NCBI GenBank assembly: GCA_022736555.1
Contig: DZCW01000006.1
Location: 1 to 40,314 of the forward strand
DNA length: 40,314 nucleotides
Origin: Candidatus Saccharimonas sp.
GTDB taxonomy: Bacteria > Patescibacteriota > Saccharimonadia > Saccharimonadales > Saccharimonadaceae
Direction of reading: 5' to 3'
A program made the position numbers and the translations under genes. Below the pieces are notes generated by a model. It did not search any database and was not told where the DNA came from. It saw nothing but the letters and a program-made list of their open reading frames with translations. Of the stretch, positions 1-40,314 are shown piece by piece. Positions within the stretch are counted from its first letter, which is position 1. Every line of letters begins with the position of its first letter.

Positions 1-62
1 TCTGGGAAAACCTCAAAACCGACGGCAAAGTCGCTCAGTCTATTGCTAAGTATAAGGGGTAG
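1..62 (+). CDS. C-terminal end of an unidentified protein (partial)
   Basis: Reading from base 3, an open frame runs to a TAG at 60-62 and gives the tail WENLKTDGKVAQSIAKYKG. The residue mix (Lys, Asp, Gly, Ala) looks like a genuine soluble C-terminus, and the stop lies just before a strong hairpin at 86-117. The other two forward frames give less protein-like tails. Only 19 codons are visible, so no family can be named. It converges on the reverse-strand gene at 136-852. Confidence 0.5.
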   Translation, partial: WENLKTDGKVAQSIAKYKG

Positions 63-81
63 GGGATAATACCCTGAAAGG

Positions 82-117
82 AAAAAGCCCTCGAAATTCA
101 AACGAATCTCGAGGGCT
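82..117 (-). terminator. Rho-independent terminator of the reverse-strand gene
   Basis: AGCCCTCGA (86-94) pairs with TCGAGGGCT (109-117), and an inner ATTC/GAAT pair (96-99 with 104-107) continues the stem. On the reverse strand the stem is followed directly by TTTTT (complement of 82-86). It therefore terminates the gene at 136-852 and may also stop transcription of the gene ending at 62. A second small hairpin, CGGTAT-TTT-ATACCG, follows at 121-135. Confidence 0.85.
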
Positions 118-135
118 ATTCGGTATTTTATACCG

Positions 136-852
136 TTAAACCAATACATCTCTTACGGTGGGCGATACACAATCCTTAATTGACATGCTAGAACATACAC
201 AACCTAATTTTAGTCGTTGGATATTATCCCAATAACCTAAATAAACGGTACTATTCCAATCATCAATTTGATAGAATTGATAACCTGCCATATTCACTAG
301 TAGCAACCTCTTTTTCCAATCCTTCATTAGATCGGGTAATAACGTTGCGGCCATCAACACCTCGTTTGTCACTAATCTAGCGGAAGTGTCGGTCATATCC
401 CAACATTCTTCGGCTGATTTCCCTGAATTTGCAGTTGGATCAAATATAACCCAACGTATTCCCGGGATATATTTAGTTCCAGGTGTTAGCCGTAGCGAAC
501 CATAATCATTTTTTAGCTTGGATAGGCACCACTTTTCTCCAAATGTGGATTGTGGTTTTAAAAAATCCCACCAAGCTTCGAGCGTGTTTCTGAAACCCAC
601 AACTTCGTCATAATCTGGCAAATTAACAGTTAGTAACAGAAACTCATTCGGCTTTAGTTTGACATGGGGCACTGGTGGTATGTCACTAGACATAAAACCA
701 GGTTGGTTATCAAAATAGATTTCTAAAAAGACTCCTACTTTCATGATCTGCCATCTGCACTGACGTTGAAGATCTTGAGCAAGATTCATACATACATCTC
801 TTTCGGCCGTATATTTTTTCAACTCTTGTTGAGAACGGCACAATATATTCAT
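136..852 (-). CDS. Unrecognised 238-aa protein
   Basis: The reverse-strand frame has a clean ATG at 850-852 and a TAA at 136-138, with its own terminator at 82-117. The product looks soluble. It is rich in Trp (several WW/W-D contexts such as EAWWDFLKP and KWCLSKL) and has scattered Cys (CRSQ, CMNL, CRWQ, ECWD, GCVCSS, DCVS). The first 35 residues look helical (SQQELKKYTAERD); the rest is mixed alpha/beta. No signal peptide, membrane segment or catalytic motif is visible. It stands alone between two oppositely oriented units and I do not recognise its family. Its composition (more Trp and Cys than neighbouring proteins) would fit an acquired or lineage-specific gene, but that is inference. 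Confidence 0.7.
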   Translation of the reverse strand: MNILCRSQQELKKYTAERDVCMNLAQDLQRQCRWQIMKVGVFLEIYFDNQPGFMSSDIPPVPHVKLKPNEFLLLTVNLPDYDEVVGFRNTLEAWWDFLKPQSTFGEKWCLSKLKNDYGSLRLTPGTKYIPGIRWVIFDPTANSGKSAEECWDMTDTSARLVTNEVLMAATLLPDLMKDWKKRLLLVNMAGYQFYQIDDWNSTVYLGYWDNIQRLKLGCVCSSMSIKDCVSPTVRDVLV

Positions 853-1003
853 TCAATATAAACACATTATGCCGCTCTCACATCACTGTTGGATTGTAAA
901 GGTTCTTATTTATATTGTAACATAAAATATCATATTATGCAATAAATAGTACGTTGTTTTGAGCGTTGTTTGATAACTGGGGGGTGCAGTTTTAAGATTA
1001 AAA

Positions 1004-1012
1004 TGTTACAAT
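1004..1012 (+). promoter_or_regulatory. Extended -10 promoter of pyk
   Basis: TGTTACAAT (TGn plus the -10 hexamer TACAAT at 1007-1012) lies 8 bases before the ATG at 1021. Transcription would start at or next to the start codon, so the message is probably leaderless. No good -35 hexamer is visible at the expected distance. Confidence 0.6.
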
Positions 1013-1020
1013 CATTCGAT

Positions 1021-2433
1021 ATGAGCATTATATTTAAACGAACAAAAATACTAGCAACCTTAGGCCCAATTACTAATTCCAGCGAAATGATTGAAAAATT
1101 AGCCGCTGCTGGAGTCAATGGTTTTCGCCTAAATTTTAGTCACGGAACCTACGATGAGCGCGATCAACAAATCGAATGGATACGACAAACTACCGCCAAA
1201 ACTGGCAAACCAGTCGCCATTTTACAGGATCTGCAAGGGCCAAAAATCCGCCTAGGCAGCCTAACTAATAACGTCGAAGTTGCAACTGGCGATGAATTAA
1301 TACTCGATTTTGCCGCTGAACATAACGGTTTTACTATACCAGTCCAATATAATTTGGCTGAAAAAACCAAACCAGGCGAGCCACTTTATATCTTTGACGG
1401 TAAAATTCGAACAACCGTATTAGAGGTCGTTAGTGATACCGCTATCAAAATACGTGTCGAAAACCCAGGAACTCTGATGAGTCGCAAGGGTATTAACTTA
1501 CCAGACACTGACTTTGCAGGTGATATTATAACCCCTAAAGATGTGGCGGACATTGAATTTGGTGCTACGCGCGATATCGATTATGTTGCTCTCAGTTTTG
1601 TGCAGAGTGCTGATGATATTAATAATTTACGTCAGATATTAGTAGCTAACGGCTCTAACGCTCAGATTATTGCCAAGGTCGAGACGAAATCAGCGATTGT
1701 TCCTGAAACACTCGAAGAAATCGTCAAAGCCAGTGATGGCGTTATGGTGGCTAGGGGTGATTTAGCTGTTGAAGTGGGGGCAGAAATTGTTCCAATCGTT
1801 CAGCGCCGGATTATTACGTTATGCCGAAAATATGGTCGCCTAAGTATTGTCGCTACTCAGATGATGTCGAGTATGGTTGACTCGCCAGAGCCTACTAGGG
1901 CTGAAGCCAGTGATGTTTCTAATGCTGTAGTGCAGGGATCTGACGTAGTGATGCTTTCTGACGAGACTGCTAACGGAAAATATCCACTCGAGACAGTTGC
2001 TGCTATGAAAAGGGTAATCCTATACACCCAAGACCACGAACCGGTCGAACAGATTAAAGATAAATTTACCGAGAACGAAAAACAGTGTGATGCTATATGT
2101 GTAGCGGCTATTAGCTTGGCGAAACAGCTAAGCGTTGCGGCGATTATTGTCGAAACTAAATCTGGCGCGACCGCTGCTAACGTAGCCACTCATAGACCAT
2201 TATTGCCAATTATTAGTGTTACTAGTGAAGTTAGGACGGCGCAGCAACTAGCACTATGTTACGCTAATCGCAGCTATGTTCGTCCAGATGGCGATGAAGC
2301 GGGTTACGAGCTAGCCAAAGAGCTAAAAGAGCAAGGTTATCTAGGTGATGATCCAATTAAGGTTGTTGTGATAAGTGGACAGCAGCCTGGCGCAGTTGGC
2401 ACGACCGATACTATAAAAATACGCACAATATAG
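1021..2433 (+). CDS. pyk: Pyruvate kinase
   Basis: Last step of glycolysis: converts phosphoenolpyruvate and ADP to pyruvate and ATP in the cytoplasm. The frame is open from a TTG at 970, but the ATG at 1021 gives 470 aa, begins KRTKILATLGP as family members do, and sits 8 bases after an extended -10; 1003 is a less likely alternative. Visible motifs are LNFSHGT, DLQGPKIRLG, IIAKVETKSAI (substrate-binding region), GVMVARGDLAVEVG and ATQMMSSMVDSPEPTRAE, then SDVVMLSDETANGKYP where many relatives have SGETA. A C-terminal regulatory-type domain (about 345-470) is present and length is normal. Triosephosphate isomerase follows, so two glycolytic enzymes are neighbours. High certainty. Confidence 0.97.
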   Translation: MSIIFKRTKILATLGPITNSSEMIEKLAAAGVNGFRLNFSHGTYDERDQQIEWIRQTTAKTGKPVAILQDLQGPKIRLGSLTNNVEVATGDELILDFAAEHNGFTIPVQYNLAEKTKPGEPLYIFDGKIRTTVLEVVSDTAIKIRVENPGTLMSRKGINLPDTDFAGDIITPKDVADIEFGATRDIDYVALSFVQSADDINNLRQILVANGSNAQIIAKVETKSAIVPETLEEIVKASDGVMVARGDLAVEVGAEIVPIVQRRIITLCRKYGRLSIVATQMMSSMVDSPEPTRAEASDVSNAVVQGSDVVMLSDETANGKYPLETVAAMKRVILYTQDHEPVEQIKDKFTENEKQCDAICVAAISLAKQLSVAAIIVETKSGATAANVATHRPLLPIISVTSEVRTAQQLALCYANRSYVRPDGDEAGYELAKELKEQGYLGDDPIKVVVISGQQPGAVGTTDTIKIRTI

Positions 2434-2527
2434 CTTATCAGTTTAATTCATTTCTAAAAAGCTCACTAGACGGTGAGGCCAATTTAGAGTAAACTAAAAA
2501 ATGATAAACATAAGCGACAAACAACAG

Positions 2528-3313
2528 ATGGCACAAGACAAAAAACTGATTATAGGCAACTGGAAGATGAATCTCGATATGCACGAGGCCAGTTTGTATT
2601 TGCACAAATTATCTAAATTGATCAAAAACCATCGTGATGTTGAGGTTGTGTTAGCCCCAACGGTTTTGTCGTTGCAATCACTGAGCCTACAGGTTAATTT
2701 GCGACAATTCAAACTAGCTGCTCAGAACTTTTATTGGCGAGATATGGGGGCTTACACGGGTGAAGTTTCGGCTTCACAGCTACGCGGTATTGTTCAATAC
2801 GCATTAGTTGGGCATTCAGAACGTCGTCATGTTTTTGGTGAAACCGACAAAGATGTCTGTAATAAGGTTGCGGCCGCAGTGCGTAATGGTATTAGACCGG
2901 TTATATGTATAGGTGAGACCGCCTGGGATAGATCAAACAATGAAACTCAGGATGTCTTACACGATCAATTGATCGGTGGTTTGGCAAATATTACTAGCGA
3001 GGAATTATCGCAGGTTGTGATTGCCTATGAACCTGTTTGGGCGGTTGGTACCGGCCAAAACGCTTTACTTGGTGATGTCAGATTAGCAATTATGATGATT
3101 CGTAAACAAATTGAAAATCTATATGGGGCAACCGCTGCAGCTTCGGCTCAGGTACTGTATGGCGGAAGTGTTACGACTGATAGTGCTGCTGATTATTTGG
3201 CGCTGCCTGGGGTTGACGGTTTGTTAATCGGGGCTGCCAGCTTGAACGCTTATGTATTTAGTGAAATAATTAAAAGAGCACACAAAGGCTCGACGTTAGC
3301 TAAGAAAGATTAG
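2528..3313 (+). CDS. tpiA: Triosephosphate isomerase
   Basis: Interconverts dihydroxyacetone phosphate and glyceraldehyde 3-phosphate in glycolysis. Family landmarks are in order: IIGNWKMN (N-terminal Lys), GHSERRHVFGETD (catalytic His), AYEPVWAVGTG (catalytic Glu), LYGGSVT and GLLIGAASL (phosphate loops). The frame is open from an ATG at 2501, but the ATG at 2528 gives a standard N-terminus (MAQDKKLIIGNWKMN) and 261 aa, the usual family length. The 2501 start, 5 bases after a TAAACT -10-like hexamer, would add nine residues and cannot be excluded. The gene follows pyk by under 100 bases and is followed 11 bases later by a tail-anchored protein gene that probably shares its transcript. Confidence 0.95.
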   Translation: MAQDKKLIIGNWKMNLDMHEASLYLHKLSKLIKNHRDVEVVLAPTVLSLQSLSLQVNLRQFKLAAQNFYWRDMGAYTGEVSASQLRGIVQYALVGHSERRHVFGETDKDVCNKVAAAVRNGIRPVICIGETAWDRSNNETQDVLHDQLIGGLANITSEELSQVVIAYEPVWAVGTGQNALLGDVRLAIMMIRKQIENLYGATAAASAQVLYGGSVTTDSAADYLALPGVDGLLIGAASLNAYVFSEIIKRAHKGSTLAKKD

Positions 3314-3324
3314 AGGTGGGACAA

Positions 3325-4353
3325 GTGAAAGATTTGGATTACGACGAACTCGACAAGGCTGTAAATTCCTTAATTGGCGGCAATCCCCGCGATAACCGTG
3401 CGGACAATCAACCTAGACATGATGATGTCAAAAAAACAACTCCAAGCCAATCTACGGTTAGAACCCTTGCTTCATCTGCATCGCCATTAGTGGCCAGGCG
3501 TAGCACTGGACAATTCATGGATGTAGTACATCCTTCATCTAATATGTGTCCATCATTACCTCTAATTATGCCCGAGCGAAAAATAGGATTAAAGACCGTG
3601 GCATCTATGCCGGCAAAATTAGTTGATAACCCAGTTTTAAGGCCTGCTAGTGCGATGCCTGCGCCTACACCTGCAGCTAACAATAGTTGGCCAGATCCAA
3701 TTGACTATCATGCTAATAATCGCGATGGCATGGCTAATAATAGCCAACCGGAATCCCATGACGACACTGAGGGTGATGATATTGACAAGATTAGCGATGA
3801 TATCAATAAAACCCTAGGTCAAACACCAGAAGACCCTTCAGAGTCACCATTTATATCTGGCGCCAAAGTCGACAAAAGGCCATTAGGTGCTTTTTCAGCC
3901 GAATCGTCGGATATGGCAAATGAATCATCTCTGGTTGAGGCTTCATCGGATCAATCTGATCGTAACACTATTAATGAGCAAACCAACGATGTTGATGCGC
4001 CGCTACCTGCTGAATTACAGAGTGATTTGTTATCGATTGAATCTAGCGGTTCTGCTAGCCCAATGGATTCTAGCATTAGTTCTGCACCGACTGCACCTAG
4101 CACTAATATGCCAGTTAATAATCAATTAACTGATAACGGATCGATCAGTAAACAATATCAGGAACAGCCAAGTTCTGGCGATCAGAATACTGGTGCGATT
4201 TATGATACTGATGCATATCACAAAACTCTGTTATTACCAGCCAAGACGAAATCCGATTGGATGTGGGTTTTGTGGATATTTATTCTATTGATAATTGGTG
4301 CAGGTGCTGGCGCAGCAGTCTATTTCTTTGTCCTACCACAACTACATCTGTAA
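3325..4353 (+). CDS. Tail-anchored low-complexity membrane protein
   Basis: About 342 aa from a GTG at 3325, which has a good ribosome site (AGAGG, 3312-3316) 8 bases upstream; a GTG at 3316 would overlap that site. Three regions are visible: a short ordered N-terminus (MKDLDYDELDKAVNSLIGG); a long disordered middle rich in Ser, Asp, Asn, Pro and Gln (about 20-305); and one C-terminal hydrophobic helix (WMWVLWIFILLIIGAGAGAA and onward) ending PQLHL. This is a tail-anchor layout, with the bulk of the protein predicted in the cytoplasm and a very short outside end. No enzyme motif is seen. It lies downstream of tpiA and just before pcrA, which has its own promoter. Function unknown; the conserved-looking N-terminal segment could be a docking peptide, which is inference. 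Confidence 0.8.
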   Translation: MKDLDYDELDKAVNSLIGGNPRDNRADNQPRHDDVKKTTPSQSTVRTLASSASPLVARRSTGQFMDVVHPSSNMCPSLPLIMPERKIGLKTVASMPAKLVDNPVLRPASAMPAPTPAANNSWPDPIDYHANNRDGMANNSQPESHDDTEGDDIDKISDDINKTLGQTPEDPSESPFISGAKVDKRPLGAFSAESSDMANESSLVEASSDQSDRNTINEQTNDVDAPLPAELQSDLLSIESSGSASPMDSSISSAPTAPSTNMPVNNQLTDNGSISKQYQEQPSSGDQNTGAIYDTDAYHKTLLLPAKTKSDWMWVLWIFILLIIGAGAGAAVYFFVLPQLHL

Positions 4354-4371
4354 TAATGAGCTGATCTAGTC

Positions 4372-4377
4372 TATAAT
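4372..4377 (+). promoter_or_regulatory. -10 box (TATAAT) of pcrA, leaderless type
   Basis: A perfect TATAAT ends 8 bases before the ATG at 4386, so transcription should start at or within a couple of bases of the start codon. There is no room for a Shine-Dalgarno site and only a weak -35 region. Confidence 0.65.
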
Positions 4378-4385
4378 AGATATTA

Positions 4386-6491
4386 ATGGACTTACTTGAT
4401 GGGCTAAACCCGGCACAAAGTGAAGCGGTGCAGATAAAATCTGGACCGCTGCTTATTCTAGCTGGGGCTGGTAGTGGTAAAACAAAAACTCTGACTAATC
4501 GCATAGCGTATCTGATCGCGAACGATTCAGTTATGCCGAGTGAAATCTTGGCGGTGACATTTACTAACAAAGCGGCGCGCGAAATGCGTGAACGTTTGGG
4601 TGTTTTATTGAAACAAAGTAGCGCACATCGTGGTTTTATGCCTTGGATGGGGACTTTTCACGGAATTTGCGTGCGTATGCTGCGAATTGACGGCGAAGCT
4701 GTTGGTGTACCTAAAAACTTTGTGATCTATGACGAGGATGACAGGCAAGGGCTAGTCAAACAAGTCATGAAACGATTAGCGATTAGCGACAATGATATCA
4801 AGGCTAAATCTGTTAGCGCAGCTATTTCTAGTAGTAAAAACGAAATGGTCAGTCCCGAGGAATACGAAGCAAGCGCTCAGGCGCCTTATCAGAAAAATGT
4901 TGCCAAAATTTACAAAAAATACGAGGAACTTCGTAAAATTGCTGGTGCGCTCGATTTTGACGATCTGTTGATCGAGGTCGTACATTTGTTACGCGAATCA
5001 TCAACCGTACGTACAAAATGGCAGAAAAACTTCAAACATATTCTAATCGACGAGTATCAGGACACTAATGCCGCGCAGTACAATATTATTAAATTATTAG
5101 TTAACGATCAGCGCAATATTTGTGTAGTGGGTGATGATTGGCAATCAATTTATAGTTGGCGCGGGGCTGACTTTACCAATATTCTCAATTTTGAACGTGA
5201 CTTCAAGGGTGCAAAAGTCATTAAACTAGAACAAAATTATCGCAGTACTGGCAATATTCTGGATGCGGCCAGCAATGTTATTGCTAAAAACGTCAATCGA
5301 ACCGATAAAAAATTATGGACGACCGTTGGCCCGGGCGCACCAGTTCAAGTTCACGAATTATATGACGAAGCCGAAGAAGCCAACCTAGTAGCTGAACGAA
5401 TTTCGTCACACGTCGCTATGGGTGCTAGAAAATTCGGTGATTTCGCAATACTTTATCGAACAAATGCCCAGAGTTACACATTAGAACGAGCTTTTCTGCG
5501 ATTTCGAGTGCCTTATCAAATCGTTGGCGGCGTTAGGTTCTATGATCGCAAAGAAATCAAAGATATCATTGCTTATTTACGTCTAACATATCAACCACAG
5601 GATCGTATGAGCTTTAGTCGAATTGTTAATATTCCCACTAGGGGCGTAGGGGCTATGAGTTTGGAAAAATTCTTGTTATGGCAATCTGAAAGTGGGATGG
5701 ATATTATAACCGCCCTAGCTAGTGTCGAACAAACCAGCACTATTACGGCCAAGGCTAAATCAGCTCTGGCGGATTTAGGCGAGAAATTACGCTCTGCTCA
5801 ATCTGATTTAGAGACAACTAGCCCAAATGAAATAATTGAAAAAATATTATCACTCACGGGTTATCGTCAGTATATCGCCGACGGTACACCACAGGCCGAG
5901 GAACGTGAAGCCAATATCGGGGCGTTATTATCTGATGCCCAGAATTTTGCAACCCTACCTGACTTTTTAGAGGAAGTAGCCTTAATGTCGAGTGCTGACA
6001 CTAGTAGCGATGGCCAAAAGGTAACGCTAATGACATTACATGCCGCCAAAGGCTTGGAATTTCCAGTTGTGTTTATTGTTGGTGTCGAAGAGGGGATATT
6101 GCCTCACGCTATGGTTTACGAAGCTGGCACAGCCGAACTCGAGGAAGAGCGACGTTTAATGTATGTTGGTATGACTAGGGCGCGCGAAGAATTGCACCTA
6201 ACCTATGCCGCTAGTCGAATTCAGTTTGGCGTACGTAGTTATAATCCAGTCTCACGATTTATCGAGGATATGGGTAACCAAGTGGCACTTTCAGCCCCAG
6301 TCGCGCCGCATTTTACACCTAGCCAAGAATTTTACAGTGATGAATTATTCACCGTTGGTGAACACGTTAGATCATCATCATTTGGTACTGGCGAAGTGGT
6401 AGAGGTTGATGGTTTAGCACTTACGATCAAGTTTGATAATGGTCAAACGAAAAAGCTAAATATTGAATACGCCCGGTTGGAAAAAATTTAA
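4386..6491 (+). CDS. pcrA: Superfamily 1A DNA helicase, PcrA/UvrD type
   Basis: An ATP-driven 3'-5' helicase acting in nucleotide-excision and mismatch-type repair and in clearing recombination intermediates. All SF1 motifs are seen in order: Q-motif GLNPAQSEAVQ, Walker A LAGAGSGKTKTLTNR, Ia AVTFTNKAAREM, Walker B ILIDEYQDTN, III VGDDWQSIYSWRGAD, IV EQNYRST, V MTLHAAKGLEFPVVF, and VI RRLMYVGMTRAREELHL. The C-terminus has a Tudor-like/RNA-polymerase-contact segment (VGEHVRSSSFGTGEVVEVDG). At 701 aa it is near full length. It lies in the same window as uvrA and uvrC, which act before it in excision repair, but not in their operon. High certainty for the family; PcrA versus UvrD is only naming. 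Confidence 0.95.
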   Translation: MDLLDGLNPAQSEAVQIKSGPLLILAGAGSGKTKTLTNRIAYLIANDSVMPSEILAVTFTNKAAREMRERLGVLLKQSSAHRGFMPWMGTFHGICVRMLRIDGEAVGVPKNFVIYDEDDRQGLVKQVMKRLAISDNDIKAKSVSAAISSSKNEMVSPEEYEASAQAPYQKNVAKIYKKYEELRKIAGALDFDDLLIEVVHLLRESSTVRTKWQKNFKHILIDEYQDTNAAQYNIIKLLVNDQRNICVVGDDWQSIYSWRGADFTNILNFERDFKGAKVIKLEQNYRSTGNILDAASNVIAKNVNRTDKKLWTTVGPGAPVQVHELYDEAEEANLVAERISSHVAMGARKFGDFAILYRTNAQSYTLERAFLRFRVPYQIVGGVRFYDRKEIKDIIAYLRLTYQPQDRMSFSRIVNIPTRGVGAMSLEKFLLWQSESGMDIITALASVEQTSTITAKAKSALADLGEKLRSAQSDLETTSPNEIIEKILSLTGYRQYIADGTPQAEEREANIGALLSDAQNFATLPDFLEEVALMSSADTSSDGQKVTLMTLHAAKGLEFPVVFIVGVEEGILPHAMVYEAGTAELEEERRLMYVGMTRAREELHLTYAASRIQFGVRSYNPVSRFIEDMGNQVALSAPVAPHFTPSQEFYSDELFTVGEHVRSSSFGTGEVVEVDGLALTIKFDNGQTKKLNIEYARLEKI

Positions 6492-6506
6492 TTTCACTGC
6501 CTTTTC

Positions 6507-6515
6507 TGGTATAAT
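6507..6515 (+). promoter_or_regulatory. Extended -10 promoter of the G5/tail-lysozyme gene
   Basis: TGGTATAAT (TGn-TATAAT) with a weak TTTAAT at the -35 position (6487-6492). The predicted start near 6522 leaves a leader of about 25 bases containing GGGGA upstream of the ATG at 6547. Confidence 0.6.
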
Positions 6516-6546
6516 TAGACACAAACTGTGGGGAAAATGCGAGTAA

Positions 6547-7830
6547 ATGAATAGTTTGATGCGAAAATCTGCGATGCCACTGCGTGTAATTGTAGCTGCG
6601 GCTGTATTTTTGATACTCGTGATTATTATGACCCTTTCTAGGGTAACTCACGCTGATAATGGTGTTACACTTCAAAATGGTCGTTTGATAACTATCCATG
6701 ATCGTGGTGTAGAAAATGTGATCTTATCTCAGGCGACAACTATTGGTGATGCCCTCAAAGAAGCTGGAATAATTATTGATAGTAAGGATGCTGTCGAGCC
6801 CGCTGTTACTGAAAAATTAGTGGCATCTAGCTATCAAGTTAATATCTATCGTGTTAGACCGGTTATCATCGTCGATGGTAGTATTCGTGAAAAAATAGTC
6901 ACTCCTTATCAAACAGCCGAACAGATTACTAAAAGCGCTAATATCACGCTCTACCCCGAGGATAAAACAACGATTGATCGGGTAGATAATATATCCGAAG
7001 GGGCTGGGTTACAATTAATTATTACGCGTGCCACACCTTTTAGTTTTGATTTATATGGCAGTACGACGACTGCTCGCACGCAGGCTACAACAATCGGCGG
7101 TATGTTATTAGAAAAAGGCATTAAACTCACCAGAGACGACCACGTTTCGCCTAGTCCAGACACACAAATAACTAGCGGGATGGCGATCAGGGTTTGGCGT
7201 GAAGGCAAGCAAACCATAACTGTTAGTGAAGTCATAAACTTCGAAGTTGAACAAATAAAAAATGCCGATCAGCCAGTTGGCTATACTGCTGTTACGGCTC
7301 CTGGTGAAAACGGTTCACGCAATGTTACTTATGAAATTACAATCCAAAACGGTCAAGAAGTTAGTCGAACCGCAATCGCTAATATTATTACTAAACCAGC
7401 TACGAAACAAATTGAAGTTGTCGGTGCCAAGGGTAAGTACACTACACCTAGTGAAAACCAGACTATCACATGGAATTTCCTGATTAGCAACGGCTTTAGT
7501 AGGTATCAAACAGCCGGTATTATGGGCAATTTAATGCAAGAACATGGTTTTAACACCTCCGATACTTCGGGCGGTTACGGAATAGTGCAATGGACCGGTG
7601 CTCGTCGTTCCGAGCTATTATCGCAACCATATCCTGAAAATATCTATACCCAGCTGAACTTTTTGATGCACGAGCTCAACACTAATTACAGTAGCGTTCG
7701 TGATACCGTCAAGATGACTAGTACGGTAGACGATGCGACAATTATTTTCCAAAATAAATTTGAACGGTGTGGACTTTGTATGCAAGGAAATCGTATCCGA
7801 TTCGCGTATAATATTTTGGCGAGTTTTTAA
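6547..7830 (+). CDS. Secreted wall protein: DUF348 repeats, G5 domain, phage-tail-type lysozyme
   Basis: A 427-aa exported protein likely to bind and cut cell-wall peptidoglycan. An N-terminal hydrophobic segment (about 12-31) is a signal or anchor. It is followed by ubiquitin-like DUF348-type units (near 38-80, 100-150 and 162-210; signatures TTIGDALKEAGI and TTIGGMLLEKGI). A G5 domain follows (about 220-295, GKQTITVSEVINFEVEQ), then a C-terminal lysozyme-like module (about 305-425) with RYQTAGIMGNLMQEHGFNT and GGYGIVQWTGARR, matching phage-tail-lysozyme proteins. Glu332 in MQEHGF is the likely catalytic acid. DUF348-G5-muralytic order is typical of resuscitation-promoting-factor-like proteins of Gram-positives. 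The stop overlaps the rsmA start by one base (TAATG), so the two are translationally coupled. Confidence 0.88.
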   Translation: MNSLMRKSAMPLRVIVAAAVFLILVIIMTLSRVTHADNGVTLQNGRLITIHDRGVENVILSQATTIGDALKEAGIIIDSKDAVEPAVTEKLVASSYQVNIYRVRPVIIVDGSIREKIVTPYQTAEQITKSANITLYPEDKTTIDRVDNISEGAGLQLIITRATPFSFDLYGSTTTARTQATTIGGMLLEKGIKLTRDDHVSPSPDTQITSGMAIRVWREGKQTITVSEVINFEVEQIKNADQPVGYTAVTAPGENGSRNVTYEITIQNGQEVSRTAIANIITKPATKQIEVVGAKGKYTTPSENQTITWNFLISNGFSRYQTAGIMGNLMQEHGFNTSDTSGGYGIVQWTGARRSELLSQPYPENIYTQLNFLMHELNTNYSSVRDTVKMTSTVDDATIIFQNKFERCGLCMQGNRIRFAYNILASF

Positions 7831-8609
7831 TGGCGCTTAAAAATAACAAATCACTCGGTCAACACTGGTTGCGCGATCGTTTCGTATTGGCGGATATTGC
7901 CGATAGTGCTGAATTAACATCTAGCGATACGGTGCTCGAAATCGGTCCGGGGTTGGGGACATTGACTAGCGAATTGCTTAGGCGGGCGGGTAGGGTAGTG
8001 GCGGTTGAATTCGATGGTGAATTAGCGCGTAAATTGCCGGCTCAGTTCCCTGGCAAAAATCTACAGGTCATTAACGAAGATATACTCAAATTTGATCTGT
8101 CGTCTCTGCCGTCGGGATATAAAGTAGTGGCCAATATCCCCTATTACATCACTAACAAAATCGTGCAGATGTTGATGACGGCTAATAATAAACCTTCGAC
8201 TGTAGTTCTACTAGTCCAAAAAGAAGTTGCCGAGCGTTTAGCGGCTAAACCTGGCAAAATGAGCATTTTAGCAATTAGCGCTCAGGTTTTTGCGGACGTA
8301 ACACTGGGTGGTGTAGTTCCAGCCGAATTGTTCACGCCGCCGCCAAAAGTGGATAGTCAGGTGGTCATTTTGCATACTCGCCAGTCGTCATTCTTTGCTG
8401 ATATTAATGAAGCTAATTTCTTCCAAGTTGTCAAAGCTGGTTTTTCGGCTAAACGCAAAAAAATGCGTAGTAGTTTAGCTGGTGGCTTAAAATTACCAAA
8501 ACCCGAAATCGAAGTTATCCTAGGGCAGGCTAATATAAATCCTGATATTCGTGCCGAAGCGCTAGACCTAGATGCCTGGGTGCGCTTGACTCGTGTAATT
8601 TATCCATAA
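7830..8609 (+). CDS. rsmA: 16S rRNA (adenine1518/1519-N6) dimethyltransferase
   Basis: Dimethylates two adjacent adenines in the 3' terminal hairpin of 16S rRNA using S-adenosylmethionine, a late step in 30S assembly. Motifs: N-terminal NKSLGQHWLRD (family N-K-x-L-G-Q), motif I VLEIGPGLGTLTSELLRR, acidic loop INEDILKFDL, and motif IV VVANIPYYITNKIV with the NIPYY signature of adenine methyltransferases. The C-terminal helical domain includes FTPPPKVDSQVV. At 259 aa its length is normal. The start codon overlaps the stop of the wall protein by one base, an unusual functional pairing that fits genome compaction rather than a shared role. Confidence 0.95.
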   Translation: MALKNNKSLGQHWLRDRFVLADIADSAELTSSDTVLEIGPGLGTLTSELLRRAGRVVAVEFDGELARKLPAQFPGKNLQVINEDILKFDLSSLPSGYKVVANIPYYITNKIVQMLMTANNKPSTVVLLVQKEVAERLAAKPGKMSILAISAQVFADVTLGGVVPAELFTPPPKVDSQVVILHTRQSSFFADINEANFFQVVKAGFSAKRKKMRSSLAGGLKLPKPEIEVILGQANINPDIRAEALDLDAWVRLTRVIYP

Positions 8610-8640
8610 GCGTAACCGACTACTGATTGTGGTTGTTATC

Positions 8641-8649
8641 TGTTACAAT
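8641..8649 (+). promoter_or_regulatory. Extended -10 promoter of metG
   Basis: TGTTACAAT with the hexamer at 8644-8649, 12 bases before the ATG at 8662. The leader would be at most about 5 bases, so it is effectively leaderless. Confidence 0.6.
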
Positions 8650-8661
8650 ATTATTTGAGTT

Positions 8662-10146
8662 ATGGAAAAGAAATTATATATTACCACCGCAATCCCCTAT
8701 GTTAATGGCACGCCGCATATTGGCAATGCCATAGATTATTTGTTAGCTGATATATGGACACGTTATCAAAAACAGAACGGTCACGAAGTTCGTTTTCAGG
8801 TTGGCACTGATGAACATGGTAATAAAATCGCCGCCAAAGCCATCGAGGCTGGACTTAACCCTAAGTCATACACTGACCAGACGTATCTGAATTTTGAAAA
8901 CCTGATGAAGAAAATGAACGCCAGCTATACGGATTTTATCCGTACAACCGATCAACATCATGTTGATGCTGTCCAATATATTTGGAAACAACTCACTCCT
9001 TATATTTACAAAGACAGCTATGAAGGTTGGTATTGTTCGGGTTGTGAAGCTTTTGTATCTGACAAAGAGGCCGAAGCTAACGGCGGCGTTTGTCCAGATC
9101 ATAAACAACCATATCAGCGTTTGAGTGAAGAAAACTACTTCTTTAAAACTAGCAGTTTTACGGATCAGGTCAGGCAGGCAATTTCTAGCGGTGAAATGCA
9201 AATCATACCCGAATTTCGTGCCAAAGAATTCCTAGAACTAATAAAAGACGGTTTGCAAGACGTTAGTATTTCTAGACCAAAGAAAAATCTCAGTTGGGGC
9301 GTACCAATACCTGATGATCCAGAACAAGTGATGTATGTTTGGTTGGATGCTTTGGCTAATTATATTACTGTCCTAGGTTATCCCGATCAAACTGGTTGGC
9401 AAGATTTTTGGCCGGCTGACGTTCAGGTTATTGGCAAGGATATTTTGCGGTTTCATGCTGGTATCTGGCCAGCTATGCTACTAGGCTTGGGTCTCGATCT
9501 ACCTAAAAAACTACTAGTCCACGGACATGTTAATGTTAGTGGCACTAAAATGAGCAAGTCCATAGGTAACGTAGTTGATCCTAACCAGATTATAGATGAA
9601 TACGGCCTGGATGCTTTTCGTTATTTCTTTTCACGCCACATTCCGACGTTGGATGATGGTGATTTTACTTGGGAAAAATTTGAGGATGCGTATAATACCG
9701 AACTAGCTAACGACCTAGGTAACGCCATTCAGCGCGTAGCTGGTATGTTAACGCGTTACCAGTCTGGCGTAATTGGGGATACACCAACGGGCGAACATGA
9801 CATGAGTGTTTATCACGAGACTATGGATAATTTACAATTCGACAAAGCATTTGACGAGATTTGGTTAATGGTGCGTAGTCTAAATAAATATATTGAGGAT
9901 GTCAAACCTTGGGAAATTGCCAAAAAAGTCGAAACGGATGCTGATGCCAAAGTTCATTTATCCGAAGTATTAACTTTTGCGGTTGGCGCATTACTCCAAA
10001 TAGGCGATTTACTAATCCCCTTTTTGCCAGATACCGCCGACAAGATTCATAAAATGTTCGAATCGGGTACAGTCGTGCCTCAGGGTGGTGTGTTATTTCC
10101 TAGAATTTACAAACATACTACCGATCCGAATGCCACCAAGGCCTAG
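8662..10146 (+). CDS. metG: Methionyl-tRNA synthetase
   Basis: Charges tRNA-Met with methionine. A class I Rossmann core shows the HIGH-type signature TPHIGN near the N-terminus and KMSKSIGN near residue 295. A single zinc knuckle in the connective peptide has the pattern C-x2-C ... C-x2-H (GWYCSGC ... GGVCPDH). The anticodon-binding helical domain occupies the C-terminal third. At 494 aa it ends without the extra tRNA-binding domain found in longer homologues. It is followed after three bases by the TatD nuclease gene, a common neighbour of metG in Gram-positive-type genomes, so an operon is likely. Confidence 0.96.
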   Translation: MEKKLYITTAIPYVNGTPHIGNAIDYLLADIWTRYQKQNGHEVRFQVGTDEHGNKIAAKAIEAGLNPKSYTDQTYLNFENLMKKMNASYTDFIRTTDQHHVDAVQYIWKQLTPYIYKDSYEGWYCSGCEAFVSDKEAEANGGVCPDHKQPYQRLSEENYFFKTSSFTDQVRQAISSGEMQIIPEFRAKEFLELIKDGLQDVSISRPKKNLSWGVPIPDDPEQVMYVWLDALANYITVLGYPDQTGWQDFWPADVQVIGKDILRFHAGIWPAMLLGLGLDLPKKLLVHGHVNVSGTKMSKSIGNVVDPNQIIDEYGLDAFRYFFSRHIPTLDDGDFTWEKFEDAYNTELANDLGNAIQRVAGMLTRYQSGVIGDTPTGEHDMSVYHETMDNLQFDKAFDEIWLMVRSLNKYIEDVKPWEIAKKVETDADAKVHLSEVLTFAVGALLQIGDLLIPFLPDTADKIHKMFESGTVVPQGGVLFPRIYKHTTDPNATKA

Positions 10147-10149
10147 ATC

Positions 10150-10920
10150 ATGCTAATTGATACGCATTGTCATATTCACGATGTTGATTATCCATTGAAT
10201 GGGGATGAGGTGATTGCTCGGGCCCATCAGGCTGGAGTTATGAAAATGATTTGCATCGGTACTAGCCTCGACGATTCGCACCGAGCAATTGATTTCGTGT
10301 CTGGTTTTGATGGACTATTTGCATCAGCTGGCATACATCCACATTATGCCAAGGATGGCATAGGTGATTTAGAACAGATTATAAAGTCAGCTGGTGATAA
10401 ATTAGTTGCGATTGGTGAAATCGGTTTAGATTACCATTACAATAATAGTCCGCGTGAGGTTCAGATCGAACTGCTAAATAAACAGATCGAATTGGCATTA
10501 AAATACAATTTGCCGATTATTTTTCACGTTCGCGATGCTTATGATGATTTTTGGTCGGTTTTGGATAATTTTAAATCGGCCGAGCCCAAGATTCGTGGTG
10601 TTTTGCATTGTTTTACGGATACTATGGAAAGCGCCGAAAAAGGTTTAGCGCGTGGTTTATATTTTGGAATCAATGGTATTAGTACATTTATCAAGGATGA
10701 CCTGCAAAAGGCGATGTTTGCGGCGTTGCCTTTAGACCGAATATTACTTGAAACAGATGCGCCCTTCTTGACTCCAGCCCCTTTTCGTGGTACAATAAAT
10801 GTAAACGAACCTGCATTTATTAAAAACATTGCCGAATATAACGGCGCGATCCGCCAGATAACTTTTGACGAAATCGCAAATGTCACAACTGTAAATGCTA
10901 GCAAGTTGTTTTCAATCTAA
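10150..10920 (+). CDS. TatD-family metal-dependent DNase
   Basis: A predicted metal-dependent phosphoesterase of the TatD family (TIM-barrel amidohydrolase fold), linked to 3'-5' DNA trimming and repair. Metal-binding motifs: DTHCHIHD at the start, GIHPHYA, GEIGLDYHYNN, FHVRDA, LHCFTDT and LETDAPFLTPAPFRG. At 256 aa it is the normal length. An AAGG about 8 bases upstream of the ATG overlaps the end of metG, and the gap of three bases supports co-transcription. The family is certain, the physiological substrate is not. Confidence 0.92.
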   Translation: MLIDTHCHIHDVDYPLNGDEVIARAHQAGVMKMICIGTSLDDSHRAIDFVSGFDGLFASAGIHPHYAKDGIGDLEQIIKSAGDKLVAIGEIGLDYHYNNSPREVQIELLNKQIELALKYNLPIIFHVRDAYDDFWSVLDNFKSAEPKIRGVLHCFTDTMESAEKGLARGLYFGINGISTFIKDDLQKAMFAALPLDRILLETDAPFLTPAPFRGTINVNEPAFIKNIAEYNGAIRQITFDEIANVTTVNASKLFSI

Positions 10921-10937
10921 ACCGAGGTGTCAAAATC

Positions 10938-11576
10938 GTGTCGCAGGAATACCAAATTCCATCGGGTGGTTTAAACTCTGATCCCAAGAGCCAGGTTTAT
11001 GATGCGATCGACGATATTTACCAAGACCGTTTAGATAGAAATCAACATAGAACCGAGCAAATGATTAGCCCAACCTCTGAGAGGCTTTATGGGATCGCTG
11101 GTGATATTGCTAACGCGCGAAAATATCGGTTAGACTCTCAATTCTTTATTCATGCCGAAAATCGGAATAATTTTATAAAGGCCGCATCTAAAAAAATATT
11201 TGGTAGGGAATTATCACTGCGCCGTCTCGAACCACTAACCGAAGGTAGGCTCAAAAAAGACGAGAGTGCCATAGGTGCTAAATTATTTGGTTCAATCAGA
11301 CAGAACGAACATCGAGAATTCTTTAACGAAGATAATGAAAACTGGTTTTTCTATCAGAGTCTAACTCGTACCGATGGCGCTATTGAATCAATCACTTTGC
11401 ATTACGAAGTTTTACCAGTCGGTGTACTACGTATCAGTAGTGACGAGAGTGTGCCGAATGTATTCATAGACGGTCAAGAATTAAACAATTTCGTATTAGC
11501 CACTAATATGTATCATGACCAAGTTCTCGAACAAATTTACGATTTGGAATTAAAATCAGACAAAATCGCCGCTTAA
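10938..11576 (+). CDS. Conserved-looking unknown protein, 212 aa
   Basis: Starts at GTG 10938, with GAGGTG at 10924-10929 as ribosome site 8 bases upstream. No signal peptide or membrane segment. The first third is polar and helical (DAIDDIYQDRLDRNQHRTEQM); a basic stretch follows (AASKKIFGRELSLRRLEPL); the second half looks like a beta-rich domain (ENWFFYQSLTRTDGAIESITLHYEVLPVGVLRIS) followed by a C-terminal helix. It follows the TatD gene closely and is probably the last gene of that operon. I do not recognise it. The stop codon (11574-11576) lies inside the left arm of the palindrome at 11573-11741. Confidence 0.75.
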   Translation: MSQEYQIPSGGLNSDPKSQVYDAIDDIYQDRLDRNQHRTEQMISPTSERLYGIAGDIANARKYRLDSQFFIHAENRNNFIKAASKKIFGRELSLRRLEPLTEGRLKKDESAIGAKLFGSIRQNEHREFFNEDNENWFFYQSLTRTDGAIESITLHYEVLPVGVLRISSDESVPNVFIDGQELNNFVLATNMYHDQVLEQIYDLELKSDKIAA

Positions 11577-11741
11577 CTCGACCTACGCAAAATCCCTGCA
11601 CCCTCTGACACACTATCGCCGTCCATAAACCATTTTTCTGTTGTCGATGATCCTACGGGATCACCTCCACCAGAGAAAGTGTCTTCTAAACTGGCGCTAG
11701 TATTGTCAGGATCGTGCGAGGTTTTGCGTAAGTCGAGTTAA
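11573..11741. repeat. 169-bp full-length imperfect palindrome (MITE-like element or structured RNA)
   Basis: The outer arms 11573-11592 and 11722-11741 are complementary at 19 of 20 positions (TTAACTCGAC...GTCGAGTTAA). Complementarity resumes inward: CTGACA/TGTCAG at the arm ends, and ACTATCGCC (11612-11620) opposite GGCGCTAGT (11693-11701). At the exact centre is TGATCC-TACG-GGATCA (11648-11663), a perfect stem with a UACG tetraloop. The element begins inside the stop region of the upstream gene, and the right arm holds the candidate -35 of iscS. It contains no open frame. Nothing else was seen in this gap. Confidence 0.8.
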
Positions 11742-11751
11742 CCGTTATAAT
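11724..11751 (+). promoter_or_regulatory. Promoter of the iscS-DUF218-mnmA operon
   Basis: TATAAT (11746-11751) lies 8 bases before the ATG at 11760. TTGCGT (11724-11729) is 16 bases upstream and sits within the right arm of the palindrome. Transcription should start at or near the ATG. Confidence 0.6.
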
Positions 11752-11759
11752 AATTAGTA

Positions 11760-12914
11760 ATGGATAAAGAGGTAATATATTTAGACCATGCCGCCGCGAC
11801 ACCTATGGATGCGCGGGTCATAGCTGTTATGCAGCCTTATTTTAGTGATAATTTTTACAATCCCTCTAGCCCATATGCGCCAGCCGTAGCTGTTCGACGT
11901 GATTACGAGGCTGCCAAGCAAAAACTAGCTAGTCTAATCGGCGCCAAATCTAGCGAAATTATTATAACTGCCGGTGCTACTGAATCGATAAATTTAGCTA
12001 TTAACGGAATTGGTGGCCACGTTATCGTGTCTAATATTGAACACCCTGCTGTTCTAGTTAGTGCTTCTGCGCGTGAACATACAATAGTTGCGGCTGACAA
12101 GTATGGTTATGTTTCGGCGGATATTATAAAGGCGGCTATTCAGCCTAATACTCAACTTATTAGTGTGGCGCTCGCTAATAATGAGCTAGGCACCATACAG
12201 CCACTACGTGATATTGCCGAGGTGATAAAAGCTGAACGTGCCAGCCGCTTGATGCGCGGTGATAAAACGCCAATTCATCTGCATTGTGATGCCTCGCAGG
12301 GTGTTGGCCAAATAGATGTAAATGTGGCGCGATTAGGGCTTGATATGTTGACGATCAATTCTGGCAAAATATATGGTCCCAAACAAGTCGGTCTATTATG
12401 GACTGCCAGCCAAGTGCGAATCCAACCGCAAATTATTGGCGGCGGTCAAGAACATGGTATGCGCAGTGGCACCGAAAATGTAGCTGGTGTTATCGGTTTT
12501 GCCAGGGCCTTGGAACTAGTCAGTGAGCATCGTAAATACGAAGTTGAACGACTGGCGCTAATGCGGGATAACCTGCAACGGGTACTGACCAGCGCCTTGC
12601 CTAATTCAATAGTATCTAGTCATCCTAAGTGCCGTTTAGCTGGTCATTTACATATCTCTTTCCCTGGTTTGGACGGTGAACGGTTGGTATTCTTACTAGA
12701 AAATCGGGGAGTTTTAGTGGCGACTGGCAGTGCCTGTTCGGCCAATAAGGGCACGCGATCACATGTCCTCATGGCAATCGGCCTATCGCCCGAAGTGGCT
12801 GATGGCAGTATTAGGATTACACTCGGGCACTTGTCGACAACGGAAAATATAGAAAAAGCTGGTCAAATTATGGTCGAAGAAATCAACCAAGAATATCAGC
12901 GGGTCAAGCTATGA
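11760..12914 (+). CDS. iscS: Cysteine desulfurase (IscS/NifS family)
   Basis: A PLP enzyme that takes sulfur from cysteine as a protein-bound persulfide. Motifs: LDHAAATPMDARV at the N-terminus, NIEHPAV (His stacking on PLP), HCDASQGVGQI, the PLP-lysine segment INSGKIYGPKQVG (Lys203), GGGQEHGMRSGTEN, and the persulfide cysteine loop GVLVATGSACSANKG (Cys326). The residue before the PLP lysine is Gly, where many homologues have His. At 384 aa it is the normal length. Its stop overlaps the next gene by four bases (ATGA), and mnmA is third in the operon, so supplying sulfur for tRNA 2-thiolation is the best-supported role. Fe-S cluster supply cannot be excluded. Confidence 0.95.
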   Translation: MDKEVIYLDHAAATPMDARVIAVMQPYFSDNFYNPSSPYAPAVAVRRDYEAAKQKLASLIGAKSSEIIITAGATESINLAINGIGGHVIVSNIEHPAVLVSASAREHTIVAADKYGYVSADIIKAAIQPNTQLISVALANNELGTIQPLRDIAEVIKAERASRLMRGDKTPIHLHCDASQGVGQIDVNVARLGLDMLTINSGKIYGPKQVGLLWTASQVRIQPQIIGGGQEHGMRSGTENVAGVIGFARALELVSEHRKYEVERLALMRDNLQRVLTSALPNSIVSSHPKCRLAGHLHISFPGLDGERLVFLLENRGVLVATGSACSANKGTRSHVLMAIGLSPEVADGSIRITLGHLSTTENIEKAGQIMVEEINQEYQRVKL

Positions 12915-13513
12915 TTAGATGGGTCTTAGGAATAATAATTCCAATTATAGCCATTATTTTTGGTATTAGCATTTACTTGCAACCAGACGATTTGGCTAAA
13001 TGTGCCAAATCACCATCGAATATTACTAATTGTCAGGCGGTTGATGCAGTTGTGGCTATTAGCGGCGGCGATACGGCAGCCAGGGCAAAAGAGGCGATTA
13101 ACCTATACCAAAATGGCTGGGCAAAGTTCATAGTCTTTTCAGGGGCAGCTCAGGATAAAACTGGTCCCAGCAATGCCGCCGTTATGAAAGAAATCGCATT
13201 ATCAGAGGGTGTACTATCTGGCAATATTTTAATTGATGAATATTCCGAAAATACTAAACAAAATGCCGAAAATACTAAAACTATCTTTGATGAATATGAT
13301 ATCAAAAGTGTTATTTTGGTTACTTCTGGCTATCACCAACGTCGTGCCAATCTGGAATTTAGTAACCATAACAACGACGTCAAGATTATGAACCATCCAG
13401 AAAAAACTGACAAGGATTGGTCATTTTGGTGGTGGGTTACACCCTATGGTTGGTGGTTGGCGGTTTCTGAATTAGCCAAAATTATTTCTTTTTATGTTAT
13501 CGGTATCTTGTAA
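12911..13513 (+). CDS. DUF218 / YdcF-SanA-like membrane-anchored protein
   Basis: A 200-aa protein with one N-terminal membrane helix (WVLGIIIPIIAIIFGISIYL) and a DUF218 domain outside the membrane. The recognisable core is DAVVAISGGDTAARAKEAINLYQNG, KFIVFSGAA, the SENTKQNAENTK helix and VILVTSGYHQRRA. The family includes YdcF and SanA, linked to envelope integrity; biochemical function is not settled. It overlaps iscS by four bases and mnmA by one base (TAATG), so it is translated from the same message, although no direct link to sulfur transfer is known. The sandwiching between two sulfur-relay genes may simply be compaction. Confidence 0.88.
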   Translation: MIRWVLGIIIPIIAIIFGISIYLQPDDLAKCAKSPSNITNCQAVDAVVAISGGDTAARAKEAINLYQNGWAKFIVFSGAAQDKTGPSNAAVMKEIALSEGVLSGNILIDEYSENTKQNAENTKTIFDEYDIKSVILVTSGYHQRRANLEFSNHNNDVKIMNHPEKTDKDWSFWWWVTPYGWWLAVSELAKIISFYVIGIL

Positions 13514-14826
13514 TGAATAAAAAACCTAAAGTTTATGTCGGTATGAGCGGCGGTGTTGATTCGTCACTAACGGCGGCGTTATTGGTCGAGCAAGGTTATG
13601 ATGTAACCGGCGTATATATGAAGAACTGGACACAGGATCTACCCGGTATGAAATGTCCTTGGGCTGATGATCTGGCTGATGCTAAACGCGTGGCGGTGCA
13701 ACTAGGTATTGACTTCAAGGTCTTTGATTTCGAGAATGAGTACAGGCAAAAAGTCGTTGATTATATGATCGACGAATACAAAAATGGTCGCACGCCGAAC
13801 CCTGATATTATGTGCAATCAAGAGGTCAAGTTTAAACTATTTCTAGATACGGCGCTTGATGATGGGGTGGATATGATTGCTACGGGGCATTATGCGAGAG
13901 TTGAACATTACGATAACGATTCGTTTGCAATTACATCAGAACGGCTTCGCGCCGCGCCCATTAAGGGCCCTGGCGCCTTACTGAACTCGGGCTGCAGATG
14001 TTCCTCAAAGATAGGTTCTAATCTTTCGGCTGGCGATATACCGCAATCGAGCCGCTCGGTTACCGTTTCGAGTGACACCCTGGAACCCAAGTCTGAACTG
14101 GCGCCGGGGCCCAATTCAGACCTGGAGCGAAGCAGTACCATGAAAAATGGTGGCCGAAAAGGCGAACAAGAAAAAGGGATATTGTTGCGAGCGGTTGATG
14201 GTAATAAAGATCAGACTTATTTTCTATATCGTATTACTGGCGAAGCGCTAGGTAAAACTCTTTTTCCTATAGGTGAATTCACGAAACCCGAGGTGCGTAA
14301 AATGGCCGAGGATCGTGGACTGACTACTGCTGCCAAAAAAGATTCTCAGGGTATTTGTTTTGTTGGTCAAGTTGGCATTCGTGATTTTCTGAGTCTATAT
14401 GTTGATCAGCAGCCTGGCAAAATTATCGACAAGCAATCTGGTAAAGTTCTGGGTTATCACGAAGGGGCGATATTTTATACATTAGGGCAGCGCCACGGTT
14501 TGGATGTTGGTGGTGGGTTACCTTATTATGTCGTTGACAAAGACATGACGACAAACGAAGTCTATGTAACTACCAATCTAGATGATGGCGTTCTTTGGAA
14601 GAACGAAATTCGCTTAGGTAATATTCATTGGATCAATGAAGCGCCAATTGAAGGGTTATACCAAATTCGCGTTCGTCATCGTGCGCCACTTATTAGCGCC
14701 ATGCTTGTTTTTGATGATAGTGGGGTGTCGCTGAAGCCCGACGACTCTCAGAGAGCAATCGCTCCAGGCCAATCTGTTGTTATCTATGACGGCGATGTCT
14801 GCCTAGGTGGTGGAATTGTTATTTAG
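13513..14826 (+). CDS. mnmA: tRNA-specific 2-thiouridylase MnmA with an in-frame 66-residue insertion
   Basis: Adds sulfur to wobble U34 of tRNAs for Lys, Glu and Gln, using ATP and a persulfide from the desulfurase encoded upstream. Motifs: PP-loop VGMSGGVDSSL (9-19), NPDIMCNQEVKF with catalytic Cys101, ATGHYARV, NKDQTYFLYR, and DSQGICFVG with Cys282. The protein is 437 aa, about 65 longer than usual. The excess is residues about 143-208, lying between HYARVEHYDNDSFAI and GILLRAVDGNKDQ, where relatives have only a short loop. This insert is encoded exactly by the GC-rich palindrome at 13941-14136 and reads as Pro/Ser/Gly/Arg/Leu-rich low complexity with no stop. All catalytic residues are intact, so the enzyme is probably active. 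Confidence 0.95.
   Translation: MNKKPKVYVGMSGGVDSSLTAALLVEQGYDVTGVYMKNWTQDLPGMKCPWADDLADAKRVAVQLGIDFKVFDFENEYRQKVVDYMIDEYKNGRTPNPDIMCNQEVKFKLFLDTALDDGVDMIATGHYARVEHYDNDSFAITSERLRAAPIKGPGALLNSGCRCSSKIGSNLSAGDIPQSSRSVTVSSDTLEPKSELAPGPNSDLERSSTMKNGGRKGEQEKGILLRAVDGNKDQTYFLYRITGEALGKTLFPIGEFTKPEVRKMAEDRGLTTAAKKDSQGICFVGQVGIRDFLSLYVDQQPGKIIDKQSGKVLGYHEGAIFYTLGQRHGLDVGGGLPYYVVDKDMTTNEVYVTTNLDDGVLWKNEIRLGNIHWINEAPIEGLYQIRVRHRAPLISAMLVFDDSGVSLKPDDSQRAIAPGQSVVIYDGDVCLGGGIVI
13941..14136. repeat. 196-bp GC-rich palindrome inserted in frame in mnmA
   Basis: Outer arms: GCTTCGC (13944-13950) opposite GCGAAGC (14127-14133), with AC/GT pairs just outside. The arms run on with equal spacing to GGGCCC-T-GGCGCC (13965-13977) opposite its complement at 14100-14112. 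The centre is a stem of CGGCT-gg-CGAT (14027-14037) pairing with ATCG-AGCCG (14046-14054) around an 8-base loop. The symmetry axis of the arms (about 14038) and of the centre (about 14040) coincide, so the whole segment is one imperfect palindrome. It is visibly richer in G+C than the flanking gene, and is translated as residues about 143-208 of MnmA. Confidence 0.85.
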
Positions 14827-14839
14827 CTTATGCTAGCTA

Positions 14840-14868
14840 TTGACAATATCCTTGGTTTAAGTTACAAT
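14840..14868 (+). promoter_or_regulatory. Consensus sigma-70-type promoter of the 113-aa orphan gene
   Basis: TTGACA (14840-14845), 17-base spacer, TACAAT (14863-14868). Predicted start near 14875, giving a leader of roughly 88 bases that ends in GGAGAGG before the TTG start. Unlike the housekeeping promoters in the window, both hexamers are near consensus. Confidence 0.8.
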
Positions 14869-14962
14869 GTGGCAATCAAATAGTTTGAGCGTTAGTTCAC
14901 AATTTTGGTCCCAATATCACAGGTTACGTGATGGCATATTAAAAATGGAGAGGATGAGTTAA

Positions 14963-15304
14963 TTGAACCAGTTAACTAAGTTGGTTAAAATTTCTAAACC
15001 GAAATTGATAATCATAGCTTCGTGTTCGAGTAGAAATGTCTACTGGGAATACAGATCGAAGGATGGTGAAGTTCTATCTAATAGTTCCATGAAGGTGCTA
15101 AAGATAGACAACCTAGCTATTAGATCCAGTGATAGTGGTAAGTCTATACTAGTAACGAATATACCTTGTTTTATAGACGATCAGGGGTATGAATTGCCCG
15201 AGTTTGATTATGGAGAATTATCGTCATCTACAAAATCAGTAGATTTCCTGAGATTCATTGCAGAAAAAGCAGGTTGTGAATTAGACCTACAGCTAGTAAT
15301 CTGA
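14963..15304 (+). CDS. Unrecognised 113-aa protein
   Basis: Starts at TTG 14963, chosen because GGAGAGG (14947-14953) lies 9 bases upstream and no in-frame ATG or GTG fits as well. The frame ends with TGA at 15302-15304. The product looks soluble: a short basic start (NQLTKLVKISKPK), a hydrophobic strand (LIIIASCSS), then mixed beta-type sequence (VYWEYRSKDGEVL, SILVTNIPCFIDD) and an acidic C-terminal half ending in a helix (SVDFLRFIAEKAG). No motif is recognised. It has its own consensus promoter and a strong terminator (15325-15349), so it is a stand-alone unit placed between mnmA and alaS. Possibly acquired cargo; function unknown. Confidence 0.65.
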   Translation: MNQLTKLVKISKPKLIIIASCSSRNVYWEYRSKDGEVLSNSSMKVLKIDNLAIRSSDSGKSILVTNIPCFIDDQGYELPEFDYGELSSSTKSVDFLRFIAEKAGCELDLQLVI

Positions 15305-15324
15305 TAATCATCCATTTTATGTCC

Positions 15325-15349
15325 GCCTCAAGCTTGAGGCATTTTTTTT
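15325..15349 (+). terminator. Rho-independent terminator after the 113-aa gene
   Basis: GCCTCA-AGCT-TGAGGC (15325-15340) followed by A and eight T residues (15342-15349). Confidence 0.93.
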
Positions 15350-15399
15350 GCACTTTTTTAGTGAATGCTTTGATTAAACAAACGACCGACGGTGTTACT

Positions 15400-15428
15400 T
15401 TGACTTTTTAGGTAATCTATGTTATTAT
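15400..15428 (+). promoter_or_regulatory. Promoter of the 120-aa orphan gene
   Basis: TTGACT (15400-15405), 17-base spacer, TATTAT (15423-15428). Predicted start near 15435, leaving a leader of roughly 78 bases with a stable hairpin (15461-15488). Confidence 0.7.
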
Positions 15429-15460
15429 AAAGATATAACTACTTTTTTGTAGTTTGTAAA

Positions 15461-15488
15461 TTACCGTAGTAATTATTTATTACGGTAA
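15461..15488 (+). promoter_or_regulatory. Hairpin in the leader of the 120-aa gene
   Basis: TTACCGTA (15461-15468) pairs perfectly with TACGGTAA (15481-15488) around a 12-base AT-rich loop. It lies 25 bases before the ATG at 15514. A smaller ACTAC/GTAGT hairpin lies just upstream. It could be an RNA stability or control element, or a protein-binding inverted repeat. Confidence 0.55.
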
Positions 15489-15513
15489 AATTCATAGAGC
15501 GGATGTGATTATT

Positions 15514-15876
15514 ATGTCAAGCAAGAAGGCGGCGTTTGATGATGCCGAAAGGTATTTTGGTATTCTAGAAAGGAATATCAATATACAGAGGAGCAATTGG
15601 ATTGCTCTTTATGATTTTTCCAAAGCCAACACCGAGCCACGAGTACAGTCTGTGATTAGGCGGGCTAAGGGCTTAGCCGAACTTGATCTGATCGAAGAGA
15701 AAGTGTATGAATGCGAAAGAGCTGTCTACTACTACGAGGTATTGTCTGAGGAGTTTTTAGAACACGTTAAGTCTTTCGGCCAGTTAGTGGCTCTACTTGA
15801 TTTTGTAGGCTTTACACCTCGAGAATTGGAAGAATTCGAAGAACCTGAAGAGATTGAGGAAATCGAAGAAGGCTAG
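15514..15876 (+). CDS. Unrecognised 120-aa helical protein with an acidic tail
   Basis: The ATG at 15514 is preferred over the GTG at 15505 because GCGGA (about 15499-15503) is then 10 bases upstream. The product appears all-helical: KKAAFDDAERYFGILERN, a central segment VIRRAKGLAELDLIEEKVYE, and YYYEVLSEEFLEHVKSFGQL. It ends in a repetitive acidic tail of Glu with Pro, Ile and Phe. There is no signal peptide or membrane helix. Flanked by its own promoter and terminator, it is the second of two autonomous units between mnmA and alaS. An acidic helical small protein could be a nucleic-acid mimic or an antitoxin-like partner, but nothing in the sequence proves this. Confidence 0.65.
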   Translation: MSSKKAAFDDAERYFGILERNINIQRSNWIALYDFSKANTEPRVQSVIRRAKGLAELDLIEEKVYECERAVYYYEVLSEEFLEHVKSFGQLVALLDFVGFTPRELEEFEEPEEIEEIEEG

Positions 15877-15904
15877 GACTAATAATTACGTTATCTCTCT
15901 CAAA

Positions 15905-15932
15905 CCCTGCTCTCGAGCAGGGTCTTTTCTTT
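15905..15932 (+). terminator. Rho-independent terminator after the 120-aa gene
   Basis: CCCTGCT-CTCG-AGCAGGG (15905-15922) followed by a T-rich tract (TCTTTTCTTT). Confidence 0.88.
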
Positions 15933-15954
15933 CTTCGCGAAACTATTACTTATT

Positions 15955-15963
15955 TGCTATAAT
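15955..15963 (+). promoter_or_regulatory. Extended -10 promoter of alaS, leaderless type
   Basis: TGCTATAAT, with TATAAT at 15958-15963, 8 bases before the ATG at 15972. The -35 region is poor. Confidence 0.65.
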
Positions 15964-15971
15964 CAACAGAT

Positions 15972-17861
15972 ATGAATGCTCAACAAATTCGAAACGAATA
16001 TCTGAAATTTTTTGAGGAACGCGGTCACGTGATTATTCCTAGTGCCAAATTGGTTCCACTAAATGATCCGACAACATTATTTACCGGTAGTGGCATGCAG
16101 TCGCTTTTACCATATCTACTAGGCGAATCGAACCCAAACGGTGTGCGACTGGCTGATAGTCAGACGTGTTTTCGATCTCAGGATATTGATGATATTGGCG
16201 ATAACCGCCATACGACCTTTTTTGAAATGTTGGGCAATTGGAGTTTGGGTGATTATTTCAAAGAGCAACAAATTCGTTGGTTTTTTGAATTTCTGACCGA
16301 AAAAGCCGGCCTCGATCCAAATCGAATTTATGTCACGGCTTTTATTGGTGATCCCGAACATGGAATCCCGCGTGATGACGAAGCTGCCAATATTTGGCAG
16401 AAAGTTTTTGGTGAAAAAGGTATTGAAGCCAAGATTGTCGAAATCGGTAGTCAGTCTGATGGCGATAAACGTGGCGTAAATCCTGGCGAGCGAATTTTCT
16501 TTTATGATGATCATGAAAACTGGTGGAGCCGTAATGGTGGGATTTCTAGCACTCCGATTGGTGATCCATGTGGTCCCGACAGCGAAGTCTTTTATGATTT
16601 TGGTGAGCAAAATCACGCCGAAGGTTTCGGTCTGGCTCATCCAGCAACCGATAGTGGCCGTTTTGTCGAGATTGGTAATCAGGTTTTTATGCAATATCGA
16701 CGAATGGATGATGGTAGTTTCGAGCCGCTTGCGAAACAAAATGTTGATTTCGGTGGTGGCCTGGAACGAATTGCGGCGGCTGCAATTGATAGTCCTGATG
16801 TCTTTAAGATTAGTATATTATGGCCGATTATTGAAAAACTACAAATGATAAGTGGCAAAAACTACGAAAGCCACACCGAAAGTATGCGTGTGATCGCCGA
16901 TCACCTGCGTGCCGCTACATTCCTAGCAGTGGATGGTGTTGTGCCGAGTAACAAAGAGCAAGGCTATGTTATGCGCCGACTATTACGCCGAGCAATTCGT
17001 TTCGCGTTTGATCTAGGCATCGAACAGAACTTTTTACAGGAAATCGTGCCGGTAATTGCTGATCTGTATGCTAATAATTACCCAGAAGTTAAAACAAAAC
17101 GTGATGAAGTTATTGCGATATTAGTAAAAGAGGAAAAGATATTTCGACAAACTCTAATAAAAGGTCTAAGGGAATTAAATAAATTCGCCGTTGGTGGTTT
17201 GACTGGCACGGAATTATTTACGCTTTACGATACCTATGGTTTTCCGGTCGAACTATCTACCGAGGAAGCTTTTAAGCAGAATATCACTTTGTCTGCTGAT
17301 TGGCGCGCTGAGTTTGATGCGAAAATGTTAGAGCAACGGTTACGTAGCCAAACTGCCACCAAAGGTGTATTCAAAGGCGGGCTAGAAGGCCAGGGCGATA
17401 TGCAAACTAAATACCATACCGCGGCGCATTTATTAGGTCAGGCTTTGCGTGACGTTTTAGGCGAAGATGTAGCGCAACGAGGCTGTAATATTAATGAGGA
17501 ACGAATTCGCTTTGACTTTTCTTGGAGTGAAAAAATGACCCCCGAGCAAATAAAACAAGTCGAGGATATCGTTAACGAGCAAATCGATGCCGATTTAAAG
17601 GTAGCTTATGCCGAATATCCAACCAAAGTTGCTTTTGAGGAAATGGGCGCTCATGGTGAGTTTAGTGATAAATACGGTGACAAAGTCAAAGTTTATTCAA
17701 TAAAGGCTGATGGCGTTAATAAGCCATTCAGCTTAGAAATATGTGGCGGGCCTCATGTCGGCCACACTAATGAATTAGCCGAAGGTGGCAAAAAATTCAA
17801 GATAACCAAAGAAGAATCTAGTTCAGCCGGTGTCCGTCGTATCAAAGCAGTCTTAGCCTAA
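15972..17861 (+). CDS. alaS: Alanyl-tRNA synthetase, short form without the C-terminal domain
   Basis: Charges tRNA-Ala and clears mischarged Ser/Gly-tRNA-Ala. The class II core is clear: TGSGMQSLLPYL, QTCFRSQDIDDIGDNRHTTFFEMLGNWSLGDYF (in pieces), and GGGLERIAAA. The editing domain is present, with zinc-site residues HTAAH (about 482-486) and CGGPHVGHT (about 590-597). The protein ends right after the editing domain (629 aa, against roughly 870 in typical bacteria), so the oligomerising/tRNA-binding C-Ala part is absent. The end KKFKITKEESSSAGVRRIKAVLA is a natural editing-domain finish followed by a normal TAA, so this is a compact form and not a broken gene. Confidence 0.95.
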   Translation: MNAQQIRNEYLKFFEERGHVIIPSAKLVPLNDPTTLFTGSGMQSLLPYLLGESNPNGVRLADSQTCFRSQDIDDIGDNRHTTFFEMLGNWSLGDYFKEQQIRWFFEFLTEKAGLDPNRIYVTAFIGDPEHGIPRDDEAANIWQKVFGEKGIEAKIVEIGSQSDGDKRGVNPGERIFFYDDHENWWSRNGGISSTPIGDPCGPDSEVFYDFGEQNHAEGFGLAHPATDSGRFVEIGNQVFMQYRRMDDGSFEPLAKQNVDFGGGLERIAAAAIDSPDVFKISILWPIIEKLQMISGKNYESHTESMRVIADHLRAATFLAVDGVVPSNKEQGYVMRRLLRRAIRFAFDLGIEQNFLQEIVPVIADLYANNYPEVKTKRDEVIAILVKEEKIFRQTLIKGLRELNKFAVGGLTGTELFTLYDTYGFPVELSTEEAFKQNITLSADWRAEFDAKMLEQRLRSQTATKGVFKGGLEGQGDMQTKYHTAAHLLGQALRDVLGEDVAQRGCNINEERIRFDFSWSEKMTPEQIKQVEDIVNEQIDADLKVAYAEYPTKVAFEEMGAHGEFSDKYGDKVKVYSIKADGVNKPFSLEICGGPHVGHTNELAEGGKKFKITKEESSSAGVRRIKAVLA

Positions 17862-17896
17862 ACACTAATCCCCTGTAACCATAACCGCAGTTAGTA

Positions 17897-17902
17897 TATA
17901 AT
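17897..17902 (+). promoter_or_regulatory. -10 box (TATAAT) of the ftsA-like gene, leaderless type
   Basis: A perfect TATAAT ends 10 bases before the ATG at 17913; the leader would be 0-4 bases. Confidence 0.6.
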
Positions 17903-17912
17903 AGTTCCATCT

Positions 17913-19178
17913 ATGGTATTAGAAAAATTACGAGCCAAGCGAAAAAATAATTCAGCCGATGATTATATTGTGGCGCTAGACATTGGTACCGAGTATGTCA
18001 AAGCTTTAATTGCAAAATTGGATGGTGACGAATTAAATATCGTTGGTGTTGGTAGGGTACACCAACAGATTAGTGATATGTATTCTGGTGCGATTGCTGA
18101 TATTTCTGGTGTGGTTCGGAACTGTGAAGAGGCTCTGTCTGATGCCGAGGCTCAGGCGGGGTTACAGGCTAAGCGTGTCGTAATCGGTATTGCTGGCGAA
18201 TTAGTCAAAGGCGTAACTCATACTATCCGTTATCGTCGACCACAACCAGACCGTCCGCTCGATACTGCTGAAATGGAATTCATTATTGAAAAAGTTCAAG
18301 AGCGAGCTCAGGTTAAAGCCCAAAAACAAATCGCTCTCGAAACTGGCAATGCTGATGTCGAAGTTAAACTAGTTAATAGTGCGCTAGTTAGCATTCATAT
18401 TGACGGTTACAAAGTCAGCAACCCAATCGGCTTCCAGGGCCATGATGTAGCTGTTCAAATTTACACTGCCTTTGCACCGATGGTTCATATCGGAGCATTA
18501 GAGCGTGTCGCTGAGGAATTATCATTAGAATTATTAGCGGTGGCGGCTGAACCGTTTGCAGTTAGTCGCAGTTTGCTCGGTAACGATGCCAACAGCAATT
18601 TCACGGCAATTTTAGCCGACGTTGGTGGTGGCACAACCGATATTGCGGTTGTAAATGATGGTGGTGTTGAGGGGACAAAGATGTTTGGCATTGGTGGCCG
18701 CAGCTTTACTCGCACTATCGCCAGTGAAATGGAAATATCATACGATGATGCTGAAAAGTTGAAGATTAATATTGATAGTCCAAAGATAAAGCCTGGTGTT
18801 CATGATGATGTCGTGTCGGCAATCGATAAAACCCTCGAGGTTTGGATAGCTGGTGTTGAATTAGCTCTCGGCGAATTCGATTCAGCCGATCATTTGCCTA
18901 ATCGTATTTTATTATGTGGCGGTGGTGCTAGTTTAGTTCAGCTAGTTGAGGCTTTACAAAAACAGGATTGGCACAAGGATTTACCATTTACTAAAAAACC
19001 AACCGTTCATCATATTCATCCGTCTGAAGTTGTCGGAATTAAGGATCTAACAGGCATGGTGACTGATCATACATTCATAACCGCCATGGGTTTACTGCGG
19101 GTTGGCTATGATACAATACTAGGTAGTAGCGACAATGACACTATCAAAGAAAAACTCAACCGGATCCTTAGAATATAG
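17913..19178 (+). CDS. ftsA: FtsA-like actin-fold protein
   Basis: An actin-fold ATPase of the FtsA/PilM group, expected to sit on the inner face of the membrane in the division machinery. Motifs: phosphate-1 IVALDIGTEYVKALIA near the N-terminus, an SHS2/1C-type domain (about 85-170), phosphate-2 TAILADVGGGTTDIAVV (about 230), and adenosine loop RILLCGGGASLVQLV (about 335). The last residues, IKEKLNRILRI, form a short amphipathic basic helix like the membrane-targeting tail of FtsA. At 421 aa its length is normal. ftsZ is not next to it. Instead a bitopic membrane protein follows two bases after the stop, an arrangement also reminiscent of PilM with its partner PilN, so a pilus-type role is the main alternative. 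Confidence 0.85.
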   Translation: MVLEKLRAKRKNNSADDYIVALDIGTEYVKALIAKLDGDELNIVGVGRVHQQISDMYSGAIADISGVVRNCEEALSDAEAQAGLQAKRVVIGIAGELVKGVTHTIRYRRPQPDRPLDTAEMEFIIEKVQERAQVKAQKQIALETGNADVEVKLVNSALVSIHIDGYKVSNPIGFQGHDVAVQIYTAFAPMVHIGALERVAEELSLELLAVAAEPFAVSRSLLGNDANSNFTAILADVGGGTTDIAVVNDGGVEGTKMFGIGGRSFTRTIASEMEISYDDAEKLKINIDSPKIKPGVHDDVVSAIDKTLEVWIAGVELALGEFDSADHLPNRILLCGGGASLVQLVEALQKQDWHKDLPFTKKPTVHHIHPSEVVGIKDLTGMVTDHTFITAMGLLRVGYDTILGSSDNDTIKEKLNRILRI

Positions 19179-19180
19179 AT

Positions 19181-20824
19181 ATGAACAAAGATATAATTTA
19201 CATTGATACCGAAGACGATATTACGGCGATAATCGGTAGAATTAAGGCCAGTAAGGACAAGATCGTTGCCCTAGTACCACCGAAACGCACGGGTGTATTA
19301 CAAAGTGCTGTTAATTTACGATTATTAGCTCGTATTGCCAATAATAGTAACAAGCATCTAGTAATTGTGACTAACAACAAGGCTTTAATTGCTCTATCTG
19401 CAGTCGCTAAAATCCCCGTAGCTAAAACTCTGCAGAGTAAACCCGAAATCGCCGAGATTGGTGCGTTAGAGGTTGATGATGGCGAAGATATCATCAACGG
19501 AGCCAACTTGCCGGTTGGTGAACTAGTAAAAACAACTGATCGTAGCAGTGATGAAGTGACCGAGGAAGTTATCGAGACGATTAACATTGATGATGAGGTC
19601 CCTCAATCTACGACTATCTCGTCGTTTAAATCATCAAAAATATCTAACCCATCAAAGAATGCCGTAAAAGTTCCGGACTTTTCGCGATTTCGTAAAAAAT
19701 TATTTATTGGTGTATTCGGTGTTATTGTACTGATTATATTCGGTGTTTGGGCAACTCAATTTGCTCCATATGCCACTATAGTTATCACGGCCAAGACCGA
19801 AATGGCACCTGTTAGTATGGCACTAAATCTAGGTGGCACTGCGGCGACTGATGTTAGTAAAAATATCGTTCAAACTGTTATAAAGCAGATAAAAAAAGAT
19901 GTCAGTGTTGATTTCACTGCTACTGGTAAACAGAAATTAGGCGATAAAGCTACTGGAACTATGACATTATCTAATGCCGACAGTAGCAGTGCTATAAACG
20001 TACCGGCTGGTTCTATATTCAGTCAGGGTAGTTATGATTTTGTGACAGCTAATAGTGTTAATGTGCCTGGGGCTTCGGTTGTCGGGGGTAAGGTTATTGC
20101 AGGGTCTGTAACAACTAGTGTTACCGCTGCGGATGTTGGTGCGGAATATAATTTGATGCCCGGGGCTTATTTATCAAGTGTTGATGGGGTGACGGCTTAT
20201 GGTAATCAAATGGCTGGTGGCTCTAGTCGCCAAGCCACTGTTGTGACGGCCGATGACATCCAAAAAGCTAGTCAAGCTTTGGTAGATTTGTCAAATGATT
20301 CAGTTAAACAGCAGCTAATAAAGCAATTCACTAATGGCGAGGTAATCATATCTAGTAGTTTCAAGGCCGATCGTGCCGCTGTCGTATCAGTACCGGCCGT
20401 TGGGGCTGAGTCAACAGATGGTAAAGCCAAATTAACTTCGGCAACGACTTTTTCGATATCAGCTATCGCTAAATCAGAATTAGAAACATATTTGAAATAT
20501 GCTATTGGTAAACAGATTAATAACGCCAAGACACAACGTATATACGACGATGGTGTTAGCAAAGTAGTGCTGTCTGGCTATAACACTACCGATAATGGTG
20601 CGGCAACTATTAATATCGCTACAACTGGTCAAATCGGACCAAATATTGATCAAGCCGCTATCAAGAAGCAAGTCGTAGGGAAGCGATATGGTGATATACA
20701 ATCATTGCTCGGTGGGATTGATGGTGTTAATAATGTCGATGTTAAGTTTTCGTATTTCTGGGCTAATACTGTGCCTAATGATATAAACAAGATTGATATT
20801 CAATTCATACTCCAAAATGCCTAA
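19181..20824 (+). CDS. Bitopic membrane protein with baseplate-J-like outer part
   Basis: A 547-aa protein starting two bases after the ftsA-like gene. The cytoplasmic N-terminal domain (about 1-95, alternating strands and helices: DIIYIDTEDDITAIIGRIK, KIVALVPPKRTGVLQSA, HLVIVTNNKALIALS) is followed by an acidic linker (about 96-165). One membrane helix (173-195, KLFIGVFGVIVLIIFGVW) precedes a large Ser/Thr/Val-rich outer part. That part includes GTMTLSNADSSSAINVPAGS and GADVGAEYNL-type turns resembling baseplate-J/gp47-like domains of CPR bacteria. Its topology suits a transmembrane partner of the actin-like protein encoded immediately upstream. No enzyme motif is seen. The last 8 bases overlap the ruvX start. 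Confidence 0.78.
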   Translation: MNKDIIYIDTEDDITAIIGRIKASKDKIVALVPPKRTGVLQSAVNLRLLARIANNSNKHLVIVTNNKALIALSAVAKIPVAKTLQSKPEIAEIGALEVDDGEDIINGANLPVGELVKTTDRSSDEVTEEVIETINIDDEVPQSTTISSFKSSKISNPSKNAVKVPDFSRFRKKLFIGVFGVIVLIIFGVWATQFAPYATIVITAKTEMAPVSMALNLGGTAATDVSKNIVQTVIKQIKKDVSVDFTATGKQKLGDKATGTMTLSNADSSSAINVPAGSIFSQGSYDFVTANSVNVPGASVVGGKVIAGSVTTSVTAADVGAEYNLMPGAYLSSVDGVTAYGNQMAGGSSRQATVVTADDIQKASQALVDLSNDSVKQQLIKQFTNGEVIISSSFKADRAAVVSVPAVGAESTDGKAKLTSATTFSISAIAKSELETYLKYAIGKQINNAKTQRIYDDGVSKVVLSGYNTTDNGAATINIATTGQIGPNIDQAAIKKQVVGKRYGDIQSLLGGIDGVNNVDVKFSYFWANTVPNDINKIDIQFILQNA

Positions 20825-21227
20825 ATCAACCACAATCGTATGTTTGGACGTCGGCGAAAAACGCATTGGTGTTGCAGTTGGTGACAGCATAATAAGGATC
20901 GCGATTCCGTTTGAAACCATTAATGTTGACGGGAATGAGATACAGGCTATCACCGAAGTAGTATCGAATGAAGGGGCTGATATATTAGTGATCGGCTATC
21001 CTAGGAACCAATCTGGTGAAACTACTAAACAAACTAAATTTGTTGAGGATTTTGCTGCTAAATTATCAGGTATTTCAGCCAGCATTATATTCCAGGATGA
21101 ATCATTAACTAGTGTGATTGCCGAACAACAGCTAGCGGTGCATAAACGCCCATACTCCAAGGCTGATATTGATGCTCAGGCAGCAGCGATTATTTTGCAG
21201 GATTATCTAGAGGCTAATTATGCCTGA
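20817..21227 (+). CDS. ruvX: Holliday-junction resolvase-like protein RuvX (YqgF)
   Basis: An RNase H-fold nuclease family, linked to 16S rRNA 5'-end processing in some bacteria and to Holliday-junction cutting in others. Motifs: CLDVGEKRIGVAVGD, with the first catalytic Asp at the N-terminus; DILVIGYPRNQSGE; FQDESLTSVIAEQQL; and KADIDAQAAAIILQDYL with the final Asp. The ATG at 20817 gives 136 aa, the standard length; an in-frame upstream start at 20793 would lie deep in the previous gene. The start overlaps the previous stop by 8 bases and its TGA stop overlaps mltG by 8 bases, so translation is coupled on both sides. ruvX followed by mltG is a frequent pairing. Confidence 0.93.
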   Translation: MPKSTTIVCLDVGEKRIGVAVGDSIIRIAIPFETINVDGNEIQAITEVVSNEGADILVIGYPRNQSGETTKQTKFVEDFAAKLSGISASIIFQDESLTSVIAEQQLAVHKRPYSKADIDAQAAAIILQDYLEANYA

Positions 21228-22350
21228 ACCAACTAATAAAATAACACTTCAGCCGATAAATAATCAGGCTAGCGGATTAAATCGTAGTAAAAAACGAAAC
21301 AGGCATAACACTACATTGCTAGTATGTGGTGTTATGGGTGCTATTTTTGTAGGTGTAATGGTCAGTGCTTTTTTGTGGTATAGCGTTCAATTAGGAGCTG
21401 TTGGTGATAAGAACAGCCCAATGCAAAAAATAACTATCGCTTCGGGTAGTGCATCTAGCCAAGTCGGCAAATTATTAGAGGAAAAATCGATTATCCGTTC
21501 GTCTGCAGTGTTTGATGTTTATGTCAGGCTCTCTGGAAAAAATGACGAATTAAAAGCAGGCACTTATAGACTATCGCCAGGTGACACGTTGCCTCAAATT
21601 GTTGGGCATTTAGTTAACGGATCGGTGGATACCTTTAGTATCACTTTTTATCCAGGGGCCACATTGGTTGATAATATAACCTCAGAAAAGTCGAAAAAGC
21701 AGGATGTAACTACGGTGCTAGAAACCGCTGGTTATTCTGATGATGAAATTACAACAGCACTCAGTCAAACATACACCAGCCCGCTATTCGCAGGCAAACC
21801 AGCTAACGCCGACTTGGAAGGTTATGTGTATGGTGAAACTTATAATTTTAATGCTGGGGCTACGGTATCAGAGATATTGCAACGGACTTTCGATGAATTC
21901 TATAACAAGATCAAGAGCAATAATTTAATCGCTGGCTTTACTGGCCATGATTTAAATCTATATCAAGCCATTACGCTAGCTTCGATCGTACAGCGCGAGG
22001 ATGGCGATTCTAAGACCCAGAAACAAGTTGCTCAGGTATTTTATTCTAGATTAAGTTCCGGAATGGTGTTGGGGTCAGATGTGACTTATCAATATATTGC
22101 CGATAAAACTGGCGTAGTGCGTAGCCCAAACCTTGATTCGCCATATAACACACGACGCTATCCAGGATTACCACCTGGACCGATTGCTGTGCCCGGATTA
22201 TCGGCGCTCGAGGCTGTGGCACATCCTACTAACGGCGATTACTTATACTTTTTAAGTGGCGATGATGGTGTGATGTATTTTGCCAAAACTGATGCTGAGC
22301 ATGGGGCGAATATAGTAGCTCATTGTAAAGTTAAATGTTCTACGCCATAA
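21220..22350 (+). CDS. mltG: Endolytic peptidoglycan transglycosylase MltG (YceG family)
   Basis: Cuts nascent peptidoglycan strands next to the membrane, setting glycan length. An N-terminal cytoplasmic tail is followed by one membrane helix (about 31-54), a LysM-like subdomain (about 68-135) and the YceG catalytic domain. Signatures: YVYGETYNF, LASIVQRED, FYSRLSSGMVLGSDVTYQY, SPYNTRRYPGLPPGPIAVPG and ALEAVAHPTNGDYLYFL. In the glutamate motif, usually SIVEKE, this protein has SIVQRE, with Gln259 and Glu260. At 376 aa its length is normal. It overlaps ruvX by 8 bases and ends about 20 bases before the next sigma-70-type promoter. Confidence 0.93.
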   Translation: MPEPTNKITLQPINNQASGLNRSKKRNRHNTTLLVCGVMGAIFVGVMVSAFLWYSVQLGAVGDKNSPMQKITIASGSASSQVGKLLEEKSIIRSSAVFDVYVRLSGKNDELKAGTYRLSPGDTLPQIVGHLVNGSVDTFSITFYPGATLVDNITSEKSKKQDVTTVLETAGYSDDEITTALSQTYTSPLFAGKPANADLEGYVYGETYNFNAGATVSEILQRTFDEFYNKIKSNNLIAGFTGHDLNLYQAITLASIVQREDGDSKTQKQVAQVFYSRLSSGMVLGSDVTYQYIADKTGVVRSPNLDSPYNTRRYPGLPPGPIAVPGLSALEAVAHPTNGDYLYFLSGDDGVMYFAKTDAEHGANIVAHCKVKCSTP

Positions 22351-22351
22351 A

Positions 22352-22380
22352 TTGACACAAATTGCAAGGCCAGGTATACT
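22352..22380 (+). promoter_or_regulatory. Consensus promoter of the LysM-CHAP gene
   Basis: TTGACA (22352-22357), 17-base spacer, TATACT (22375-22380), starting right after the mltG stop. Predicted start near 22387, about 238 bases before the ATG. Confidence 0.85.
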
Positions 22381-22386
22381 GTATGG

Positions 22387-22624
22387 TAGCAAGTTTGTGA
22401 CTTCGTCCGCTAATACAGTTAATTCGTATCTGGTGGTGGGTAATATGGAGCACGAGCGAGCCTACCAGTAAATGTCGCACGAGTACAACAAGTTTTGAAC
22501 TAATATAAATTAATATGATGGTCGAGATGTACTCTATTCTTAAAGAGAAGCAAGACAAAGTAGGGTAGATGCCTCTATAGCAATATGGAATGGCTGGAGA
22601 ATAGATATTCGTGATCAGGTTGTA
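22387..22624 (+). promoter_or_regulatory. Long structured 5' leader of the LysM-CHAP gene
   Basis: A gene-free stretch that should be transcribed from the consensus promoter. Possible helices: CTGGTGG (22430-22436) with CTACCAG (22462-22468); TCTATTCT (22533-22540) with AGAATAGA (22598-22605), perfect over 8 bp and enclosing a smaller GCC/GGC arm (22571-22594). The motif GCACGAG occurs twice (from 22450 and 22477). An AGG lies about 6 bases before the ATG at 22625. There is no good open frame. It may be a cis-regulatory RNA; no known riboswitch core was recognised. Confidence 0.55.
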
Positions 22625-23728
22625 ATGAGCTCTGCTCGAAGACCGGTTGTTGTTAACAAGCAACAATTGACACCGATAAAACCACGCCCAAAAGCGAAGG
22701 TTAAAATAAAATCATCCGTAATCGCTATTTATGCCAGCGCTTTCGTTCTTGTTGTTGCCATTATATTTCTAGGTTACCGCTCACCTCAAGGCACAGCAGT
22801 AGCCGCTAACGTTACTAATGTTAATTCATCTAACCAATCCGTCGATCAAACTTCGGTTGATAATGTAGTTGCAACCACTGTTGCGGCTAGTGTGGCGCAG
22901 ACGACAAATTTACCAATAGCCACTTCGGTAGCTAACTTGGCTATTTCAGCTCAGGCTAAAAGTGAATTTACTCAATCTGATGGAGTTAGTACGGCCAAAC
23001 CGCAGTTGATAGTATCTAGTACGATTAATCGATCGATTAGTAATTACACCGCCAAGGCTGGTGATACAGTCGACACATTATCTGCACAATTCGGTGTATC
23101 AAAGGATACTATTAAATGGGCTAATAATTTAGTTTCTGATGCTATATCCGTAGGCACAATATTGCGCGTTCTACCGATTGATGGTGTGTTATATACTGTT
23201 AAATCCAGTGACACAATTGATTCTATAGCTACTAAATACGGTGTTGATAAGACACGATTGATATTATATAACGACCTTGATGTTAGCGGGTTGGCATCTA
23301 ATACTAGTATTATTTTACCTAGCGCTAACCTACCAGAGAATGAACGTCCTGGCTATGTAGCTCCAGTTGTGTATTCGTTCACTGGGTCATCAAGCAACAA
23401 TAGGTATGCTTACGGAAACTGTACATGGTACGCTTACGAGAGACGTTTACGGCTAGGTATGCCTGTTGGCGGTAATTGGGGTAACGCAAATACTTGGGGT
23501 ATATATGCCGCGAACAGCGGCTATGTCGTGAACCGTACCCCATCAGTTGGAGCGGTGCTTGTAGACACGAGCGGCTGGTTTGGGCACGTGGCTATTGTTG
23601 AGGTCGTTAAAGACAACGGCGATATAATTATTAGTGAAATGAATAACTATGCTTACGGTGGCTGGAATAGGGTTAATGACCGTACTATATCTGCTGGTCA
23701 AGCTAGCGCATATAAATATATTCACTAA
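22625..23728 (+). CDS. Secreted LysM-LysM-CHAP peptidoglycan hydrolase
   Basis: A 367-aa exported wall enzyme. A basic cytoplasmic start is followed by a membrane or signal helix (about 31-49, SVIAIYASAFVLVVAIIFL) and a Ser/Thr/Val/Asn-rich stalk (50-135). Two LysM glycan-binding modules follow (about 139-184, YTAKAGDTVDTLSAQFGV; and 188-233, YTVKSSDTIDSIATKYGV). A C-terminal CHAP amidase/endopeptidase domain (about 258-365) has the nucleophile Cys266 in YAYGNCTWYAYERR, His321 in GWFGHVAIVE, and SEMNNYAYGGWNRV. The domain set suggests daughter-cell separation or wall turnover. It follows ruvX-mltG but has its own consensus promoter and a 238-base structured leader, unusual in this compact region, so it may be under special control. 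Confidence 0.92.
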   Translation: MSSARRPVVVNKQQLTPIKPRPKAKVKIKSSVIAIYASAFVLVVAIIFLGYRSPQGTAVAANVTNVNSSNQSVDQTSVDNVVATTVAASVAQTTNLPIATSVANLAISAQAKSEFTQSDGVSTAKPQLIVSSTINRSISNYTAKAGDTVDTLSAQFGVSKDTIKWANNLVSDAISVGTILRVLPIDGVLYTVKSSDTIDSIATKYGVDKTRLILYNDLDVSGLASNTSIILPSANLPENERPGYVAPVVYSFTGSSSNNRYAYGNCTWYAYERRLRLGMPVGGNWGNANTWGIYAANSGYVVNRTPSVGAVLVDTSGWFGHVAIVEVVKDNGDIIISEMNNYAYGGWNRVNDRTISAGQASAYKYIH

Positions 23729-23758
23729 ACTTAAACTACTATATATCACCCCTGTTAA

Positions 23759-25081
<1,323 letters not shown>

Positions 25082-25120
25082 TCAAATAGCTTACATTTAT
25101 TCCAACAGCGCGCTCTACTG

Positions 25121-25126
25121 TATAAT
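25121..25126 (+). promoter_or_regulatory. -10 box (TATAAT) of sbcB, leaderless type
   Basis: A perfect TATAAT ends 7 bases before the ATG at 25134, so the first transcribed base is expected at or next to the A of the start codon. Confidence 0.68.
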
Positions 25127-25133
25127 AAACCTA

Positions 25134-26546
25134 ATGCCTAAAACTTTCTTTTTCTATGATCTCGAAACTAGCGGATTAAATGCTCGCGAGTCGCGCATTA
25201 TGCAATTTGCCGGTATCCGTACTGATATGGACTTCAAACAGATTGGTGAGCCTTTTAACATTTTAGTTAAGTTAAACGAGGATACTCTACCTAGCCCCGA
25301 AGCGATAATGGTGACTGGTATTACGCCGCAGCAGACGGTAAATGATGGTATTACCGAAGCGCAATTTTGCCGAATATTAATCGATGAAGTATTTATGCCG
25401 GATACTATTACTGTTGGTTTTAATAATATTCGTTTTGATGATGAATTTATTCGCCATCTATTCTGGCGCAATTTCTACGATCCATACGAATGGAGCTGGA
25501 AAGATGGTCGTTCACGTTGGGATTTACTAGATGTTGTGCGCATGACTAGGGCTCTTAGGCCTGATGGTATTAAGTGGCCGGTTGATGAAAAGGGTGTGGC
25601 AACTAACAGGTTAGAATTAATCGCTAAGGTTAATGAAATCGATCATTTCAAGGCTCACGATGCGCTGAGTGACGTCGAAGCTTTGATCGCTGTAACTCGG
25701 CTTATCCGCGAAAAACAACCACAACTTTATGATTATTTATTTAAATTGCGTGATAAAAATGAAGTTAAAAAACTAGTTAATTTAGATTATAAACAGCCTT
25801 TTGTGTATGTTAGTGGGCGATTTGATGCTGCCTATAACAAGGCTACGGTTGCGTTCCCATTAACTTCAGGTAAAAACGGTAATGTGGTTATTTATGATCT
25901 GCGATATGATCCAACCCCTTTTATTAAAATGAACTCCAAACAACTATCGGGTAAACTATACGCCACATGGGAAGAACGGCAGGCTGATGGTTTTGTTAAA
26001 CTACCGGTCAAAGAATTACAGTATAATCATGCACCAGCAGTAGCGCCAATGGGCGTTTTAGCCCAAGGTGATGGCTGGAAAAGAATTGATATGGATGAGG
26101 CAACGGTTGTTAAAAACAGGGATATATTGCTATCAAATCCAACATTTGCCGAAAATATCCGTTCAACATTTGAAAATCGTGAAGAATATCAAAAAGCAGC
26201 TGATCCAGAAGCGCAGTTATATGACGGGTTTATGCCAGATGTCGATAAGATGCGTAGTGAAGCGGTGCGAAATGCCAGCGAGGACCAATTAGCTGATCTG
26301 CATCCTAATTTTACAGACGAGCGACTTGATCCGTTATTATTGCATTATAAAGCTCGCAATTTTCCTAATAGTCTAGCCGAAGACGAGATGGTGATTTGGG
26401 AAGAATGGCGCGCCGGCAGGATTAATGCTAGTTTGCCGACTTTTCTGGAGTCACTAAGAAAATTGTCAGTGAACGCTGATGAAAACAAGACATTTATATT
26501 GCAAGAATTGCAACTTTGGGCGGAAAGTATAATACCTAGCAACTAA
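25134..26546 (+). CDS. sbcB: Exonuclease I (single-strand 3'-5' DNA exonuclease)
   Basis: Degrades single-stranded DNA from the 3' end in recombination and mismatch repair. DEDDh catalytic residues are visible: [19 protein letters not shown] (first Asp and Glu), [16 protein letters not shown] (second Asp), and [17 protein letters not shown] (His and last Asp). The YDPYEW-type segment [20 protein letters not shown] and the C-terminal helical domain match exonuclease I, not a generic epsilon-type exonuclease. Its 470 aa is close to the E. coli enzyme (about 475). It lies between obg and uvrA, each with its own promoter, so the grouping is one of proximity and not an operon. Confidence 0.92.
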
Positions 26547-26583
26547 CTCCGCGTAGGGACTGGAAAAAAACACCAATTTAGCG

Positions 26584-26589
26584 TATAAT
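26584..26589 (+). promoter_or_regulatory. -10 box (TATAAT) of uvrA, leaderless type
   Basis: A perfect TATAAT ends 9 bases before the ATG at 26599. No SOS-type (LexA) box was recognised around it. Confidence 0.65.
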
Positions 26590-26598
26590 CGTTGGGTT

Positions 26599-29412
26599 AT
26601 GCCAGAGGTGATTAAAATTGTTGGTGCTCGCGAGCACAACTTGAAAAACATTAATGTCGAGATACCACGCGATAAATTCGTGGTTATTACTGGTTTGTCG
26701 GGTTCTGGTAAATCGTCGTTGGCGTTTGATACTATTTATGCCGAAGGACAGCGCCGTTATGTCGAGAGTTTGTCCAGTTATGCTCGTCAATTTTTAGGAT
26801 TAATGGAGAAACCGGATGTCGATCAGATTACTGGTCTAAGTCCGGCTATTAGTATTGACCAAAAATCGACCAGCCATAATCCACGCAGTACTGTCGCCAC
26901 AGTTACTGAGATATATGATTATTTACGTCTGTTATTTGCTAGAATTGGTGTGCCACATTGTCCAGTTTGTAATAAACCCGTGACACGTCGAACCCCTGAA
27001 ACGATAATTGATGAAATTATGAGTTTACCGATTGGGGCTAAACTAATGATTTTGGCACCGATTGTCAAAGATAAAAAAGGTGAGTTTGCACATATTCCAG
27101 AGCAATATAGCCGACTAGGTTTCGCCAGGGCTCGAGTTGATAATGTGGTTTATGCGCTTGATGAATTTCCAACCTTAGATAAAAAATATAAACATAATAT
27201 CGAGATCGTAATTGATCGTGTAGTTATGTCACCTGATATTTCAGGGCGCGTTACACAGTCGGTTGAACAGGCTCTAGAACTAGCCGATGGTATTATCGAG
27301 GTGCTTAACACCGACGATAATACTGTGACGGCTTATAGCCAGCGCTATGCTTGTTTGGATCATCCTAACGAGGATATACCTGAACTAGAGCCACGACTAT
27401 TTAGTTTTAATGCTCCACAAGGAGCCTGTCCTGTTTGTACTGGGCTTGGCAATAGGCTAGAAGTCGATCCTGAATTGGTTTTCAACCCCAGCTTAACTAT
27501 TTCCGAAGGAGCAATTCGTCCTTATAACCGAGTTAATAGCGATGCTTGGTATATGAAGAAACTAGCCGAAGTAGCTCGCGTTCATGGGTTTAGTTTGAAA
27601 GTGCCAGTCGGAGAATTATCACAATCTGATCTGGAAAAGATTTTATATGGGACTGGTGATCAGAAATATACCGTTCAACTAGGTAGCGGTCGAGATTACG
27701 AATCAACTTATGAGGGTGTAATACCTAATCTAGAGCGTCGCCATAAAGAGACTGATAGTGAATTTATGCGCAAAGACATCGAACGTTTCATGCGTGAACG
27801 CCAGTGTTATACCTGTAAGGGTGCGCGCTTAAAGCCAGTTGTTTTAGCGGTCACTATCCATGGTTTGAATATTATGGATATCTGTAATCTAGATGTCGAT
27901 AATGCGCTTGATTTATTCCAAAATAATCTTAAATTAAACGATCAAGAAATGTTCATTGCTTCACAAATAACCAAAGAAATCCTGGCTCGTCTGAGTTTTA
28001 TGAATAATGTTGGGCTGAATTACCTCGAACTTGGTCGGGCCGCTAACACACTGTCTGGTGGTGAAGCGCAACGAATTCGTTTGGCGACCCAGATTGGTTC
28101 TGGCTTACAGGGTGTGTTATATGTTCTAGATGAACCATCGATCGGGTTACATCAACGCGACAATTATCGCTTGATAGAAACCCTGAAACATCTACGCGAT
28201 TTAGGTAACACGGTTATAGTAGTCGAACATGATGAGGACACTATTCGTCATGCTGATTATCTACTGGATATAGGTCCTGGGGCTGGTGTGGCTGGCGGTA
28301 ACGTAGTGGCTTCAGGCACCCCCGAAGAGGTTGCCAAAAACAAAGATAGTATTACTGGTCGTTATCTAAGTGGTGCGGAAAAAATCGGCGTTCCTAAAAA
28401 ACGTCGTCAAATTAATCAAGATCGTCAACTAATCGTTCGCGGTGCTCGCGAAAATAATCTAAAAGGCATAGACGTAGCATTTCCTTTAGGTGTAATGACC
28501 GTAGTCAGCGGTGTTAGCGGTAGTGGTAAATCGACCCTAGTTAATGACATCCTGGCCAAAGAATTATCGGCTAGATTGCACCGATCACATGTTGTGCCCG
28601 GAGCTCACGATAATATCGAGGGTATTAATTTACTAGATAAAGTCATTGTGATTGATCAATCAGCGATTGGTCGCACGCCACGTTCTAACCCAGCTACTTA
28701 TACTGGGGTCTTCACTCAAATACGTGAACTTTTTGCATCAACACCCGAGGCGAATATCCGTGGGTACAAAGCTGGACGGTTTAGTTTTAATGTCAAAGGT
28801 GGACGTTGCGAGAATTGTCAGGGTGATGGTGTGATTAAAATTGAAATGCACTTTTTGCCAGATGTTTATGTAACTTGTGATATTTGCAAAGGTAAGCGTT
28901 ATAATCGCGAAGCCTTGGAAATAAAATATAAAGGTTCGACGATTAGCGATATACTCGGTATGACAGTCGAGCAAGCTGCCAAGTTCTTCGAGAATATCCC
29001 AACTATTGCCAGAAAGCTCGATACTCTAGTTGAGGTTGGTTTGGGTTATATTGAATTAGGCCAACCAGCAACTACATTTAGTGGTGGTGAAGCGCAGCGC
29101 ATTAAACTAGCTAGCGAATTATCTAGGCGGGCTACTGGCAAAACCCTTTATATCTTGGATGAACCAACTACCGGCTTACATAGCGATGACGTTAAACGAC
29201 TACTAGTAATTTTACAAAAGCTAGTCGAGGGTGGTAATAGTATGGTGATTATCGAACATAACCTTGACGTTATCAAGACTGCCGATCATGTTATCGACCT
29301 CGGACCCGAAGGTGGTATGGGTGGCGGTACAGTCGTAACTAGCGGTACACCAGAACAAGTCGCCAAAGCCGAAAAATCATTTACTGGCCAGTATCTAAAA
29401 AAACTACTTTAA
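26599..29412 (+). CDS. uvrA: Excinuclease ABC subunit A
   Basis: The damage-sensing ATPase of nucleotide excision repair. Two ABC modules are complete. First Walker A is [14 protein letters not shown] and second is [14 protein letters not shown]; signatures are [12 protein letters not shown] and [12 protein letters not shown]; Walker B segments are [10 protein letters not shown] and [10 protein letters not shown]. Zinc-binding cysteine pairs are seen at [24 protein letters not shown] and [18 protein letters not shown]. The UvrB-contact region and the [19 protein letters not shown] insertion are present. At 937 aa it is full length. uvrC lies about 4 kb downstream; uvrB is not in the window. 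The last 9 bases overlap the convergent PAP2 gene. Confidence 0.97.
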
Positions 29413-30102
29413 TTGCTTGAAACGTCTGGTGGCTAATTTGTCGATTACGATGATTATTGCTAGGATAATGAAACCTAGCCCGATTGAGGCTACGACATCC
29501 GTTAACCAATGGTAACCTAGATATAGGCGGCTGGCTGCAATAATACCGGCGCCGATGACCGCTATTATTGTCCAAATCCAAAATCGTTTTGGGCTATAAT
29601 TTCTTGAATATATCAAATAACCCATTACTAATAAAAAGACTATCATGCCAATAGTATGTCCTGATGGGAATGAATAATCTACTTCGAATGTAGGGATCAT
29701 GAATATTTGAGACGGACGGCTATCCATGATAACAGTTTTTAGTATGGTGGACGTAGTAACAGCGAGCCCCATAGAACCAGCTAATAAACATGGTCGCCAG
29801 ATCTCACGTTTTATTAATATCCAGATGCTGACGATAATGGTTGTTATAATTATGAATACTAGCGGCCCAGCGATTGTAGTTATCGCCTTTGCGACATCTA
29901 TGACCAGTGGGTTTCGATGATCAACCATCCACATTAAAATCGGTTGGTTCAAGGTACCTAATCCTGTTTTTTGGCGCATGTCTATATAGGCTAGAATGAA
30001 TATAGTTACGCCTAAAACAAAACTAACGATAGCTATTCTAATACTCGTTTTGGTTGACATGGCTTTTTTTAGTTTTAGTGTTTTTGGGATATCGGTTGGC
30101 AT
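29404..30102 (-). CDS. PAP2-family membrane phosphatase
   Basis: A membrane lipid-phosphatase family (phosphatidic acid or undecaprenyl pyrophosphate phosphatase type). The three-part active site is intact: KTVIMDSRP (KxxxxxxRP), SFPSGHTIG (PSGH), and [13 protein letters not shown] (SRxxxxxHxxxD). About six membrane helices surround it. It may start at ATG 30100-30102 (232 aa) or at the internal Met15 (MSTKTS). It follows dedA by four bases on the reverse strand, so the two form an envelope-lipid operon. Recycling of undecaprenyl carriers is plausible because DedA-type proteins have been tied to undecaprenyl phosphate flipping; that is inference. Its stop overlaps the convergent uvrA end. Confidence 0.9.
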
Positions 30103-30106
30103 GTTT

Positions 30107-30796
30107 TTATTTTTTTCGTTTGATGATTTTTTTAAACTCTAATTTAGTAGCACTCCAAATGGCTTGTCTCTGTTTTTTATCTTTTAACAAGTGATAGAGG
30201 GCTGGCGATACTGAAACTATCAATATAAGCGCGACAATTGGTAATAACACCATATCGATATTAACACCTATTGCAGTTAATAATTTACCTAGGAAATATC
30301 CCAATGAGACTACACTACCGATCCATAGTGCACCACCTACCAGGTTGAACACCATGAATGTTTTATATTCCATTTTAGCAATACCTGCGATTAATGGCAC
30401 AAAAGTTCTCGCGATCGGAACGAATCTAGCGATAATTATAGTTTTACCGCCGTATTTATCATAAAAATCTTGGGCTTTTTGAACATTTTCTTGACGAAAT
30501 AGTAGTGAATTTGGTTTTTTGAAAAGGCGTGGTCCAAGCTTGCGGCCAAACATATAACCCACGCTAGATCCTACTGATGCGGCAATGAAGAGAACTAGGA
30601 GGACAACTCCTATGTTTAAATTAAAATTAGCCTTGCTTTGGACTAGAAACCCTATAGTAAATAATAAACTATCACCTGGGAAAAAGAATCCAATCAATAG
30701 TCCATTCTCGGCAAAAATAATTATCGCAACAATCATAAGTGCGGCTAGCGGTCCAGCAGTTTGTGCAAACTGCATTAAATCAAATCCAGGTATCAT
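30107..30796 (-). CDS. DedA-family (VTT domain) membrane protein
   Basis: A 229-aa polytopic membrane protein of the DedA/SNARE-associated superfamily, involved in lipid carrier translocation and membrane homeostasis. Family signatures: FAENGLLIGFFFPGDSLL near the N-terminus; FYDKYGGKTIIIARFVPIARTFVPLIAG, with the conserved R-F-x-P and R-x-F-x-P arginines; and NLVGGALWIGSVVSLGYFLG. The ATG at 30794-30796 is preferred over the in-frame TTG at 30800-30802 because a TAAAAT -10 (30809-30804) places transcription at this ATG. The basic C-terminus KKIIKRKK stays in the cytoplasm. It is divergent from rplY and followed by the PAP2 gene. Confidence 0.9.
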   Translation of the reverse strand: MIPGFDLMQFAQTAGPLAALMIVAIIIFAENGLLIGFFFPGDSLLFTIGFLVQSKANFNLNIGVVLLVLFIAASVGSSVGYMFGRKLGPRLFKKPNSLLFRQENVQKAQDFYDKYGGKTIIIARFVPIARTFVPLIAGIAKMEYKTFMVFNLVGGALWIGSVVSLGYFLGKLLTAIGVNIDMVLLPIVALILIVSVSPALYHLLKDKKQRQAIWSATKLEFKKIIKRKK

Positions 30797-30803
30797 TCTC
30801 AAT

Positions 30804-30809
30804 ATTTTA
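30804..30809 (-). promoter_or_regulatory. -10 box of dedA, leaderless type
   Basis: TAAAAT on the reverse strand, 7 bases before the ATG at 30796. It is part of a compact divergent promoter region with rplY. Confidence 0.5.
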
Positions 30810-30827
30810 GCATGGTAGCTGGTAAAA

Positions 30828-30836
30828 TGTTATACT
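30828..30836 (+). promoter_or_regulatory. Extended -10 promoter of rplY
   Basis: TGTTATACT, with the hexamer at 30831-30836 and a predicted start near 30843. A second -10-like TACAAT lies at 30850-30855. The leader contains AGGATAGAGA as ribosome site before the ATG at 30881. Confidence 0.55.
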
Positions 30837-30880
30837 ATGTACTATACAGTTACAATTAACGACTGAGATAGGATAGAGAA

Positions 30881-31579
30881 ATGAACGATATTTCATTGAA
30901 ATTAGACGAGCGAACCGCAGAAGGTAAAAAAGTTATTAAATTACGCGAAAGCGGCTTTGTACCAAGTGTTGTTTATGGTGGCCAAGATCAGCCAATTATG
31001 ACACAATCACCCCAAGTTCAGACTACTAAAATAGTCCAAACTGCCGGTAAACATATGCCAATCGATCTAGTAATTGACGGCCATAAGAAAATGGCTATTA
31101 TAACTGCCATTGATATGGACCCAGTGAAACACACTTTACGCCATGTGGCTTTTCATACTATTAACCAGGATGATGTTATTACAACCGATGTGCCTATTGT
31201 CTTGATTGGACGAGGTGAAAGTACAGCTGAACGTGCCGGACTGGTTATATTACAGGCTATCGATACCCTAGAAATCAAGGCAAAGCCAGCTAACTTGCCA
31301 GATTCTCTTGAATTATCAATTATTGACCTAGCAAACGAAGATGATAGATTAACGATTGCCGATATCAAATTACCTAGCGGTGTTGAATTTGCCGATATTG
31401 ATCAGGATATGGAACTAGTGATTGCTAACGTTTATGAGCCAAGTGCTTTGCAGGCAGCAAATGAAGCTTCTGGTGGTGAAGCTCAGGACGAGACTGCTGT
31501 CGCGGCTGAAAAGGGTAGTAGTGATGCTGCTGTACAGCCAGACCAGGCTAGCCCAAAGACTTCAGAAAAAGAAGCTTAA
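30881..31579 (+). CDS. rplY: 50S ribosomal protein L25/general stress protein Ctc
   Basis: A 5S rRNA-binding ribosomal protein, long (CTC/TL5) form. The N-terminal L25 domain (about 1-88) shows LDERTAEGKKVIKLRESGFVPSVVYGG and the DPVKHTLRHVAFHTI segment. The C-terminal TL5 beta domain (about 95-190) shows DVPIVLIGRGESTAERAGLV, LEIKAKPANLPDSLELSI and KLPSGVEF. A disordered acidic Ala/Ser/Glu tail (190-232) ends SPKTSEKEA. It has a clear ribosome site and is followed by a strong terminator at 31599-31627, so it is transcribed alone. Confidence 0.95.
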   Translation: MNDISLKLDERTAEGKKVIKLRESGFVPSVVYGGQDQPIMTQSPQVQTTKIVQTAGKHMPIDLVIDGHKKMAIITAIDMDPVKHTLRHVAFHTINQDDVITTDVPIVLIGRGESTAERAGLVILQAIDTLEIKAKPANLPDSLELSIIDLANEDDRLTIADIKLPSGVEFADIDQDMELVIANVYEPSALQAANEASGGEAQDETAVAAEKGSSDAAVQPDQASPKTSEKEA

Positions 31580-31598
31580 ATTATTAGCGACTAATCTA

Positions 31599-31627
31599 AA
31601 CTCCGCCCATTCAGGGCGGAGTTTTTT
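31599..31627 (+). terminator. Terminator after rplY
   Basis: AACTCCGCCC (31599-31608) pairs with GGGCGGAGTT (31614-31623) around a five-base loop, followed by a T tract to 31627. The reverse-strand ABC exporter ends at 31626, so the stem may serve both converging genes, although the reverse side has only three T residues. Confidence 0.92.
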
Positions 31628-33407
31628 ATTCCTCTTCGTCTATGAAGTTGCCAGATTGATGTTTCCATAACTTAGCGTAAACGCTATTTTTGCTAGCTAT
31701 TAATTCATCATGCGTGCCTTGTTCAACTATATTGCCATTATCTAGGACTATGATTCGATCCAATTTAGCGATTGTCGATAGACGATGGGCGATAACAATA
31801 CTAGTTCGGCCTTTCATTAGCCTAGTCAACGCAGTCTGAATTAGCTTTTCGTTTTCACTATCAAGTGCCGAAGTAGCTTCGTCTAGTATCAGAATTGGCG
31901 CATCTTTTAAAATGGCTCTAGCGATAGCTATACGTTGCCTTTGGCCACCCGATAATTTAACCCCACGTTCGCCAACCAGAGTGGCGAAACCTTTCGGCAA
32001 ATCTTTTATGAAATCAGTAACATTAGCTTGCTTGGCCGCTTCATAAATTTCTTGGTCGGTAGCGTTAGGTTTACTATAGGCAATATTATCGCGTAAGCTG
32101 CGATGGAATAACATCGATTCTTGGGGCACATAGGCAATGGCTTTATGCAGGTCGGCTTGTGTGATTTTGGTTATATCTTGTCCATCAATGGCAATACTGC
32201 CTTTATCTATATCGCTAAAACGCAATAACAAATGGGTAAGGGTGGTTTTACCAGAGCCTGATTTGCCGACTAAGCCAATCTGTTCACCGGGTTTGATAGC
32301 TAGATTGAAGTGACTGAATAATTCGTGGTTATTTTCGTTATGAGTAAAGGTTATGTCATTAAACCCAATCTCACCCTTTTTCATAGTAAATTTTTCTGGG
32401 TTAATTGAATCATTTATTTCGGTCTTTTCACAAAGAGTATCTATCATAGGGCTGGCATCGCCAATGACCCTCAAATATGATCTGGTTGTATTTGCTACAG
32501 ACCATAATCTCGATACGACGTTTATAGTGTAGCTGATCACTAAATAAGTAACCCCGATGCTAGCTATATGATATTCGGTTGCTAGAATGGCGGCTACGAA
32601 GGCGCATAGATTCATAATAGTTAACATAACGCCGAAAGCGCCGGTAGTTAATAGCACTTTTTTCATTTCTCGGTAATTTGCGTTGCGCCATTCACTGATG
32701 AGGTTTTCATATCGGTTTATCTCGGTCTCTTCTTTGGCGAAAGCTTTTACCACGGCGATATTGCCAACGATATCAGCTAGGTGGGCTGTCATAGCACTTG
32801 ATTTTTCAGATACTATACGACTGGCTGGGGCTATTTTATTTTGGGATTTTACTATAATGAATATTATAGCGATCGATAAGACGGCTAATACTATGGCGAA
32901 TTGCCAGAATACAAAACTAAGAGCTATGCAAACAGATATTATAGTGGTTGCTATTGGTATGGCATTAAATAATACCGTATCCCAGAAACGCTCAACCGAT
33001 CCAATTAATTTATTAGCATCCGATACGATGCCGCCGCTCATTCTGTTGGAGTGGTAACCTAGGCTCTTGGCGGTTAAATGTCTGAGTATTTTAGATGCGA
33101 CATCTGATTGCATCCTCATTTCTACGATATAGGACATACCTATGGTTAATCTAACTGCTATAACTTCACCGAGGAATAATGTCAAAGCATAGATTATTAA
33201 TAGCCCAAAACTGCTATTCATAGTCGCGGTTCCATTGGCTATATGAGTTAATAGTTGCGAAACGAAAATCGGTGCAATTGTGGTGGTCACGGTTATGAAT
33301 AGAATTTGAGTAATCATCATAACCCATGTCATGACTGGCGATATTCTCCATAACTCAAAAAGAAACTTAATAATACTCTTTGATGATTGTTGTTTTGTTT
33401 TAGGCAT
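31626..33407 (-). CDS. ABC exporter, fused membrane and ATPase domains
   Basis: A 593-aa half-transporter of the type IV (MsbA/multidrug-lipid) exporter class, working as a dimer in the membrane. The N-terminal half (about 20-320) has six membrane helices; a coupling region includes DIVGNIAVVKAFAKEETEI. The nucleotide-binding domain (about 345-580) has Walker A GLVGKSGSGKTTLTHLLL, Q-loop AYVPQESMLFHRSL, signature VKLSGGQRQRIAIARA, Walker B ILILDEATSALDSE and H-loop VIAHRLSTI. It ends NFIDEEE. The substrate cannot be read from sequence; lipids, peptides or drugs are all possible. It stands alone, divergent from uvrC. A TACAAT -10 lies on the reverse strand at 33428-33423. Confidence 0.92.
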   Translation of the reverse strand: MPKTKQQSSKSIIKFLFELWRISPVMTWVMMITQILFITVTTTIAPIFVSQLLTHIANGTATMNSSFGLLIIYALTLFLGEVIAVRLTIGMSYIVEMRMQSDVASKILRHLTAKSLGYHSNRMSGGIVSDANKLIGSVERFWDTVLFNAIPIATTIISVCIALSFVFWQFAIVLAVLSIAIIFIIVKSQNKIAPASRIVSEKSSAMTAHLADIVGNIAVVKAFAKEETEINRYENLISEWRNANYREMKKVLLTTGAFGVMLTIMNLCAFVAAILATEYHIASIGVTYLVISYTINVVSRLWSVANTTRSYLRVIGDASPMIDTLCEKTEINDSINPEKFTMKKGEIGFNDITFTHNENNHELFSHFNLAIKPGEQIGLVGKSGSGKTTLTHLLLRFSDIDKGSIAIDGQDITKITQADLHKAIAYVPQESMLFHRSLRDNIAYSKPNATDQEIYEAAKQANVTDFIKDLPKGFATLVGERGVKLSGGQRQRIAIARAILKDAPILILDEATSALDSENEKLIQTALTRLMKGRTSIVIAHRLSTIAKLDRIIVLDNGNIVEQGTHDELIASKNSVYAKLWKHQSGNFIDEEE

Positions 33408-33422
33408 AACTCCCCGATCGTG

Positions 33423-33428
33423 ATTGTA
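33423..33428 (-). promoter_or_regulatory. -10 box of the ABC exporter gene
   Basis: TACAAT on the reverse strand, 15 bases before the ATG at 33407, with GGGGAG close to the start codon. The 146-base gap 33408-33553 otherwise holds only the uvrC promoter. Confidence 0.45.
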
Positions 33429-33523
33429 GTTAAATTATGAAAAATGTCGCGCAGAAAAAGAGTTCTGTCGACGTTAGTAGCAGAGGATCCACATTGGGAT
33501 CATATTAAGACTAGATTATACAG

Positions 33524-33529
33524 TATAAT
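33524..33529 (+). promoter_or_regulatory. -10 box (TATAAT) of uvrC, with leader and ribosome site
   Basis: A perfect TATAAT with a predicted start near 33536. AAGGTG (33541-33546) is a good ribosome site 7 bases before the ATG at 33554. A closer ATG at 33537 is out of frame. Confidence 0.6.
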
Positions 33530-33553
33530 ATAGTCTATGCAAGGTGTTTTGAT

Positions 33554-35029
33554 ATGAAATTAAGCGATAAACTAAAACAATTGCCAATTAATCCTGGTGT
33601 CTATTTTCATAAGTCAAAATCTGGCGAGATTATCTATGTCGGCAAGGCTGCGGTTCTAAAAAATCGTGTCAAACAATATTTTCAGAATACACGTGACATG
33701 GATATTAAAACCAAGGCGTTAGTAGCGGAAATTGCCGATACTGATTGGGTAGAGACCGAGAGTGAAATTGATGCCTTGTTCCTAGAGGTCGAGATGATAA
33801 AACGCTATATGCCTCGGTATAATATATTGCTGCGTGATGACAAATCGTTGATTTTCGTGCGTATTGATATGAAAAGTGATTGGCCGCATGTTAGTTTTAC
33901 TCGTAACCCAGCTGACGACGGTGCGGAATATTTTGGCCCATATTATAACGGCTTTGCTGTTAAAAAAGCTCTCAGATATTTACGTCGAGTTTTTCCGTAC
34001 TATACTAATACTCCGAAAGACGGTAGACGAGTGGATTTGGATGCACATTTAGGGTTATCGCCCGTAGGTATAACTAGTGATGAATACAAGGCTAACTTAC
34101 GGCGACTAATTAGTTATATAAAAGGTAATCGAAAAAAACTAATTACCGAACTTGATCTAGATATGAAAACTGCTGCTGTGGCACAAGATTTCGAAAAGGC
34201 AGCCACTATTCGTAACAAGATAAATAATCTACGCGAATTGCAGAGGCGAATTATGTTCGGCGACAAGGAATTCCTGGATATTAGTAAAGACGAGGCGCTA
34301 CGTGATCTGACTGACTTATTAGATCTACCTAAAATCACTGTGCGGATAGAGGGTTATGATATTTCACATATGAGTGGCACAAATGTGGTTGCTAGCATGG
34401 TAGTTTTCAAAAATGGGGTCAGCGATCGTGGCGAATACCGTAAATTCAAAACACGTATCGACCATAATAATGACTTTTATAATATGAACGAAACTATATC
34501 TAGGCGATTAAGCCCCAGAAATCTAAAAGGGTGGGGTAAACCTGATTTAATTCTAATTGACGGTGGTAAGGGACAATTAGATGCAGCTATTCAGGCCCGA
34601 GATATCTGCGGTCAAGGGGATATCCCTTTTATCGGCTTAGCTAAGCAAGATGAGCAAATTGTTGTTAAAAATATAACAGTTAGTAAAACAAAACTCGCGG
34701 AACTGAACGGTTATTTGGATGTTAGCAATGATTTTACACTAATAAATCTACCGAAATCAGCTAACATAATAAAATTATTACAAAGGATTCGTGATGAATC
34801 GCACCGTTTTGCGGTTACCTACCATACGGTATTGAAACGAGCTAAGCAGACCGCTAATTTATTAGAGGAAATACCTGGAATCGGTCCAAAGACACGATCT
34901 AAACTAATTCGTAAGTTTGGCAGTGTGCGCGGGCTTAGCTCTGCTAGTGAAGCTGATATTATCGAATTAGTTGGACGGGCTAGAGCGAGAATTATTACGG
35001 ATTATATACAATATCAAAAATCGGATTAG
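33554..35029 (+). CDS. uvrC: Excinuclease ABC subunit C, compact form
   Basis: The dual-incision nuclease of nucleotide excision repair. The GIY-YIG nuclease domain is at the N-terminus (PINPGVYFHKSKSGEIIYVGKA and LKNRVKQYF). A UVR motif (UvrB contact) is at about 205-240 (VAQDFEKAATIRNKINNL). The RNase H-like 5'-incision domain follows, with GYDISHMSGTNVVASMVVF, RRLSPRN, LILIDGGKGQLDAA and DESHRFAVTYH. The C-terminal double helix-hairpin-helix is at about 435-490 (LLEEIPGIGPKTRSKLIRKF and ADIIELVGRARA). At 491 aa it is about 100 residues shorter than common UvrC, but every catalytic section is present. The shortening lies in linkers and the Cys-rich region. Confidence 0.95.
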   Translation: MKLSDKLKQLPINPGVYFHKSKSGEIIYVGKAAVLKNRVKQYFQNTRDMDIKTKALVAEIADTDWVETESEIDALFLEVEMIKRYMPRYNILLRDDKSLIFVRIDMKSDWPHVSFTRNPADDGAEYFGPYYNGFAVKKALRYLRRVFPYYTNTPKDGRRVDLDAHLGLSPVGITSDEYKANLRRLISYIKGNRKKLITELDLDMKTAAVAQDFEKAATIRNKINNLRELQRRIMFGDKEFLDISKDEALRDLTDLLDLPKITVRIEGYDISHMSGTNVVASMVVFKNGVSDRGEYRKFKTRIDHNNDFYNMNETISRRLSPRNLKGWGKPDLILIDGGKGQLDAAIQARDICGQGDIPFIGLAKQDEQIVVKNITVSKTKLAELNGYLDVSNDFTLINLPKSANIIKLLQRIRDESHRFAVTYHTVLKRAKQTANLLEEIPGIGPKTRSKLIRKFGSVRGLSSASEADIIELVGRARARIITDYIQYQKSD

Positions 35030-35050
35030 ATTTATCTGATATAGGTTTTA

Positions 35051-35059
35051 TGTTACAAT
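35051..35059 (+). promoter_or_regulatory. Extended -10 promoter of the holin-4-like/secG group
   Basis: TGTTACAAT with the hexamer at 35054-35059, 12 bases before the ATG at 35072. GGGG lies between the -10 and the ATG. It probably drives the small membrane protein, secG and the peptide-binding protein together. Confidence 0.55.
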
Positions 35060-35071
35060 AGGGGTAGTTAT

Positions 35072-35455
35072 ATGAAAAATAAATTTGCCATTTTTATTGT
35101 CAGATGGTTATTAAATTCACTGGGGTTGTGGGTAGCTGTTCGTTTACTTGGGACTGGTTATGACAATGTTAGCGTACATATTGGTATTGCTGGATTCTTG
35201 TTCGCTGGTCTTATGTTTGGTCTAGTCAATGGCATATTAAAGCCATTATTTATAATATTGTCACTTCCGGCAATCTTGTTAACGCTAGGTTTATTCATGT
35301 TAGTAGTAAATGGTCTGATGGTTTATATTTCACTAAGGTTAGTACCTGGAATTTCTATGACACTCTTCAACTCAATTCTTACCGGTATGATCCTCAGTCT
35401 GGTAAACTATATAGTAAGTGCCACATTAGTAGTGCGATCAAATAACGCAAGGTAA
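35072..35455 (+). CDS. Small four-helix membrane protein (phage holin 4_2 / YvlD-like family)
   Basis: A 127-aa protein that is almost entirely hydrophobic with four predicted membrane helices. The pattern matches the family annotated as superfamily IV holin-like or YvlD: FIVRWLLNSLGLWVAVRLL, then GLVNGILKPLFIILSLPAILLTLGLF and LVVNGLMVYISLRLVPG. Despite the holin name the family is common in chromosomes without phage, and its function is unknown. There are no phage genes nearby. Its gene is followed 12 bases later by secG, suggesting an envelope role. Confidence 0.85.
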   Translation: MKNKFAIFIVRWLLNSLGLWVAVRLLGTGYDNVSVHIGIAGFLFAGLMFGLVNGILKPLFIILSLPAILLTLGLFMLVVNGLMVYISLRLVPGISMTLFNSILTGMILSLVNYIVSATLVVRSNNAR

Positions 35456-35467
35456 AAAGGACGATTT

Positions 35468-35701
35468 ATGAATATTAATAGCATTTTACAAATAATTACA
35501 GTGGTATCGGCTATTTTGACGATTTTGGCTATTTTATTGCAACAACGCGGAGCATCATTGGGTGCTGGTTTCGGTAGTTCTGGCGAGTTATATACGACTC
35601 GTCGAGGTATCGATAAAAACTTATTTGAAGTAACTATTATTATGGCTGTTATTTTTGTGTTGTCGATCTTAGTCGGGCTGGTCTTGCCAGCAGCTCACTA
35701 G
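35468..35701 (+). CDS. secG: Preprotein translocase subunit SecG
   Basis: A 77-aa membrane subunit of the SecYEG export channel. Two membrane helices (ILQIITVVSAILTILAILL and FEVTIIMAVIFVLSILVGL) flank the family loop LLQQRGASLGAGFGSSGELYTTRRGIDK (in part), which is the SecG signature. AAGGA (about 35457-35461) is a good ribosome site before the ATG. It is followed after 10 bases by the substrate-binding protein gene. Confidence 0.93.
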   Translation: MNINSILQIITVVSAILTILAILLQQRGASLGAGFGSSGELYTTRRGIDKNLFEVTIIMAVIFVLSILVGLVLPAAH

Positions 35702-35711
35702 GCGTTGCTAT

Positions 35712-37514
35712 ATGGCTGATGATAACCGTGGTAAATGGCATCGGTTGCCAAAAATAAAACTGAAACTGAATAATAAAAACTTGGCTAAAAATATGCGCAA
35801 AATTGAAGGCGTAACCGTCCGCCATGCTCATAAGTTTATTATCAAACGTTGGAGTAACATATTAGAAGTTCAACGCTACGTAATTGCCTGGACATTAGTT
35901 ATGGGGCTGCTGATAGCCTCGACTGGGCTACAATTAATGTGGTCTCAGCAGGGTTATAAAACGATCGCTCCGGTAGACAATGGAACTTATGCCGAAGCTG
36001 TTTTAGGGCCAATTAACACTCTGAACCCTCTATTTGCGACTACTAGTGCCGAACAATCGGCGGGATATTTGATGTTTTCGCGAATTTTGAGTTACGATAC
36101 GACCGGTCATTTAAATTACGATTTAGCTACGAATATCACACTTAACGATGCAAAAAATATATACACAGTAACTATTAGGCCTGATGCAAAGTGGCACGAT
36201 GGCGTTAAGCTAACTGCTGCAGATATTGTGTTTACGGTTAATCTAATGAGGAACTCAAACACGCGCACGGTTATGTCTGGCTGGAGCAATATTTCCGTGC
36301 GAGAGGTGAATAGCACTACTGTAGAATTTTTCCTACAGTCTACTTATGCGGCATTTGAGCACGCCTTGACTTTTCCGATCTTGCCAGAGCATGTCCTAGG
36401 TAGTATTGCACCTGGCAACATTCGCGAGAATAACTTCAGCCAAAACCCAATTGGCAGTGGTCCATTTAAATTTAGTTTTACACAGGATGTTGACGTAACT
36501 TCTAGCCGTAAAGTGATTTATATGGCTAGAAATGATAATTATTATGGCGGAATGGCTAAATTGGCTAGGTTCCAGTTGCATGTTTATGGAACTACTGACG
36601 ATATAATAAACGCTCTATCTATTAATGAAGTTAATGCTGCGTCTGATTTATCCCCTGCTGATTTAGGCCGTGTGAACGCTAAACGATATTCAATTTCGGT
36701 TAACTCAGTTCAAAATGGTGTCTATGCGATAATCAACACAAAAAGTGGGTTGTTACAAGACATCTCGTTAAGGCGAGCTCTGCAAATAGGTACTAACACT
36801 GCTACTATTCGCGATAGACTACCAGCTGGCACTCCAACCCTGGACTTACCTTTTACTAATGATCAATTATCAGGTGATGTGCCGCACGTTCCTCAATATA
36901 GTCTAGTGAATGCTAAAAAAATCCTTGATGATAGTGGCTGGGCGTTGAATAGCAAAGGTGTTCGTGAAAAAGGTGGAAAAGAGCTAACGATTTCGGTTGT
37001 TACTATCAAGAGTAGTGAATTAGAAAGCGTATTGGAAGTTTTAGCCGGACAATGGCGTTCTATGGGTATAAAGGTCAACACTCAAGTTGTTGATCCTACG
37101 GACGTTTCACAGAGCGTTATCCAGAATATTTTGCAGCCGCGTAACTTTGATATTGTACTATACAGACTAAGTATCGGTGCCGACCCAGATGTATATGCCT
37201 ATTGGCACTCATCGCAGATATCTTTGCAAGGTCTTAACTTTTCTAACTATTCCAATGTTATTAGCGATGACGCGCTCTCATCCGCAAGGGCTAGGGTAGA
37301 GCCGGCGCTTAGAAATGCTAAATATATTACCTTTGCTAGACAATGGCTGTCTGATGTTCCAGCGATAGGGCTATATCAGTCAACCACACAATACGTCAGT
37401 AGTATTAATGTTCACTCATTCGATAAATCTAATAGGTTAGTGTCGGAAGTTGATCGTTATAGTGATATATTGAACTGGTCGGTTGGCAGTAAGAGTGTTT
37501 ACAAAACACCTTAA
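35712..37514 (+). CDS. Membrane-tethered peptide-binding protein (SBP family 5)
   Basis: A 600-aa extracytoplasmic solute-binding protein of the oligopeptide/dipeptide (DppA/OppA) family. Signatures: AVLGPINTLNPLFATTSAEQS, LATNITLNDAKNIYTVTIR, DAKWHDGVKLTAADIVFTV, NPIGSGPFKF, DISLRRALQIG and VYAYWHSSQ. Unusually, it starts with about 55 very basic cytoplasmic residues, followed by one membrane helix (about 56-76, YVIAWTLVMGLLIASTGLQL). No lipobox cysteine is seen, so it is anchored by a helix instead of a lipid. No permease or ATPase genes of the system are adjacent. It follows secG by 10 bases, probably in one operon. Confidence 0.9.
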   Translation: MADDNRGKWHRLPKIKLKLNNKNLAKNMRKIEGVTVRHAHKFIIKRWSNILEVQRYVIAWTLVMGLLIASTGLQLMWSQQGYKTIAPVDNGTYAEAVLGPINTLNPLFATTSAEQSAGYLMFSRILSYDTTGHLNYDLATNITLNDAKNIYTVTIRPDAKWHDGVKLTAADIVFTVNLMRNSNTRTVMSGWSNISVREVNSTTVEFFLQSTYAAFEHALTFPILPEHVLGSIAPGNIRENNFSQNPIGSGPFKFSFTQDVDVTSSRKVIYMARNDNYYGGMAKLARFQLHVYGTTDDIINALSINEVNAASDLSPADLGRVNAKRYSISVNSVQNGVYAIINTKSGLLQDISLRRALQIGTNTATIRDRLPAGTPTLDLPFTNDQLSGDVPHVPQYSLVNAKKILDDSGWALNSKGVREKGGKELTISVVTIKSSELESVLEVLAGQWRSMGIKVNTQVVDPTDVSQSVIQNILQPRNFDIVLYRLSIGADPDVYAYWHSSQISLQGLNFSNYSNVISDDALSSARARVEPALRNAKYITFARQWLSDVPAIGLYQSTTQYVSSINVHSFDKSNRLVSEVDRYSDILNWSVGSKSVYKTP

Positions 37515-37527
37515 AATCGACTATACT
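37498..37527 (+). promoter_or_regulatory. Promoter of tRNA-Leu
   Basis: TTTACA (37498-37503), 18-base spacer, TATACT (37522-37527). It overlaps the 3' end of the peptide-binding protein gene. Predicted start near 37534. Confidence 0.65.
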
Positions 37528-37546
37528 AATCTCGTTTACTACTTAT

Positions 37547-37633
37547 GCGCGAGTGCTGTAATTGGTAGCCAGGCTAGCTTGAGGTGCTAGTGTTCGCAAG
37601 GACGTGGAGGTTCAAGTCCTCTCCCGCGCACCA
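37547..37633 (+). tRNA. tRNA-Leu (anticodon GAG)
   Basis: An 87-base class II tRNA including the encoded CCA. Acceptor GCGCGAG pairs with CCCGCGC, with one A6-C67 mismatch. Anticodon stem CTAGC/GCTAG carries the loop TTGAGGT (anticodon GAG). The long variable arm is GTTC-GCAA-GGAC. The T arm is GGAGG-TTCAAGT-CCTCT, and the 3' end is ACCA. Confidence 0.95.
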
Positions 37634-37663
37634 TAATTTTTAGTGATATTTTGTTCGGGCTCC

Positions 37664-37692
37664 TTGTCAAATCACAGCCGTATCTGTATAAT
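37664..37692 (+). promoter_or_regulatory. Promoter of tRNA-Val
   Basis: TTGTCA (37664-37669), 17-base spacer, TATAAT (37687-37692); predicted start near 37699, five bases before the tRNA. A near-consensus promoter, as expected for a stable RNA. Confidence 0.85.
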
Positions 37693-37703
37693 CCCTATAG
37701 TGC

Positions 37704-37780
37704 GGGCGCTTAGCTCAGTTGGCTAGAGCACCTCGTTTACACCGAGGGGGTCGGGGGTTCGAGCCCCTCAGCGCCCACCA
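37704..37780 (+). tRNA. tRNA-Val (anticodon UAC)
   Basis: A 77-base tRNA with encoded CCA. Acceptor GGGCGCT pairs perfectly with AGCGCCC. Anticodon stem CCTCG/CGAGG has loop TTTACAC (anticodon TAC). The T arm is GGGGG-TTCGAGC-CCCTC. The last 21 bases (37760-37780) recur exactly at 37954-37974. Confidence 0.97.
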
Positions 37781-37820
37781 TAAAAAATAGTCTAACCCTT
37801 GGGTTGGACTATTTTTTATG
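37781..37820 (+). terminator. Terminator after tRNA-Val
   Basis: AAAAAATAGTC-TAACCC opposite GGGTTGGACTATTTTTT: a long stem beginning right after the CCA and ending in six T residues. Confidence 0.92.
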
Positions 37821-37831
37821 ACTTGGATTTT

Positions 37832-37954
37832 GTGGGACTCAAAACCACGACACCCGGGGCCGGGGGTGAGAACTGCAAGTCTGCAGTTCGTAAGGAAATA
37901 TTCCGATGGCAACTGGTTGCCAATCGTGAATTTTCGGGGTCGCCGGAGGTGACC
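37832..37954. repeat. Chain of six small hairpins downstream of tRNA-Val
   Basis: In order: GTGG/CCAC (37832-37848); CACCC/GGGTG (37851-37868); GAACTGCA-AGTC-TGCAGTTC (37870-37889, perfect 8 bp); GGAA/TTCC (37894-37904); TGGCAA-CTGG-TTGCCA (37907-37922); GGTCGCC-GGA-GGTGACC (37938-37954, one G-U pair). They lie back to back, are more G+C-rich than the surroundings and contain no credible gene. The last hairpin abuts the second copy of the tRNA tail. It may be a structured RNA, a degraded mobile element or a chain of repeat palindromes. Confidence 0.6.
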
Positions 37955-37974
37955 GAGCCCCTCAGCGCCCACCA
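37954..37974. repeat. Second copy of the tRNA-Val 3' end (att-like direct repeat)
   Basis: 21 bases identical to 37760-37780, covering the T-loop end, the T-stem and acceptor 3' strands and CCA. The start-to-start distance is 194 bases. A duplicated tRNA 3' end is the classic scar of tRNA-targeted integration; a degraded tandem tRNA copy is the alternative. No integrase gene is in the window. Confidence 0.8.
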
Positions 37975-38011
37975 AATAAAATAACCTACCGAAAGGTAGG
38001 CTATTTTATTT
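37974..38011 (+). terminator. Terminator after the duplicated tRNA tail
   Basis: AAATAAAATA-A-CCTACC, GAAA tetraloop (37991-37994), GGTAGG-C-TATTTTATTT. A bidirectional-looking stem with T-rich ends. The rest of the gap to 38149 shows only an AT-rich stretch before the next gene. Confidence 0.85.
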
Positions 38012-38149
38012 GATAAGTGTTTGGGTGGCTCGAAAATCCGGCGTGGATTGAAATTTTAGCTCTCTCGATTTTTTAAAATACACTATACGGTCATAGCTCC
38101 ATAAGATGTGTTATTATTATAAATAAGCCAAACATAAGGGGGATTATTT

Positions 38150-38710
38150 GTGAGTAATATCATAAACATCCAAGAGCCTAAACCCAGGAAACATAAACGT
38201 ATTTCTCGAAAGAAACGGGTTATTATTATTGCTATTGTTGTCATAGTTTTTGCTGGCGGCGTGATTAGCGGCTGGTTTTTTGTATCATATCAATTAGCGG
38301 TTCAGCGCGAGAATAATAGTAAGGAATTAATAAAACTCTTTGATGATGCCGATAAACTCGTTAATACTGGCAAAACCGACCAGGCGATAGCCGCATATGA
38401 CGTACTGATTAAGAAAACTAATAATACTGATCAAAAGGCTTCATTGCTATTAAATAAGGCCACTTTATATAAACAAAACAAAAATTATGACAAAGCGCTA
38501 ACCATTGCCAAAGAAGCCGAATCATACTCTCCGAAGAATAGTAGTGTAGCTGGCTATATCGCACAGACATATGCTGAAAAAGGTGACAAGAAAAATGCCA
38601 TTATCTATTACAAAAAAGCTATTAGTTTGGTGGATAAAACCAGTCCAATGTCTGGATCGGACATAACGGATTACCAGAATATGATCAAATCATTGGGCGG
38701 AACAATCTAA
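38150..38710 (+). CDS. Membrane-anchored TPR protein
   Basis: A 186-aa protein starting at GTG 38150, with AGGGGGA (about 38137-38143) as a strong ribosome site. A basic cytoplasmic start (KPRKHKRISRKKR) is followed by one membrane helix (about 24-46, VIIIAIVVIVFAGGVISGWF). The outer part is built from about three tetratricopeptide repeats (TGKTDQAIAAYDVLIKKT; NKATLYKQNKNYDKALTIAKEA; YIAQTYAEKGDKKNAIIYYKKA). TPR domains are protein-binding scaffolds. The stop is one base away from the start of the large surface protein gene, so the two are co-transcribed and may cooperate in surface assembly; that is inference from position. Confidence 0.85.
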   Translation: MSNIINIQEPKPRKHKRISRKKRVIIIAIVVIVFAGGVISGWFFVSYQLAVQRENNSKELIKLFDDADKLVNTGKTDQAIAAYDVLIKKTNNTDQKASLLLNKATLYKQNKNYDKALTIAKEAESYSPKNSSVAGYIAQTYAEKGDKKNAIIYYKKAISLVDKTSPMSGSDITDYQNMIKSLGGTI

Positions 38711-38711
38711 T

Positions 38712-40314
38712 ATGGTGCATATAGATTCAAAAATCAAAACCAGATTAATAATTAGTCTCGTTATAATAGCTATATTTGCAGTTGGTTCGTATATAGGTGT
38801 CCGTGCGGCATATTCCGGCACAGTCTATGGTCGCAGTAATTTAAATGGTTATTTTACGAATGACTACTATAGCGGCAATAATGGTAAGTCTGTTTTGCCG
38901 GAAGTATATTCGGATTGTCCGGACGGGTTGTCGCTATGTGCCATACCTAATTACGTAGAATCTATCGGTAGCACAGGCGAACCTAATACACTAATGGGGC
39001 TTTTATATAATGCTTATACCAATAACTCGTCAGCATATACCGGAAGTGCTCAAATCACTCAGGCGCGCGTTGGTGCTGCTTTTGTCGTCAATACGATGCT
39101 TGGCCGTAATGCTCCGGGTAATGGCACAACGATTAGCGCTGGCGACTGGTCGCAATTGTCGACATTTCTGAATAGTTACAATATAAATTGGCACCAAGCT
39201 GGACTGAGTAACAATGACGGCACAAATTGTATTAATAGTTTATATTTTTCGGGTCCTGATGATGCCTTTTATTCAAATTCTAGCAGTTGCCACAGTGATA
39301 GAACTGGTATAAATATAACTGATTCGGATGGCGCTACTGTGTATCGTTTATGGAGGAAATGTGCTAACCCGGTAGGTAAACAGAGGCCTAATGTTTGGTA
39401 TGTGGCTCCTACCGCCTGGGTCTACAGTATTAACGGTAATATTAGCAATACCACAACAGCCAACATAGGCGACACAATTGTTTGGAAATATAAGGTAACT
39501 GTTAATATGCAGGCTATCGATAAGACTGTAAATTATGGCTATGATAATACGGGCGGCGGTACTTTTAATTCGTCAGTTAGTAAAGGTAATTTAGCAATTG
39601 GTACTGCGGTTGGTGGCGGTTCTGGTGAATATAGTCAGACCCATAATGTCACTGCGTCATCCTTTGATGCCGGCAAGAGGTTATGTAGTGCGGCTTATGT
39701 AAATCCGGCTGCATCGAATAACAATTCCAAACAGGACTCAGCTGTCGCTTGTGTAGATATTAATGTTCCGCCTCCACCTACGCCAAATGCCTGTAGGCCA
39801 ATAGAATACAAAACTAACACGTCAACATTATGGGATGTTCACAATAGTAGAAAAATCCCTACTTCTATATCGGTTCGTAATGATAGCACGGGTGCTACCT
39901 ATAACTACGGACCGTATTATTATGATTCACAGCAGACGATAAATTTAACTACGCGGTGTACGACGGGCGATACCTGGACTATTACTGAAACATCTAGTTC
40001 GTATATTTATTATCATTATGATTACACGTATAGTTGCGGTACGGTATTAGCACCAAAAACTTGCACTGGGCATAATGACCAGTACAGATCTTATTCGAGG
40101 ACTACTAGTATTGGACCTTGTTATGACTATCTATTGAATTCCAGTGTCAATGATTTCTTCGCTAGGCTCGAACCGGGATCATCGATTACATTATTACCGT
40201 CGATAAATAGTAAGTCGTATACGCAGACTGGTATTCCTAGCTTTTACAGTCTTTATGGCACCCATACTAAGAGTAAATCCACCGAATGGCGCATAACCAA
40301 AATGGTAATAGCCC
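38712..40314 (+). CDS. Large secreted Tyr/Asn/Ser-rich surface protein (partial, runs off the window)
   Basis: The open frame runs from ATG 38712 to the window edge (534 codons seen) with no stop. An N-terminal hydrophobic segment (about 11-32, RLIISLVIIAIFAVGSYIGV) acts as signal or anchor and ends in RAAYS. The first outer domain (about 55-250) has paired Cys (SDCPDGLSLCAIPNYV, TNCINSLYF, SSCHSD, RKCANPV). A beta-rich stretch follows (VWKYKVTVNMQAIDKTVNYGYDN, and SYT-type repeats), then a PPPPTP hinge at about 355, followed by a Tyr/Thr/Cys-rich domain. The composition suits an adhesin or S-layer-like protein stabilised by disulfides. The gene is not in a recognised family; it lies one base after the TPR membrane protein. 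Confidence 0.8.
   Translation, partial: MVHIDSKIKTRLIISLVIIAIFAVGSYIGVRAAYSGTVYGRSNLNGYFTNDYYSGNNGKSVLPEVYSDCPDGLSLCAIPNYVESIGSTGEPNTLMGLLYNAYTNNSSAYTGSAQITQARVGAAFVVNTMLGRNAPGNGTTISAGDWSQLSTFLNSYNINWHQAGLSNNDGTNCINSLYFSGPDDAFYSNSSSCHSDRTGINITDSDGATVYRLWRKCANPVGKQRPNVWYVAPTAWVYSINGNISNTTTANIGDTIVWKYKVTVNMQAIDKTVNYGYDNTGGGTFNSSVSKGNLAIGTAVGGGSGEYSQTHNVTASSFDAGKRLCSAAYVNPAASNNNSKQDSAVACVDINVPPPPTPNACRPIEYKTNTSTLWDVHNSRKIPTSISVRNDSTGATYNYGPYYYDSQQTINLTTRCTTGDTWTITETSSSYIYYHYDYTYSCGTVLAPKTCTGHNDQYRSYSRTTSIGPCYDYLLNSSVNDFFARLEPGSSITLLPSINSKSYTQTGIPSFYSLYGTHTKSKSTEWRITKMVIA

Follow-up and report, generated by a model that had tools for sequence, protein, structure and literature searches.

Palindromic, probably mobile elements inserted in frame in MnmA and other housekeeping proteins of Saccharibacteria

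The mnmA gene of a Candidatus Saccharimonas genome contains, in frame, what is very probably a head-to-head pair of non-autonomous mobile palindromic elements, similar in behaviour to the Rickettsia palindromic elements (RPEs) yet independent of them. Saccharibacteria are tiny, probably parasitic bacteria. The gene lies in a 40,314-nucleotide stretch of contig DZCW01000006.1, referred to here as the window. The features of the window that define the insert are the following:

13513..14826, + strand: mnmA, encoding the tRNA-specific 2-thiouridylase of 437 aa that hosts the insert (Pfam PF03054/PF20259/PF20258; PDB 2der)
13909..14175, + strand: sequence in excess of orthologues whose loop has 45 nt, amounting to about 89 codons (residues ~133-221; genus alignment)
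13925..14016, + strand: L unit over the 93-position model, the full hairpin being ~14 nt longer per side (covariance-model match, E = 6.9e-20)
14061..14152, - strand: R unit, inverted second copy, the full hairpin spanning about 14047-14166 (covariance-model match, E = 6.2e-20)

The extra loop of MnmA is delimited by comparison with its orthologues. The E. coli enzyme (PDB 2der), itself devoid of the insert, aligns as two blocks flanking it, and the insert falls in the sequence alignment between the invariant residues Cys101 and Cys282. Between the motifs GHYARV and NKDQTYF, the loop measures 312 nt in the mnmA of the window (genome G000), 174-201 nt in relatives that have a single copy of the element and 45-57 nt in insert-free relatives (nine complete and three partial). 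A preliminary description of this DNA had estimated the excess at ~65 residues (143-208); set against the 45-57-nt loops of relatives, it amounts to about 89 (roughly 133-221). In an AlphaFold2 model made with 42 MnmA sequences, residues 152-217 have pLDDT values below 50 and the enzyme fold around them is confident. This stretch sits between strands 129-132 and 222-225, and the insert is predicted to form a disordered loop within the turn of a beta-hairpin. The peptide SERLRAAPIKGPGALLNSGCR, read from the open frame, is part of the predicted MnmA product.

The same description had reported a GC-rich imperfect inverted repeat at 13941-14136, in frame and stop-free inside MnmA between the two cysteines. 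Such a repeat is indeed present, with outer arms at 13941-13953 and 14124-14136, inside the open reading frame of the 437-aa MnmA (13513-14826). The region folds as RNA with z = -3.1 against dinucleotide-shuffled sequence and as DNA with z = -2.9, none of 200 shuffles being as good. Its interpretation as one symmetric palindrome has to be abandoned, since it is made of a single hairpin element present twice, as the mutually inverted copies L and R. BLAST of the region against its own genome returned the region itself and an 80%-identical copy of the left arm on another contig, while a search of 199 relatives returned many copies of single arms, mostly from the same genus. Alignment of these copies revealed that the left and right arms represent the same hairpin unit in inverted orientations; homology with solo copies identifies L and R each as such a unit. 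The R unit folds well alone and, over 93 nt, shares 91% identity with a copy within TopA of another genome (G024). The L unit of this mnmA, a degenerate copy, finds its better pairing partner in R. Its 3′ flank, TTCTAATCTTTCGGCTGGCG, is identical over 20 nt to that of the MnmA copy of G012, and this exact shared flank suggests that L was inherited and R added beside it.

The units are imperfect hairpins that share a conserved core, GGCTTCGCGCCGGGTC ... GACTCGGGCTGCAGATG. From the outside inwards, the outer stem, which is variable, is followed by an internal-loop region and a CCGGGTC/GACTCGG stem, both conserved; the inner stem, again variable, then leads to the conserved tip GGGCCCCGGCGCC. The internal-loop region exists in an L-type form (GGCTTCGCG / CTGCAGAT) and an R-type form (TGCTTCGCT / TTCCAGG). 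The family was described by a covariance model with explicit structure, built on 55 copies and 93 positions; the paired structure, together with some weak conservation of sequence, continues for about 12 nt past it on both sides. Among 80 copies with flanks, the 5′ end TCGCCT occurs in 17 (1.0 expected) and the 3′ end GGCTCTA in 13 (0.2 expected), both at fixed distances. Together with the pairing beyond the model, these enriched ends point to a full element of ~115-120 nt. Four intergenic copies of G011 (L143, L144, L145 and L150) have ~45 nt in common on the 3′ side, past the hairpin (TTAGCTAGCGTAATTATGTAATACCAAACGACTCTT); this subfamily may therefore exceed the hairpin in length. None of the 4227 families of Rfam 15 matches the element, the two matches found being at chance level and located away from it.

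The preliminary suggestion that the element might be multicopy was borne out by searches of the genome and its relatives. The 0.69-Mb genome of the window contains four units, two of them in MnmA and the others, both covariance-model matches, at these positions:

G000:C1:124933-125025: copy in a Dus gene
G000:C6:18392-18483: copy in an RnhB-UPF0102 fusion, within its linker

Within the genus, the covariance model gives 69 matches in 19 of 28 genomes, with 1-8 per genome; congeners reach up to eight or more units. A sampling of the taxonomic family finds the element in 69 of 394 genomes, distributed over 21 of 61 genera, and copy number remains low (1-10 per genome, with 10 in G208). Among 380 genomes taken from the phylum as a sample, strong matches are confined to the host family, the sole outside match having E = 9e-4. 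Searches of phages and plasmids and a scan of viral contigs for the exact pattern recovered no element, and a phage or plasmid origin was rejected on this ground.

The catalogue of 80 copies with flanks gives a view of the genes involved, a copy being counted as genic when it lies inside an ORF of 150 aa or more. Thirty-five copies lie inside open frames; five of the six possible frames are used, and both orientations occur. According to Pfam, the hosts are MnmA and TopA (seven species each), DnaX (four), AlaRS (three), RNA methyltransferases (three), LeuRS and Dus (two each), RnhB-UPF0102 (two, with the element in the linker) and CysS (one). For copies L007 and L016 the MnmA host was assigned by protein search instead of Pfam, and two element-bearing ORFs have no Pfam match. 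Many genic copies sit at loops and linkers of housekeeping proteins, and in multi-domain hosts the Pfam domains downstream of the insert are intact. In two species of genus g41, the element is found in TopA near residue ~385 in opposite orientations (L050 of G108 and L020 of G067), which suggests in-place inversion or independent insertion. The idea that the element is adapted to be stop-free in six frames is unsupported for its core, where open frames number 151 against 155 expected in ORF copies and 181 against 181 in intergenic copies; over 93 nt, open frames are somewhat more frequent in intergenic copies than in shuffled sequence (105 versus 78).

Comparison of orthologous sites provides the empty states. 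An element-free gene of this kind is present in the window itself:

15972..17861, + strand: alaS, alanyl-tRNA synthetase, 629 aa, empty-site orthologue (protein alignment)

The element-bearing AlaRSs of G006, G015 and G108 have 662-676 aa versus 629 here, with an insert of ~36-41 residues. In MnmA, the element is missing from about half of the genus, and the alignment of orthologues proposed in the preliminary description shows it present, absent or reversed; the insertion is not common to all relatives. Even sister species differ, G003 having the element and G017 lacking it. In G002 the loop contains the element in the opposite orientation, implying independent insertion or inversion in place. 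On an MnmA tree computed without the loop, the state 'same-orientation element' changes at least four times on supported branches. Some of the MnmA copies could nevertheless derive from one old insertion followed by several losses instead of repeated gains.

What is conserved in the insert is a palindrome and not a peptide. Orthologous inserts, compared in nine pairs, show 43/37/48 differences at codon positions 1/2/3, as opposed to 588/298/1990 in the other codons of these ORFs; this flat pattern disposes of conservation at the protein level, which the preliminary description had considered. In the family model, 33 of 39 stem pairs have changes on both sides, with up to 15 double changes per pair versus 3.5 expected, and 79.4% of cells pair versus 31-47% with slid partners. 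Comparison of orthologous sites gives 157 double changes that keep the pair versus 41 expected with shuffled partners. The codon-position and pairing tests draw on related copies and shared sequences, so that their counts are not independent events. Taken together, flat codon positions and paired stem changes indicate that the palindrome is kept as DNA or as a hairpin rather than as protein. G-U pairs are rare (25 of 715 outer-stem and 22 of 562 inner-stem pairs), and their scarcity in the variable stems fits Watson-Crick pairing of DNA better than an RNA structure. In g8, another genus of the family (L253-L268; G208, G219, G235 and G249), single copies have outer stems that are 18-34 bp long, nearly perfect and different at every locus, a sign that the arms change together quickly; either hairpin selection or template switching may be the cause. 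Some intergenic copies of g8 resemble insertions into pre-existing terminator-like palindromes.

The MnmA loop also accommodates other hairpins. In the sister species G007 and G020, the loop that holds the element in G000 contains an unrelated hairpin of roughly 7-nt units, (GGAATAT)n / (CCAATAGCCAAATTC), one copy of which is the following:

G007:C13:87150-87242: heptad-arm hairpin copy L270

This heptad-arm family (loci L270, L271 and L296-L305) has 46 BLAST matches in G007, 26 in G020 and 12 in G004, and some of its other copies are also within long open frames. The presence of two unrelated hairpin families in the same loop designates it as a common landing or tolerance site. The MnmA loop of G019 contains a different and very stable hairpin (L090, -82.9 kcal/mol over 153 nt), and that of G009 another kind, which is single-copy.

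Several explanations can be weighed against these data. A conserved extra domain of MnmA, palindromic by chance, would account for an in-frame, stop-free insert and for the similar peptide SERLRA..KGPGAL in five congeners; it is scarcely credible given that the same DNA recurs in other genes, in other frames and between genes, that codon positions are flat and pLDDT low, and that half of the genus or so does without it. A functional RNA or regulatory hairpin, for instance a terminator or an mRNA-stability or processing signal conserved because the RNA works, would agree with the strong covariation of the stems and with the tendency of intergenic copies to lie between convergent genes (15 of 41 versus 19 of 105 background spacers). 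Such a role is improbable for an element that has no Rfam family, very few G-U pairs in its variable stems and no fixed position, being found in unrelated genes, five frames and both orientations, and whose distribution is patchy (19 of 28 congeners, 69 of 394 genomes in the family). Hairpins of the REP/RAYT type, mobilised by Y1 (HUH) tyrosine transposases and tagged with GTAG, come to mind because the element is a hairpin whose ends are enriched, 17 of 28 genomes have Y1_Tnp genes, and CTAC (GTAG on the other strand) occurs in the 3′ flank 23 times versus 9.7 expected, in a subset of copies. This explanation is unlikely, though perhaps a little less so than an RNA function: the element is 3-5 times as long as a REP, 5′ GTAG is not enriched (5 of 80 versus 8.3), 9 of 19 element-bearing genomes lack Y1, including this one and the eight-copy G004, 7 of 9 element-free genomes have it, and no element lies near any of 20 Y1 loci. 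RAYT/Y1 was rejected as the mobiliser, being neither correlated in presence with the element nor close to it.

More serious, if still doubtful, is the possibility of a transposase-free DNA hairpin whose arms are rewritten by template switching, with particular loops, chiefly that of MnmA, acting as insertion hot spots for at least two unrelated palindrome families in several genera. The locus-specific long outer stems are not explained by simple cut-and-paste. No transposase was found for the element, and the ORF maps beside and between paired copies, drawn for genomes that have 9-10 of them, reveal no evident autonomous version. Empty-site comparisons of AlaRS and MnmA, made by eye, showed no target-site duplication. 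The pair of mobile elements remains the favoured reading, and it agrees with the preliminary view of an independent family of protein-coding palindromes settling in permissive loops, which is upheld by multiple copies, varying occupancy of MnmA, unrelated host genes and the use of five frames. The unit would be moved in trans by some enzyme recognising the ends as well as the hairpin itself. Gene-breaking insertions would be lost, leaving as survivors the in-frame copies in permissive loops and the intergenic copies. In MnmA, the L unit would have come first and the R unit would then have landed beside it. The arms of the outer stem would be kept complementary by selection on the DNA hairpin or by template switches that copy one arm to the other. 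The insert would be translated, as the open frame suggests, into a disordered loop that MnmA tolerates, presumably with a neutral effect on the enzyme.

Comparable elements have been described in other bacteria. RPEs, reviewed in PMC10969869 and PMC3733652, form families of ~150 bp of which nearly half of the copies lie in ORFs, in frame (PMC10969869), and have CGTC at one end (PMC3733652). The present element shares with them a palindromic structure of ~100-150 bp, multiple copies dispersed in coding and noncoding DNA, a reduced-genome, host-dependent bacterium as carrier, frequent in-frame insertion in housekeeping genes with downstream domains kept, more than one family per lineage and no known dedicated transposase. 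It differs by its phylum (Saccharibacteria/Patescibacteria), its use of at least five frames and its locus-specific stem arms that change together. The CGTC tag is not enriched (8 of 80 5′ flanks versus 10.9 in shuffled sequence), and GACG in the 3′ flank occurs in 9 of 80 versus 8.6. Behaviour like that of RPEs without the CGTC tag and in another phylum makes the element RPE-like, by behaviour, and not an RPE. RPE-related elements also exist in Wolbachia. In-frame insertion of palindromic elements has so far been known mainly from Rickettsia, and a search of open-licence papers for palindromic elements in Saccharibacteria/Patescibacteria returned nothing relevant.

REP, REPIN and BIME sequences with their RAYT transposases are GTAG-tagged (PMC3733652, PMC2817692). 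Like the element, they are hairpins, sometimes in inverted pairs as in this MnmA, and some of their copies lie within genes, those for replication included; unlike it, REPs measure 20-40 nt against ~120 nt here, and neither 5′ GTAG enrichment nor Y1 association is found in the element. MITEs, such as Correia elements and ERIC, are likewise short, non-autonomous, structured, dispersed and occasionally fused to ORFs. The Saccharibacteria element, in contrast, is one long imperfect hairpin and not a body between terminal repeats, and neither a related IS, on ORF maps, nor a target-site duplication, in the by-eye empty-site comparison, was found.

The family calls for caution in annotation, as extra loops of Saccharibacteria enzymes may be DNA parasites instead of domains. 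It also offers dozens of natural insertions in essential enzymes together with their empty-site orthologues. With this material, it becomes testable whether the inserts alter enzyme function and whether the palindrome persists because mobility is selected for or because mutation, through template switching, restores it. An independent family of in-frame palindromes in a second phylum of reduced-genome, host-dependent bacteria suggests a recurrent outcome of tiny, gene-dense genomes, in which, with almost no intergenic DNA available, selfish repeats may persist by being translatable.
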